Source of the DNA: a virus
Virus record (IMG/VR): IMGVR_UViG_3300028114_000020
Location: 1-49,039 of that record
DNA: 49,039 nucleotides
Direction: 5' to 3' (one strand)
The translations under genes were made by a program, and so were the position numbers. Under the pieces are notes generated by a model. That model saw only the letters and a program-made list of their open reading frames with translations, searched no databases and was not told the origin of the DNA. Shown piece by piece: positions 1 to 49,039 of the stretch (positions within the stretch are counted from its first letter, which is position 1; each line of letters begins with the position of its first letter).

Positions 1-253
1 GATTAGTTTTAGGTTTATTAGGGTCATATGGTATAACTTCAATTGGTGTTTGTTTACCAGTACCTGTTGTATCACCCGTACCAGTACCCGGATCTGTTTT
101 TGGTGTAGGTGGTGCTTTTGGTTTTGGATTAGTTTTAGGTTTATTAGGGTCATATGGTATAACTTCAATTGGTGTTTGTTTACCAGTACCTGTTGTATCA
201 CCCGTACCAGTACCCGGATCTGTTTTTGGTGTAGGTGGTGCTTTTGGTTTTGG
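1..253 (-). repeat. 126-bp tandem repeat inside the structural gene
   Basis: Bases 1-127 are identical to bases 127-253, giving two in-frame copies of a 126-bp (42-codon) unit. The encoded unit is Pro/Thr/Gly-rich. The array may continue outside the window. The exact 127-nt identity at the edge may also reflect where an assembler stopped. Confidence 0.9.
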
Positions 254-1081
254 TATTAGATCTTCAATAAGAGTATCAACACCTGTCCTTTGTATACTAG
301 GTGCTTTTGCTGGTTGTTCTCTACCAGCACATGCACAAATACCACCAGGGAAAGATGCAAGCTTATCTAAAGCAGCATCAAAGGTATCCAATGCACCAGA
401 AAACGGTGTTTTAGTAATCAGTAAATTAGTTCTTTTTTCCTCTTCTTGTACTCTACGCTCTACTTCTTGTTCTCCAGCATCAACACCAGTCAATTTATCT
501 GCTGCTGAAGATGCTAGATATCCACCACCAATAGATGCTGCTAATGCAATTGTGCCACCAATAATACCGCCAGAAAGAGTTCCTGCTCCAGGAACAACAG
601 AACCATAAATTGCCCCAGCAGCTGCACCTGCTCCCAATGCACCTAATAATCCAGCACCAGCACCTACGCCAGCTTGAACATTTGTTTGTCCTGATTGTTT
701 TCTTTGTAAAAAGTCTATTCCAGTAAATGCAGCACTCAATAAAGGAATTGATTTTCCTACACCTGCTCTAGGTTTTGGTGATATTCCTATGCCTTTAACT
801 CCACTTGGTGATTTAGCACCTTTTAGACCTTTTGATAGTCCTGCCAGTCCAAGTGTTCCAAGAACTTTTTCTACTATTCCGTCTTTATTTTCTGAATCTT
901 GTTCCGACTGCTGAATTGCAGTGTAGGTTTTTTGTCTTACTTCTAAAAGTTGTGTTCTAGCACGAAGACGTTGTTCTTCAATTTGATTGGTGGTTGCAAC
1001 AGATTTAGAAAATAATTTTTCTAAATTAACACTATTTTTACTTGCAGATGAAGCAGCTTGTAATACTCTTTCTAAATTCAT
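1..1081 (-). CDS. Partial phage structural protein with Gly/Ala-rich hydrophobic core and Pro/Thr repeats
   Basis: The reading frame opens at an ATG at 1081 and runs off the left edge with no stop, so at least 360 residues are visible. It overlaps the end of the preceding gene by 4 bases (ATGA), which points to translational coupling. The N-terminal part (about 1-75) is charged and helical. A Gly/Ala-rich hydrophobic stretch follows (about 125-200). The protein then becomes rich in Pro, Lys and Thr, with two identical 42-residue repeats (PNKPKTNP, PKAPPTPKTDPGTGTGD). The position after gp26 and a lysozyme-bearing protein suggests a tail or baseplate component. I do not recognise a specific T4 counterpart. 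The repeats touch the window edge, so their true copy number is unknown. Confidence 0.7.
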   Translation of the reverse strand, partial: MNLERVLQAASSASKNSVNLEKLFSKSVATTNQIEEQRLRARTQLLEVRQKTYTAIQQSEQDSENKDGIVEKVLGTLGLAGLSKGLKGAKSPSGVKGIGISPKPRAGVGKSIPLLSAAFTGIDFLQRKQSGQTNVQAGVGAGAGLLGALGAGAAAGAIYGSVVPGAGTLSGGIIGGTIALAASIGGGYLASSAADKLTGVDAGEQEVERRVQEEEKRTNLLITKTPFSGALDTFDAALDKLASFPGGICACAGREQPAKAPSIQRTGVDTLIEDLIPKPKAPPTPKTDPGTGTGDTTGTGKQTPIEVIPYDPNKPKTNPKPKAPPTPKTDPGTGTGDTTGTGKQTPIEVIPYDPNKPKTN

Positions 1082-2754
1082 GCTCCGTATACTCCTAGAA
1101 TGAGATTAGAAGTAAATCTATCAACACTTTCAAAAGTAGTGTTGAATGCAATTTCACTTGATGCTGGAGCAGATTTTGGTCCTTGTGGTTTAACAACTGA
1201 TTGCTTACCAGGAATTGTTAGTAAAGCAACATCAGAACTTGCAGGTCTGCCAGTTGAACTTTGCTCACTAGGTTTACCATCAATCTTACTATTTTGAGCA
1301 GATTTTTTTGGTTTTGGACTTGTCTGTGCTCCTTGTGCTTCTCTAAGGTTTTGGTTGTAAATATCTAAACTTTGTTGCAATGTTCTCTTTGTTTGTCCAT
1401 AACGAGGTCCAAATCCAGCCCATTCCTCATTTAAAACACGAAGATCATTAATTGATAGTGGTTTTGATACATCTATTCTTCTTTTCTTTTTTGCAAGGAA
1501 TAATATCATTTTGTTCTGTAATTCTGGAGTAAGCTTTTCCTTAGTAGGGTCTAATCCCATCGCACTAACAACATTTTCTGGTTCCATAAATTGCCCAGCA
1601 CCAACTGCTGCAGATCTTCCACCAGAATAATATCCTCTACCTTCTTTTAGAAACTTTCTTTGCAGTTCAGCAACTTGATTTGCTGTTAGTTTAGATAAAT
1701 CTCCTCCATATTGAGAACCACCGAAGAATGTATTATATCCTTTTGCACTAGAAGTTCCTTCAACTTCCCTAACAGATGCAATAAACGCCTTTTCTTGTGG
1801 TGTATCTGCAATTACATCTGCAGCATTTACATCACCAGATATACCACCCCCACCGCCAGGATAATTCTTTGGTCTTTTTTTCATCAAATCTTCAACTGCA
1901 ACCTTTGGTTGTTCTTGTGCTTTTCCACCACCTCTTTGTGTTAGGATTTCATTAAAACGAGTTACGGTTGCTTGAAATCTATCAACATCCTCTGGATTAA
2001 TTACTGCAGATCCAGTCTGCTTTTTTATAAGTTCCTGTCTTCTTACATCAGCAGCACCCATTGTCAATGGTACTGCAGCAGCAAGTCCTAGCATCCCTAG
2101 TCCACCCATACCAGGTCTACGAGCGACTGTAGCACCTGCTGCGGCGTTTCCCCTACCACCAAGTGCCATTCTTGCTAGGACTAATCCAGAAACGATATTG
2201 ACGATCTCTGGGAGCATTGCAGTAACTGCAGCTCCAGCATTAACAGCAGCATCACCAAATCGACCTTCTGATAATGCTTTACCACTTAGAACTGCAGATA
2301 ACCCAGCAAACTTAGATCTTAGATCAAAAAACGATCCACGTAAACTAGTTAAATTATCTTCTTCTTCTTTATATAACTTCTTTTCTTCATTAAAATATTT
2401 CTTCTTGTTACTAATGTCTTCTCTAATCTGTGATTGAATTGAACCAAGATTATTGTTGACTTGTTCAAATTCTAATACAAGTTTTCCTAATGTGCGTATT
2501 GATTGTGGAGTAAGTGCTGATGCCTTTTCTTCTGCACTCATCAAAAGTTTATCATATTCCTTACTCATTCTCTGTGGAAGGAGAGATTTTATTCCTTCCA
2601 CAGGTTTTCCTGTAGCAACATCTGCTAAAGGATCACCATAACGATTGATCATTTTTTTAGCATAGTCTGATGCATTCATTTCACCAGGATGCCTATAAGT
2701 TCCAGCTGAAGGAACTCTAATTCCAAAATATTGATGTGGTTCTAAATTAGCCAT
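1078..2754 (-). CDS. Probable tail tape-measure/hub protein with lysozyme-like domain
   Basis: A 558-residue protein. Residues about 85-140 look like a coiled coil (KKKYFNEEKKLYKEEE). Residues about 145-240 are hydrophobic and Gly/Ala-rich. Residues about 330-460 resemble a lambda-endolysin-like (GH104-type) fold: VREVEGT...GYNTFFGG, then GRSAAVGAGQF. The tail is Pro/Ser/Lys-rich. Long, partly hydrophobic proteins with a muralytic domain placed just after small tail chaperones are typical tape-measure proteins, and T4 gp29 has that role. That assignment is inferred from context; the lysozyme-like region is what the sequence shows. The start overlaps the previous gene by 8 bases. Confidence 0.6.
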   Translation of the reverse strand: MANLEPHQYFGIRVPSAGTYRHPGEMNASDYAKKMINRYGDPLADVATGKPVEGIKSLLPQRMSKEYDKLLMSAEEKASALTPQSIRTLGKLVLEFEQVNNNLGSIQSQIREDISNKKKYFNEEKKLYKEEEDNLTSLRGSFFDLRSKFAGLSAVLSGKALSEGRFGDAAVNAGAAVTAMLPEIVNIVSGLVLARMALGGRGNAAAGATVARRPGMGGLGMLGLAAAVPLTMGAADVRRQELIKKQTGSAVINPEDVDRFQATVTRFNEILTQRGGGKAQEQPKVAVEDLMKKRPKNYPGGGGGISGDVNAADVIADTPQEKAFIASVREVEGTSSAKGYNTFFGGSQYGGDLSKLTANQVAELQRKFLKEGRGYYSGGRSAAVGAGQFMEPENVVSAMGLDPTKEKLTPELQNKMILFLAKKKRRIDVSKPLSINDLRVLNEEWAGFGPRYGQTKRTLQQSLDIYNQNLREAQGAQTSPKPKKSAQNSKIDGKPSEQSSTGRPASSDVALLTIPGKQSVVKPQGPKSAPASSEIAFNTTFESVDRFTSNLILGVYGA

Positions 2755-2935
2755 TAGCGTTTGCTGCTTGTGCTGCCTCTAACTTTTTCTTCTCCAAATA
2801 ATTCTCTAGATATTTGATATAAGTTTCCTTTTCCCAAGGGATCAAATCGTCAAGTTCAGATAAACTCCATCTATGATAATGCATCAACGCAAAGTTGTCT
2901 TCGTAATATGAAGTCATATCTGTATGATATAACAT
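2747..2935 (-). CDS. Small tail/baseplate assembly protein (gp51-position, chaperone T-like)
   Basis: A 62-residue protein. The N-terminal half is rich in Tyr, His and Trp (HYHRWSLSELDDLIPWEKETY). The C-terminal half is a charged helix. The pattern SLxELDxLIPWEKxxY resembles the C-terminal half of frameshift-made tail assembly chaperones. It sits exactly between gp26 and a tape-measure-like gene. Its ATG overlaps the gp26 stop (TAATG). A -1 slip a few codons upstream, in gp26, would read straight into this frame. It could be independently translated, frameshift-fused, or both. Confidence 0.6.
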   Translation of the reverse strand: MLYHTDMTSYYEDNFALMHYHRWSLSELDDLIPWEKETYIKYLENYLEKKKLEAAQAANANG

Positions 2936-3666
2936 TATGCGAAAAAATTTGTCAAACCCTCAATTAGGACATCAGTATCAACATTAGTATTGGGATTGGT
3001 TATTTTTGTCGAATATGATAACTTTGGCATACTTTCAAAAAACTTCTCAATCATTTGAAATTGAAAACTGTTTAGTCCTTCAAGGAACTCAACCCATTCT
3101 TTTTCAGTATAATCAGAATGTGACCATGCTTCATCTTCATTATATAACTGTTCAATGCATGAGATCACAGATTTGAATGCCCTATCAATCTTATCCAGAT
3201 TTGTTCCAGACTTAGTAACAGAAAAATTATTTTCAACAAATTGCTGCATGGAAGGATATTTCATCTTCATATTCAGCCCATCACCAAGATCAATAATATC
3301 AGCGTGTCCTTCAGGAACAACGAGTTTTACTTCGTTGATTTTGACTGTTAATGGAACTTGAGTTTCTCCATCATCAGTACAAGTAACTAGAAGTTCTACA
3401 CTTTCACCCACAGACTTGCTGCGAATATTCAAGAAAAGGTATTCAAGTTCAAAACTAGGAAGATCATCAACTTTGATACCACGAGTAAGAACACAGGATT
3501 TTAAAACATCTTTTACAGCGTTCAAAATATCCTTTTCATTACCACTCTCAAGTGCAATCAGAAGAACTTTCTCTTCCTTTACAAGAAATGGTCGATATTT
3601 AATTGATTTACCAGTAGAAATAAGATCTAGTTCAAATGTAGGAGTAACAACTTTAGGTAATGGCAT
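2935..3666 (-). CDS. 26: gp26-like baseplate hub / tail assembly protein
   Basis: A 243-residue protein of the T4 baseplate-protein family (gp26 type). The N-terminus MPLPKVVTPTFELDLISTGK and the region KYRPFLVKEEKVLLIALES are hallmarks of the family in marine T4-like phages. In T4, gp26 helps form the baseplate hub. In this layout it may act as a tail assembly chaperone, because a small coupled gene and a tape-measure-like gene follow. It ends LTNFFA-stop, and the Phe-Phe codons form a T TTT TTC slippery heptamer (2941-2947). A CTAAATA late motif lies 22 bases upstream of the start. Confidence 0.8.
   Translation of the reverse strand: MPLPKVVTPTFELDLISTGKSIKYRPFLVKEEKVLLIALESGNEKDILNAVKDVLKSCVLTRGIKVDDLPSFELEYLFLNIRSKSVGESVELLVTCTDDGETQVPLTVKINEVKLVVPEGHADIIDLGDGLNMKMKYPSMQQFVENNFSVTKSGTNLDKIDRAFKSVISCIEQLYNEDEAWSHSDYTEKEWVEFLEGLNSFQFQMIEKFFESMPKLSYSTKITNPNTNVDTDVLIEGLTNFFA
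2941..2947 (-). promoter_or_regulatory. Candidate -1 ribosomal frameshift site (T TTT TTC)
   Basis: The zero frame reads AAT TTT TTC GCA TAA at the end of gp26. The heptamer T TTT TTC matches the X XXY YYZ rule. A -1 slip gives CGC ATA ATG TTA, which is the frame of the next 62-residue gene with no stop between. Whether slippage happens is not shown by sequence alone. Confidence 0.45.
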
Positions 3667-3687
3667 AAGAATTCACATCATTGTCTT

Positions 3688-3694
3688 TATTTAG
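3688..3694 (-). promoter_or_regulatory. T4-type late promoter motif CTAAATA
   Basis: CTAAATA on the minus strand, 22 bases before the gp26 ATG and overlapping the stop of the gene upstream. It matches the T4/cyanophage late -10 pattern (nATAAATA-like). Confidence 0.5.
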
Positions 3695-4515
3695 AATGGA
3701 TTTCTGACGTTCTTTCCAGAATCTGATCTCGCAACTACATCTTGATTAAAAGATCTGGAAGTTCTATCAGTATAATAGTAATCATACTTGAAGGTGACTG
3801 CCGTTTTGATCAACTCTGCATTACCATATGCTAATGGTGCAGCAACAATGTTAACTGGAAAAGCATCCATTAGATGGTATGTAATACTATTAGATATTCT
3901 AGAAGCATTGCTATTTTTAATAGTAGTATAGTCTTTAGATCTGTACTGTTTTGGAAGAATATCTCCACCAAATGTTGTGATCTGTATGTCACATTTATAA
4001 CTTAATGGGTATTTTAATTTCCTATAAGATGCTCTATCTTTTTTTCTTTCACCTGTACTTCTGCCATGCCCACCAGACGATAAAACTGTTGGCGAAATGT
4101 ATTCCATCCAAGCATTGAATACTTCATTTGTAAAATAATCTTTCTGAGAATAATATGTTAATGTAATATCTGGATATCTTCTATAAACTGCATAGTTTGA
4201 AGATACACCTTGCCTTAGTCCGTCAACTTGTGATGTTTGAATTTGTGATCCTGGTAGAACTGCTTCTGAACAAAATAGTGCTAGATAATTTCCTGGATTT
4301 TCTGACAAACTGTTTTCATAAAAACCATGTTGATTGATAAATCCAACTAAACTATTACCACCACCCTGGATTATAGCACTATTAAAATCTATCCATACAT
4401 CATATATGTTATTAAAAGCAGGTACAATACCAGATCCAGTTTTACTTGTTCTAGTATTGTACAGTTCATATGTTGGAATATAAATTCTATTTTTTGATCT
4501 TTCTAAATCGCTCAT
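3691..4515 (-). CDS. Tail-tube-fold baseplate protein (gp54-like tube initiator)
   Basis: A 274-residue protein. The C-terminal half (about 160-255: KYPLSYKCDIQITTFGGD ... TYHLMDAFPVNIVAAPL ... VTFKYDYYYTD) looks like the T4 tail-tube (gp19) beta fold. This fold is shared by tube proteins and by the tube-initiating baseplate proteins gp54 and gp48. Since gp48 is recognisable nearby on the other strand, gp54 is the most likely equivalent. It could instead be another tube-fold hub protein. It is divergently arranged with gp4, only 28 bases apart. Confidence 0.55.
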   Translation of the reverse strand: MSDLERSKNRIYIPTYELYNTRTSKTGSGIVPAFNNIYDVWIDFNSAIIQGGGNSLVGFINQHGFYENSLSENPGNYLALFCSEAVLPGSQIQTSQVDGLRQGVSSNYAVYRRYPDITLTYYSQKDYFTNEVFNAWMEYISPTVLSSGGHGRSTGERKKDRASYRKLKYPLSYKCDIQITTFGGDILPKQYRSKDYTTIKNSNASRISNSITYHLMDAFPVNIVAAPLAYGNAELIKTAVTFKYDYYYTDRTSRSFNQDVVARSDSGKNVRNPF

Positions 4516-4522
4516 CTAAATA
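4516..4522 (+). promoter_or_regulatory. T4-type late promoter motif CTAAATA (plus strand)
   Basis: CTAAATA lies 22 bases before the gp4 start, in the 28-base gap between two divergent structural genes. It is the only obvious promoter for the plus-strand gp4-gp48-gp53 block. Confidence 0.5.
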
Positions 4523-4543
4523 GAAGACGTTTATATACTATGT

Positions 4544-4978
4544 ATGAGTTATAAGGGAAAATTTCGACCTTCTAATTCTAGTAAATATAAAGGTGATCCC
4601 ACAAATATCATTTATAGATCTTTGTGGGAATTAAAATTTATGCGATATTGTGATACAAATCAAGATATTTTGAAATGGGCATCAGAAGAACTTTGGATTC
4701 CCTATAAGTCTCCAATTGATGATCGTTTACACAAATACTTTCCAGATTTTTATATCAAATATAAAAATACTTCTGGAAAAATTATAGAAAGTTTGATTGA
4801 AATAAAACCAGCAAAACAAGTTGCAGGTCCAAAACCACAGAAATTAAAATCTAACAAATATCTTTCTGAAGTTTATGAATATGCTAAAAATATGGCAAAA
4901 TGGGAAGCAGCAAAAGAATATTGCGATGATCGAAAATGGGAATTTAAAATATTAACGGAGCACGATCTTGGAGTATAA
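4544..4978 (+). CDS. 4: gp4 head completion protein
   Basis: A 144-residue protein closely matching T4 gp4 (gp50/65), which acts in head completion before tail joining. Family signatures are YKGKFRPSN at the start, IIYRSLWELKFMRYCD, ILKWASEEL, PYKSPIDDRLHKYFPDFYI and EIKPAKQ. The D...E-K pattern is the TnsA-like nuclease core seen in this family. The next gene overlaps its end by 11 bases. Confidence 0.93.
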   Translation: MSYKGKFRPSNSSKYKGDPTNIIYRSLWELKFMRYCDTNQDILKWASEELWIPYKSPIDDRLHKYFPDFYIKYKNTSGKIIESLIEIKPAKQVAGPKPQKLKSNKYLSEVYEYAKNMAKWEAAKEYCDDRKWEFKILTEHDLGV

Positions 4979-5393
4979 GTCACGATTTCCAAAATCAACA
5001 GTTACAAGTATTCCTCAAGTAGGACATTTAATGTTATTTCGTTATCGTGCAGTGACTGCAGAAAAACGATTTTATGACAAAAATCCATTGTGCTTCATTG
5101 TTCTAGATTTGAACGAAGTGTTCTATGGCATGAACTTACACTATTATCCAAAAAGTCAACGAATGGATGTGGTAAATATGCTTCAAGAAGCACAATCAAG
5201 TGATGTTCAAAACTGGGAAGAATTTTTATTTGGCAGCACTGGGTTCCATAAATACTTGAAATTAGAAGTAGAAAGTAATTTCATAGATATAGCAATGGAA
5301 GAATGGCAAGCTGCATCACTATTAACTGTAGAAGAGTTTGTTAGAAGTTTTCGTGGTGCAGAAGTTACAGTTAATCTTAGGAGTTTAGGATAA
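4968..5393 (+). CDS. Conserved T4-like phage protein of unknown function
   Basis: 141 residues starting at a TTG (4968), supported by a GGAG seven bases upstream. The first in-frame ATG (5031) has no such site and would remove 21 residues. A central motif is PLCFIVLDLNEVFYGMNLHYYP, and FxGxNLHYLP-type segments recur in small proteins of marine T4-like phages. It overlaps gp4 upstream and touches gp48 downstream, so it is probably a virion or assembly protein. No enzymatic motif is seen. Confidence 0.75.
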   Translation: MEYKSRFPKSTVTSIPQVGHLMLFRYRAVTAEKRFYDKNPLCFIVLDLNEVFYGMNLHYYPKSQRMDVVNMLQEAQSSDVQNWEEFLFGSTGFHKYLKLEVESNFIDIAMEEWQAASLLTVEEFVRSFRGAEVTVNLRSLG

Positions 5394-6979
5394 TGGCAAA
5401 TCCATATAAGCCTCCAGGAAAAAAACAACCAGTAAGACCAGCAGAAAAACTTGGAATACATTTCGGCCTGTTTGAATTCACCGACCCACGATATCCTGGG
5501 AAAAACTTTACTGCATTTTACAGTAAAGATACTGCAAATGGCGATTTCTTAAAAGTATATCAAGTAAAAACTGGGCTGCTTCCTTGGGAATTTACAACTC
5601 CAGATAAATCTGACTTCAAAAAATTGATGGAAGATGGTAATCCTGGTAAAGCTTCATATTATGATGCGATAGGAAGATTAAAACTTATCATCGAAAATCA
5701 AAATAAAACCCCATCTCTGCCTGGGGGATCAACAAAAGCTCAAATAGATCAAGCATTGGCAGATGCAAAAACAGTTGATGTGTGGGATGCTTCCAAGCAA
5801 ACAAAACAACTAGCACCACCAGAACCAACACCACCTCCAGAAGCACCTGCAATTCCACAGTCTGCACCTATAACTGGACAAGCCGTAACTCTTGATCCAG
5901 AATTAATCAAAGAACTTTTGAATAGTTCTAAAGAAACAATAAAATCCTTACTTGCCCCAAACGAAACTGGTCCACTAATCATATCATATCCCAACGATGC
6001 ATCTTTTTCCAATACACAAGATCACGTTATTATAGAGCAATTTACATACAAAGCACCTCAAGAAGAACTTTTTATTACTGGACAAAATGAATTCACTACA
6101 AATTTTGCCGATATTGTAACTAAAGGATTAACTAGAAATTCAAATCTTAGATTTTTCATAGGAATGGTAAAATTACCAATACCAAACCAGTTAGCAATCT
6201 CAAATGGTGTAAGTTGGGGTGAAGATCGTGCTAATCCTATAGAAGCTGCTGCATTCTTTGGTGCTCTTCCACTTGCACAGCAGGCAATAGGTGGAAATGT
6301 TGGCGGATTGTTAGGTGGTACTTTTAGTGGATTTGGACAATTCATGGACCAATTTGGGCAAGGAAATTTTGGTGCAAACACGTCTGCAGGATTACTATTA
6401 TCTTCATTCATTGCACAATATGCTTTGGGTAAAGTTGGTATCAATGTAGATCCTGCACAATTCATTGCAAGAGGAACAGGAACAACAATCAATCCAAACC
6501 TCGAATTATTATTCAATGGTCCTAAACTTAGGTCATTCTCATTTACTTTTGAATTTGCTCCAATCGGATTAAATGATGCTACAGCAGCAAGACGTGTAAT
6601 GAGATTTTTTAAGCAAGGAATGGCAGCAAAAAGATTTGAAAGCACTTCTATTTTTATAGGATCGCCTAACGTTTTTAGAATTTCATATAGAGGAAGTGGT
6701 AATAAAAGTATAAAAGGTTTGAATAAATTCAAAATATGTGCTTTGACTTCATGCGAAATAAATTATACACCAGAAGGAGTTTATCAATCATATGATGATC
6801 CAAATGCCGTATCAATGCCAGTAAGAACAAATATGACATTATCATTCACAGAACTAACTCCAATCTTTGAGCAAGATTACATTAATCAAGATGATCCTAG
6901 TGTTATAGATGTATTTGAACAGTCTGTATCTACACTTGCTCCACAAGATGCAATTACATTCGACGATATAGGTTTCTAA
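5393..6979 (+). CDS. 48: gp48 baseplate tail-tube cap
   Basis: 528 residues, longer than T4 gp48 (about 364). The first 150 residues hold a Pro-rich linker (APPEPTPPPEAPAIPQ). The C-terminal domain (about 370-510) is tube-like: PKLRSFSFTFEFAPI, a FRISYRGSG region, TSCEINYTPEGVYQSYDDP and MPVRTNMTLSFTELTPI, the last being a gp48 hallmark. In T4, gp48 caps the baseplate and starts the tail tube with gp54. The gene follows the previous one with a 1-base overlap and precedes gp53. Confidence 0.85.
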   Translation: MANPYKPPGKKQPVRPAEKLGIHFGLFEFTDPRYPGKNFTAFYSKDTANGDFLKVYQVKTGLLPWEFTTPDKSDFKKLMEDGNPGKASYYDAIGRLKLIIENQNKTPSLPGGSTKAQIDQALADAKTVDVWDASKQTKQLAPPEPTPPPEAPAIPQSAPITGQAVTLDPELIKELLNSSKETIKSLLAPNETGPLIISYPNDASFSNTQDHVIIEQFTYKAPQEELFITGQNEFTTNFADIVTKGLTRNSNLRFFIGMVKLPIPNQLAISNGVSWGEDRANPIEAAAFFGALPLAQQAIGGNVGGLLGGTFSGFGQFMDQFGQGNFGANTSAGLLLSSFIAQYALGKVGINVDPAQFIARGTGTTINPNLELLFNGPKLRSFSFTFEFAPIGLNDATAARRVMRFFKQGMAAKRFESTSIFIGSPNVFRISYRGSGNKSIKGLNKFKICALTSCEINYTPEGVYQSYDDPNAVSMPVRTNMTLSFTELTPIFEQDYINQDDPSVIDVFEQSVSTLAPQDAITFDDIGF

Positions 6980-6980
6980 A

Positions 6981-7646
6981 ATGGCATATTTTGACTTATT
7001 TCCAGATCTATTATTACCATCGTTTTCAGACAATCGTAATTCCAGTTACGATTATGTCCGTGTAAAAAATCTTTTCAAACGTGCTAAAATTAGAGATGAT
7101 TTTTTTCAAAATGCTATAGTATTTGACAAATACTCCATTGTTGGTGATAATCGTCCAGATAATGTTGCGGGAATACTATACAATAGTCCACAATTAGACT
7201 GGATTATCCTAATTTCTAACAATATTATCAATGTTAGAGAAGAATGGCCAATGTCACAAACAGATCTAAACAATTATTTGATGAATAAGTATGGATCTGA
7301 ACTTTTACAGGAAATTCATCATTATGAAACCAAAGAAGTTCGTAATAGTGAAGGAAATTTGCTTTTACAGGCAGGATTATTTGTTGATGCAAACTTCCAA
7401 TTTAAGTATTCTAACTTTGGCACGTATAAAGTGCTTTCTGGGGCAAATATACTAACTTCAGTCAGTAACTATGATTACGAAGTTTTGAAAAACGACGAAA
7501 AACGCACAATTTACGTTTTGAGACAAAATTACATCCAAACCATAATTGATGATATGCGTGAAATCATGACTTATACCGATAGTTCTCAATATATTGATAA
7601 ACGTACAAAAAAAGGAGCTAACTTAAGGATTTTATCCTCAAGATAA
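6981..7646 (+). CDS. 53: gp53 baseplate wedge protein
   Basis: 221 residues. The gp53 family signature is clear at residues about 45-90: YSIVGDNRPDNVAGILY, then LDWIILISNNIINVREEWPMS, a LysM-like element in T4 gp53. The protein joins baseplate wedges. It starts one base after the gp48 stop, so the two are co-translated. The gene ends in a convergent junction with gp32; the 76-base gap is AT-rich and shows no convincing terminator. Confidence 0.88.
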   Translation: MAYFDLFPDLLLPSFSDNRNSSYDYVRVKNLFKRAKIRDDFFQNAIVFDKYSIVGDNRPDNVAGILYNSPQLDWIILISNNIINVREEWPMSQTDLNNYLMNKYGSELLQEIHHYETKEVRNSEGNLLLQAGLFVDANFQFKYSNFGTYKVLSGANILTSVSNYDYEVLKNDEKRTIYVLRQNYIQTIIDDMREIMTYTDSSQYIDKRTKKGANLRILSSR

Positions 7647-7722
7647 CTCCAAAAACATATTTTGAAATTTTTACCCAGAATTTTTTAATTGACTTTTTTG
7701 AAAACAAAAATTGATTTTGAAA

Positions 7723-8637
7723 TCACTCTTCAGCAAGTCGCTGGAAGTAAGACAGTGTATCGTCATCATCATCTGCTGCTACAGGAGCAGGAGATGACTT
7801 AACAACACGCTCTTCTTCCTTGATTTGTTGGCGAGACTTCATCACAACTTGCTCTTCCTCATCGAACGTATCAGGATCAACACGACGACTAGAAGCGTTA
7901 GGATTTAGAACCATATTCATACGCTTTTCAAGTTCTTCGTAGGACTTGAACTGATCAGGACGAGTAAACTCTTCAAGAGAATACTGTTTTTTCCAAATTG
8001 CTTCAAGTGCATCATCATCATCCAGAAGTGGTTCAGATTTTGCAAACTCAGAACTGTCGTAGTTACGATAACTAGCAACGTTCTTGATTTTCATCTTGAA
8101 ATTTGCACCTTGCCAGAAGTCAAACGGATCAATCGTTTGCTCATCTTCATACTCAGGTTGCATGGCAGCAGTAATCTTATCAAAGATTTTCTTACCAAAC
8201 TTGAATAGAAAAACTTTGCCTTCGTTCTGGGGATTAGCAGGATCCTTCACAACATAGATGTTGCTAATGTAAGATAGTTTACGCTTCTGCTTACGTGCTT
8301 GTTCTTTATCTACTTCACTACCACTGTTCCAAAGAATACGATTGTACTCCGAAACAGGATCTTTACCACCAAGCGTGGTCAGACTGTTCTCAATATACCA
8401 ACCTCCTGGACCTTGAAAAGCATGTGACCACACTTTTCCCCAAGGCAATTCTTCACCTTGTGGTGCAGGTAGAAAACGAATTACTGCATAACCGTTGCCT
8501 GCTTTATCTACTTCAGGTTTCCATACACGATCATCAGCACCACCAGTGGTGCTCTTATTCATTTTTTCAATCTCTGTTGTCAGTTTAGAAGTCAAACTGC
8601 CAAGGCGAGATTGTTTTTTTAGATCTGCAAAAGACAT
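7723..8637 (-). CDS. 32: gp32 single-stranded DNA-binding protein
   Basis: 304 residues. The order is the T4 gp32 one: a basic N-terminal self-assembly segment (MSFADLKKQSRLGSL), an OB-fold core (GYAVIRFLPAP, WSHAFQGPGGWYIENSLTTLG, then KVFLFKFGKKIFDKI) and an acidic tail (AADDDDDTLSYFQRLAEE) for partner recruitment. The Cys residues that bind zinc in T4 gp32 are absent: the segment reads SLTTLGGKDPVSEYN. It is expressed from its own strong sigma-70 promoter and sits in a replication cluster with gp59. Confidence 0.95.
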   Translation of the reverse strand: MSFADLKKQSRLGSLTSKLTTEIEKMNKSTTGGADDRVWKPEVDKAGNGYAVIRFLPAPQGEELPWGKVWSHAFQGPGGWYIENSLTTLGGKDPVSEYNRILWNSGSEVDKEQARKQKRKLSYISNIYVVKDPANPQNEGKVFLFKFGKKIFDKITAAMQPEYEDEQTIDPFDFWQGANFKMKIKNVASYRNYDSSEFAKSEPLLDDDDALEAIWKKQYSLEEFTRPDQFKSYEELEKRMNMVLNPNASSRRVDPDTFDEEEQVVMKSRQQIKEEERVVKSSPAPVAADDDDDTLSYFQRLAEE

Positions 8638-8681
8638 AAGATTTTTGTATTTTTAGATTGGGTGGATTGATTACCTGTTAT

Positions 8682-8710
8682 ATTATAACATACCATTTAG
8701 GGTGTGTCAA
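8682..8710 (-). promoter_or_regulatory. Consensus sigma-70 promoter for gp32
   Basis: TTGACA (8705-8710), a 17-base spacer and TATAAT (8682-8687): a perfect consensus. It overlaps the 3' end of the DUF1825 gene. The -10 lies inside a 15-base perfect palindrome, TGTTATA-T-TATAACA (8676-8690), a possible operator. Confidence 0.85.
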
Positions 8711-9029
8711 GGCGTTTTTGTAAACCTTCCAAGGTTCTTCTCATGTTATTGAAGATGATTGACATATCAACATCTTTAAACCCCATTGCTGCTGATGTTA
8801 TCTTGATTTTTTCTTTCATTTCTAATGCTTCCCGATCATCGGACAATGAAAGTCTTGTCCACATGATTTCTTGTTTATCTAAAAGTGTCTTTAGTTTTTC
8901 AATGTGTTCATTCTTTTCTTTATCACTAAACGAACTAAACTGAATAATAACTTCATATAATTCTTTTTGAATTCTAAAGATGTCTTCCATCTCTTCACGG
9001 ATAATCTCAGACTGAAAAAACTTACCCAT
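8697..9029 (-). CDS. DUF1825 family protein
   Basis: 111 residues from the ATG at 9029. A longer frame opening at 9083 adds 18 residues that do not fit the family. The pattern MGKFFQSEIIREEMEDIF, the central KLKTLLDKQEIMWTRLSLSDD and the end NNMRRTLEGLQKRL match the all-helical DUF1825 family, found in cyanobacteria and their phages. Function is unknown. It overlaps the end of gp59 by 8 bases and leads into the gp32 promoter, so it is probably co-expressed with replication genes. Confidence 0.82.
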   Translation of the reverse strand: MGKFFQSEIIREEMEDIFRIQKELYEVIIQFSSFSDKEKNEHIEKLKTLLDKQEIMWTRLSLSDDREALEMKEKIKITSAAMGFKDVDMSIIFNNMRRTLEGLQKRLDTP

Positions 9030-9624
9030 GCGTCTTCTCCAATAGTCGTTCCCGCAAATATTGTTTGTATTTGACGGCATCAATATTTAGAAACGGTGCA
9101 TACTTTTTTAGTTTTAAACTAATCGCTTCCCAAATTGGGTCAGTCAATTTCTTATCAAGATTGTTGCCAAACAGGAATATTTTGTCGTATATTGTAATGG
9201 TTTCGATGCTAATATTCCCACTCAAGAAATTTTTTAAAACTGGTGGATGTTGCCTTGAAGCATCAAATAGTTCTTCTAGGTTGTATTCAGACAACAAATC
9301 TTCTGTGTGTTGCTTGAACTGATAAAACAAACTTTGCTGTCTTCCTTGCCAAGAAGAATAAACACTTTCACCAGATCGAATAATCTCACCAATCCATAAA
9401 GAATTTGGATTGTCACACGCTACGAAGTTAGCAATAAAAAATAACTTGATCTCATCATCATTATACTTCCTCGACATTTTTTCAAAGAAGTATCTGTCTT
9501 TTCTTTTGTAAAAAGAATTCAAACTTGCTCTAGACTTACCACCATATCTAAAGTAATCATAATTTTTTCTAGTAAAATGTTGTTTGAATGCAAGATATTG
9601 TTTATAAGTATCAAACGGGTTCAT
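9022..9624 (-). CDS. 59: gp59 helicase loader
   Basis: About 200 residues from the ATG at 9624 (MNPFDTYKQYLAFKQHFT); an earlier in-frame start at 9648 would overlap the upstream gene more. T4 gp59 is 217 residues, all-helical, and loads the gp41 helicase onto gp32-coated forks. Matching features are FKQHFTRKNYDYFRYGGK, DRYFFEKMSRKY, KLFFIANFVACDN and the C-terminal KYKQYLRERLL. The gene is separated from gp33 by a radical SAM gene. Confidence 0.9.
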   Translation of the reverse strand: MNPFDTYKQYLAFKQHFTRKNYDYFRYGGKSRASLNSFYKRKDRYFFEKMSRKYNDDEIKLFFIANFVACDNPNSLWIGEIIRSGESVYSSWQGRQQSLFYQFKQHTEDLLSEYNLEELFDASRQHPPVLKNFLSGNISIETITIYDKIFLFGNNLDKKLTDPIWEAISLKLKKYAPFLNIDAVKYKQYLRERLLEKTHG

Positions 9625-10642
9625 AATTTTTAGGATCGAACATTTCAACTGTCCTCTTCTGTCCTTTCAATTGTATTTTAGCAGCATATTCAATTTTTGG
9701 TCTGCTTGGGCACATGTTACAGATCCAACCAGGTTCTACAACTTCTTTGAATGAACTTCTAAGTGCTTCCTCAGTGTCATTGATATTAGTTGGTTTATAT
9801 CCAAGATATTTTTGCCATTCAGGATCTTCTAACTGATCAGTTGCTGCTAAAGATTCTCTTAGATATGCTACCATCGGACATTTCCATAGATGTCCATTAT
9901 ATAATTGTGAATTAGCACAAGTACAATGTTTAAAACTAGAAGATGGATTACCATCTTCATGTGGGTAATATTTTACTGATCCATCTTCATTGAATTCATA
10001 CTTTACTAGATCAAACCATACCCTTGGAGTGTTGTCTGGTTGTAAATACGCTTCACTCAACTCAAACTTATTGTCAATATCAACCCCACGTTCAATTAGA
10101 TAATGAGTGAACTCATACCCATTCTCCCAATCTTTTTTACCTGCTTGTGTATATGGTGGACGATGAAAAGTAAGTCTAAAAATAACTCCTTTCAACATCT
10201 CATCAGCAATCCATTCCTTTTCCTGAAGAAGTCTAGATCCGTTGCTGAATAACTTTACATTACATGGTTGTGATCCACGTTCACCGTAACAAAGTTCTCT
10301 TACAATTCTTGTAACTTCCTTTGTCCTCGGTTCTAATAATGGTTCTCCACCAATAATACTAACATGGCTCCAAACATAAATTTTAGGAAGAATATTTTCA
10401 ATATCTTCTATCAGTTGATCAATATTTACAGTACTTTTTCCTGAAAGCAAACTACTATTATGATTACAACCTCTACAAGAAAGATTGCAACCGTTTATTG
10501 TATGAATACTAAGAAGTCTTGTAGTGGGTCTTTGTTTTTCTAATTCTGCAATTTGCTCAACGGTAATCTGTTTAAAATTATCTACCCAAAATCCTTTTAA
10601 ACCTCTTACATAATCAACTTTTGCTTTAAGTTCTTTGTCCAT
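9611..10642 (-). CDS. Radical SAM protein with C-terminal Cys cluster (paralog 1)
   Basis: 343 residues. The SAM/4Fe-4S motif CxxxCxxC is at C52, C56, C59 (GCNLSCRGC), and GGEP is at about 98-101. A C-terminal set of Cys (HCTCAN, then WKCP, then CNMCPSRP) looks like a SPASM/twitch-type auxiliary cluster. Such enzymes often modify peptides or small molecules; the substrate here cannot be read. It is a clear paralog of the gene at 12600-13406 (shared NLSCxGCNH, GGEPLL, LWKCP, ICNMC). It interrupts the gp59-gp33 pair, starts with a TGATG overlap with gp33 and overlaps gp59, so it is in the same transcript. Confidence 0.85.
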   Translation of the reverse strand: MDKELKAKVDYVRGLKGFWVDNFKQITVEQIAELEKQRPTTRLLSIHTINGCNLSCRGCNHNSSLLSGKSTVNIDQLIEDIENILPKIYVWSHVSIIGGEPLLEPRTKEVTRIVRELCYGERGSQPCNVKLFSNGSRLLQEKEWIADEMLKGVIFRLTFHRPPYTQAGKKDWENGYEFTHYLIERGVDIDNKFELSEAYLQPDNTPRVWFDLVKYEFNEDGSVKYYPHEDGNPSSSFKHCTCANSQLYNGHLWKCPMVAYLRESLAATDQLEDPEWQKYLGYKPTNINDTEEALRSSFKEVVEPGWICNMCPSRPKIEYAAKIQLKGQKRTVEMFDPKNYEPV

Positions 10643-10905
10643 CAGATAAAAAATTTCGCATTAGAAGTTCTATTTAAATAATTTAGATTAGTTGCATTAC
10701 ACTTGAGTTTTTCTTTTAGTGGTTTGGAAATAAGTTTTATAATCGATTCAAGTTCAATCGTATTTTGTTCACAATAAAAACAAATTGCTTCAATATAATT
10801 CATGTCAGAATTATCTTTTACAATGTTTTCGATGTCATTAGTAAACTTATCTTGACATAAAAATTTACTTTTTATGACAGATTTGATTTCAGTTTTTGTA
10901 GTCAT
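10642..10905 (-). CDS. 33: gp33 late-transcription coactivator
   Basis: 87 residues. The central YIEAICFYCEQNTIELESI, the SKPLKEKL segment and LNYLNR match gp33 of T4-like cyanophages. gp33 bridges RNA polymerase and the sliding clamp at late promoters. Its presence fits the TATAAATA/CTAAATA motifs found across the window. It overlaps the exonuclease gene by 17 bases and the radical SAM gene by 1. Confidence 0.85.
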   Translation of the reverse strand: MTTKTEIKSVIKSKFLCQDKFTNDIENIVKDNSDMNYIEAICFYCEQNTIELESIIKLISKPLKEKLKCNATNLNYLNRTSNAKFFI

Positions 10906-11569
10906 TTAGTTTGTCTTCCACAAATTTTTGAATGTATTTAACTAGTTTTTCTATGTATTGTTTTTTATCATACTCTTCGTAAACCTCAACTTCCCCGTTT
11001 TCGCAAGTCATCAAAATGACAAGTTTCTTTACTGGGATGTTAGTCATTTCGTAAAACATGCAAGCATACGCTGCTGCTTGTACAAAATAATTTTCGATCC
11101 ATGCCCTTGGTTTTGGTTTTTCTGCAGTCTTGAAGTCAATGATTGCAAGTTCTGGAACACCACTTTCTCCCGTGTACTCAGCAATACAATCTACAGTACC
11201 AGCAACACCCAGATGTTTACTGTATAAAGATTTCTCAAGAGCGTAAATGTTATCTATATTTCCTAGAATTTTTTTTGCCTGGGTAAATAACATCATTGGC
11301 AAAGGATCTGTATCTAGAACGTTCTTATTCCAAAGGAAGTTTTCTATACAAGTGTGTACTTTTGTACCACGATTTGTGGAGCGTTTAGAAATACGGTTTG
11401 CTTCTTCTTCACCAATCTTCGCTCGCCATTTGACAAAAATTTCTTTGTTGTAATGCGAGGTGACCGAGGTAATAGATACCATCGGTCTACCTTCTACATC
11501 ATAATATCGAACTCCATCAATTGTTTCCCGCTTAAGTGCGGGAAACTCAATATCAACATGTTGAAACAT
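10889..11569 (-). CDS. PD-(D/E)XK exonuclease (MGME1/RecB-like)
   Basis: 226 residues. The motif order is that of a RecB-type nuclease: RGTKVHTCIE (about 68-77), GTVDCIAE (about 123-130, catalytic Asp), LAIIDFKTAEKP (about 142-152, the D-x-K core) and QAAAYACMF (about 164-172). Related proteins are common next to PhoH in T4-like cyanophages and probably process DNA ends or host DNA. It starts with a 1-base overlap on the PhoH stop. Confidence 0.85.
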   Translation of the reverse strand: MFQHVDIEFPALKRETIDGVRYYDVEGRPMVSITSVTSHYNKEIFVKWRAKIGEEEANRISKRSTNRGTKVHTCIENFLWNKNVLDTDPLPMMLFTQAKKILGNIDNIYALEKSLYSKHLGVAGTVDCIAEYTGESGVPELAIIDFKTAEKPKPRAWIENYFVQAAAYACMFYEMTNIPVKKLVILMTCENGEVEVYEEYDKKQYIEKLVKYIQKFVEDKLNDYKN

Positions 11570-12324
11570 CAGAGACCCAAATTAATTTTGTTTAGAATGT
11601 AACTCTTGACAAGACCAGATCTAACAATATCCTGAGGTCCAAATTCAAAAGAATCAAATTCGGGCATTGCGTGAATGATCTTCATGAAATCAAGAATTCC
11701 ATGTCGCTCATTTGTTTTGACAAGATCTGACTGCGAAGCATCACCACAGAAGTGAATCTTGCAGTTCTCACCAACTCTAGTAATTATACTATCTAATTCG
11801 TGAAAATTCAAGTTCTGGCATTCGTCAACAATTACAATACAATCGTCAAGAGTAGTACCACGAATGAAAGATGTTGACCAAAACTTTATGCTTTCTTGCG
11901 TCTTGAGATTACCCCATAACATTTCAAAGTCATTGTCAGTGGGTAACTCAAACATATATTTTACCATATTCTTATAAGGAATTTGGTAAAGAGAAGATTT
12001 ATCTTCATGATCTCCAGGAAGGAAACCAATTTCACGAGTTGCAACTAATGATCGTACAATTACAACTCGATTGTATGGAGTCAAAGGATTAAGGACTTCT
12101 TTCAATGCAAGGTAAAGAGTAATAAATGTTTTACCCGTACCTGCTGCACCATAAACAAATAAGTTTTTATCTTCTTTATATGAATCAAAAACTTTTGTTT
12201 GATTTTCTGTAAGTGGTTCAATATCAACCACCATATCGATATTGAAAGGTTTTTTTCTGGATATTTGTTTTGCAGACATGCCAGCGCCGACTTGAGAAGG
12301 AGTTCTTTTTTTCCTTGAGGTCAT
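11569..12324 (-). CDS. phoH: PhoH-like ATPase
   Basis: 251 residues. Walker A is GAAGTGKT at 59-66 and Walker B is CIVIVDECQN at about 150-159. The PhoH pattern LTENQTKVFDSY, VRSLVATREIGFLPG and FCGDASQSD is complete. PhoH-family ATPases are near-universal in marine T4-like phages; the role is not firmly known and may relate to RNA/DNA unwinding or phosphate-stress response. The N-terminus has about 35 extra basic residues. It follows the 83-residue gene with almost no gap. Confidence 0.93.
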   Translation of the reverse strand: MTSRKKRTPSQVGAGMSAKQISRKKPFNIDMVVDIEPLTENQTKVFDSYKEDKNLFVYGAAGTGKTFITLYLALKEVLNPLTPYNRVVIVRSLVATREIGFLPGDHEDKSSLYQIPYKNMVKYMFELPTDNDFEMLWGNLKTQESIKFWSTSFIRGTTLDDCIVIVDECQNLNFHELDSIITRVGENCKIHFCGDASQSDLVKTNERHGILDFMKIIHAMPEFDSFEFGPQDIVRSGLVKSYILNKINLGL

Positions 12325-12325
12325 T

Positions 12326-12577
12326 TTAGAAGTGCGTTGTTTTTTGAGGTTTTACTTTTGAACCAGGCATTTTGCTGACTTTGTGAAGGATTTCATTCCA
12401 TCCACCATCAGTTCTACTATAAACGTCACCTACAGCACTCACAGCAGAAGCGACACCAGCAGACCAATCTTTATCCCATTCGGGATTGTCTTTTCTCCAC
12501 TGATCGTAATTAGAGATAGACATAGCAAGTTCCTGTGTTTCCCCAGTTTCTAAATGTCTTACAGGATATATGGGCAT
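12326..12577 (-). CDS. Small conserved phage protein (FmdB-like start, no Cys)
   Basis: 83 residues: MPIYPVRHLETGETQELAMSI, then YDQWRKDNPEWDKDWSAG. The N-terminal pattern resembles FmdB-type zinc-ribbon proteins of T4-like phages, but there are no cysteines, so it cannot bind zinc that way. It is the first gene after an AATAAATA late motif and precedes PhoH by one base. Function unknown. Confidence 0.7.
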   Translation of the reverse strand: MPIYPVRHLETGETQELAMSISNYDQWRKDNPEWDKDWSAGVASAVSAVGDVYSRTDGGWNEILHKVSKMPGSKVKPQKTTHF

Positions 12578-12596
12578 AATTATTTCAATTCGTAAA

Positions 12597-12604
12597 TATT
12601 TATT
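12597..12604 (-). promoter_or_regulatory. T4-type late promoter motif AATAAATA
   Basis: AATAAATA on the minus strand 20 bases before the 83-residue gene, overlapping the stop of the radical SAM gene upstream. It could start a late PhoH-exonuclease-gp33 transcript. Confidence 0.5.
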
Positions 12605-13406
12605 GTGTTGTAATAATCTTTTTATGATTATTGGTTTGTAATGCTGCGCTAAACTTCAATGGTCTAGCAGTACACATGTTACATATTTGTTCAGGTTTAC
12701 TAGAGTTATCACATAATTTTACCAGATCCTCATCACTACAGTCAACTGGTAATCCATCACCAATAAAAGGTTTCCAAAAATCTTCTTCTAATTGTTCAGT
12801 AACATAAAGAAGTTCTTTTAAAAATGCTGCATTAGGACACTTCCAAAGTTTACCATCGAATAGTTGTGTATTGGGACAAGAGCACAACTCATAACTTTGT
12901 TTTATGTTATTATGAACATAAGGGTATACTTTACCGTTAGATTGTTTGATAGAACTGAACCATCGATCTTTGCCATCATGGTGTTCTGTAACAAAAACTT
13001 TGCTACTCTTTACCTTGTTGATGTTATCAATAACATCTGGAGTATGAATACTAACACGTAAAGACATGCCAGGATATTTTTCTAAGTCTTCTTCAATCCA
13101 TTCTCGGTTTTCTTCATTAAGAAGTATGCCATTTGTATACAGATAGACTGTCTCTGTATGCTCTAGACAAGCGTGTAAGATGTCTCGGCAGCGTACATTG
13201 AGCAATGGTTCCCCGCCAATGACTGAGACACGTTCTACGTCTATCCTGGGCAGGATGGTGTGGATATCTTGAATGAGTTTATCTGTATCTAATTTGCTAC
13301 CGGGGGCAAAATAATTACTGAAATGATTACATCCTTTACAACTTAGATTGCATCCAATCGTTGCACTGATATCAAGAATTTTTAATTTTGGGATTGTAAT
13401 AGGCAA
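12600..13406 (-). CDS. Radical SAM protein with C-terminal Cys cluster (paralog 2)
   Basis: 268 residues from a TTG at 13406, supported by an AGGAG nine bases upstream; no in-frame ATG precedes the cluster. CxxxCxxC is at C19, C23, C26 (GCNLSCKGC) and GGEP at 64-67. The C-terminus carries CSCPN, LWKCP and ICNMC, matching paralog 1, but the protein is shorter at both ends. It overlaps the end of the short carbamoyltransferase by 35 bases, so these genes are expressed together. The substrate is unknown. Confidence 0.83.
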   Translation of the reverse strand: MPITIPKLKILDISATIGCNLSCKGCNHFSNYFAPGSKLDTDKLIQDIHTILPRIDVERVSVIGGEPLLNVRCRDILHACLEHTETVYLYTNGILLNEENREWIEEDLEKYPGMSLRVSIHTPDVIDNINKVKSSKVFVTEHHDGKDRWFSSIKQSNGKVYPYVHNNIKQSYELCSCPNTQLFDGKLWKCPNAAFLKELLYVTEQLEEDFWKPFIGDGLPVDCSDEDLVKLCDNSSKPEQICNMCTARPLKFSAALQTNNHKKIITTQ

Positions 13407-14223
13407 GGTAAGCAGCTCCTATAGAAGTTCCACCATCATGTGCAACTGGTTCAACATACATTTTAACATCTTTTGGTAATTGTTTGCGAAGTTTGTAATT
13501 AACAACACAGTTCAAGAAACATCCACCAGATAATACAAGGTTCTTACACTTTGTTTTTTTGATTGCAAGATTAGCAAGTTCTAATGCACGTTCTTCCCAA
13601 AGAATTTGAATTGTATATGCAGCGTCTTCTTTTGATTTAAGTGCAAGATTACTTAGATCCACTTTATTAAATCCGTAAGATGACAATCCCATAACTTTAC
13701 CAGCATCATCTCGACCAAATCCACAAAACTTAGACACATATTCAAATAGTTTTCCTATACCATTTTCAGGTGGATCCCAATATTTTTTATGTATAGTTTT
13801 CCATTGAAATCTGTTGTCAGTCTTTGCATGAAAGATGGTTTCAATTTCTAGTTTATCTGCGATACTAGATCCATTACTATCAACTACAATACAAACTGCC
13901 TCATCAAATCTAGAACTATAAAATGCTCCTGCAGCATGTGCTAGATGATGAGACTTCTTGTAATCAACGTGTTTAGCATTGGGAAATGCACGTCTGAACC
14001 GTGCGATATCTCTTGCGCTAAGCATATTTTTTTCAGCTCCAACCCAATGAGCATCAACTGTTGCAATCACATCAACATCAGATACATAATCTACAAGATC
14101 TTTGACAATATAATCAAGTTTTTTTCTTGTAATTCTTTCTGCTTCCAAATAAAAATCTACTTGCCCATCTTTGAGTAAGCAAATAGATCCATTATTGGAA
14201 AGATTTATTCCTAAGATATTCAT
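13372..14223 (-). CDS. NodU/CmcH-type carbamoyltransferase lacking the C-terminal domain
   Basis: 283 residues that align with the N-terminal half of the next carbamoyltransferase: MNILGINLSNNGSI, a LEAERITRKK segment, HHLAHAAGAFYSS (metal-binding His), VMGLSSYG and LVLSGGCFLNCVVNY, then HDGGTSIGAAYLAYYNPK. It ends there. The YrdC-like carbamoyl-adenylate domain (GRSEAGPRALGNRS in the partner) is absent, so it may need the full-length copy, act as a kinase-like partial enzyme, or be a decayed duplicate. It starts within the stop of the partner gene (ATGA overlap). Confidence 0.85.
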   Translation of the reverse strand: MNILGINLSNNGSICLLKDGQVDFYLEAERITRKKLDYIVKDLVDYVSDVDVIATVDAHWVGAEKNMLSARDIARFRRAFPNAKHVDYKKSHHLAHAAGAFYSSRFDEAVCIVVDSNGSSIADKLEIETIFHAKTDNRFQWKTIHKKYWDPPENGIGKLFEYVSKFCGFGRDDAGKVMGLSSYGFNKVDLSNLALKSKEDAAYTIQILWEERALELANLAIKKTKCKNLVLSGGCFLNCVVNYKLRKQLPKDVKMYVEPVAHDGGTSIGAAYLAYYNPKIKNS

Positions 14224-15806
14224 TTGATTATAAGTTTCTGAACTTCGGGAAAATAAAGATACTTGATATCACTATTATAAAAAGTTTTCAATGCATCTTC
14301 TGGTGTCTCTACAAGTGGTTCGCCTGCAAGATTGAAAGATGTATTGAATAAAATAGGAACTCTTGTCTTTTCATAAAATGCTTCAATCAAATTATAGTAA
14401 TGTTCATTCTGTTCCTTAGTTAGCGTTTGAATTCTGCAGGTTTTATCTACATGAAGAATTGCAGGAATATGTTCCCAAGCATCAAGATGTGCATCAACAG
14501 CATACATCATAAAAGGACTTTCTTCCATACCTGCCATGTCAAACCACTCATGAACATATTCATTTAGAACTGTTCCCGCAAAAGGTCTAAATGTCTCACG
14601 TTTTTTAATTGTGTTGACGTGATCTTTTCCATTTGGATCTCTAGGATCATAGAGAATAGATCTGTTCCCCAATGCTCTAGGACCAGCTTCAGATCTTCCT
14701 TGAAACATTGCAACAATATTCTTCTCAGAAATTAGTCGTGCAACTTCACTATACGAAGTATCCTTTCCTTCAATGTGAGAAAGATCATAAGTTGGTCCTA
14801 AGTATAGTGTTTTCATAGTTGTCTTTTTATCAGAAACTAGCATTGCAGATCCAAATGCATGTCCTCCATCATATGACAGCGGATCAGCATATAAATTTAT
14901 GTCTAAAGATTTTAACACATTATAGTTGGAAACACAATTCAAAAAAAACCCACCAGAAACTACAACATTCTTTTTTCCAGAAAGTTCAACTGCCTTTTTG
15001 ATCATATAGATTGCATGTTTTTCAGCAGATTTCTGTAGATTGTATGCTAAATTTTCATTTGTAGTTTCTTCACCATAATATTTTGTCCATCCAGTATTAT
15101 CTCTAGGATAGATATCTTTACTACAAAAACTATGTCCGTATTCTTCGTTGAAAAGATTGACTGGACCAGAACCATAAGAAGATAATCCCATGGTTTTACC
15201 AGCTTCAATTTCATCAAATCCACAATATCCAGAAACACATCTAAATGCTTGCCCAATACTTACTCGATTGCTGAATAAGTTGTTGCCGTCCCAAAAAGGT
15301 TTGTCAATTTTTTCACATAATGCACGATTATAAAAACAAGAATAGTGTTTGAATAGTGAAACAAATTTTCCATTTACATAGTTATAAATGCTTTCTGTTT
15401 CACAAAATAAAGTCCCATTTTTTCGGATTACAGATCCTTTCCCATCCATCACAACACAAACGGCATCATCAAATCCAGATCCATAAAAAGCAGATGCTGC
15501 ATGACACTCATGATGATGATCAGAAAAATCTAAGACTTCTTTTACACCCCTAGAATGTAAAAGTTGTTCTAGTTTTTTTCTAGCAGTAACTCTTTCTAGA
15601 TTGTTTTTAAATGAATATCGCGTAAAACAATCAGAATAAACTGCAACATCAACAGTGCTATCAACAAACTTTTCACATAGTGCATATGCACCAACGTCAC
15701 GTTTTTTCCTAGTAACTCTTTCCTCTTCAAGATAAAATTCTAGATTACCATCATTGACTATTGCAATAGATCCATTCTTTGCTAAGTTTATTCCTAATAC
15801 TTTCAT
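14220..15806 (-). CDS. Full-length NodU/CmcH-type carbamoyltransferase
   Basis: About 528 residues from the ATG at 15806, which overlaps the thyX stop (TGATG). The N-terminal ASKHA-fold domain has HHHECHAASAFYGS, GKTMGLSSYG and VVSGGFFLNCVSNYNV. The C-terminal YrdC-like domain has MFQGRSEAGPRALGNRSIL, RPFAGTVL and LFNTSFNLAGEPLV. These enzymes transfer a carbamoyl group from carbamoyl phosphate to a hydroxyl, for example on sugars, antibiotics or nodulation factors. The acceptor is unknown here. It sits in one transcript with thyX and a radical SAM gene. Confidence 0.92.
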   Translation of the reverse strand: MKVLGINLAKNGSIAIVNDGNLEFYLEEERVTRKKRDVGAYALCEKFVDSTVDVAVYSDCFTRYSFKNNLERVTARKKLEQLLHSRGVKEVLDFSDHHHECHAASAFYGSGFDDAVCVVMDGKGSVIRKNGTLFCETESIYNYVNGKFVSLFKHYSCFYNRALCEKIDKPFWDGNNLFSNRVSIGQAFRCVSGYCGFDEIEAGKTMGLSSYGSGPVNLFNEEYGHSFCSKDIYPRDNTGWTKYYGEETTNENLAYNLQKSAEKHAIYMIKKAVELSGKKNVVVSGGFFLNCVSNYNVLKSLDINLYADPLSYDGGHAFGSAMLVSDKKTTMKTLYLGPTYDLSHIEGKDTSYSEVARLISEKNIVAMFQGRSEAGPRALGNRSILYDPRDPNGKDHVNTIKKRETFRPFAGTVLNEYVHEWFDMAGMEESPFMMYAVDAHLDAWEHIPAILHVDKTCRIQTLTKEQNEHYYNLIEAFYEKTRVPILFNTSFNLAGEPLVETPEDALKTFYNSDIKYLYFPEVQKLIIK

Positions 15807-16438
15807 CACCACTCAAGTGATTCGGATACCGCAGGAAACTGTTCCACAAATACTTTTTTACACTCATTTGCAATATCCATATGCTCCTTCTGAGTTCCAT
15901 TTGCAGAACGAAGATTAATATAATGAATCCATGACCTGACAGATCCAGTCATATAAATTTTTGTTTTTACTGCCAAAGGAAGCACAAAACGAGCGCATTC
16001 TTTTGCTACTCCTTGTTCCAAAAGAAAGTTGTACGTGTCTTGAGCGTCCTTAAACAGGTCTCTAATCATCTTATTCATTACGAATACTTTCTCCTCATCA
16101 ATATCATCAATAGAATTCTGACGATTTTTAGTATCTTGTCTACGAAGTTCTGGTAATGGTATTTCTTCTGCTAAAAGATTTGTATCAGCATAACGTTGTG
16201 AGAATTCTTGGAATGTAAAACTTCTATGTCGGAGCACTTGAGCCGCTATACCACGGTTCGTTTCAATTTCCAAAGTCATAAAAGCGTGCTCAAACACAGA
16301 CCAATGATTGTGCTTGATACAATAACGTAACAAACCTGTATAGTTTTCATTATCTTGATTTGCAGGATTAGAAACTCTAGCAATATATGCCATTGTTTTT
16401 TCTGCATCTGATGTCGCACTAATCAATCGCACTGTCAT
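15806..16438 (-). CDS. thyX: Flavin-dependent thymidylate synthase ThyX
   Basis: About 210 residues. The ThyX motif RHRx7S is complete at residues 70-80 (RHRSFTFQEFS), followed by QRY. The ATG at 16438 is preferred over an upstream TTG because AAAAAGGA lies 9 bases before it. ThyX makes dTMP from dUMP using FAD, NADPH and methylene-tetrahydrofolate and supplies thymidine for phage DNA. It overlaps the 60-residue gene by 20 bases and the carbamoyltransferase by 1. Confidence 0.95.
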   Translation of the reverse strand: MTVRLISATSDAEKTMAYIARVSNPANQDNENYTGLLRYCIKHNHWSVFEHAFMTLEIETNRGIAAQVLRHRSFTFQEFSQRYADTNLLAEEIPLPELRRQDTKNRQNSIDDIDEEKVFVMNKMIRDLFKDAQDTYNFLLEQGVAKECARFVLPLAVKTKIYMTGSVRSWIHYINLRSANGTQKEHMDIANECKKVFVEQFPAVSESLEW

Positions 16439-16601
16439 GATAACCAAATCCTTTTTTCTTTTTCTTGTTAAATTTCTTTGTTGCTAATCCTAAGGTAGCA
16501 TCATCTAAAGCCTTTCTCATGTACAAGAGTTCAGCATCAGAATATTTCCAAGGTTGCTCTAGTGCTTTTTTGACTAGGCGGATTGTTTCCTTGTACCGCA
16601 T
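16419..16601 (-). CDS. Small conserved basic phage protein
   Basis: 60 residues, helical N-terminus (MRYKETIRLVKKALEQPW, SDAELLYMRKALDD) and a Lys-rich end (KKKKKGFGYHD). It starts with ATG behind a strong GGGAGG site and is the first gene after a clear sigma-70 promoter, ahead of thyX. No known domain; function unknown. Confidence 0.72.
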   Translation of the reverse strand: MRYKETIRLVKKALEQPWKYSDAELLYMRKALDDATLGLATKKFNKKKKKGFGYHDSAID

Positions 16602-16624
16602 TAGATAGTACCTCCCGTATAATA

Positions 16625-16653
16625 ATTATACCAATAAAAAAGGGGAAAGTCAA
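16625..16653 (-). promoter_or_regulatory. Sigma-70 promoter for the thyX operon
   Basis: TTGACT (16648-16653), a 17-base spacer and TATAAT (16625-16630). The -35 sits inside a GGGAGA...TTTCCC stem-loop followed by six T, which looks like the terminator of the upstream 43-residue gene. Terminator and promoter are merged. Confidence 0.8.
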
Positions 16654-16666
16654 TTCTCCCAATCAA

Positions 16667-16798
16667 TCATCCTTTTAGTTGCATTTGTGCTTGCTTAAGG
16701 CGCTCTGCTTTTTCAATTTGATCTTTAAGAAGTTGAAGAACATTTAATTTACGCTCTTCAACGTCATACTTTACTCCTCTATACGTTGCAGTAGTCAT
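16667..16798 (-). CDS. 43-residue DUF4278-like protein
   Basis: A short gene, ATG at 16798, behind a strong AGGAGA site. It encodes MTTATYRGVKYDVEERKLN..., followed by a charged helix (LLKDQIEKAERLKQAQMQ). The TYRGVKYD start is the hallmark of the DUF4278 family of cyanobacteria and their phages. It is preceded by a leader of about 250 bases containing a 29-codon reading frame. Function unknown. Confidence 0.75.
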   Translation of the reverse strand: MTTATYRGVKYDVEERKLNVLQLLKDQIEKAERLKQAQMQLKG

Positions 16799-16897
16799 TT
16801 GTTTCTCCTGAATGAATGGATTTTTAGGTCCGTTCCTTCATCCGTTTGCATTTATGCTGCACTTCTTTGGCGAAACTCTTACGAGTTCCTCTATAAT

Positions 16898-16987
16898 TTA
16901 CCTCTTCACTATGGCAGGAGCATAAGATTGATTAACCCTGCCAACTAATTGTCCAAGTTGCAAACAAGTAATAAGAACTGCTTCCAT
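16898..16987 (-). CDS. Possible 29-residue leader peptide
   Basis: ATG at 16987, with GGAG spaced 9 bases before it. The peptide begins MEAVLITCLQLGQLVGRV and ends IVKR. It is the first reading frame after a sigma-70 promoter. Upstream are a small hairpin (TTCGC-AAATA-GCGAA) and repeated CGTTCAT and GGAACGGA words. It could be a true microprotein or a leader controlling the next gene. Confidence 0.5.
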   Translation of the reverse strand: MEAVLITCLQLGQLVGRVNQSYAPAIVKR

Positions 16988-17047
16988 AGATGAACGCTCC
17001 GTTCCGCGACTTACTTGCGTTCGCTATTTGCGAATGAACGTAGACAC

Positions 17048-17076
17048 ATTATAGCGTCTATACACTATCTATGCAA
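17048..17076 (-). promoter_or_regulatory. Sigma-70 promoter before the leader region
   Basis: TTGCAT (17071-17076), a 17-base spacer and TATAAT (17048-17053). It lies just after the stop of the third radical SAM gene and would transcribe the 29- and 43-residue frames. The 16602-17098 stretch holds no other gene I can support. Confidence 0.75.
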
Positions 17077-17098
17077 GTAATTTTGTATAGTTTGTTAC

Positions 17099-18214
17099 TT
17101 ATTTTATTCTAGAAATACCACAATTTTCTCTGCACATATGTACAGGATTTTTCCACGATGAAATTAAACTATGCTGAAAAAATGGAGTGTTAATAATTTC
17201 ATCTAAAGAAAAGTAATTTAAATTAATACTTTTTAATCCACCCTGCTCTTCTATCAAAGGTATAATACTATCGTAAAAAATTTTATGCAAATATTTTACA
17301 CCAGATCCCATATTAGGATTATCAATACTTTCATCATAAACTGGTTTTGCGTCTGGATTTTTATTGATATAATAATCGGGATAAAAATACCTTAGTCTAG
17401 ATTGATGATAGCAGCAAGCATGAACTATCCCCATGCTATCTATTCTGAGATTTCCTATAGAATTTATTTTGTGATTGAAGTCACAATGAATATCTGAATT
17501 TTTCTCTGTCTTTCCTCGATTAGTTGTATACTTAGGGTCAGAAGCTTCTTGTAAAGTTTTTAATTTACCATTATACACGTAACTATAAGATCCACTTCCC
17601 ATGCCAGAAGTATCCCAAAACCCATTCACCGTTTGGTGGGAAAACTTTTTAAATCCAAGTTGTTTGGATATTTGTTTACAGATTTCAATCTGATGTTCAT
17701 TATGCTTAAAGACAAGCATCCTCCATTCTGCATTACCACCACCAGAAATGAAAGCAGTGGCATTATCTATAACTTTATTGTAATCAACCCCAACTCTATA
17801 TTCTGCTAGTGTATCGTCTAACCCATCAATAGAAAAAATTACTCTAGAGTTGGGAGTTGAAAAAAATAAAAGTCTACCAAGAGACTTCCAAAAATTTTTA
17901 TCCCTTGTTCCTCCATTAGTACTCATCAAAATATTAATATTTTTATTGATAAATCTTGAATACTTAATTATTTTTAGTAAATCTTCACATAAACTTGGTT
18001 CCCCAAATGATCCTTGAAAGTTTATAAAAGAAATATTCTCAAGAACTTTTGGGGAAAACCAAGTTTTCCAAGTTTCAATAGACACTGATGATCTATTTAC
18101 AAATGTTGTAGGAACTAAATCTACAACATTTGTAAATTTAGAAACTTTGTGTCTAGTGCAAAGAGGACATTTAGAATTGCAATGATCTGTTATATCAATG
18201 AAAATTCCAATCAC
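17099..18214 (-). CDS. Third radical SAM protein (divergent, SPASM-like end)
   Basis: 371 residues starting at GTG (18214), overlapping the previous stop (GTGA). The cluster is C12, C16, C19 (HCNSKCPLC); a GEP motif follows in NFQGSFGEPSL; FSIDGLDD is a typical radical SAM strand. C-terminal Cys (HCDFNH, HACCYHQS, MCRENCG) suggest an auxiliary Fe-S cluster. It is not a close paralog of the other two radical SAM proteins and resembles phage or host SPASM-type enzymes. Substrate unknown; no maturase partner peptide is obvious. Confidence 0.8.
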   Translation of the reverse strand: MIGIFIDITDHCNSKCPLCTRHKVSKFTNVVDLVPTTFVNRSSVSIETWKTWFSPKVLENISFINFQGSFGEPSLCEDLLKIIKYSRFINKNINILMSTNGGTRDKNFWKSLGRLLFFSTPNSRVIFSIDGLDDTLAEYRVGVDYNKVIDNATAFISGGGNAEWRMLVFKHNEHQIEICKQISKQLGFKKFSHQTVNGFWDTSGMGSGSYSYVYNGKLKTLQEASDPKYTTNRGKTEKNSDIHCDFNHKINSIGNLRIDSMGIVHACCYHQSRLRYFYPDYYINKNPDAKPVYDESIDNPNMGSGVKYLHKIFYDSIIPLIEEQGGLKSINLNYFSLDEIINTPFFQHSLISSWKNPVHMCRENCGISRIK

Positions 18215-18660
18215 TTATCTAGCCAAACAATTTCTGGATATGCTTGCTCAACAACACTCCTGGTGATGCGATACTTAGACTGCAATTCCTTATCTTTTAC
18301 TAGAGTAACAATCTCTGCTTCATCAGCATGAAGTGATTCAAGAAGTTGAATAAACATTTGCTCACGTTTCATATGTGAGATCTTGTCATTGCCACCTTTG
18401 ATAAAGTTATAAAGCACCTTCCATTCATGGGCAAGTCTTGTATGTCCTGGTGTTCCTGCAGGTGCTTCATTCTTTCTATAAGGAACTTCACCAGGTGGAA
18501 GAATAGTTTCAATTCCTTTATCAAAGTTCCAAATCAAAAGTGATTTGATATGATTACTTCTGTGTTCTTGTAAGATTTCAATCTTTCGTTCTATAGTTTT
18601 ACCGCCGTGTGCAGCTTTAAAAACTTCAGAAACTAAAGGGTTATTTGGTAGTTTTGTCAT
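18211..18660 (-). CDS. Conserved phage protein (DUF6433-like)
   Basis: 149 residues, largely helical. KIEILQEHRSNHIKSLLIWNFD followed by ILPPGEVPYRKNEAP resembles a T4-like phage family (I believe DUF6433) of unknown function. It overlaps the radical SAM start by 4 bases and lies 2 bases after the membrane protein gene, so the three may be one transcript. Confidence 0.68.
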   Translation of the reverse strand: MTKLPNNPLVSEVFKAAHGGKTIERKIEILQEHRSNHIKSLLIWNFDKGIETILPPGEVPYRKNEAPAGTPGHTRLAHEWKVLYNFIKGGNDKISHMKREQMFIQLLESLHADEAEIVTLVKDKELQSKYRITRSVVEQAYPEIVWLDK

Positions 18661-18662
18661 AA

Positions 18663-18881
18663 TTAGTCATTAAATTCGTCTAAGTGTTCTGTGTTACCTT
18701 CAAACCTGAAAGCAATAATTTCGTCTGGAAGTGGGTTGCCATTAGGGTCAAACATTTCAGGATGTGAATACTGTGGTGTCACATCTTGTAAATATAGTCT
18801 AACCAAATATCCAATAACAACCCCAAAACCTAATGTCAACAAGCAACATAAAGTTGCTAAACCAATAATAGCTGCTAACAT
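18663..18881 (-). CDS. Small single-span membrane protein
   Basis: 72 residues. Residues about 3-30 form one hydrophobic helix (IIGLATLCCLLTLGFGVVIG), followed by a polar tail with HPEMFDPNGNPLPDEIIAFRF. The ATG follows a CAGGAGAAC site. Small proteins of this shape are common in T4-like cyanophages. Function unknown. Confidence 0.7.
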   Translation of the reverse strand: MLAAIIGLATLCCLLTLGFGVVIGYLVRLYLQDVTPQYSHPEMFDPNGNPLPDEIIAFRFEGNTEHLDEFND

Positions 18882-18948
18882 TTTTGTTCTCCTGGGATTA
18901 CCGTTCTCTTATCTCTAAGCAAATGGTAAATTCCTTATTTGTAAAAGG

Positions 18949-18993
18949 AAGAAACCACTTTCCAAATCTTATGATTTTTATTTTTGGTTTCTT
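18949..18993 (-). repeat. 8-bp inverted repeat between glutaredoxin and membrane gene
   Basis: AAGAAACC (18949-18956) and GGTTTCTT (18986-18993) can pair across a 29-base loop. On the minus strand the second arm is followed by CCTTTTAC. It may be a weak terminator or leader structure. Confidence 0.35.
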
Positions 18994-19019
18994 ACTCCTA
19001 AGTAGAAGTTATACATCTT

Positions 19020-19027
19020 TATTTATT
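19020..19027 (-). promoter_or_regulatory. T4-type late promoter motif AATAAATA
   Basis: AATAAATA on minus, overlapping the glutaredoxin stop and lying about 140 bases before the 72-residue membrane gene. The distance is long, so this is only a candidate. Confidence 0.35.
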
Positions 19028-19271
19028 GTATAATTCGAAAGAGGTTCTGTTCTTTCAAGTATTTTACTGTGTCTGTGCATCCTCCAACATGTTTATCATC
19101 CAATATTACTTGGGGAAAAGTAGATCCATTTCCAAATTTTGCATAAAATTGATCTCTGATAAAATCTTTTCCATACACATATTCTATGTACTCAATATTA
19201 CAATGAAATAGTATGGTTTTTACTTTTTCACAATATGGACATTCTAGTTTGCTATAAACTATTGCTTTCAT
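19023..19271 (-). CDS. Glutaredoxin
   Basis: 82 residues with the redox motif CPYC (C11-C14 in SKLECPYCEK), the cis-Pro segment TFPQVILDDKHVGGC and a terminal helix. The fold is a NrdC-like glutaredoxin, which would supply electrons to ribonucleotide reductase or other enzymes; no nrd gene is visible in this window. Its ATG overlaps the stop of a 44-residue gene (ATGA). Confidence 0.92.
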   Translation of the reverse strand: MKAIVYSKLECPYCEKVKTILFHCNIEYIEYVYGKDFIRDQFYAKFGNGSTFPQVILDDKHVGGCTDTVKYLKEQNLFRIIQ

Positions 19272-19402
19272 TGATATTTTACAACTGTCATAATAATTGT
19301 GCCAAATTTTCTAATCACATCTAAGTATTTTTTACCCCAAGGAATATCTATCCATTCAATTTTTTTATTTTCTAATAACAGCATTACAGAAACATATTTC
19401 AT
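19268..19402 (-). CDS. 44-residue gene coupled to glutaredoxin
   Basis: ATG at 19402 to TGA at 19268, overlapping the glutaredoxin ATG by 4 bases (ATGA). The product begins MKYVSVMLLLENKKIEW and contains DIPWGKKYLDV. A GAAGGAAG box lies somewhat far upstream (about 12 bases). It fills the gap exactly and the tight coupling argues that it is real. No domain recognised. Confidence 0.6.
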   Translation of the reverse strand: MKYVSVMLLLENKKIEWIDIPWGKKYLDVIRKFGTIIMTVVKYQ

Positions 19403-19448
19403 AAAAAATAATTACTTCCTTCTTTTTTATAATAATACATCAAAGTTT

Positions 19449-19655
19449 TTATCTTTTGTATATTTTATCATCATTACAATCGGGATGCCATCCTGCCTGC
19501 GAACTACAGAACTCTATTTTTGCTCTTTGATCATCATATGCTCTGATAAGTTTAGCATCTTTTTGCATTGCCCAAATATTCCATCCAAGAATAGCAATGA
19601 CACCAAGAAAAATGTAAGTGAACTGAGTGCTTTTTAACACTTGAGATCTTTTCAA
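19449..19655 (-). CDS. Small single-span membrane protein
   Basis: 68 residues. One hydrophobic helix (about 12-30, FTYIFLGVIAILGWNIWAM) is followed by a polar tail with two Cys (FCSSQAGWHPDC). The two Cys could form a disulfide on the outside of the membrane. Function unknown; similar small proteins are frequent in cyanophages. Confidence 0.65.
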   Translation of the reverse strand: MKRSQVLKSTQFTYIFLGVIAILGWNIWAMQKDAKLIRAYDDQRAKIEFCSSQAGWHPDCNDDKIYKR

Positions 19656-19676
19656 ATTTACTTCTTTATTATAGCA

Positions 19677-19702
19677 TAAAAAAGACCCCTTGGAAGAGGT
19701 CT
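19677..19702 (-). terminator. Rho-independent terminator after the 234-residue gene
   Basis: AGACC (19683-19687) pairs with GGTCT (19698-19702). On the minus strand the stem is followed by a run of T. Confidence 0.7.
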
Positions 19703-19731
19703 CTGTGTCAGTTCAGAAAGTGGTTTTGGGA

Positions 19732-20436
19732 TCAGGATGGGGGAATAGTAAATTCTCTTCCTCTAACTGTAAGTTTTTGAGTAACAGATCCGCTTCCTGG
19801 TTGTGGTTTGCCTTTAAGTCCGAGAGTTGTATCGTGACTCAATTCACGACCTCTAATACCACTTCTATTTTGATCTGCTCTTTTCATATCTCTATAATCT
19901 TGAACTGGGTCTTCACTAAGAATACTCTCTCTCCAATCCTCACTCATATTCGCCATAATATAGATTGCTGCTTCTTGAGTATCAGCATAACCTTCATCTA
20001 AAAGATGTGAGAGAATGATGTCGTAGAGGTCTGCTTGTTCATTATAGGCACCATAAGTTTTTACATTATACTCTTTACCACCAGGTCCAATATCAGCAAC
20101 TTTATATCCAAGTTTTTCCTTGGGAACCCCAACCTTTATCATTGGTTTTTTCTTTGCTTCATCAACAAACTCTTCTCTAGTAGGCATCCTATCAAATCTT
20201 TTATCTTCATCATCACTAGCAATTGCACTTACCAATTTACCCATTCTATCCATTGCAGCAGTTCTCTTTACTGCATTCTTCTTCGTGTTAGGAGTAGAAA
20301 CTACTTCACGACCAAGGTTGCCTGCCTTGCGTTGCATTTCATTTTTGTTTCTATCTTTGAGTTCTACCTTTTCTTCATCAAGTTCATAAACACTTAAATA
20401 TGCTTCTTGAAGGGCACGAAGTTCTTGTGGGCTCAT
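19732..20436 (-). CDS. Paralogous phage protein A (MSPQELRALQEAYLSVYE family)
   Basis: 234 residues, rich in Lys, Arg and Asp. It shares an identical 21-residue N-terminus and a central YADTxEAAxxIMANMSExW motif (about residues 150-172) with the gene at 20540-21328; the rest differs. The MSPQELRALQEAYLSVYE start recurs in unrelated cyanophage proteins as a kind of tag. It has a TATAAATA late motif 20 bases upstream and a terminator downstream, so it is a late single-gene unit. Probably virion-associated; no enzymatic motif. Confidence 0.7.
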   Translation of the reverse strand: MSPQELRALQEAYLSVYELDEEKVELKDRNKNEMQRKAGNLGREVVSTPNTKKNAVKRTAAMDRMGKLVSAIASDDEDKRFDRMPTREEFVDEAKKKPMIKVGVPKEKLGYKVADIGPGGKEYNVKTYGAYNEQADLYDIILSHLLDEGYADTQEAAIYIMANMSEDWRESILSEDPVQDYRDMKRADQNRSGIRGRELSHDTTLGLKGKPQPGSGSVTQKLTVRGREFTIPPS

Positions 20437-20463
20437 CTTATAACTGCTTTTTAGTTATTTATA
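20373..20463 (-). repeat. 91-bp repeat copy A (late promoter plus gene start)
   Basis: This block is identical to 21265-21355 except for one base. It covers the TATAAATA late motif, the 5' leader and the first 21 codons of both paralogs. Confidence 0.92.
20456..20463 (-). promoter_or_regulatory. T4-type late promoter TATAAATA (paralog A)
   Basis: A perfect TATAAATA on minus, 20 bases before the ATG of paralog A; it overlaps the end of the decayed fragment upstream. Confidence 0.65.
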
Positions 20464-20527
20464 AAAAAACCACAACAATTATGGCATATTGTTTTATATC
20501 TAGTTTCTTCTTTCCAAAGTTAAACAC
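20459..20527 (-). pseudogene. Fragment of the gene at 46452-46859
   Basis: A 22-codon frame (GTG at 20527, stop TAA 20459-20461) reads FNFGKKKLDIKQYAII, nearly identical to the start of the 135-residue protein at 46452-46859 (NFNFGKKKPDIKQYAII). The DNA matches too. Only the N-terminus is present, so this is a truncated duplicate lying between two paralogs about 26 kb away from the intact gene. Confidence 0.75.
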
Positions 20528-20542
20528 TATTTTTAGTGTTTA
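20521..20542 (-). terminator. Perfect hairpin at the end of paralog B (terminator-like)
   Basis: TAAACACTA and TAGTGTTTA form a 9-bp perfect stem with a four-base loop, overlapping the stop codon. On minus there is no T run after it, so intrinsic termination is uncertain. Confidence 0.4.
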
Positions 20543-21328
20543 AGATCCACGACGACCTGAGGGTCCTCTTTCTGCCTTATTCATTTCAATCTCACCTCGA
20601 ACTCTTTTTCCGACAGATGTTCTTGGTTGATTGAGTGACATTTCAAATTTTCTCACCGAAGTCATTGCTGGTGTTGTTTCTACAGGTTTCAGTCCTTTTG
20701 GAGATTTACCTCTTCCTGCCTTAGTTAAATTTCTTCTAGTAAAATCAGATTGTCCACCAGATCTTTTATTTCTTGCATCTTGCTTTTCCTCATCAGAAAG
20801 ACTATCATCTACTCTTGCCTCAAGAATATTATCCTTCCAACCTTCACTCATATTTGCCATAATCACTAGTGCATTTTCATTAGTATCAGCATAACCTTCA
20901 GCAAGTAAGTGTGCAAGGATTACATCATAGAGATCAAACTCCATATTTAATTGCTTTCTCTCATTAGGAGTTAATGCAGCACGAGCTCTCTGATTACCTC
21001 TTGCGTCTTGTTTTGCTTTTACAGCAGGGTCACTTGATTGATGACCATATCCACGAAGACCAGGACTTGAAGAATTTGTATCACGGAAATCACCTCTTTG
21101 CTTTCTTGCAAGTTTCTCTCTACCTGCTTTCATTTCCTTATTACCATAAGTTTCACGATCTGCTAACTTACCTGCTTTGTCTGCAAATTCCCCACCACGA
21201 GTTTTTGATGCAATTTGGTTACGAATTTCAGTCTCATCCTTGCCCCTCTTTGCCATGGCAGTTGCTTCATCAAGTTCATAAACACTTAAATATGCTTCTT
21301 GAAGGGCACGAAGTTCTTGTGGGCTCAT
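20540..21328 (-). CDS. Paralogous phage protein B (MSPQELRALQEAYLSVYE family)
   Basis: 262 residues, strongly charged and low in hydrophobic residues (KLADRETYGNKEMKAGREK, EMNKAERGPSGRRGS). Shares its first 21 residues and the YADTNENALVIMANMSEGW motif (about 145-165) with paralog A. The remainder looks disordered, as in scaffold, core or DNA-packing proteins, but this is only an impression. It carries the same late promoter in the duplicated 91-bp block. Confidence 0.7.
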   Translation of the reverse strand: MSPQELRALQEAYLSVYELDEATAMAKRGKDETEIRNQIASKTRGGEFADKAGKLADRETYGNKEMKAGREKLARKQRGDFRDTNSSSPGLRGYGHQSSDPAVKAKQDARGNQRARAALTPNERKQLNMEFDLYDVILAHLLAEGYADTNENALVIMANMSEGWKDNILEARVDDSLSDEEKQDARNKRSGGQSDFTRRNLTKAGRGKSPKGLKPVETTPAMTSVRKFEMSLNQPRTSVGKRVRGEIEMNKAERGPSGRRGS

Positions 21329-21355
21329 CTTATAACTACTTTTTAGTTATTTATA
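21265..21355 (-). repeat. 91-bp repeat copy B (late promoter plus gene start)
   Basis: Partner of 20373-20463 with one mismatch. It includes the TATAAATA motif at 21348-21355, which lies inside the end of the 41-residue gene. Confidence 0.92.
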
Positions 21356-21468
21356 TCTATTGATTTATAAAGTGATGGTGGTTTGAAATCTGCTGGTGGT
21401 CTATAAAGATTGGGCCAAGTATCCCGAATAATTTCTGTGAGTTTGTATGGAGTTGTAGACGAAATCAT
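21343..21468 (-). CDS. 41-residue phage protein
   Basis: ATG at 21468 to TAA at 21343. The product reads MISSTTPYKLTEIIRDTW, then PNLYRPPADFKPP. It follows the 207-residue gene after 9 bases, with AGG close to the ATG. Its last codons contain the late promoter of paralog B. Unknown function; the composition (Pro/Trp/Tyr) looks protein-coding. Confidence 0.6.
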   Translation of the reverse strand: MISSTTPYKLTEIIRDTWPNLYRPPADFKPPSLYKSIDINN

Positions 21469-21477
21469 AACCTAAAT

Positions 21478-22101
21478 TCATTCCTCAATTTGATAAATGT
21501 AATGATCAGAAGTCTCAAAGGTTCTTGTATTTTCTACAGAATACAAATTCGTATCAATCTCATATCCTGGATTTGACTTGATGCGATTGAATGTCCAGGC
21601 ACTATCATACCATATAATTCTATTATTTGGGTATGCATAGTAGTTACCAGTTTCCACCTTGAACAAATGAGCACATTTATGTTCTGGAGTTTCTGAGTAA
21701 TTAAAATCCGTCATTCCCTTATTCTCAAATCCCCAGTCAAGAGTAAACATATACTCACCATGAACTTTAGTATTATCAGGACGAATAAGTTCTGCTTTCA
21801 ATCCAGCAAGACGATTTCTTCGTTGCACATCCACATAAGAAGAGAAGCAATCCCAATACATAATTTGATTGAGAGGTTCTATTTCTGCATCAGGTTTCCA
21901 GCAGAGTGAATGTAATGGTCTTCGGGTCCAGTTTACACCATTCTCCAGAAAACATTCAAACAATGGAACTCGTTTCTCCATACTTGCGACAGAATGAACA
22001 TCACATTTTGTAATTTCTCCGTGTCCTTTTTTGTGATTGTATAGAAACTCATTACGAATATAACAACTCCAATCAGGTAAGTTATGATTTAAATAAGACA
22101 T
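21478..22101 (-). CDS. Conserved phage protein of unknown function
   Basis: 207 residues, rich in Trp, Tyr, His and Asn (LPDWSCYIRNEFLYNHKKGHGE, WTFNRIKSNPGYEID). The composition and length suggest a compact globular protein. I recall similar proteins in T4-like cyanophages near the psbA/psbD region but no assigned function. It is separated from psbD by a terminator and so is probably transcribed on its own. Confidence 0.7.
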   Translation of the reverse strand: MSYLNHNLPDWSCYIRNEFLYNHKKGHGEITKCDVHSVASMEKRVPLFECFLENGVNWTRRPLHSLCWKPDAEIEPLNQIMYWDCFSSYVDVQRRNRLAGLKAELIRPDNTKVHGEYMFTLDWGFENKGMTDFNYSETPEHKCAHLFKVETGNYYAYPNNRIIWYDSAWTFNRIKSNPGYEIDTNLYSVENTRTFETSDHYIYQIEE

Positions 22102-22126
22102 TTTTTAATATTACTTGGGAGATTTA

Positions 22127-22157
22127 TAAAAAAAGAGACCCTACAAGAAGGTCCCTG
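22127..22157 (-). terminator. Rho-independent terminator after psbD
   Basis: On minus, AGGGACC pairs with GGTCTCT (one G-T pair) across an eight-base loop, followed by seven T. It begins 7 bases after the psbD stop. Confidence 0.8.
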
Positions 22158-22162
22158 GATAA

Positions 22163-23221
22163 TCAAAGAGCATTTCCTCGTGGTAGTACTTCCTCTGGAA
22201 ATACAAAGTTCTCGTGAGGTTGATCTGCTGGTGCCATCCAAGCACGAAGTCCTTCATTCAAAAGAATATTCTTTGTATAGAATGTTTCAAATTCAGGATC
22301 TTCAGCAGCTCTAATCTCCTGACTTACAAAGTCATATGCTCTCAAATTAAAAGCAAGACCAATAATACCAATAGAAGCGGTCCAAAGACCCATGACAGGA
22401 ACAAATAGCATAAAGAAATGCAACCAACGCTTATTGCTAAACGCGATACCAAATATCTGCGACCAGAAACGGTTCGCAGTAACCATTGAATAAGTCTCTT
22501 CTTCTTGCGTAGGTTCAAATGCTTTGAATGTGTTTGCTTGTCCACTGTCCTCAAATAAAGTGTTTTCTACAGTTGCTCCGTGAATCGCACAGAGCAATGC
22601 TCCTCCCAGTATACCAGCAACTCCCATCATGTGAAAGGGATTGAGTGTCCAGTTATGAAAACCTTGTAGGAATAGCAGGAACCTGAAGATAGCAGCAACA
22701 CCAAAAGAAGGAGCAAAGAACCAGCTGGATTGACCCAGAGGATACATTAAGAATACCGAAACGAATACTGCAATCGGTCCAGAAAACGCAATAGCATTGT
22801 ACGGTCTAATCCCTACTAAACGAGCAATCTCAAACTGACGAAGCATAAATCCAATCAGAGCGAAAGCCCCGTGGAGTGCCACAAAAGCCCAGAGTCCCCC
22901 AAGTTGGAACCACCTGATAATATCCCCTTGAGACTCAGGACCCCAAAGTAGAAGAAGAGAATGACCCATAGCATCAGCAGGCGTTGACACAGCTGCCGTG
23001 AGGAAATTAGCACCCTCAAGGTAACTAGACGCCAACCCGTGGGTGTACCAACTTGTAACAAACGTTGTCCCAGTAAGCCAGCCACCAATTGCCAAATAAG
23101 CAGTGGGAAAAAGAAGTAGTCCAGACCACCCCACAAAGATAAAGCGATCTCGTTTAAGCCAGTCGTCCAAGACATCGAACCATCCTCTCTGAGTTTGTTG
23201 AGTAAATGTTGAAGAAACCAT
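22163..23221 (-). CDS. psbD: Photosystem II D2 protein
   Basis: 352 residues, full length for D2. It has [20 protein letters not shown] at the first helix, the [15 protein letters not shown] quinone/chlorophyll region, [22 protein letters not shown] with the His ligands, and the C-terminus [15 protein letters not shown]. In cyanophages, psbD is carried with psbA to keep photosystem II working during infection. Its ATG overlaps the stop of the 81-residue gene (TAATG), so both are made from one mRNA starting at the promoter near 23481. Confidence 0.98.
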
Positions 23222-23466
23222 TACATAAATCCTCCAGATTTAATTTTTTTTACTTTTTTATTCAAAACTTCTCCGTGACTTAGAAGTTGTTTTGGATATT
23301 GAAACCATGCTGCCATAAACTCTTGATAATCCTCAAATACTTTTATATTACCATTAGTGTATACTAGTTTATAATCATGACGATTATAAGGTTCATTAGA
23401 AGTTTGTTCAAACCACTGAAGAACATTTTCCTCAGGATCTAACTTTCCAACCATAAGCACCTTCAT
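23221..23466 (-). CDS. Small conserved cyanophage protein coupled to psbD
   Basis: 81 residues: [20 protein letters not shown], then [27 protein letters not shown]. It lies between the homing endonuclease and psbD, a position also occupied by a small gene in phage S-PM2. It overlaps psbD by one base. No known domain; perhaps it acts with D2 expression or assembly, but this is a guess from position only. Confidence 0.72.
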
Positions 23467-23475
23467 TATTTCTCA

Positions 23476-23509
23476 TATTTATCTTAACATTTGTTAATAA
23501 AAAAGTCAA
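23476..23509 (-). promoter_or_regulatory. Sigma-70 promoter with overlapping late motif for psbD
   Basis: TTGACT (23504-23509), a 17-base spacer and TAAGAT (23481-23486). GATAAATA (23476-23483) overlaps the -10, so the psbD transcript may be made both early and late. Confidence 0.7.
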
Positions 23510-23955
23510 TAGGTGTTTTTACTCAGGTATTCAATCATTGTTTGTAGTGTGCTAATATTGTCCCCCACAAGTCCTAATGCGGTGTTGCAGTTATGGCATA
23601 GTAATCCCCTAACTTTATTTGTAGAATGACAATGATCAACGGGAAAATAATTATTGTTATGTTTGCCCTTTGGATCTAATGATTTGCAAATATCACATTG
23701 ATTATTTTGCTCTTGCAACATATTGTTGTACTCATCTCTACCAATTCCATAACTTCTCTGTAAATGCTGTTCTCTATAAAGAGAAGGATCTTCTTTATAC
23801 TTTGAAGTTACTCTAGATTTAGTACATTCTTTACAGTGATTATGCCTAGTTTCAGGTGATGTTTTACCACCTCTCTTATAAAATTCTGCGATGTCTTTAC
23901 TTGCACCACATTTAGTACAAGTTTTAGTCCCAGATGTTTGAGTTGTTTTAGTCAT
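23506..23955 (-). CDS. Endonuclease VII-type HNH homing endonuclease (F-CphI-like)
   Basis: 149 residues. An N-terminal zinc-binding segment has KTCTKCGASKDIAEFYKRG and CKECTKSR. The nuclease core has QCDICKS, PVDHCHSTNKVRGLLCHNCNTALGLVGDN, the recombination endonuclease VII motif (DHCH, RGLLC..CN). It lies directly after psbA, the position of the free-standing homing endonuclease F-CphI described next to psbA in S-PM2. It probably promotes spread of this psbA region by cutting intronless or differing psbA. It has its own late promoter. Confidence 0.88.
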   Translation of the reverse strand: MTKTTQTSGTKTCTKCGASKDIAEFYKRGGKTSPETRHNHCKECTKSRVTSKYKEDPSLYREQHLQRSYGIGRDEYNNMLQEQNNQCDICKSLDPKGKHNNNYFPVDHCHSTNKVRGLLCHNCNTALGLVGDNISTLQTMIEYLSKNTY

Positions 23956-23981
23956 AGTATTCGTGCATTGTCGTGCATTAT

Positions 23982-23989
23982 TATTTATA
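23982..23989 (-). promoter_or_regulatory. T4-type late promoter TATAAATA for the homing endonuclease
   Basis: A perfect TATAAATA on minus starting just after the psbA terminator T-run and about 27 bases before the endonuclease ATG. Confidence 0.6.
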
Positions 23990-24016
23990 AAAAAAAAGGA
24001 TCCCGAAGGATCCTTT
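23990..24016 (-). terminator. Rho-independent terminator of psbA (UUCG loop)
   Basis: AAAGGATCC and GGATCCTTT (23995-24003, 24008-24016) form a 9-bp stem with a TTCG loop on the minus strand, followed by a long T run. Strong, with a stable tetraloop. Confidence 0.92.
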
Positions 24017-24036
24017 GCACGACAATGATTTATTTA

Positions 24037-25122
24037 TCAACCGATAGCAGGTGCAGTCAAAGCAACAGGAGTTGCTTCAGCAGCAGCAAGATCTAGGGGA
24101 AAGTTGTGGGCATTACGTTCATGCATCACTTCTAAACCGAGTCCAGCACGGTTAAGAACATCAGCCCACGTATTAATAACGTGTCCTTGATTATCCAGAA
24201 TACTCTGGTTGAAATTTAGGCCGTTAAGGTTAAAAGCCATGGTTGAAACACCAAGAGCGGTGAACCAGATGCCTACAACAGGCCAGGCAGCAAGGAAGAA
24301 GTGAAGTGAACGAGAGTTGTTGAACGAAGCATATTGGAAAATAAGTCTTCCAAAGTATCCGTGAGCAGCAACAATATTATAGGTCTCTTCTTCTTGACCA
24401 AACTTATATCCGTAGTTCTGACTTTCGGTTTCTGTGGTTTCACGAACCAATGATGAGGTTACCAAAGATCCATGCATCGCAGAAAATAGACTTCCTCCAA
24501 AGACACCAGCAACTCCAAGCATATGGAAGGGGTGCATTAAGATGTTATGTTCTGCCTGGAATACAAGCATATAGTTAAAGGTGCCTGAGATACCCAAAGG
24601 CATCGCATCACTAAAAGAACCTTGACCAAAAGGATACACTAAGAATACAGCAGAGGCAGCAGCAACAGGAGCACTGTAAGCAATACAGATCCAAGGACGC
24701 ATACCTAGTCTATAACTAAGTTCCCATTCTCGTCCCATGTAAGCATAGATGCCAATGAGGAAGTGGAAGACAACAAGTTGGAACGGTCCACCATTGTAGA
24801 GCCATTCGTCAACAGAAGCAGCTTCCCAAATTGGGTAGAAATGTAATCCGATTGCGTTGGAGCTTGGTACGACCGCTCCCGAGATAATGTTGTTTCCATA
24901 GAGTAAAGATCCAGCGACAGGTTCACGAATACCATCTATGTCCACAGGAGGAGCACCGATGAAGGCAATAATAAAGCAAGTTGTAGCAACTAATAAAGTT
25001 GGAATTCCCAATACACCAAACCAACCAACATATAAACGGTTGTTAGTTGAGGTTACCCATTCACAGAAATCGTTCCATAAGTTAGTAGTATTAGAGCGTG
25101 TAGCAATTGTAGCAGTAGTCAT
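24037..25122 (-). CDS. psbA: Photosystem II D1 protein
   Basis: 361 residues from [16 protein letters not shown] at 25122. The frame is open 33 codons further upstream, but those residues do not resemble D1 and lie in the leader. All five helices are present, with [19 protein letters not shown]-like, [27 protein letters not shown], the [22 protein letters not shown] region and the mature C-terminus [12 protein letters not shown]. The processing extension ends ALTAPAIG. It replaces photodamaged host D1 during infection. No intron interrupts it. It has a sigma-70 promoter, a structured leader and a strong terminator. Confidence 0.99.
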
Positions 25123-25144
25123 TGAATTAAAAGGGTAGTTATGA

Positions 25145-25196
25145 GTTCGGGGGAACGAACTGTTGGCAGTATTCCTACACCACCCTCCAGTGTAGG
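25145..25196 (-). promoter_or_regulatory. Two hairpins in the psbA 5' leader
   Basis: Hairpin 1: CCTACAC and GTGTAGG (25174-25180, 25190-25196), a 7-bp stem whose minus-strand loop is TGGAGGGTG. Hairpin 2: GTTCG/CGAAC (25145-25149, 25156-25160), a 5-bp stem. Both lie between the promoter and the ATG. The GGAGG in the loop is about 60 bases from the ATG, so it is not a normal ribosome site. Confidence 0.6.
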
Positions 25197-25276
25197 TAGA
25201 AAGACGTATTTCAATTCCCATAGGTCTTGGTTAGCGGGAATGTGAGGAATCGTAAAGTTTTGTCTTCATTTCCTAA

Positions 25277-25312
25277 CTTATTTAGTATAATACAATCTTA
25301 ATAAAAAGTCAA
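25277..25312 (-). promoter_or_regulatory. Sigma-70 promoter of psbA with overlapping late motif
   Basis: TTGACT (25307-25312), a 17-base spacer and TATACT (25284-25289). ACTAAATAA (about 25278-25286) overlaps the -10 and resembles a late promoter, so psbA may be made in both phases. The leader to the ATG is about 150 bases. Confidence 0.82.
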
Positions 25313-25325
25313 TCAGTATAAATAC

Positions 25326-27254
25326 TCATTTTTTTTGAAGTGCTTTAATTTTTTTAAGTCTATCAGCATCAAGGCGTTTAATATGAGATGATTTATGATC
25401 AGACCATATAGCATCATTTAAAGATTTTGTACTCCCCCACAAACTGCGTTGATGAGATAAATTTCTCATAGTTGAAGATTGGATTGTATACTTTTGTCTA
25501 TCCATGTCATCTTCAAAAACATTATTCCAATCCATCATTGTTATATGTTCATGTTTTGCATAAATTCTCGGACTTAACCCTGCATATAATTGCATTTCTT
25601 TTAAAAATTCATCCATACGTTTCCACTGAGAATTTTGTCCTCTTTTAGGGTGTTTTCCTTTTCTATTTTTATTTTTTAAATCAAATTTTAAGTCAATTCC
25701 CCCAGCAATTGTCGATGGTGGTTTGTTCTGAACACGAGTAATATGTATTTCAGTGAATTGTCTTGCAGCATCAAATGAATGCTGGTCTCTGTTAGATCCA
25801 ATCAAAGACCATTTCCACCAAAGATTACAAAAATCACTAAACTGTTTTGTATTTTTTACAGTTCTCCAAATTATAGTACAACAAGGACTAATGTAATTTT
25901 TAAAATTATAGTTTGTTTCTGATAATTTTTTTGTCAATTCTATACCATCATCGTAAGAGAAAAATTCACACATAAATCCTTCAAGCATTTCATCATAATA
26001 ACTAAATCGATAACAATGCTCTAAGGTTGTTACTCCTTTTGTAGGAAAAACTGTCTTTGAAAATTTTATAAACTCTTTTGTTTGTATATAACAAGCATCT
26101 ATCCACACTGTGTGCTCACCTGGTTCAAATAATCTATGAGGATTTATTTTTGGAAAAGCAGATAGTCTTCTTGAACATTCTAAATCACAATAATTTCTAA
26201 CATCAATATATTCCCACGGACCCTTTGTGGTGTCAATTGTTCCATCATGGAACATGACGTATCTCACATTTGGATCATAATAATTTTCTTCAGGTATGTT
26301 ATCATAATTGTTGGTAATGCAACTATATACAGTAAACCTTACCTCGTTTTGTTTAGTTAATTCTTCTAAATGAATTCGATATGCTTCCTTCTGTTCCTCA
26401 GATTTTTCTATGTCATTATAAATTTTATAATCAAACGAATTAACAATTTGATTAAAAATATTACCATTCTTAAGATCAGACAGATATCTAAGATGTTCCA
26501 AAGATATTTTGGATTTACAATCTAGTCCAGAAATCTTTGATAATTCATCAATAAAACTTTTCCAATTCCATTCATTAGTTTTATTTAAAGTATACTCACC
26601 AGATTTTCCTATGAGATCGTTCCACCAATCTCTATAATAAGTAAACTTAGAAATGATAGAAACTGGATGCTCTCTAATATAATCTATATTAGATAATTTC
26701 AAAGATGCTGAACCAGACAACTGATCTCTAGGACCACAATCCAAGTATAGATCCCACCAAAGTTTTGACCACTGTATTGTTTCTACATTTGGAGTTCTCC
26801 ATAATATACATGCAAAAATTGTATTATGATTATTGAAATCATAATTTTCTTTGCGCAAATAATTTGTTAATTTAAAAATATCACTTTCATTTACCCACGA
26901 TCTTAAATAATATTCTAAACATTCTTCAAAATAATTATGATGTTCTGGATGATCCATCACAAGCAGTTCTTCTTCTAAAATTATTTTAGAAATATCAAAA
27001 AATTGTTTATTATTAATTAAATGTAATCGAGAAGCATCAACATAAACACAGGGGTCATCAAAATATTCATGAAACATGATTTTTGGATGCCTGGATAATA
27101 CAACAGGATCCTTATGTTGATATTTAATATCCCTTAGTTCCCAAGGAGATTTTGGTTCCACAGTGCCATCGTGAAAACAAATATACTGATGCCCAAGATC
27201 TTCAATCTCAGGAAGTTCACAATAGTTATTTGTAATGCAAGTGTAAATAATCAT
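25326..27254 (-). CDS. Double-domain TOD1/MUCI70-type (DUF616) glycosyltransferase, long form
   Basis: 642 residues. Two copies of one domain: residues about 1-215 (MIIYTCITNNYCELPE, CVYVDASRLHLI, ILWRTPN, GPRDQLSGSASLKLS) and about 308-490 (FTVYSCITNNYDNIPEE, HTVWIDACYIQTKEF, IIWRTVKN, SNRDQHSFDAARQF). The pattern YTxITNxYD...WIDAxY...RDQxSF is that of the TOD1/MUCI70 (DUF616) family, which includes glycosyltransferase-like proteins. A basic tail with a WKRMDEFLKEM motif follows. Last gene of the glycan operon, just before psbA. Substrate unknown. Confidence 0.7.
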   Translation of the reverse strand: MIIYTCITNNYCELPEIEDLGHQYICFHDGTVEPKSPWELRDIKYQHKDPVVLSRHPKIMFHEYFDDPCVYVDASRLHLINNKQFFDISKIILEEELLVMDHPEHHNYFEECLEYYLRSWVNESDIFKLTNYLRKENYDFNNHNTIFACILWRTPNVETIQWSKLWWDLYLDCGPRDQLSGSASLKLSNIDYIREHPVSIISKFTYYRDWWNDLIGKSGEYTLNKTNEWNWKSFIDELSKISGLDCKSKISLEHLRYLSDLKNGNIFNQIVNSFDYKIYNDIEKSEEQKEAYRIHLEELTKQNEVRFTVYSCITNNYDNIPEENYYDPNVRYVMFHDGTIDTTKGPWEYIDVRNYCDLECSRRLSAFPKINPHRLFEPGEHTVWIDACYIQTKEFIKFSKTVFPTKGVTTLEHCYRFSYYDEMLEGFMCEFFSYDDGIELTKKLSETNYNFKNYISPCCTIIWRTVKNTKQFSDFCNLWWKWSLIGSNRDQHSFDAARQFTEIHITRVQNKPPSTIAGGIDLKFDLKNKNRKGKHPKRGQNSQWKRMDEFLKEMQLYAGLSPRIYAKHEHITMMDWNNVFEDDMDRQKYTIQSSTMRNLSHQRSLWGSTKSLNDAIWSDHKSSHIKRLDADRLKKIKALQKK

Positions 27255-28888
27255 TATATAATCCCGTAAACTTTCATGTAAAAATCGTGAGCTGGATATC
27301 CTGTGTATAATTTAGGATTTAACCCAGTTAGTTTTTCTAAGTCACTCAAAAATTCATCTTGTCTTAAATATTGACTTTTATCTCCTTTTTGTGGATGCAT
27401 TCCTTTTCTTCCTTTTTTATTGAAGTATCCTAAAGGAATGCCAGAGTGTTCTCTTTGTTCATACACTGATGGTAAATCCACATTAGAAAGTCTCAATGCA
27501 ACATCAAAAGATATTTGATCTCTATTGCAACCAATAAGAGACCATTTATACCAAAGTTTATTAAATTCTGTCATTTGATCACTCATAGTTCTCCATACAA
27601 TAGTACCTAAAGGACTTCCATAAGTTCTAAAATTATAATTTATTTTTTTCAATTCCTCTGTAAGACGAATTGCATCCTCATAAGAAAAAAATGCACAAGT
27701 AAATCCTTCTAACATTTCATCAAAGTATGAAAATCTTGATGCATGTCTTAGCATGGTAAAAGGAAAACATCCTTGGCTTCTATTAATAAACTCTCTAGTA
27801 TGTTGATAACAACCATCGATCCAAATTGTATTTGTTCCATTAGGAAACCAAATATGAGGATTAGCTTTAGGGAAAAAAGATAATCTACGAGGACATTCTT
27901 CTTGATGATAGTCTCTGATATCAATATATTCCCATGGTTCTATTGAAGTATTGATTGTTCCGTCATGAAAACAAACATACCTTACATCTGAATCATAATG
28001 ATTTAGTGGAACAAATTCATCATACCCATTTGTAATGCATGTGTAGACAACCATATCTTTTTTTTCAACATAATCATTAAGTTCAAACGGAGTGTATCTA
28101 ACACAAGCATACATTCTATTGACGGTAAATGTATCAACGGGTTCTCCAAAAATTTCTTTTAGTTTATCTAGTAATCCAATTCTTTCTTTCATTCCTGGAA
28201 TTTTGTGGAGTTTATACGCTTGTTTATACTCCTTTTTTCTAGTAATGCTAAGTTTAAAGTTTAATTGTGGAGTAACTTTGTTTACAACATATCTAAGCGG
28301 TGATTTATATTTTTTAGAAATTAAAAATTCTGCAATCGAGCTAGAAATTTGATCTCGATTTACACCAGTATCATACCATTCACGCCAAAGATCATTCCAA
28401 TCATTGACTGTGGGACAAATCTTTCTCCAAATAGCACAATTGATTGTTTGATGATAGTCTAACAAAGTATAACCAATATCTTTTATATTTCTAGACATTT
28501 CAAGAATTTCTTCTAAAGTAGAAAATCCTTGAAAATAAAGTTTAGAAAATTCAGCTAATAAAGATCTCTGATCTGGATGCTTTTGTAAGCAAAAATCATG
28601 TTCTAAAAAAATATCTTTTGAAAAATTTGTAAATTCTTTTGTGAGAAGATAACATCCATCTATCCATACTGTCAATTCTCCCTCATCAAAATAATGATTG
28701 GGGAGATGCTTTGGATGATAAGATCTTCTTACAGGGCACTCAATTTTTAAATCAAGTTTAATGAATTCCCAAGGACCTTTCTTTTTTAATTTGTCATCAT
28801 AAAAACATACGTATCTAACATCTGGATCATAATAATTATCATCAGAGATACTATCATATCCATTTGTAATACAAGTGTAAATGATCAC
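27254..28888 (-). CDS. Double-domain TOD1/MUCI70-type (DUF616) glycosyltransferase, short form
   Basis: 544 residues with the same two-domain plan as the next gene: about 1-200 (MIIYTCITNGYDSISDD, LTVWIDGCYLLTKEF, AIWRKICP, VNRDQISSS) and about 280-470 (VVYTCITNGYDEFVPL, NTIWIDGCYQHTREF, IVWRTMSD, CNRDQISFDVALRL). Four homologous domains therefore lie in tandem across the two genes. It overlaps the next gene by one base and the previous gene by 4. Probably acts on the same glycan as its neighbours. Confidence 0.7.
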   Translation of the reverse strand: MIIYTCITNGYDSISDDNYYDPDVRYVCFYDDKLKKKGPWEFIKLDLKIECPVRRSYHPKHLPNHYFDEGELTVWIDGCYLLTKEFTNFSKDIFLEHDFCLQKHPDQRSLLAEFSKLYFQGFSTLEEILEMSRNIKDIGYTLLDYHQTINCAIWRKICPTVNDWNDLWREWYDTGVNRDQISSSIAEFLISKKYKSPLRYVVNKVTPQLNFKLSITRKKEYKQAYKLHKIPGMKERIGLLDKLKEIFGEPVDTFTVNRMYACVRYTPFELNDYVEKKDMVVYTCITNGYDEFVPLNHYDSDVRYVCFHDGTINTSIEPWEYIDIRDYHQEECPRRLSFFPKANPHIWFPNGTNTIWIDGCYQHTREFINRSQGCFPFTMLRHASRFSYFDEMLEGFTCAFFSYEDAIRLTEELKKINYNFRTYGSPLGTIVWRTMSDQMTEFNKLWYKWSLIGCNRDQISFDVALRLSNVDLPSVYEQREHSGIPLGYFNKKGRKGMHPQKGDKSQYLRQDEFLSDLEKLTGLNPKLYTGYPAHDFYMKVYGII

Positions 28889-29514
28889 AATTCAGAAAGA
28901 ACTTTACTACTGACGTTTCCAGGTTCTCTCAGAAACCAACCTGTTGCAATGTATTTATCAATAGGACCAGTCAAAAATCCTCCGCGATGCATATGAGTGT
29001 ATGCTGCTGGCCAAAGAACTACTGTTCCTTTCTTTGGATGCAGTGCTAGTTTCTGATAAAGAAATTCTGTAGCACCTCCATTCTCAGATGAAATGTCATT
29101 CAGATATACCATCCAAGTCAAAACACGATCACGATACATAAAAACACCATTTTCACAATGCCACTTATGATAACCACCACCCGCCACAGTTTTTTGAACT
29201 TTAGTTGTCCAGGATGATACAGGATCACTATCTTGAACAATTCCCTGATAGTGTTTTGCATACTGCTCAAAACACTGCCCAATAAATGTATTGAGTTGCA
29301 TTGCCATTTTTAGATCAACATATTCAAGATATAATTGATGATCGCTTCTACTCAAAATTTTATCTTGAAATTGATCTTGTCCAGAAGAAATCCATTCTCC
29401 AACTTCAGGAGTAAATTTTTTATCCGTCCAATTATCAAATGCAAGAATAATGCTGTCGCACATATCATCTGGGACAGCATTATCAAAAATACCAATATGA
29501 TCTATAAGTTTCAT
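28885..29514 (-). CDS. 2OG-Fe(II) oxygenase (prolyl 4-hydroxylase-like)
   Basis: 209 residues. The double-stranded beta-helix motifs are visible: YHKWHCENG with an H-x-E metal pair, FMYRDRVLTWMVYLNDISSENGGATEF, and the distal His in HMHRGGFLTG, with GWFLREPG after it. The metal ligand is Glu, not the more common Asp. In this context it could hydroxylate a sugar, protein or lipid target. Overlaps both neighbours by 4 bases. Confidence 0.8.
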   Translation of the reverse strand: MKLIDHIGIFDNAVPDDMCDSIILAFDNWTDKKFTPEVGEWISSGQDQFQDKILSRSDHQLYLEYVDLKMAMQLNTFIGQCFEQYAKHYQGIVQDSDPVSSWTTKVQKTVAGGGYHKWHCENGVFMYRDRVLTWMVYLNDISSENGGATEFLYQKLALHPKKGTVVLWPAAYTHMHRGGFLTGPIDKYIATGWFLREPGNVSSKVLSEL

Positions 29515-30311
29515 TGTTGTTGATTTAAATATACCTGTGGTGGAATTCTACCACAATATTCATCAAGTTCCATAATTTGATCTACATTTTGGTCTGGACC
29601 TTGAAGTTCCCAAAATTCAGCAAGAGCATTTCTGCTATCCTTATGAAAGACATCAATATGTTCTTCATGAATTGCAGAACCAAGATCAATCCTATAATTG
29701 AATATTGGAGTAGAATATCCTTTACCACTATCAAGGATTAAATCTTCAGACACAGCTCTTGGTTTGATATTTTGATCGATCTTCCAACAAGATCCTCTGT
29801 TATGAAGTTTAAAAATTTTTTCTGCATGATGTCTAGTAATTATATAACATGCAGCAGAAAAATCATTGATAAATCTATGATGTAATTTTAGAGTGATACC
29901 ATTTGGATTGATAATCGTAAACTGACAGGTATCAAAATTGATAGGAAATCTTTTCCTAACTTCTTTCCAAGTAAAGTTCCAATACTTCGCAGTAGAAAGA
30001 TCAACATCATCTTCCATAATCATAATTTCAGGAAGATCTGTTTCATATAAAAAATATTTGATTGCATTTAAATGAGAAAGCACACAAGCAATCTCACCTT
30101 GGTTCATATTATGCGGAATAGTTCCTTTTAAATATGAAGTTGGATCATCTTCTTTACCATCAATGCCAGAAATGCGATGATGATTTTCAATTTCCCAATA
30201 AGAAAATTGATCTTCCATATATTTCCTACGATCAGGAAATCTATCGAGGTTAATCCACAAGCACTTTGGAAATTCTTTCAGTTTATATGCAGACTTATTC
30301 TTATCCACCAA
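29511..30311 (-). CDS. GT25-family glycosyltransferase
   Basis: 266 residues. The GT25 signature is clear: LWINLDRFPDRRKYMEDQ (about 18-36), HHRISGIDGK, NQGEIACVLSHLNAIKYF and IMIMEDDVDLS (an EDD acidic triad), then a C-terminal region with DFSAACYIITRHHAEKIF. This family includes LPS glycosyltransferases such as LgtB/LpsA-type enzymes. A start is also possible at the 6-residue-later codons, but the current one fits the 11-base overlap with the gene upstream. Confidence 0.85.
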   Translation of the reverse strand: MVDKNKSAYKLKEFPKCLWINLDRFPDRRKYMEDQFSYWEIENHHRISGIDGKEDDPTSYLKGTIPHNMNQGEIACVLSHLNAIKYFLYETDLPEIMIMEDDVDLSTAKYWNFTWKEVRKRFPINFDTCQFTIINPNGITLKLHHRFINDFSAACYIITRHHAEKIFKLHNRGSCWKIDQNIKPRAVSEDLILDSGKGYSTPIFNYRIDLGSAIHEEHIDVFHKDSRNALAEFWELQGPDQNVDQIMELDEYCGRIPPQVYLNQQQ

Positions 30312-31203
30312 TCTTCTTCCCGTGAACGATACCTCTATTTGCCATGTATGGTTGATTTGTATAATACTTCAAAATATTTTCTGGAGACATTCTAGATAAG
30401 TATCCAAACAAACTTCTATTCTCTTCAATGTGAGGATTGTTGAACCAAGAATTAGAAGTTCTTTTGTGCTCTAGATGATAAACAACATCATCAATTCGTG
30501 CTACATGAGATAGTTGATTGAAGCGATTATATCTTTCATCATCTTCGTATCCATAAGAAACAAAGTTTTCGTTTTCCATACCTAAACGAATATATTCTTC
30601 TCTATCAAAGAATTGACAGAACCCAAACTTAGCATCCCAAGGTCTAGTATTAGTAAATGTTAAAAAGTTAAAATTAGAATTGACAAAGTTACTCGCTTGC
30701 TCATCATCAAAGAAAATCTGACGTTGATATTCACCATACCCATAAGGATAAACTACCTTGATTGGTTCTGGTTCTGTATTAGGAAATTCTGGATTAGTAA
30801 ATCCATTCATGATTAAATCTACCGCTTGCTTATAGACATGTTTAGGTAGAATAATATCACTATCATAGTTGACAACAATTGGCGTTGTTGCCATCATTGT
30901 CATATCATTGAGTAGTTTTGTTCTATGAAAGGTATAGTCATTAGTCTGTTCAAATACATGAACAAGATTTTTTAATTGGTCTTTAGTTAACGCTTGTTGC
31001 AGTTGAGGCAAAACAGACTGCTCAAAGGTAGATACACTATCAAATTCTTTTACAATAATATTAGTGTCAAAACCACGAAGAAGATATATCAACGTCGTAA
31101 TAATATTACGCATTCGATCATCTGTTTCAATTCTCAACGGAATAATAAATGTTGCTTCTTTCAGTGGTACATATTCTTGTTTTACAAATTCTAGTTCTTC
31201 CAT
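30301..31203 (-). CDS. GT-A type glycosyltransferase (galactosyltransferase-like)
   Basis: About 300 residues from MEELEFVKQEY at 31203; a frame starting at 31227 adds 8 residues and has no advantage. GT-A motifs: ATFIIPLRIETDDRMRNI, then IVVNYDSDIIL (DxD, metal-binding) and a C-terminal VSYGYEDDERYNRF like the acceptor-site motif of GT7 galactosyltransferases. A TAATG overlap joins it to the fucosyltransferase gene. Confidence 0.75.
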   Translation of the reverse strand: MEELEFVKQEYVPLKEATFIIPLRIETDDRMRNIITTLIYLLRGFDTNIIVKEFDSVSTFEQSVLPQLQQALTKDQLKNLVHVFEQTNDYTFHRTKLLNDMTMMATTPIVVNYDSDIILPKHVYKQAVDLIMNGFTNPEFPNTEPEPIKVVYPYGYGEYQRQIFFDDEQASNFVNSNFNFLTFTNTRPWDAKFGFCQFFDREEYIRLGMENENFVSYGYEDDERYNRFNQLSHVARIDDVVYHLEHKRTSNSWFNNPHIEENRSLFGYLSRMSPENILKYYTNQPYMANRGIVHGKKIGG

Positions 31204-31985
31204 TAAATTATTTCCCAATTTAAACAATATAAATCAGATGTGTCGTGTGCTGCAGTATAACCAGTTCCAAACCATTTCTTAGGTGTAATAATACGTTTAT
31301 CTTTATTTTCACATAACCACGATCCCCACCAAGAGAATGATGAGTTTGCAATAATAAAGTCTGTGCATAGTGTCATCATACACAAATCTGCTAAGTTATC
31401 CCCACCTTCAGAGATAAGGAACCTGTCATCAGTAAATACAGTCCCACACCATTCAGGATCGTCAGAAAAAACAATAACATTACGAGAAGGATCAAATTTC
31501 AATAATGCTTCATCATAATATTCTTTTGGGCATGGAGGATGATTATCTGAGTTTACAAGATAATCTCCACGACGAACATGTAATGCGATAGGAGCATTAA
31601 CACTATCAATTAGTTCTTTACATGGTCCGTAGATATCATTTTTGAATTGAAAATCTTCACGAATTTCTTTTTCAATATTCGAAAAATATTTTGTTGTCTG
31701 AAGATATCCATATACATTATGTCCATCCGGCATATTGAGGAATAGGTTTTCATCAAACTTAAACGATGCTTCCTGAACATATGGTCCAGGAATAACCGAA
31801 ATATTTGTTAGACCAACCAATTTGAATGCTTCAAATAGTTGATGGTCTGTCCAAGGATCTTTGAAATCACTGGGGGGAATAGCAAAATCAAATCCACGAT
31901 GTGCAGCAATACCACGAAGTCCAGCATACTGGAACATTTGATTGCCTAGGCGACCATGACGACCTAGATGATTGAAACCTATCAT
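31203..31985 (-). CDS. GT11 alpha-1,2-fucosyltransferase-like
   Basis: 260 residues. GT11 hallmarks are GRLGNQMFQYAGLRGIAAHRG (about 10-30), the HVRRGDY motif (about 138-144, donor binding) and DFIIANSSFSWWGSWLCE. This family transfers fucose, or a related 6-deoxy sugar, in an alpha-1,2 link using a GDP sugar. Donor identity cannot be proven here. Overlaps both neighbours. Confidence 0.9.
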   Translation of the reverse strand: MIGFNHLGRHGRLGNQMFQYAGLRGIAAHRGFDFAIPPSDFKDPWTDHQLFEAFKLVGLTNISVIPGPYVQEASFKFDENLFLNMPDGHNVYGYLQTTKYFSNIEKEIREDFQFKNDIYGPCKELIDSVNAPIALHVRRGDYLVNSDNHPPCPKEYYDEALLKFDPSRNVIVFSDDPEWCGTVFTDDRFLISEGGDNLADLCMMTLCTDFIIANSSFSWWGSWLCENKDKRIITPKKWFGTGYTAAHDTSDLYCLNWEII

Positions 31986-32665
31986 TTATACTTCTCCTTC
32001 AAATACTTAATTTCAGATGGTAAAAGATGTTCGTGAGAACGTTGTGTTTGGTTTTTATGTTCTCTATTAGAAATGTGATAATCAGTTAAAACTGCAGGTT
32101 CACCGTGATATTTATAGAGACGATAGTACATATCACAATCCATAAGCATGGTAAGTTTTTCATCAAAAAACTCATTGAGACCATTTCTTATAGCAAGAAT
32201 AGAAGGAGAACTCAATGTATTTACTCCTTCTAAAAGACGATCATTATATTGGGGTAGTTTTGGATTGTAATGTGTATGCCCATTATCAATAGTATGTGCA
32301 AACCCAGTTACTGCCCATAATACATCATTATGAAATACTTTGTCAAGCTCTTCTACTAAAGTTTTAGTTAAAATAAAATCATCTTGGAACATGATTTTTA
32401 AAATTTCCCCATCAGCATGTCCTAAAACACAATTGGTATTAGCAGACATATTTCCTAAGGAATTATTATTTTTTACATAATTGATTTCAAATAAATCAGC
32501 ATACTCATGACATGCTTCTAAAACGTCATCATTTTGACTATGATCTGAAATCCATACATTGAAATCTTTACATGTTTGTTGAGTTAGTGCATGAAAAATT
32601 TCAAACAAATACTGTTTGGATCTACCATGACTTTCATAGCACGGAATACAAAAACTTACTCTCAT
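31982..32665 (-). CDS. GT2-family glycosyltransferase
   Basis: 227 residues. Nucleotide-binding start MRVSFCIPCYESHGRSKQ, then the VWISDHSQNDD motif, the NNNSLGNMSANTNCV segment and ILKIMFQDDFIL (the metal-binding acidic pair), ending in a LMDCDMYYRLYKYHG segment. Such enzymes build LPS, capsule or other surface glycans. Overlaps the FkbM gene by 4 bases. Confidence 0.86.
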   Translation of the reverse strand: MRVSFCIPCYESHGRSKQYLFEIFHALTQQTCKDFNVWISDHSQNDDVLEACHEYADLFEINYVKNNNSLGNMSANTNCVLGHADGEILKIMFQDDFILTKTLVEELDKVFHNDVLWAVTGFAHTIDNGHTHYNPKLPQYNDRLLEGVNTLSSPSILAIRNGLNEFFDEKLTMLMDCDMYYRLYKYHGEPAVLTDYHISNREHKNQTQRSHEHLLPSEIKYLKEKYK

Positions 32666-33339
32666 AGATCTAGAAGAAGTTGATATGCTTCACAGTTACC
32701 ATGACGCAATACATCACGAACTTCCTTGTCTACACTTTCATGAATAAACCACTCTTCCATAGTACATGAATTGTTACGTAAATTTTCTCCTACAAGATCG
32801 TAACCGTGCTGGACAAAAATTTCTCGATGAGCATAGATATCTCCCCATCCACGATAGGCGTCATGTTCATAAGTAACTGCATTGAACGATAACTTATCTA
32901 AAGGGAACTTCTTCAGTGCTTCTAATGTGATCGCAGGTGGTTCAAGATCAAATGAAAGATAATCCATATGACGTGGTAGACCAAGAGTATCTACTGTTCC
33001 AACGTAATCAAACTCCAATGCATCTGTACAAAAAAGTTGTGTATTAGGTCTCAATCCAGGTGTCCACATATCACAGAGATCTTTTTCTAATTCAATAGAA
33101 AATCCTTTCCATCCATATTGTTCTTCAAGCAACCATGTATTATTACCAATACAAGGTTGTGCTCCACCAATCTCAATGAATGTTCCATTTTGTTTGGCAT
33201 CGTTGACAACCAAAGCAAAAATATCTTGCCATACTTGAGAATGGTTTTTCTTTAATTCTTTCATCCCCTCAGGTCTAACCCGAAGAAAATTGTAGTCTTT
33301 TTGAATATAATTGGTTTGATTAGATCCGTTGAGTGGCAT
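32662..33339 (-). CDS. FkbM-family methyltransferase (copy 1)
   Basis: 225 residues. Motifs: QDIFALVV, GTFIEIGGAQP (SAM-binding loop), GWKGFSIELEKD, MDYLSFDLEPP and FNAVTYEHDAYRGWG. FkbM methyltransferases O-methylate sugars or glycan ends. A second FkbM gene sits about 4 kb upstream (37301-37960). Overlaps the GT10-like gene by 20 bases. Confidence 0.84.
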   Translation of the reverse strand: MPLNGSNQTNYIQKDYNFLRVRPEGMKELKKNHSQVWQDIFALVVNDAKQNGTFIEIGGAQPCIGNNTWLLEEQYGWKGFSIELEKDLCDMWTPGLRPNTQLFCTDALEFDYVGTVDTLGLPRHMDYLSFDLEPPAITLEALKKFPLDKLSFNAVTYEHDAYRGWGDIYAHREIFVQHGYDLVGENLRNNSCTMEEWFIHESVDKEVRDVLRHGNCEAYQLLLDL

Positions 33340-34129
33340 TGTTTTTCACGTCCTGAATAATTTGTCTGGTTAATCTGGGAACAACATCGTTGTCACTATG
33401 AAAATGTTTAGCAATCTCATAGTTCTCTTCAATAGCTGACTGCCTACTATTATAGTAGTTTTCATCAATATAGTCAAAGATATTTTCTAAATCCTTAATA
33501 TCATTGAAGGTAATGATGCCATCCATGTTGAACCAGTCACCGATGTTTGGACATCCATAATAAATGGGAATAGTTTTACTTGCAAAACAATCAATAATTT
33601 TTTCAGTAAAATAATTTTTTTGCTGAGAATTTTCTGCTGCAATATGGAACATTGCAGTTTCAAAAAAATCATTCCGCCTTTCGTGGAACGGTGGTGATTT
33701 GTGTTGATAGATTTCCAGTCTATTGACTTCATCTAGTCTAGCAAGTGTAGCATGAATTGCTAACCTTAGTCCATGTCCTGGTGCTTGACTTTTACTACTA
33801 GTAACAAAAGTAATATGTGGTTTCTTATTGACTTTAAGATCTTTAAAATCTAACCAAGAAGACCCCCAAGGGAAAAGTTCTGCAGTCTTATAATTATCTA
33901 AGATTGCTTGTCCAAACGTATATATCTTATCAAACGCATGAGCGTTTTTTAGAGCACCTTCATTGACAGTCGGTGCAATAGCATAAGGTTCTGCAAGAAA
34001 TAGAATTCTGTAGTCTGCGTCTGGATTAAAAGATAAGTTATCAATCGAAATACTAACTACAGTATTTCCTAGATCAAGTCCATTTTCACCCCAAGGGTTC
34101 CACCATAATGGAAATATGTTTGCCTTCAT
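33320..34129 (-). CDS. GT10-like fucosyltransferase
   Basis: 269 residues. The C-terminal half matches GT10 (alpha-1,3-fucosyltransferase type): AENSQQKNYFTEKIIDCFASKTIPIYYGCPN followed by IGDWFN. The N-terminal half (FLAEPYAIAPTVN) is less typical. With the GT11 genes this suggests several deoxy-sugar transfers. The donor cannot be shown. Confidence 0.78.
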   Translation of the reverse strand: MKANIFPLWWNPWGENGLDLGNTVVSISIDNLSFNPDADYRILFLAEPYAIAPTVNEGALKNAHAFDKIYTFGQAILDNYKTAELFPWGSSWLDFKDLKVNKKPHITFVTSSKSQAPGHGLRLAIHATLARLDEVNRLEIYQHKSPPFHERRNDFFETAMFHIAAENSQQKNYFTEKIIDCFASKTIPIYYGCPNIGDWFNMDGIITFNDIKDLENIFDYIDENYYNSRQSAIEENYEIAKHFHSDNDVVPRLTRQIIQDVKNNATQRI

Positions 34130-34794
34130 CTGATCTCTTGAAAATGATAATGAAATCCAAAGGTTTCCTCTTCGCTATCAGGCAAAGTTTCTTCTCTGGA
34201 GAATTTAGATGCAACTTCTACGGGTGCGAATTTATATCCGTTTTCTTCAAAAATGTGTCTGTTATGAACACAAATGTTGCCGTCTTCATTATATAGCCCA
34301 GCATTCATGTGGTGATAAAAATTACTAGCATTTACTTCCCAAGGCACTTCTACTATGCTTGGAAGATCCAATAATTTCTTACTCCTCAATGAAAATCCAC
34401 CATTACCTACACGATGATTTTTACCCCAAGGATCTAAGTATGCTGTAGGATCATCTCTCCATGGGGCTCCAATATAATCATATTGAAGCCAGTCGTTATC
34501 CCACAACCAAGGGCGAATAACATATCCATCAGGATGGATCAACAATACATGAGATGTTTCTACATGTTTACCAAGATTATAAATGCAATAGAAGTTGAAA
34601 TCGTTAATGCTTTGGATTGGATATGTCAACTCAAAAGTTGCTTGATCACAAAGTCCTTCTGGTTTACCATTACTACCAAGAAACTTTACAGCACCCCATT
34701 CAATCTCTTCACAAGATTTATTAACAGCATATACCGCATCCGGTATATCAATATCTGCCAACATCAATAATGTTACATCAGGAATTTTTAGCAC
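34126..34794 (-). CDS. DUF5672-type glycosyltransferase-like protein
   Basis: 222 residues. LLMLADIDIPDAVYAVNKS at the start, YDYIGAPWRDDP in the middle, then HRVGNGGFSLRSKKLLDL, the family signature; NGGF-SLR and the late EDGNICVH are typical of DUF5672. This family appears in glycan loci and is thought to be a glycosyltransferase. Overlaps neighbours by 4 and 17 bases. Confidence 0.72.
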   Translation of the reverse strand: MLKIPDVTLLMLADIDIPDAVYAVNKSCEEIEWGAVKFLGSNGKPEGLCDQATFELTYPIQSINDFNFYCIYNLGKHVETSHVLLIHPDGYVIRPWLWDNDWLQYDYIGAPWRDDPTAYLDPWGKNHRVGNGGFSLRSKKLLDLPSIVEVPWEVNASNFYHHMNAGLYNEDGNICVHNRHIFEENGYKFAPVEVASKFSREETLPDSEEETFGFHYHFQEIR

Positions 34795-35698
34795 GTTTCA
34801 CATCTCGATTGAATACTGAATATAAGTCTAGCAGATTGTTGTCTAAATGTCTAGACCGATCATAAAGATCTTCGTTGTTTGTAAGAAGTGTCTTGGTCAC
34901 TTCTGCATAATCATCTACCCAAAGCACAGGATATTCTTTGTATAGTTCTTGTAAGTATGGAGTTCTTTTCATGATAGGAACTCTTTTGAGGTAAAGAACT
35001 TCCCAGTTTCTATGGCAGTCAACACCATTACCCTGGGGACAAATCATGAATTTATGGTTTTGAATTTGTCTGCAGTAGATATCATAGGATATTCGATTAT
35101 CGACAGTAGCATACTTTAATTTTGCAAATTTTTCTCGAATATTACCACGCTCACTAATATTTGTGTGCTCAGCATGGTTGATGTAAAGAAGTTTTGTTGG
35201 AGTTACATCTTGCTGTATTGCATTGTGTAAGATAGCAATTCGATTATCAGAGGAATGAATAATACGTTGAACACCATATGGAAATGGGTGAACTTTACCA
35301 CCAAATCCAATAGCATTAACACCATAAATTGACTTTACGTTATCAGGAATTAAATCATGAATATCATCGTTGATAGGAGTATCTTCTAGATTAGTAAAGA
35401 TGATAAATTTTGTCTCTGGAAATGATGCACATGTCTCCAATATATTATTTGTCTCAAGCAAAGTATCAACCCACTTCTGATCTTCGTCATTGGTGCATTT
35501 GATCTGTCGATTATAAAGGCGAATGTTATCAATAAAAATTGTCATCCATTCTTTTCCCTTTACAAGTTCAGAGAATTCTGAGTTAGATGGATCTGCTTGT
35601 TTCATGAACGATCCGGGTACACGTCCAATGCATCCAGACTGATCACCAAAAGAATAATCACAGTGATTAGAAACTGCTACGCCTTCAATAATATTCAC
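34778..35698 (-). CDS. Exostosin/GT47-like glycosyltransferase
   Basis: 306 residues. The C-terminal half holds ICPQGNGVDCHRNWEVLYLKRVPIM and YKEYPVLWVDDY, an arrangement seen in exostosin-like (GT47) enzymes. The first half has FGDQSGCIGRVPG and TKFIIFTNLEDTP. Assignment is by motif pattern only. Overlaps both neighbours. Confidence 0.6.
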   Translation of the reverse strand: MNIIEGVAVSNHCDYSFGDQSGCIGRVPGSFMKQADPSNSEFSELVKGKEWMTIFIDNIRLYNRQIKCTNDEDQKWVDTLLETNNILETCASFPETKFIIFTNLEDTPINDDIHDLIPDNVKSIYGVNAIGFGGKVHPFPYGVQRIIHSSDNRIAILHNAIQQDVTPTKLLYINHAEHTNISERGNIREKFAKLKYATVDNRISYDIYCRQIQNHKFMICPQGNGVDCHRNWEVLYLKRVPIMKRTPYLQELYKEYPVLWVDDYAEVTKTLLTNNEDLYDRSRHLDNNLLDLYSVFNRDVKRAKNS

Positions 35699-36534
35699 TT
35701 GATAAACTTTGCAAACTTACTTGAATTTTTAATAATATATTCGGGAAAGGTATCATCAATAGGAACAACTTGTGGAGTGTAAAGATAATCTCTACCAAAA
35801 GGATCCATACCTTTTTCAATACGTTCTTCCATAGTATTTCTAAATTGTGGAAGATTGTTTTCCTGGTGTTCATATGCATCCATTTTTGCACGAACAGTAT
35901 CAGCATCACCAAAGAAACTCCAATGCCAAGATCCATCTTCAACTTTCCATGCATCTTGATGTGACTGTCTGAGTTTATCTACACTCATAGTTTTTAGCAT
36001 CTTCATGGTAGAAACTCTTGTCCCCATCCACTCTTTCTCACATAGAAGATTTAGATAATAATAATAAACTGGACCCTTGAGAACATAGTGATTACTTGGT
36101 TTAAACCATTCATCAATTGCTTTGATTACTTCTGGATTAGCAATCTCATCAGCATCACTTGACAAAATAATATCATCGTCTTGTGCATGATCTAACAGAG
36201 CATAAATTGCACTATCTTTATGAAAGCAAGCACGTTGATAATGCAATGGAAGTTTGTATATATCATCTTCCATCATGTTGCGATGATATGGAATATCTTT
36301 CCAATACTTTTCTAAGGTTTTATTATCATCAACTGTAACATAGTGGATAATTTTATCTTTCCACTTTTTAAAACGATCTTTATTCTCTGCAAAGTATAAT
36401 GGCTTTTCCTTTCCAGTAAATGTAATCGTAGCTTCATTGATAACAAAATAATCCACTACATCCCCTAGGATATTCATCCTAAGTTCTAGCAGATCAAGTT
36501 CATTATAAAAAGTAAATGTATCAAAAATTTTCAT
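35695..36534 (-). CDS. GT17-family glycosyltransferase
   Basis: 279 residues. GT17 features: KIFDTFTFYNELDLLELRM at the start, VDYFVINEATITFTGKEKPLYF, then QRACFHKDSAIYALLD and DDIILSSDADEIANPEVI (DADE, metal site). GT17 includes beta-1,4-N-acetylglucosaminyltransferases. Overlaps the GT11-like gene by 4 bases. Confidence 0.85.
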   Translation of the reverse strand: MKIFDTFTFYNELDLLELRMNILGDVVDYFVINEATITFTGKEKPLYFAENKDRFKKWKDKIIHYVTVDDNKTLEKYWKDIPYHRNMMEDDIYKLPLHYQRACFHKDSAIYALLDHAQDDDIILSSDADEIANPEVIKAIDEWFKPSNHYVLKGPVYYYYLNLLCEKEWMGTRVSTMKMLKTMSVDKLRQSHQDAWKVEDGSWHWSFFGDADTVRAKMDAYEHQENNLPQFRNTMEERIEKGMDPFGRDYLYTPQVVPIDDTFPEYIIKNSSKFAKFIK

Positions 36535-37310
36535 AAAACATATTCAAGAATAAACTTGCGTTGATCTTCCACATTTGTCCACTCACCAACTTGAAGATAT
36601 TCATTTAATTTCACTTGACAGACTTTAATATCTGTACCCACAAGCATACTATAATTTAGATGCTCTGTCAACATTAAATCTGTACAGTAAAAATTTTGAA
36701 CTTTATCACTACACAGTGCAGCAGCTACACAAAATGTTCCCACACCAGAATTTGCTAAATTTTTTGCTGACATTAGGGTTACAAAATCTTCAGCAACAGA
36801 AGAAGATTGAATAGTTACTTTTGGATTTTGTCTAAGAACTTCAACAATGGGATTGTTTTTATCGGGTTCGGTAACAACAATCGCTTTTTCAAAATTAGAA
36901 AGTAATTTGTTGTAAAAATCAAGAGGATTAGGAGTATACTGATGACCGTTAGGATGAACTTGGTCAAAAATATCTCCACTCCTAAGGTGAATAACAACAG
37001 TATCGTCAGATATAATTTTCTTGGGTGGCAATTTTAGATGTGGTGCAATGTATTCTTTACAAATCCTACGCATGTTGCGATAGATATGATCCCTAGGAAG
37101 ATCAACTTCTTTATATATACCTTCCCAGTAGAAGAACTTTGATGATAGTTCTTGAGTGCCATATCCAAATGAAGTTTGATATTTTGAGATAATTTCATGA
37201 TCAATACTTTCAAATTGTGTCATCAATACTTCAGCAACCATACATCCAACAGCACACTGCTGAATGTTATTACCAAGTCTTCCATACCAATGTGAAATTT
37301 TTACTGACAT
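36531..37310 (-). CDS. GT11-like fucosyltransferase (second, divergent)
   Basis: 259 residues. YGRLGNNIQQCAVGCMVAE at the start and TVVIHLRSGDIF in the middle (HxRxGD) are the donor-site motifs of GT11-type GT-B enzymes, but the rest is divergent from the gene at 31203-31985. It has SAKNLANSGVGTFCVAAAL near the end, like the acceptor-loop region. The acceptor and donor are unknown. Confidence 0.75.
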   Translation of the reverse strand: MSVKISHWYGRLGNNIQQCAVGCMVAEVLMTQFESIDHEIISKYQTSFGYGTQELSSKFFYWEGIYKEVDLPRDHIYRNMRRICKEYIAPHLKLPPKKIISDDTVVIHLRSGDIFDQVHPNGHQYTPNPLDFYNKLLSNFEKAIVVTEPDKNNPIVEVLRQNPKVTIQSSSVAEDFVTLMSAKNLANSGVGTFCVAAALCSDKVQNFYCTDLMLTEHLNYSMLVGTDIKVCQVKLNEYLQVGEWTNVEDQRKFILEYVL

Positions 37311-37960
37311 ACAAACAAATTTCTTGCTTCAGCACCTTTAGAAATAAATGGTCCCCAGATTGTTTCTGGAATGACTGTTGGATCTACATACCAATCTTCA
37401 TAAGGATTGTCACCATTACAAACATCAGCAGCAACCAATTCAAATCCTTTAGATTTCAAAAATTCTCTTGATAGTTCTCTTGCTTGAGGACCATCTTTAT
37501 AGACATCTGTTTCGTATGTAATGACAGAAACTTTATATTCATCAAAAGGAATTCTAGTAAGAATTTTATAAGTTGTCATCGCAGGTTCACAGTCAAGTGA
37601 AAGATAATCAATCGTTTTATCTTTCCACCTACGACCATCCAGTTTCTTTAAAAACTCAAAGACAGTACCATCTGCATATTCACATTTGTTATGACGAATG
37701 GTATTGAATAGTTCAACCATTTCTTTGTTGATTTCAACAGAAATTCCTTTCCACATAAACATATCTTCTAAAAGAAAAGTATTATTAAATTCTACTGGAT
37801 GATTAGCACCAACTTCAAGATACTTACCACTACGTTTTCCTTGAAGCATAGTCAAAACAAATAAATCTTGATATGCTTGAGAAAAATTTCTTTTAATTTT
37901 TTCAACCCCAGGGAAGTTGTTAATTAGGATATCACAATCCACATTGTAATTTGTATTCAT
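37301..37960 (-). CDS. FkbM-family methyltransferase (copy 2)
   Basis: 219 residues. AYQDLFVLTMLQG, GKYLEVGANHP (SAM loop), WKGISVEINKEM, TIDYLSLDCEPA and VSVITYETDVYKDG align with copy 1. Overlaps GT11-like by 10 bases and the epimerase by one. It probably adds a methyl to a sugar of the same glycan. Confidence 0.84.
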   Translation of the reverse strand: MNTNYNVDCDILINNFPGVEKIKRNFSQAYQDLFVLTMLQGKRSGKYLEVGANHPVEFNNTFLLEDMFMWKGISVEINKEMVELFNTIRHNKCEYADGTVFEFLKKLDGRRWKDKTIDYLSLDCEPAMTTYKILTRIPFDEYKVSVITYETDVYKDGPQARELSREFLKSKGFELVAADVCNGDNPYEDWYVDPTVIPETIWGPFISKGAEARNLFVCQ

Positions 37961-39021
37961 CAGTCAACACTATAAATTTTTTTTAAAATTTGATTAGTAA
38001 TCCATTTATAAGTTTTTAAAATTCCATCTTCCAATGTCATAGAATACTCCCAACCAAGTTTCTCACGGACAAGATCGTTGTTAGAATTACGTCCACGAAC
38101 ACCAAGAGGACCATCAATATGATTTTTTTCTACTTGTTTATTAGCAATTTTGGCAGCAGTATCTACCAACTGATTGATAGTTACCATTTCTTCAGAACCA
38201 ATATTTACTGGTCCAATAAAATCCGAATCCATCATGCGACGAGTTGCCTCAATACATTCATCGATATAAAGGAATGAACGAGTTTGTTCACCATCTCCCC
38301 ATACATCAATAGTTCCACCTTCTGCAGGAAGATATGCTACCTTACGACAGATTGCTGCTGGTGCTTTTTCACGTCCACCTTCCCAGGTTCCCTCTGGACC
38401 AAATATATTATGATAACGAGATACCCTAACAGGTATGCCATGATTCCTATGGTACGCAAAGTAAAGACGTTCCGAAAAAAGTTTCTCCCAACCATATTCA
38501 GAATCTGGTGCAGCAGGATAAGCGGATTCTTCACGGCAGTCAGGATTGTCAGGATCAAGTTGATTATGCTCTGGGTACATACATGCAGAACCAGAATAAA
38601 AGATCTTGGTCTTATTAATACCAAGTCTTTCATTCATTTGATGCTGCATCTCAAGAACGTTTAAGTTAATTGTTACAGAATTATGCATAATGTTTGCATC
38701 ATTTTCACCAGTGAAAACAAATCCTGCGCCTCCCATATCAGCAGCAAACTGATAGATCTCATCAAATGCCTGAATATAACGATAGGGAACTGACTGATAG
38801 AAGTTTCCTCTATCACCTTTATATTCCAGAACACGACGAACAAAATCTACATCACGAAGATCCCCATGAACAAATTCATGTGCTTCAGTAGGAGAATACT
38901 CAGGGTTCTTTAGATCTACACCACGAACCCAATATCCTTCGGATCGTAGTCTTTTAACCATATGACTTCCAATAAAGCCACCTGCACCAAGAACTAGTGC
39001 TTTTTTAATATATTGAGTCAT
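37960..39021 (-). CDS. GDP-mannose 3,5-epimerase-like SDR enzyme
   Basis: 353 residues. NAD-binding start ALVLGAGGFIGSHMVKRL, then FAADMGGAGFVF, the FYSGSACMYPE segment, YGWEK (catalytic Tyr/Lys), RYHNIFGPEGTWEGGREKAPAAICRK and TRSFLYIDECIEATRRM, GVRGRNSNNDLVREKLGW. Nearly every motif of plant-type GDP-mannose 3,5-epimerase is present. It would turn GDP-D-mannose into GDP-L-galactose. Supplies a donor for the glycan cluster. Confidence 0.85.
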   Translation of the reverse strand: MTQYIKKALVLGAGGFIGSHMVKRLRSEGYWVRGVDLKNPEYSPTEAHEFVHGDLRDVDFVRRVLEYKGDRGNFYQSVPYRYIQAFDEIYQFAADMGGAGFVFTGENDANIMHNSVTINLNVLEMQHQMNERLGINKTKIFYSGSACMYPEHNQLDPDNPDCREESAYPAAPDSEYGWEKLFSERLYFAYHRNHGIPVRVSRYHNIFGPEGTWEGGREKAPAAICRKVAYLPAEGGTIDVWGDGEQTRSFLYIDECIEATRRMMDSDFIGPVNIGSEEMVTINQLVDTAAKIANKQVEKNHIDGPLGVRGRNSNNDLVREKLGWEYSMTLEDGILKTYKWITNQILKKIYSVD

Positions 39022-40334
39022 ACTGAATGATAGAATAAAGTTTCTTTTGTATAGTTTTGGACAACCTCTTCTATGTAGTCGATCATTTCACTGGTAATAA
39101 CTGGACTACATCCAAGGAAAAATACATTATCTAACACTTTAGATGCGTTAGGATAGTTTGATGCTGGTTCGATGTGACGATATCCAGGATGTGCAAGAAT
39201 ATTACCAGCAAAATAATTTCTTGTTTGAATACCACAACCCTCCAAATATTTAACAAGTTGTGGTTTACCGTCATCATATACAATAGGAACTCCAAACCAG
39301 GAGGTTTCGGCATGTTCTTTTTCTTCAATAACTCTTACACCAGGGATCTTAGAGAAGATCTCATGAAGTCGAGATTTGTTGATACGACGAATATCATGGA
39401 TATCTATTTGTTTTTCCAACTGCACAAGACCAATAGACCCTTGCAAGTCTGCAGGTTTGAGGTTGTATCCTTGAACGCCAAAGACATACTTATGATCAAT
39501 ATCCTTATCGTACCCTTCTAACCAGCGGTCGAAGCGATTACCACAAACACCGTTAGGCAGTTTATTTTGGGATCCTACACAATAACATCCACGACCCCAC
39601 CAGGCAAAAGATCTAGCAATCTGAACAATCTCTTCATTGTTAGAGGAAACCATTCCTCCTTCGATAGTGCTGATATGGTGAGCTGGGTAAAACGAACACG
39701 ACGCTGCGACGGCATGTTTGGTAAGAAGATCACCTCTCCACTTACTACCAAGACTATCACAGTTATCAGCGATGTAATGAAGATTATACTGCTTGATAAT
39801 ATCAAAAAACTTATCAAAGTCGTAGGGATTTCCCAAGACAGGTGAAGAGAATACTGCTTTTGTTCTAGTCATAATCTTTTCACGAATCTGTTTTAGATCC
39901 CAATTCAAATCACTGTAATCAATATCTACAAAGATTGGTTTCAAACCATTCTGAATGATAGGATTAATTGTAGTTGGGAATCCACAAGCACAAACGATGA
40001 TCTCATCACCATCTTGCCAGTCAAAGTATTTTTTTAGTGCAGCGATCATCACCAGGTTTGCAGAAGAACCTGAGTTAACCATCAAAGAATGTTTGAAATC
40101 AAACATCTTAGAAAATGCTCGTTCAAACTTATCGACTTCTTCACCAGCAGGCAACCACTTACCTTCTAGAAGAGTTGTAATTGCTGCAGCAACTTCACGT
40201 TCATCCCAGTAAGGACCAGAGTAAAAAATCTGATCCCCCTTCTTCCAATTCTTATTAGCAAGATAAGGAAAAAGGTTTTCACCTTCACGTTGCAGTTGCG
40301 AAATAAAATTTGTTACTTTTCCGTTTACAGACAT
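39018..40334 (-). CDS. DegT/AHBA-family PLP enzyme, 3-dehydratase type (RfbH/ColD-like)
   Basis: 438 residues. Full DegT/DnrJ/EryC1/StrS fold: HSLMVNSGSSANLVMIAAL, IIVCACGFPTTINPI and DNCDSLGSKWRG. The usual PLP Lys is replaced by His: SFYPAHHISTIEGGM, with His220 in the catalytic position. That is the mark of 3-dehydratases that make 3-deoxy sugars (RfbH, ColD). Cys at 250, 252 and 264 (GRGCYC ... NGVCGNRF) recall the [2Fe-2S] ligands of RfbH (E1), but only three are visible. Overlaps both neighbours. Confidence 0.83.
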   Translation of the reverse strand: MSVNGKVTNFISQLQREGENLFPYLANKNWKKGDQIFYSGPYWDEREVAAAITTLLEGKWLPAGEEVDKFERAFSKMFDFKHSLMVNSGSSANLVMIAALKKYFDWQDGDEIIVCACGFPTTINPIIQNGLKPIFVDIDYSDLNWDLKQIREKIMTRTKAVFSSPVLGNPYDFDKFFDIIKQYNLHYIADNCDSLGSKWRGDLLTKHAVAASCSFYPAHHISTIEGGMVSSNNEEIVQIARSFAWWGRGCYCVGSQNKLPNGVCGNRFDRWLEGYDKDIDHKYVFGVQGYNLKPADLQGSIGLVQLEKQIDIHDIRRINKSRLHEIFSKIPGVRVIEEKEHAETSWFGVPIVYDDGKPQLVKYLEGCGIQTRNYFAGNILAHPGYRHIEPASNYPNASKVLDNVFFLGCSPVITSEMIDYIEEVVQNYTKETLFYHSV

Positions 40335-41140
40335 AAATCTTTGACGATAAATTCTAATGAAAGTTTTGGTTCAAACCCAAGCATTTGAAGTTTCCTTGTG
40401 TCCATCCAGAAGTTTTCTGTCTGAACATTTTTATGAAACGCTGGCGGTTCCATATTCTCAATCTTACCTTTCGACTTTATATAGTGGTTAGCAAGATGAA
40501 TGATTTCACCAACTGATGTTGGTTTACCAGATCCAATATTATAGATTTCGTTTAAATTACCACCATCAATTACAAGTTTAATTGCACGACAAACATCTTG
40601 AACGTGCATAATATCACGACAATGTGATCCGTGATTATAAAGTTTGATGTCATGATGAAGTTTGAGTTCATCAATCAACCAAGTAATAGCATTCTTTTTT
40701 CTAGATGCTTTTTGATCCCCAACACCAAGAACATTACAAAGGCGAAGAATGCGATATTTTATTCCGTATGTCTCTGCGAACGACATGATTAGTTGTTCTG
40801 CACAGCGTTTAGTAATGGAATAAAATCCTGTTGGTTCACAACGTGCATCTTCTTTTGCTGGAATATATGGTGTTTTACCATACACAAACCAAGAACTAAT
40901 AAAATTGAAAGTAATGTCTTCAGATCTACAATGATCTAATACTTCACATAGAACTTTTAAATTAGTATCTACGTCTAGAGTAATTCTATCATGAACATTA
41001 TAATTGTCAACTGTGGAGATAAAATATAAAATATTCTTTGTCTTGGGTTTGCGTTCATCACGTTGCATTTCTATGCAACCATCATACATTTTTTTAAAAT
41101 TACCACCTACAAACCCAGTACCACCGTATAGAGAAATCAT
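40325..41140 (-). CDS. NAD-dependent epimerase/dehydratase (SDR)
   Basis: About 271 residues from the ATG at 41140 (ATGA overlap with the rmlB-like stop); an earlier frame at 41155 adds 5. SDR motifs: MISLYGGTGFVGGN (GGTGxxG cofactor loop), FNFISSWFVYGK, the YSITKRCAEQ (YxxxK) catalytic pair and YNIGSGKPTSVGEI. It is a sugar-nucleotide reductase or epimerase acting after the dehydratase; exact product unknown. Confidence 0.83.
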   Translation of the reverse strand: MISLYGGTGFVGGNFKKMYDGCIEMQRDERKPKTKNILYFISTVDNYNVHDRITLDVDTNLKVLCEVLDHCRSEDITFNFISSWFVYGKTPYIPAKEDARCEPTGFYSITKRCAEQLIMSFAETYGIKYRILRLCNVLGVGDQKASRKKNAITWLIDELKLHHDIKLYNHGSHCRDIMHVQDVCRAIKLVIDGGNLNEIYNIGSGKPTSVGEIIHLANHYIKSKGKIENMEPPAFHKNVQTENFWMDTRKLQMLGFEPKLSLEFIVKDLCL

Positions 41141-42069
41141 TGTTTCAAATACCAATCAACAGTCATTTTAAGTGCTTGATCAAAATCAAAATGTGGGATC
41201 CAACCAGTGTGTTGTGTAAGTTTTTCAAAACTCATACCATAACGTTTATCTTGTCCAGGACGATCTTGAGATACTTTAATTAAATTTTCTGGTTTACCAA
41301 GAATTTTTAAAATCTTTTTGGTAACATCAATGTTTTTTAATTCACAGTCCCCACCAATATTAAAACGATCATTCATAACACGCTGATCTTCAAGCATCCA
41401 AATAGCGCGGCAATGATCGTAAACATATAACCAGTCTCTAATCTGTTGCCCACCACCATACATATAAGTCACTTCATCCTTTAGTGTATTGAAAATTACC
41501 TTTGGAATAAGTTTTTCAATGTGCTGATGAGGACCATAATTATTGCTACAGTTAGTAATGAGATAAGGTAATCCGTAAGTGTTGTGCCATGTTCTGACAT
41601 AATGATCGGAAGCTGCTTTACTGGCACTGTATGGATTCCTGGGATCATAAGGAGTTTCTTCTGTGAATAATTCTGTATCTTCGTATTCTAATGATCCATA
41701 GACTTCATCTGTGGAAATATGATGAAACTTCTGTATATCAATTGTTAAACTTGCATTTAAAAGATTGACTGTTCCAATTACATTTGTTTCTAAAAATGGT
41801 CTATAGTTTCTGATTGAATTATCAACATGACTTTCTGCAGCAAAGTGAAAAACTTTGCGTGGTTTATATTTTTTGAAGATATAATTTACATGATTTTCAT
41901 TTGTGATATCGCACCAAACAAACTCAAACTGCGGATCTTCAGGAATAAACCGAAGATCCGCAGCGTAAGTTAAGTTGTCCAGCACAATAACTTTTTCATT
42001 CGTAACTTCCTTCATATAGTGAAGGAAGTTACTGCCGATAAAACCTGCGCCGCCAGTAACTAAAAACAT
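41137..42069 (-). CDS. rmlB: dTDP-glucose 4,6-dehydratase-like
   Basis: 310 residues. MFLVTGGAGFIGSNFLHYM (cofactor loop), FHFAAESHVDNSIRNY, HHISTDEVYGSLEY (DEV acidic pair), YSASKAASDHYVRTW (YxxxK) and NNYGPHQHIEKLIPK are all RmlB motifs. It would make 4-keto-6-deoxy-glucose nucleotide for the deoxy-sugar enzymes next to it. Its start overlaps the cupin stop (TGATG). Confidence 0.9.
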   Translation of the reverse strand: MFLVTGGAGFIGSNFLHYMKEVTNEKVIVLDNLTYAADLRFIPEDPQFEFVWCDITNENHVNYIFKKYKPRKVFHFAAESHVDNSIRNYRPFLETNVIGTVNLLNASLTIDIQKFHHISTDEVYGSLEYEDTELFTEETPYDPRNPYSASKAASDHYVRTWHNTYGLPYLITNCSNNYGPHQHIEKLIPKVIFNTLKDEVTYMYGGGQQIRDWLYVYDHCRAIWMLEDQRVMNDRFNIGGDCELKNIDVTKKILKILGKPENLIKVSQDRPGQDKRYGMSFEKLTQHTGWIPHFDFDQALKMTVDWYLKQ

Positions 42070-42437
42070 CAGTCGTTATAATACACGTTATCAATTCTAC
42101 CATAATCATCTTCCAATCTTACAACATCGTTCTCCTGGCATTGCCCATGTTGAACTTCAATAAAAAGAACTCCATTGTCACCAGCAGTCATGCGGTGACG
42201 GGAGTTAATTGCAATATGAAAATGTTTTCCAGGATAAACCCATTCAGTATATTCGTTTAATTGAACAATACCAGAACCCTGGACAATAATCCAGTGCTCT
42301 ATTCGATAATTATGATACTGAAGTGAAAACCTTTGATTTGGATTTACATAAATTCGTTTGACTTTATGTGTTAGTCCTTTGTCAATAGTTTCATACCAAC
42401 CCCAAGGTCTTTTCCTACGTACACATGTACAATCCAT
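42069..42437 (-). CDS. Cupin, mannose-6-phosphate isomerase type II-like
   Basis: 122 residues. RPWGWYETIDKG, then VKRIYVNPNQRFSLQYHNYRIEHWIIVQGSG and GVLFIEVQHGQ, resembling the isomerase half of bifunctional ManC/AlgA. Metal ligands (H, H, E/H) are in the right order. A free-standing isomerase would supply mannose-6-phosphate to a GDP-mannose pathway, in line with the GDP-mannose 3,5-epimerase-like gene. First gene of the 19-gene run. Confidence 0.8.
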   Translation of the reverse strand: MDCTCVRRKRPWGWYETIDKGLTHKVKRIYVNPNQRFSLQYHNYRIEHWIIVQGSGIVQLNEYTEWVYPGKHFHIAINSRHRMTAGDNGVLFIEVQHGQCQENDVVRLEDDYGRIDNVYYND

Positions 42438-42562
42438 TTTCGTATAAGTAAATTCTCAAGCTCGCCACCAATTCTTTAACTGGAAATTGGAAACCAGGCG
42501 GAGAAAGAATTCCCCATCCGCACCACTTGCTCTTGAAAAAAGCAAGAAAACAATAGGGTCAT
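42415..42562 (-). other. Overlapping short reading frames with a possible +1 shift
   Basis: Frame 1: ATG at 42562 with a well-placed GGAG (spacing 6), reading MTLLFSCFFQEQ and stopping at 42476. Frame 2 in the +1 phase is open from 42558 to 42415 and reads FFKSKWCGWGILSP, then FQFPVKELVASL, and has no start of its own. A run of six T (TGC TTT TTT CAA) lies where a +1 slip would join them. The second frame looks more protein-like. Frame 2 overlaps the cupin gene start. Confidence 0.35.
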
Positions 42563-42593
42563 AATTGACTCCACCACTTATTTTTTTAAAAAA

Positions 42594-42815
42594 TTAAGAA
42601 AACAAATTTACCAGTTTTGCAATTTCGTTTATGGAGAAAAATCCACATAAGGTTAAAACGTCATAAAGTTTAAGTTTAATTGCAAACGGTATTATTAGAA
42701 TACCACCAATACACTTGATAAGTAATCCATAACGAAAATCTCCCCATAACATAAGTTGATACCCAAGTATGAGGAGAATGTTGCCTAGGTATCGTAAAAT
42801 ACTAGATTTAGGCAT
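42594..42815 (-). CDS. Small membrane protein
   Basis: 73 residues with two or three hydrophobic stretches (LGNILLILGYQLMLWGD, LLIKCIGGILIIPFAIKL, VLTLCGFFSI). A GGGAGC ribosome site precedes the ATG. Function unknown. Confidence 0.68.
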   Translation of the reverse strand: MPKSSILRYLGNILLILGYQLMLWGDFRYGLLIKCIGGILIIPFAIKLKLYDVLTLCGFFSINEIAKLVNLFS

Positions 42816-42856
42816 TGGGTTGCTCCCGACCAGGGTTTTTATAGTCTCTCCATGAC

Positions 42857-43084
42857 TTAGACTAAAACGCCCGCGTCCATTAGATCATATTCTAGATTAT
42901 CAAGAATTACGTTGTAATCCTTTTCCGCATCGTCATAAAAATAAACATTGCGAGATTTGTAGTATTTACAAAGTTTTTCATAAAGTTTAGGATACATTTC
43001 ATCAAGATAAACACTTCCTTTTACAGCAGAAGTAAGTTTTTTGATGTCTGTTTTGAACTTAGAAAAAAATGGACTGCGAGACAT
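42857..43084 (-). CDS. Small conserved phage protein
   Basis: 75 residues, helical and charged (FKTDIKKLTSAVKGSVYLDEM, YEKLCKYYKSRNVYFYDDAEKDY). It is the first gene after a consensus promoter. No domain recognised. Confidence 0.65.
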   Translation of the reverse strand: MSRSPFFSKFKTDIKKLTSAVKGSVYLDEMYPKLYEKLCKYYKSRNVYFYDDAEKDYNVILDNLEYDLMDAGVLV

Positions 43085-43108
43085 TTGTTGTTGTAAGTTT
43101 ACTGTTTT

Positions 43109-43137
43109 AGTATAGAATGAAAAGGCACTTTTGTCAA
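43109..43137 (-). promoter_or_regulatory. Sigma-70 promoter downstream of tRNA-Pro
   Basis: TTGACA (43132-43137), a 17-base spacer and TATACT (43109-43114). The -35 lies in the loop and stem of the terminator below. Confidence 0.82.
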
Positions 43138-43142
43138 GTGCC
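43120..43142 (-). terminator. Rho-independent terminator of tRNA-Pro
   Basis: GGCACTT (43124-43130) and AAGTGCC (43136-43142) form a 7-bp stem; on the minus strand TTTT follows. It overlaps the promoter for the next gene. Confidence 0.75.
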
Positions 43143-43145
43143 GAG

Positions 43146-43221
43146 TCCGAACGCTGAGATTTGAACTCAGATTATTCCGCTTCCCAAAAGCGGTGCCATG
43201 ACCAAGTTAGGCGACGTTCGG
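43146..43221 (-). tRNA. tRNA-Pro (UGG)
   Basis: 76 bases. Acceptor CCGAACG/CGTTCGG, anticodon arm CCGCT-TTTGGGA-AGCGG (anticodon TGG, G37) and T arm CTGAG-TTCAAAT-CTCAG. CCA is not encoded. Confidence 0.92.
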
Positions 43222-43338
43222 TTATTCTTTGAAGTGTTCTATTCTATGACAGTTAGAACATAAGACTTCGCATTTACTAAGTTCTTTTAGAACATTCTTC
43301 CAAGATCTAAATCTTGCAATTTCAGAAAGATTATGGTA
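43222..43338 (-). pseudogene. C-terminal remnant of an HNH endonuclease
   Basis: The frame ends at 43222 and reads YHNLSEIARF, then SWKNVLKELSKCEVLCSNCHRIEHF. This matches the C-terminal half of the HNH family with KCxVxCANCHRxxH, while the N-terminal half with the catalytic His is missing. It abuts tRNA-Pro on one side and overlaps the truncated 43-residue gene on the other. Confidence 0.72.
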
Positions 43339-43418
43339 CGAATAATTGCTATGCGATCTGCTTCATGATTGTTATCAGAAGATTTTTCACCTAATGCTTT
43401 ACACCAAAGTTTCCACAT
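43287..43418 (-). CDS. Truncated small phage protein (MWKLW family)
   Basis: 43 residues. MWKLWCKALGEKSSD and HEADRIAIIRT resemble a widespread cyanophage microprotein family that normally ends in a transmembrane segment after IIRT. Here the end is IIFLKLQDLDLGRMF, taken from the HNH remnant read in another frame. Its ATG overlaps the upstream stop (TAATG). Probably a broken gene. Confidence 0.6.
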   Translation of the reverse strand: MWKLWCKALGEKSSDNNHEADRIAIIRTIIFLKLQDLDLGRMF

Positions 43419-43678
43419 TAACGAATTTCAAATTCAAGTTTTTTAACTTTTCGTTGACGTTTTGCCTCTTGAAAAGCGAGGTCATCTTGACTCAGTATAC
43501 CAGAATTTTTTTTCTTTGTCAACCCTTCTATGATAACAATCTGCGAAAGATCTACTGCAGAAATTTTATCATTATAAATTGTTGCTTGATTTGGACATCC
43601 ACAAACGATCCATTTTGAGGAGTTTGTTAACTCCTTGTTACAAGTTTTGCAACGTATTGTCAGTGTGTTTAAATTCAT
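43418..43678 (-). CDS. Small Cys-rich phage protein
   Basis: 86 residues. IRCKTCNKELTNSSKWIVCGCPN holds CxxC and CxC, which could bind one zinc, then DKISAVDLSQIVII and a basic tail. Similar small zinc proteins are common in cyanophages. Overlaps both neighbours (40 bases with the upstream gene). Confidence 0.7.
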   Translation of the reverse strand: MNLNTLTIRCKTCNKELTNSSKWIVCGCPNQATIYNDKISAVDLSQIVIIEGLTKKKNSGILSQDDLAFQEAKRQRKVKKLEFEIR

Positions 43679-43844
43679 TTAAGGTTTTAAAATATTCTTT
43701 ACTTGCAATTTTAAGAGTATATCCAGGATAGAATTTTTTTACAATACTACCAATACCCATTGTAGTAATGGCACTATCACAAAGTACCCATACAGTTTTT
43801 TCATTAGTGTCCACTACATGTGGAAGAGGAAATTTAGTTTTCAT
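43638..43844 (-). CDS. Small phage protein
   Basis: 68 residues: FPLPHVVDTNEKTVWVLCD, then GSIVKKFYPGYTLKIAS. No domain recognised. It shares 11 bases with the upstream gene and 41 with the next one, so it is real only if the compact overlaps are accepted. Confidence 0.6.
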   Translation of the reverse strand: MKTKFPLPHVVDTNEKTVWVLCDSAITTMGIGSIVKKFYPGYTLKIASKEYFKTLNEFKHTDNTLQNL

Positions 43845-44346
43845 AAGTAAATGTTTTGTTTTTCACTTTAGTGTCAAATTCACCAGTACGTCCAGGTTTC
43901 ATTTTGCCAACCTTAACATTTTTTCCTTTCCCTGGCCAAGATGTTTTAGAAGTTCCAGTAAGACTTGCACCACCCTTTCCTTTTTTTTGAACTAAAACGG
44001 AATCTTGATCATACTTAGCACCAAGTTTAGCAACTGCCTTTTTAAACTTTTTTTTACTTTTCTTTCCAGATGAAATTACATAAGACTTTTCAGAAACTTT
44101 TTTCTCATCTTTAGTGCCAGGATTTTCTGTATATCTTCCTTTTACTTTTGTTGGACCAGGAAGACCAGCACCACGAATGTCTTTTGTTAATTGCTTGGAT
44201 CGTGCTTTGTTTTGAGACTTAGACTTATCACCTCTTTCGGCAGACATGATTGCCATGCCACCTTTGTCTGATTTAGATTTTACACGATTGAGTGAAGTCT
44301 CTTGAATACACTGACATTCTAGCATAAACTCAGCAAAATTTTTCAT
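43834..44346 (-). CDS. Conserved basic phage protein
   Basis: 170 residues, about a third Lys, Gly and Ser. KGGMAIMSAERGDKS, then DIRGAGLPGPTKVKGRY and SWPGKGKNVKVGKMKPGRTG recur in related cyanophage proteins. A TATAAATA motif lies upstream, so it is probably late. Possibly nucleic-acid-binding or virion-internal; no enzymatic motif. Confidence 0.72.
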   Translation of the reverse strand: MKNFAEFMLECQCIQETSLNRVKSKSDKGGMAIMSAERGDKSKSQNKARSKQLTKDIRGAGLPGPTKVKGRYTENPGTKDEKKVSEKSYVISSGKKSKKKFKKAVAKLGAKYDQDSVLVQKKGKGGASLTGTSKTSWPGKGKNVKVGKMKPGRTGEFDTKVKNKTFTYEN

Positions 44347-44377
44347 TTATTACTAATGCTTATACACCAATTTTATT

Positions 44378-44385
44378 TATTTATA
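44378..44385 (-). promoter_or_regulatory. T4-type late promoter TATAAATA
   Basis: A perfect TATAAATA on the minus strand directly beside the 3' end of tRNA-Val and about 32 bases before the 170-residue gene. Confidence 0.6.
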
Positions 44386-44457
44386 TGGGCGATGACGGGA
44401 TTGAACCGCCTACATACTCGGTGTAAACGAGGCACTCTACCGCTGAGTTAATCGCCC
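44386..44457 (-). tRNA. tRNA-Val (UAC)
   Basis: 72 bases. Acceptor GGGCGAT/ATCGCCC, anticodon loop TTTACAC (anticodon TAC), T arm GGCGG-TTCAATC-CCGTC. CCA not encoded. Confidence 0.92.
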
Positions 44458-44460
44458 AAG

Positions 44461-44532
44461 CTCCACAACCTGGATTCGAACCAGGGACAAAGTGATTAAC
44501 AGTCACCGACTCTACCGCTGAGCTATTGTGGA
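44461..44532 (-). tRNA. tRNA-Asn (GUU)
   Basis: 72 bases. Acceptor TCCACAA/TTGTGGA, anticodon loop CTGTTAA (GTT), T arm CCTGG-TTCGAAT-CCAGG. CCA not encoded. Confidence 0.93.
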
Positions 44533-44537
44533 ATAAA

Positions 44538-44606
44538 GAAAGTTACTGGACTTACACCAGTTACGAGGGCATTATCTGCTTGTCTTGATTCTTTGACTTA
44601 ACTTCC
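44538..44606 (-). other. tRNA-like element, possibly decayed
   Basis: GGAAGTT and AACTTTC (one G-T) can form an acceptor stem, and ACTGG-TGTAAGT-CCAGT a T arm. The middle lacks a good anticodon arm and the T loop lacks TTC. It may be a degenerate tRNA; amino acid cannot be named. Confidence 0.3.
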
Positions 44607-44613
44607 TTTCAAA

Positions 44614-44636
44614 GACCACTCAAAAAATGAGTGATC
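44614..44636 (-). terminator. Hairpin after the porin gene (weak terminator)
   Basis: CACTCA and TGAGTG (44617-44622, 44628-44633) form a 6-bp stem with a five-base loop; the following T run is short (TCTTTG). Confidence 0.4.
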
Positions 44637-44659
44637 TAACTCAACCTATGAGTAGTTTA

Positions 44660-45535
44660 TCAGAACTTGATACCTAGACCAGTTGTAAATACTGGACTAT
44701 AAGTTCCATTGGAACCACCATAGCTATTGGTAGCATTGGTAGTGGGAAACTTAACATCAGCAAAACCAACCAGAGAATCTGTAATGCGACTTTCAACACC
44801 CAGAGCAAACACAACTTGACCCTGTGAACCAACAGCAGACTGATAGTTAGAAGAAGTATTGTTTACGAAAGGAACTTGATAACCAACACCACCATAAACA
44901 TTTGCACGACTTACTTTAGTTCCATTAGCAAGAGTCTTGCGTGAGATGGAGTAATCATAAGTAGCAAGTGCTCCACCAGCAGCACCAATCTGTCCAGCAG
45001 GACTACCGACAAAGTTAGCATAAGGACGAACTGAAACATCATTACTCCAAACAGTCGCCACAGGGAAACGCGCTTGAACAGTAGCACCAGAAACAGTTCG
45101 GTTAGCACCATAACCATTACCATCAGTACCTTGCTTATTTACAAGAACACCAACACCAACATACTGACCAACTCCTTGTGCCTTACGAGCGGCAGCAACT
45201 TCAAGAGTCCTTACACGAACATTAGTAGCAGCAAGTTGCTTAGAGAACTCAGCACGAAGAGCAGCAGCAGTGCGGGCATCTTCAGCACTGGAGAACTCGG
45301 AAATGCGATCCAGGCAAGCATTCGTCAGAGCAGCCAGCTCAGCACGAGTAGCATCCTGAGCAGGCTTTAAAGTACCATTAGGATATCCAACAAGACAACC
45401 GTAACGAGCATTTAGATTGGTAATTGCCTGATATGCCCAGTTAGTGGGGGAAACATCAGAGAATTGTCCAGCAAATGCAGGAACAGTCATTGCAGAAACA
45501 GCAACTGCACTAGCAACAATAGATTTGATTTTCAT
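44660..45535 (-). CDS. SLH-domain outer-membrane porin-like protein (host-type)
   Basis: 291 residues. Signal peptide MKIKSIVASAVAVSAMTVPAFA, then an SLH domain (about 24-80: FSDVSPTNWAYQAITNLNARYGCLVGYPNGTLKPAQDATRAELAAL) and a helical linker. The C-terminal part is beta-barrel-like and ends with the outer-membrane signal GLGIKF. This is the plan of cyanobacterial SomA/SomB porins, though shorter. It is rare for a phage gene and was probably gained from a host. It could alter the infected cell surface; a virion role cannot be excluded. A CTAAATA late motif lies upstream. Confidence 0.85.
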   Translation of the reverse strand: MKIKSIVASAVAVSAMTVPAFAGQFSDVSPTNWAYQAITNLNARYGCLVGYPNGTLKPAQDATRAELAALTNACLDRISEFSSAEDARTAAALRAEFSKQLAATNVRVRTLEVAAARKAQGVGQYVGVGVLVNKQGTDGNGYGANRTVSGATVQARFPVATVWSNDVSVRPYANFVGSPAGQIGAAGGALATYDYSISRKTLANGTKVSRANVYGGVGYQVPFVNNTSSNYQSAVGSQGQVVFALGVESRITDSLVGFADVKFPTTNATNSYGGSNGTYSPVFTTGLGIKF

Positions 45536-45568
45536 AAGAATGTATTAAAAAATTACAAATACAAGATT

Positions 45569-45575
45569 TATTTAG
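45569..45575 (-). promoter_or_regulatory. T4-type late promoter motif CTAAATA for the porin
   Basis: CTAAATA on minus, about 34 bases before the porin ATG. Confidence 0.45.
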
Positions 45576-45576
45576 T

Positions 45577-45592
45577 GCCCAATTTTTTGGGC
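45577..45592 (-). repeat. GC-rich hairpin after tRNA-Gly
   Basis: GCCCAA and TTGGGC form a perfect 6-bp stem around four bases, one base after the end of tRNA-Gly. No T run follows, so it may be a processing or end-protecting structure. Confidence 0.5.
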
Positions 45593-45593
45593 A

Positions 45594-45665
45594 AGCGAAA
45601 TAGGAGATTTGAACTCCTGACGTTCTGCTTGGAAGGCAGACATTCTACCGCTGAATTAATTTCGC
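45594..45665 (-). tRNA. tRNA-Gly (UCC)
   Basis: 72 bases. Acceptor GCGAAAT/ATTTCGC, anticodon arm TCTGC-CTTCCAA-GCAGA (TCC), T arm AGGAG-TTCAAAT-CTCCT. Confidence 0.93.
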
Positions 45666-45668
45666 AAA

Positions 45669-45748
45669 TGTCGGTGAGAGGACTTGAACCTCCACGAACT
45701 AGTCACTGGAACCTAAACCCAGCGCGTCTACCATTCCGCCACACCGAC
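45669..45748 (-). tRNA. tRNA-Leu (UAG)
   Basis: 80 bases. Acceptor GTCGGTG/CACCGAC, anticodon arm CTGGG-TTTAGGT-TCCAG (TAG), a long variable region and T arm GAGG-TTCAAGT-CCTC. It is followed by tRNA-Gly after 3 bases, so the two are processed from one transcript. Confidence 0.92.
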
Positions 45749-45802
45749 AAAAAAGGGACTTACAAATTTCTCATGCCTGTTGCACTTCCTTCACACTTGA
45801 AC

Positions 45803-45831
45803 ATTATAGCATGGTTCCCCAAATCTGTAAA
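45803..45831 (-). promoter_or_regulatory. Sigma-70 promoter of the tRNA-Leu/Gly unit
   Basis: TTTACA (45826-45831), a 17-base spacer and TATAAT (45803-45808). It overlaps the last codons of the 2OG oxygenase gene: the TAA stop is part of the -10. Confidence 0.82.
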
Positions 45832-46328
45832 GACCTTCTTGGATATGGTGCAATAGAAGACAAATGAGTTATAGAATGGTTTTCTTCTTCTGTATTTATT
45901 ACTAATGTGCCTGGTTCAGGACAAATAACGTGTAAGTTTTCCTCTTTGTCTTCCCATAGAAATAATCCACCCCACTTATTATTCCATTCATTCAAATATA
46001 ATGTTGCACCAAATTTATAATTAGCATCACTATGCCATCGGATGCCAGAATTTTTAAGAAACACATTATAATTCATGGTAATTTTGTCTGCTTCTGGAAG
46101 CAACTTCAACAATTCAGTTTTTATTTTTCTTTCTGTAAAGGAAGAAACATCAGCAGAAAGACAAACTCCATGAAAATCATCTCCAAGTAATTCTTTATTC
46201 CATGTGGTTTGATTAATGGACCATGCACGACTAGGAAGCAACTTATCTATTTCATCGTTGCATAATGAAATCAATTCTTTTCTAAGGGAGTTCTTTATAA
46301 GTTTCATTTGGATTTCTAAAATATCCAT
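45804..46328 (-). CDS. Short 2OG-Fe(II) oxygenase
   Basis: 174 residues (a start at the eighth residue, MKLIKNSL, is also possible). The core reads RWHSDANYKFGATLYLNEWNN (HxD pair), GGLFLWEDKEENL, the distal His in ENHSITHLSS and the 2-oxoglutarate Arg in PRRSLQIW. Typical of small AlkB/P4H-like phage dioxygenases. Substrate unknown. Its 3' end serves as promoter for tRNA-Leu. Confidence 0.84.
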   Translation of the reverse strand: MDILEIQMKLIKNSLRKELISLCNDEIDKLLPSRAWSINQTTWNKELLGDDFHGVCLSADVSSFTERKIKTELLKLLPEADKITMNYNVFLKNSGIRWHSDANYKFGATLYLNEWNNKWGGLFLWEDKEENLHVICPEPGTLVINTEEENHSITHLSSIAPYPRRSLQIWGTML

Positions 46329-46387
46329 CTGAGTTACAATAGCAACTGGGTGGTATAGTACTGATATAATTTTCCTTAGTAAAGGAA

Positions 46388-46461
46388 CGTCTCAGGTAGG
46401 ATTCGAACCTACGACTCACGCTTTAGAAGAGCGTTACTCTAGTCCACTGAGTTACTGAGAC
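46388..46461 (-). tRNA. tRNA-Arg (UCU)
   Basis: 74 bases. Acceptor GTCTCAG/CTGAGAC, anticodon arm ACGCT-CTTCTAA-AGCGT (TCT), T arm GTAGG-TTCGAAT-CCTAC. Its first 10 bases overlap the stop end of the protein gene upstream. Confidence 0.93.
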
Positions 46462-46859
46462 ACGTACCATGGAGCAGTTAGTCTAATCTCACCTCCCAAT
46501 GCCTTACAGTCTTTAGTATAGCACACATTTTCGTCAACCGGTTTTTCGCTGTATCTGGGTTTGTATTTCCTGTCATAATCAGAAATAATACGATCATACT
46601 CCGGAGTTATATCATTTATTGCTCGATCTACATCTCTACCAATTCTTCTCTGAAGTTTTTCATCATCTTTGATTATAAACTCATTCAATATGGTTTGAGG
46701 AAAATATTTTCTTTGTATCTCATCTAAAATATCCCATAGATTATTTTCAGATATCTTAGTGCATTGCGAGAGGGTTGCTATCACTGCTGTCAATACAACT
46801 CCGATGATAGCATACTGTTTTATATCTGGTTTCTTCTTGCCAAAATTAAAGTTAACCAC
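46452..46859 (-). CDS. Small membrane-anchored phage protein (lysis-region)
   Basis: 135 residues starting at GTG with no clear ribosome site. An N-terminal NFNFGKKKPDIKQ is followed by one transmembrane helix (YAIIGVVLTAVIATLSQC) and a long polar part (EIQRKYFPQTILNEFII, DRAINDITPEYDRII). It lies between tRNA-Arg, whose 5' end it overlaps, and the lysozyme-like gene. An inner-membrane spanin or holin-helper is possible but not shown. A copy of its N-terminus persists at 20459-20527. Confidence 0.65.
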   Translation of the reverse strand: MVNFNFGKKKPDIKQYAIIGVVLTAVIATLSQCTKISENNLWDILDEIQRKYFPQTILNEFIIKDDEKLQRRIGRDVDRAINDITPEYDRIISDYDRKYKPRYSEKPVDENVCYTKDCKALGGEIRLTAPWYVSQ

Positions 46860-46862
46860 AAA

Positions 46863-46882
46863 GGGGGAAGATATATTCCCCC
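46863..46882 (-). terminator. GC-rich hairpin after the lysozyme-like gene
   Basis: GGGGGAA (46863-46869) and TTCCCCC (46876-46882) form a 7-bp stem with a six-base loop; TTTG follows on minus. It also lies immediately before the GTG of the next gene. Confidence 0.6.
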
Positions 46883-46883
46883 A

Positions 46884-46891
46884 TATTTATT
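46884..46891 (-). promoter_or_regulatory. T4-type late promoter motif AATAAATA
   Basis: AATAAATA just after the stop of the lysozyme-like gene and before the GGGGG hairpin, about 25 bases before the 135-residue gene. Confidence 0.45.
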
Positions 46892-46894
46892 CAG

Positions 46895-47593
46895 TTAGGC
46901 ATCTACTTCAGTAAGAACCATTTTCTTTGCATAGTTATATGCAAAGTCAGTTCTTGCTCCATGATGTCCCCAACGAATCCACTTACTAGCATAATACATG
47001 TACTGGTCAATAGATTTACCAGGAGTTTTCATTCTTGGTTCAATCATTTTCCAGTCACCCTCATACAACATATAGTTGAGTTGAGTGTCAAGTGTGGAAG
47101 CACTGGCACCCATACGGGCAGCATGTCTTCCTAAACCATTATATCTTGCAGAATCGGTCCACTGAATTAATCCGTAACCACCGCTTCCACATCCTTGGTA
47201 GGAAACTCTAGACCCACCCTCACAGATATTAGGAACAAAATCTGATTCCTGTTTGATATTGCCCATGATTGTTGCTAGAGCATTCTTATCTTTGATTCCT
47301 TGTTTTTGTAAGTAACTCAAAGCATAAGTTTCTGTTTGATTACACCCTTTACATTTCCAAATCTTTTCTTTATTTTCGACCTTCGTTTCTGTAATGTTTA
47401 GTTTTTCAGATTTGGTGTCTTTCTGATTTGAGAAGTCTTGAACTGTGAGTTCTAAACTTTCTTTCTCAGGAACTGGTGGAGCACTCACTGGTATTAAGAG
47501 TGGTGACTGAAACGCAGTTAAGACTGAAAGGGTAGCAATTGTTGATAGTAGCATTAAGTTTAATAGAATTCTACATCCCAATAGAGAAAGCAC
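46895..47593 (-). CDS. Lysozyme-like protein with N-terminal membrane/signal segment
   Basis: 232 residues from a GTG at 47593. Residues about 8-38 are hydrophobic (LLNLMLLSTIATLSVLTAF), then Pro/Glu-rich to about 80 and a phage-tail-lysozyme-type domain (about 85-225): ETYALSYLQKQG, IMGNIKQESDFVPNI, GGYGLIQWTDSARY, HAARMGASASTLDTQLNYML and YASKWIRWGHHG. It could be a signal-anchored endolysin or a virion lysozyme. Expressed from a perfect sigma-70 promoter; its ribosome site lies in a hairpin. Confidence 0.82.
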   Translation of the reverse strand: MLSLLGCRILLNLMLLSTIATLSVLTAFQSPLLIPVSAPPVPEKESLELTVQDFSNQKDTKSEKLNITETKVENKEKIWKCKGCNQTETYALSYLQKQGIKDKNALATIMGNIKQESDFVPNICEGGSRVSYQGCGSGGYGLIQWTDSARYNGLGRHAARMGASASTLDTQLNYMLYEGDWKMIEPRMKTPGKSIDQYMYYASKWIRWGHHGARTDFAYNYAKKMVLTEVDA

Positions 47594-47613
47594 ACTTCCC
47601 TTTTTTCAAAGGG
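47594..47613 (-). promoter_or_regulatory. Hairpin hiding the ribosome site of the lysozyme-like gene
   Basis: CCCTTT-GAAA-AAAGGG (47598-47613) on minus, with a GNRA loop; the 3' arm holds the AAGGGA in front of the GTG. It would block translation of transcripts starting upstream. Confidence 0.55.
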
Positions 47614-47678
47614 CAATCTCCTGGGCTCTAATTTTCACATCAAAATCTCATGATGTAACCGCTGTAAGGCGATGTTTC

Positions 47679-47707
47679 ATTATAAGTGATTATTTATCTT
47701 TTGTCAA
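47679..47707 (-). promoter_or_regulatory. Perfect consensus sigma-70 promoter for the lysozyme-like gene
   Basis: TTGACA (47702-47707), a 17-base spacer and TATAAT (47679-47684), both consensus. GATAAATA occurs within the spacer, a possible late element. Confidence 0.9.
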
Positions 47708-47717
47708 GACTTCTATG

Positions 47718-47912
47718 TCAACCTTCTGGTTCATTTTCAATAATCCAATTTTTTAAATTGGTAATATATTCTCTAAGAAGATTTGATTGAGATAAATGAA
47801 AAGAATTTTTAGTTTCTAAATACAATTTAGTGTGCAAATCTATTGCATCTAAGCATTTTTTTATAACAGGGTTCCATGGTTCTCTAAAGGGAGTATTCCA
47901 TTCGCGTAACAT
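47718..47912 (-). CDS. Small conserved cyanophage protein
   Basis: 64 residues, mainly helical: MLREWNTPFREPWNPVIKKC, then LDAIDLHTKLYLETK and a Leu-rich end. No known domain. It lies between the broken C39 fragment and the lysozyme promoter. Confidence 0.7.
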   Translation of the reverse strand: MLREWNTPFREPWNPVIKKCLDAIDLHTKLYLETKNSFHLSQSNLLREYITNLKNWIIENEPEG

Positions 47913-47928
47913 TTTACTGTTTTAAACT

Positions 47929-48350
47929 TTATTTAAAAATTCTTCCCCAACCAGTCTTATCCTTACCATTCTCTAACCATCTATAAGTTAAGTCAGACTT
48001 CTTATATACAGCACCTTTGCCATTATAAACATCACCCGTATAACCATCATTGAGTGACCCATAAGGATCATTTACAACATAGTCACCACTCTGTGTCTTA
48101 CCAATCACTACAACCATGTGGCCGCCCGTAGGATTAGATAAAGAACCACGATGTAGAATGCCAATCACTACTGGTCTTTGATTTGCTATTTCACGATCAA
48201 GATCAGCAAAAGAAAGATTGTAACTAAAGTGTGATTTAACCCCATATGAATTCAACACATTAGTTTGAACCGAATGGTCAGTTGTATCACCGATGGCAAA
48301 TACTTTTCTAATATAGGCATCATCTCCTTGTGCTCCTTTAAGAATTCCAG
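47929..48350 (-). pseudogene. C39-like peptidase fragment lacking the catalytic Cys region
   Basis: The frame from about 48350 reads GILKGAQGDDAYIRKVFAI, then GVKSHFSYNLSFADLDREI, RPVVIGILHRG, the His in GGHMVVVIGK and Asp in VNDPYGSLND, and ends GWGRIF. This is a C39_2-type peptidase domain, but the segment with the catalytic Cys is absent. Upstream codons to 48429 are in another frame of the lysozyme and are not homologous. It joins GH24 directly by an apparent deletion. Confidence 0.75.
48010..48136 (-). repeat. 127-bp repeat, internal copy (C39 domain)
   Basis: Identical to 48913-49039 over exactly 127 bases, covering the GGH and NDPYG motifs of the peptidase. Confidence 0.92.
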
Positions 48351-48841
48351 AGTTTTCCCTCTGCCTTTCTTCTACGTGCCAGACCTGCTTCTGCATTTGA
48401 ACCAGGATTACGATAAAGATAAAGAGCATCAGGAACTTTATCCCATTCTTTATTTTTTAATCTCGCAGTGATTGAACTAAAATTTCCAGATCCATAAAAA
48501 CCAGCTCCAAGATTGTAAGCAAAACTAAGAAGAGCACCACGTTTTCCATCTGTCATCTCACTCCAATAAGGTATTTTTGAAAGTGTAGGAAGAAACTCAT
48601 TTTTAATTTGATTTATCAAAAGATCATCAGCAACTTTTTGTGATATCTTTTGACCCAGTTTAAATGGTTTTCCATTCAAATCTCTAGTGCTTCCCCAACC
48701 AATAGTAATCGGAAGATGTCCAGACAGAGGATCTGGATATGCCTGCAAATGACAACCTTCAAACTCTTTAATAAGATCTACTCCTTTTGCAGGTACATCA
48801 TACTTGCTTCCAGAAGGAGTAGAGTTTTCTACTTTTTTACA
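48338..48841 (-). pseudogene. GH24 (T4-type) lysozyme domain without its own start
   Basis: The frame gives GVDLIKEFEGCHLQAYPDP, ITIGWGSTRDLNGKPF, FLPTLSKIPYWSEMTDGKRGALLSFAYNLG and EAGLARRRKAEGKLWNS. The GH24 catalytic Glu (EFEG), Asp (YPDP) and Thr (ITIGWG) are present. No ATG or GTG precedes the catalytic Glu in this frame; the only in-frame alternative (TTG, 48748) falls after it. It could only be made as a fusion if the C39 frame slips -1 at the A AAA AAG site, unless a base was lost from the A run. Confidence 0.7.
48819..48838 (-). promoter_or_regulatory. Candidate -1 frameshift site A AAA AAG with hairpin
   Basis: Zero frame GTA AAA AAG TAG at the end of the peptidase. A -1 slip on A AAA AAG (48832-48838) gives GTA GAA AAC, the GH24 frame. 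The hairpin GTAGA-AAAC-TCTAC (48819-48832) begins right behind the heptamer. The two frames are both open for only about 15 bases around this site. Confidence 0.4.
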
Positions 48842-49039
48842 TCAAAGATTCTGCCCCATCCGTCATTACCATTAGGACACCAGCGAGCAGATAGATCTGA
48901 TTTCTTATAGATAGCACCTTTGCCATTATAAACATCACCCGTATAACCATCATTGAGTGACCCATAAGGATCATTTACAACATAGTCACCACTCTGTGTC
49001 TTACCAATCACTACAACCATGTGGCCGCCCGTAGGATTA
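48829..49039 (-). CDS. C39-like peptidase C-terminus (partial, runs off the window)
   Basis: The visible 69 codons give the GGHMVVVIGK and VNDPYGSLND motifs and end GWGRIFDVKK-stop. The catalytic Cys would lie beyond the window edge. The last 127 bases are identical to the internal copy. At its end lies an A AAA AAG heptamer and a hairpin, then the GH24 frame. Likely the upstream half of a peptidase-lysozyme endolysin unit. Confidence 0.75.
   Translation of the reverse strand, partial: NPTGGHMVVVIGKTQSGDYVVNDPYGSLNDGYTGDVYNGKGAIYKKSDLSARWCPNGNDGWGRIFDVKK
48913..49039 (-). repeat. 127-bp repeat, terminal copy
   Basis: Identical to 48010-48136 over 127 bases and ending exactly at the window edge. 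Confidence 0.92.

Follow-up and report, generated by a model that had tools for sequence, protein, structure and literature searches.

The locus analyzed here raises the question of how the 3' end of gp26 is read in a T4-like phage. Either gp26 and the following small open reading frame (ORF), gp51, are translated as two separate proteins, or some ribosomes shift by -1 at the end of gp26 and make a fusion of the two. The window, by which we mean the whole stretch of DNA analyzed, is a 49-kb virus record (IMGVR_UViG_3300028114_000020, 49,039 nucleotides). Two of its genes match the photosystem II D1 PHROG (phrog_182), and because of these two matches we assign the window to a cyanophage. The two genes are probably psbD and psbA:

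22163-23221 and 24037-25221: photosystem II reaction-centre genes, both matching phrog_182.

Elsewhere in the window, two adjacent ORFs (13372-15812) match a Nol-like carbamoyltransferase PHROG, one as an N-terminal part and one in full, which may reflect a duplication. Six tRNA genes (Pro, Val, Asn, Gly, Leu, and Arg) are clustered at 43145-46462, with none for Phe.

The features at the end of gp26 are the following:

2935-3666, minus strand: gp26, the putative short form of the tail assembly chaperone (TAC-N), 243 residues, stop codon TAA at 2935-2937 included; matches Pfam T4_baseplate (2.4e-64) and phrog_150 (3e-71).
2941-2947, minus strand: slippery heptamer T TTT TTC in the phase of gp26.
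2747-2941, minus strand: -1 frame extension of 64 residues (RIMLYHTD..., then stop), the predicted TAC-C part of a 306-residue fusion; open in relatives and matching phrog_634 (3e-20).
2747-2935, minus strand: gp51-like ORF of 62 residues with its own ATG; matches phrog_634 (baseplate hub assembly catalyst).

The PF12322 profile covers residues 9-243 of gp26 (2.4e-64), which places the protein in the T4 gp26 family. An earlier reading of the window from its sequence only had noted that the gene ends in AAT TTT TTC GCA TAA (minus strand), with T TTT TTC as a slippery heptamer, and that a -1 slip would enter the frame of the 62-residue ORF without meeting a stop. Both statements are correct. Reading in the -1 frame meets no stop from about 22 nt upstream of the gp26 stop until 2747, which is 188 nt past it, and the predicted fusion comprises 242 residues of gp26 and 64 new ones, i.e. 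306 in total, with ...K-F-F-R-I-M-L-Y... at the junction. The ATG of the 62-residue ORF shares bases with the gp26 stop (TAATG).

The same reading knew of no description of such a frameshift for gp26 of T4-like phages, but the proposal had in fact been published. Vladimirov, Gautam and Davidson (Virology 2022, 566:9-15), as cited in PMC10885494 and PMC12846349, identified the tail chaperone genes gp26/gp51 of T4-like phages, and the passage of PMC12846349 that cites them speaks of known poly-T slip sites in the TAC-N genes of these phages. The gp26 and gp51 of the window belong to the same protein family. Hence, the central frameshift claim is already published and the window is a further member. 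In that earlier work frameshifting is said to be apparently conserved in several T4-like groups, genes 26 and 51 being separate in T4.

The heptamer was rejected as evidence on its own, since TTTTTTC occurs at chance frequency within the window (46 times, versus 37 +/- 6 expected). For this reason the case is carried by its conservation. The relatives share ancestry, so that the counts given below overstate the number of independent events, and we give no P value. In a first survey, the heptamer and its phase were invariant in 84 of 84 loci whose gp26 is 42-91% identical. The heptamer always lies exactly one codon ahead of the gp26 stop, which itself varies between TAA, TAG, and TGA. More distant gp26 relatives were collected by single-protein searches. 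The 179 distinct loci compared span marine T4-like phages, Straboviridae, and phages of Rhizobium, Ochrobactrum, and Stenotrophomonas. A phased T TTT TT(C/T/A) is kept in 162 of them. Among the 93 non-redundant relatives that most resemble the window, all have the codons TTT TTC, even though TTC makes up only 25% of their Phe codons, and in all 93 the preceding codon ends in T, compared with only 43% of codons in general. This T-ending codon encodes Ser, Asn, Asp, Ala, or Gly. The in-phase TTTTTTC is also present in the seven named cyanophages that were checked. Heptamer and phase are thus both kept across the gp26 3' ends of relatives, as the sequence-only reading would have it.

A few groups differ at this position. 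In Pelagibacter phage Mosig and one marine clade, the gp26 stop is located 21 nt further 3', but the heptamer keeps its place at the two Phe codons. The later stop is found in L084, L096-L098, L100, and about 10 more marine loci, and adds seven residues to the tail of the short form. One Stenotrophomonas phage record (L196, near 3241-3290), almost the same as another (L195), has five T instead of six, which destroys the end of gp26 and is likely a homopolymer sequencing error. In the Ackermannviridae (L091, L177-L194), the gp26-like gene ends without a canonical heptamer and has a conserved ATTTTCAT(T/C)TAA instead. The -1 frame, which is gp51-like, is open there, and a start codon near the junction is missing from most of these loci. 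Ribosomes possibly slip on UUUUC in a non-canonical way, unless a different mechanism operates. Vibrio phage D506 (L090, ~4150-4180), where gp26 ends in CTT TTC AAG TAA TGG without a heptamer and the -1 frame is open with an overlapping ATG, may be another non-canonical case.

The frame downstream of the site is also informative. In each of the 159 relatives whose -1 frame could be followed as far as its stop, this frame runs on for 56-69 residues, whereas the +1 frame closes at a median of 10 codons. Of these 159 relatives, 68 have no ATG, GTG, or TTG among the first codons of the -1 frame. Start codons, or suitably placed Shine-Dalgarno sequences, are thus often absent near the junction, which explains why gp51 is annotated late or not at all. 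It is omitted from the annotations of metaG-MbCM1 and ACG-2014d. In L082, L199, L202, and L203, without a start codon near the junction, gp51 is either unannotated or begins some 50 nt too far 3', at an internal Met; their gp26/gp51 annotation should become a single joined CDS.

In 88 of the 159 relatives the -1 frame does contain an ATG soon after the site, and the TAATG of the window is an example. Some gp51 might therefore be made independently from the overlapping ATG where there is one, in addition to the frameshift fusion. Such a contribution would complement frameshifting, and we regard it as possible, if rather unlikely: of the 85 non-redundant loci that have such an ATG, 78 lack a suitably placed Shine-Dalgarno sequence, and the location of the ATG in the frame varies by clade.

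Upstream of the heptamer we identified a candidate stimulatory element:

2957-2961, minus strand: internal Shine-Dalgarno-like GAGGG, 9 nt ahead of the heptamer, proposed as a 5' frameshift stimulator from its predicted anti-Shine-Dalgarno pairing.

The combination of GAGGG and TTTTTTC 6-12 nt further on occurs once in the window, at the end of gp26, where 0.1 occurrences are expected. Across the 93 window-like loci, the predicted pairing with the 3' end of the 16S rRNA just 5' of the heptamer is below -5 kcal/mol in 88%. The same threshold is passed by 48% after synonymous recoding, which shows that the protein motif E-G accounts for part of the signal, and by about 1% of background positions. 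The excess over recoding comes from the use of GAG at the element (78 of 93 loci, versus a usage of 32%). The 15 loci with GAA have GGG or GGA as the next codon in 14 cases (GGG in 11), and keep the purine-rich run available for pairing. In the group resembling Pelagibacter phages the signal is weaker (31%, versus 17% when recoded). Hence, a Shine-Dalgarno-like sequence about 10 nt 5' of the heptamer, as in signals of the dnaX type, is found in the window and in its relatives.

The same element could be given another role, in which gp26 and gp51 are two separate proteins, GAGGG holds the terminating ribosome so that it can re-initiate at TAATG by translational coupling, and the heptamer is incidental. 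In the window and its nearest relatives an ATG does share bases with the gp26 stop, and PMC5009743 notes that coupling can be helped by Shine-Dalgarno sequences close to the ends of genes. However, GAGGG lies more than 20 nt from the gp51 ATG, which is too far for ordinary initiation of gp51. The 68 relatives without a nearby start still have the heptamer, its phase, and the extension, and all 10 start-less relatives of the window-like group retain the GAGGG signal. In S-RIM2 and S-RIM8, which lack an early start, gp51 is annotated about 50 nt late at the cost of conserved residues. Re-initiation also leaves the presence of TTTTTTC in 93 of 93 relatives unexplained, and we consider it very improbable as an account of this locus.

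Frameshifting at the heptamer could also be favored by a structure in the mRNA that follows it:

2913-2933, minus strand: hairpin GUUAUAUC-AUACA-GAUAUGAC of 8 bp, 7 nt 3' of the heptamer, proposed as a 3' stimulator (-7.4 kcal/mol, z -2.9).

In the 93 window-like relatives, the 36 nt that start 5 nt past the heptamer have a mean folding energy of -8.3 kcal/mol, versus -3.0 for recodings synonymous in the -1 frame, and a mean z of -2.79 against these recodings. For comparison, two control regions downstream give z of +0.25 and +0.31, and one upstream gives -0.7. The second group, resembling Pelagibacter phages, has a z of -1.69 in the hairpin region. The helices fall in several registers among relatives. 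In the largest class of helices (33 loci), one pair is seen as UA, AU, and GC, with the change on the 3' side altering the encoded residue (Glu, Val, or Ala), and another pair is seen as GU, UA, and UG. Along the gp26 tree the best covarying pair (UA/AU/GC) changes about seven times, with a single independent pair on supported branches. The covariation in these alignments is suggestive, and the excess of folding energy is the stronger argument. Folding in this region is weak in P-RSM4, S-RIM8, S-RIM2, and ACG-2014d, the first two being among the named phages with a weak hairpin or none. Hence, a stable hairpin 5-9 nt 3' of the heptamer, as in signals of the dnaX type, is present in the window and is reflected in the energy excess of the population; it is common in relatives, but neither universal nor required. 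In some tailed phages, seemingly no frameshift stimulators are involved, according to PMC5009743. We found no description of a conserved Shine-Dalgarno-like element and hairpin at the gp26 slip site in the literature searched.

Transcriptional slippage on the T run, which is 7-8 T long in some relatives, would leave some mRNA molecules a base longer or shorter and lead to fused and unfused messages translated normally, but is hardly credible given that the run is of six T followed by C in the window and most relatives, the codon phase is fixed, and the Shine-Dalgarno-like and hairpin signals are spaced as for ribosomal frameshifting.

The genes on either side of the pair complete the description of the locus:

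3691-4515, minus strand: tail-tube-family protein (gp19/gp54-like), just 5' of gp26; matches Phage_TTP_2 (2.8e-13) and the tail tube phrog_45 (2.5e-23).
1078-2754, minus strand: probable tape measure protein of 558 residues, overlapping the end of gp51 by 8 nt; assigned by position and orthologous loci.

The sequence-only reading had placed the pair next to a tape-measure-like gene, in the layout of the lambda G/GT chaperones. The layout is supported, since the order of tube-family gene, gp26, gp51, and probable tape measure gene (the last from orthologous loci) resembles the V-G-T-H order of lambda. As for the 558-residue protein, its position agrees with the claim and so do orthologous loci: tape-measure PHROGs are matched by the gene at the same position in two phages, RHph_I1_18 of Rhizobium and OC of Ochrobactrum. 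Its own matches give no tape-measure support, and we therefore call it a probable tape measure protein on its position and orthologous loci. Sequence searches of the PDB with gp26 and with the 558-residue protein returned nothing useful. The sequence and length of the 558-residue protein are highly variable among relatives, and its residues ~320-420 (FIASVREVEGT...YNTFFGG...AVGAGQF), which have a weak match to a PHROG of unknown function, look by eye like a lysozyme or transglycosylase. The structure of gp26 was predicted with AlphaFold from an alignment of the window protein with proteins of viral contigs (pLDDT 86). When the model was compared with the PDB, the HK97 tail assembly chaperone took ranks 1 and 2, with E values of 0.62 and 0.87 and probabilities of 0.41 and 0.75, which are not significant alone.

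Considering the invariant slip site and phase, the frequent loss of the gp51 start codon, the conserved candidate stimulators, and the lambda-like gene order, we are highly confident that a gp26-gp51 chaperone fusion is made by -1 frameshifting at T TTT TTC, as the sequence-only reading had proposed. In this mechanism, the tRNA-Phe on UUU in the P site and that on UUC in the A site would move back by one base onto UUU UUU, where both can re-pair. Strain on the ribosome would come from two sides, as in dnaX: from the anti-Shine-Dalgarno pairing 5' of it and from the hairpin 3' of it. The ribosomes that slip would bypass the UAA one codon further on and add the 64 residues of the gp51-like TAC-C, to give the long form of 306 residues; the others would add one more residue and stop, to give the short form. 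If the two forms act as lambda gpG/gpGT do, the gp26 portion would cover the tape measure protein, the gp51 portion would bring in the tube subunits, and both would be absent from the finished virion. The sequences show the slip site, its phase, the open frame, the frequent loss of the start codon, and flanking signals under selection; that ribosomes slip during infection, how often they do so, and that the products are chaperones is inferred.

PMC5009743 (2016) describes G-T frameshifting as widespread except in T4. Phage lambda gpG/gpGT uses a different heptamer at low efficiency (a ratio of 30:1), whereas loci of the window type have two conserved candidate stimulators. The signal also resembles that of dnaX of Escherichia coli, which has a Shine-Dalgarno-like element 5', an X XXY YYZ heptamer, and a hairpin 3'. 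However, the heptamer is A AAA AAG in dnaX and U UUU UUC in the window, and the -1 shift gives the shorter product in dnaX and the longer one in the window. T4-type phages (Tequatrovirus) also have both gp26 and a protein made of gp26 plus a tail, gp51, but from two divergently oriented genes and without a slip site. In the T4-type phage ECp13, gp51 consists of a gp26 paralogue followed by the gp51 tail, with phrog_150 matching throughout the protein and phrog_634 matching its last part. This gp51 thus appears, by its sequence, to be the same long form encoded by a separate gene without frameshifting.

A broader proposal, which we find plausible but hold with less than even confidence, is that marine T4-like cyanophages use a doubly stimulated signal like that of dnaX (internal Shine-Dalgarno, U UUU UUC, hairpin) to make the long form at a ratio far above that of lambda, and that T4 instead carries a gene duplicate in which the fusion is already built in. 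These results correct the common practice of annotating gp26 and gp51 of marine cyanophage genomes as two baseplate proteins, and named phages are now available for direct tests of chaperone frameshifting and of its stimulators. The comparison with T4 sets recoding against gene duplication as routes to the same protein pair and, if the proposal is true, a single lineage would set one protein ratio in both of these ways.
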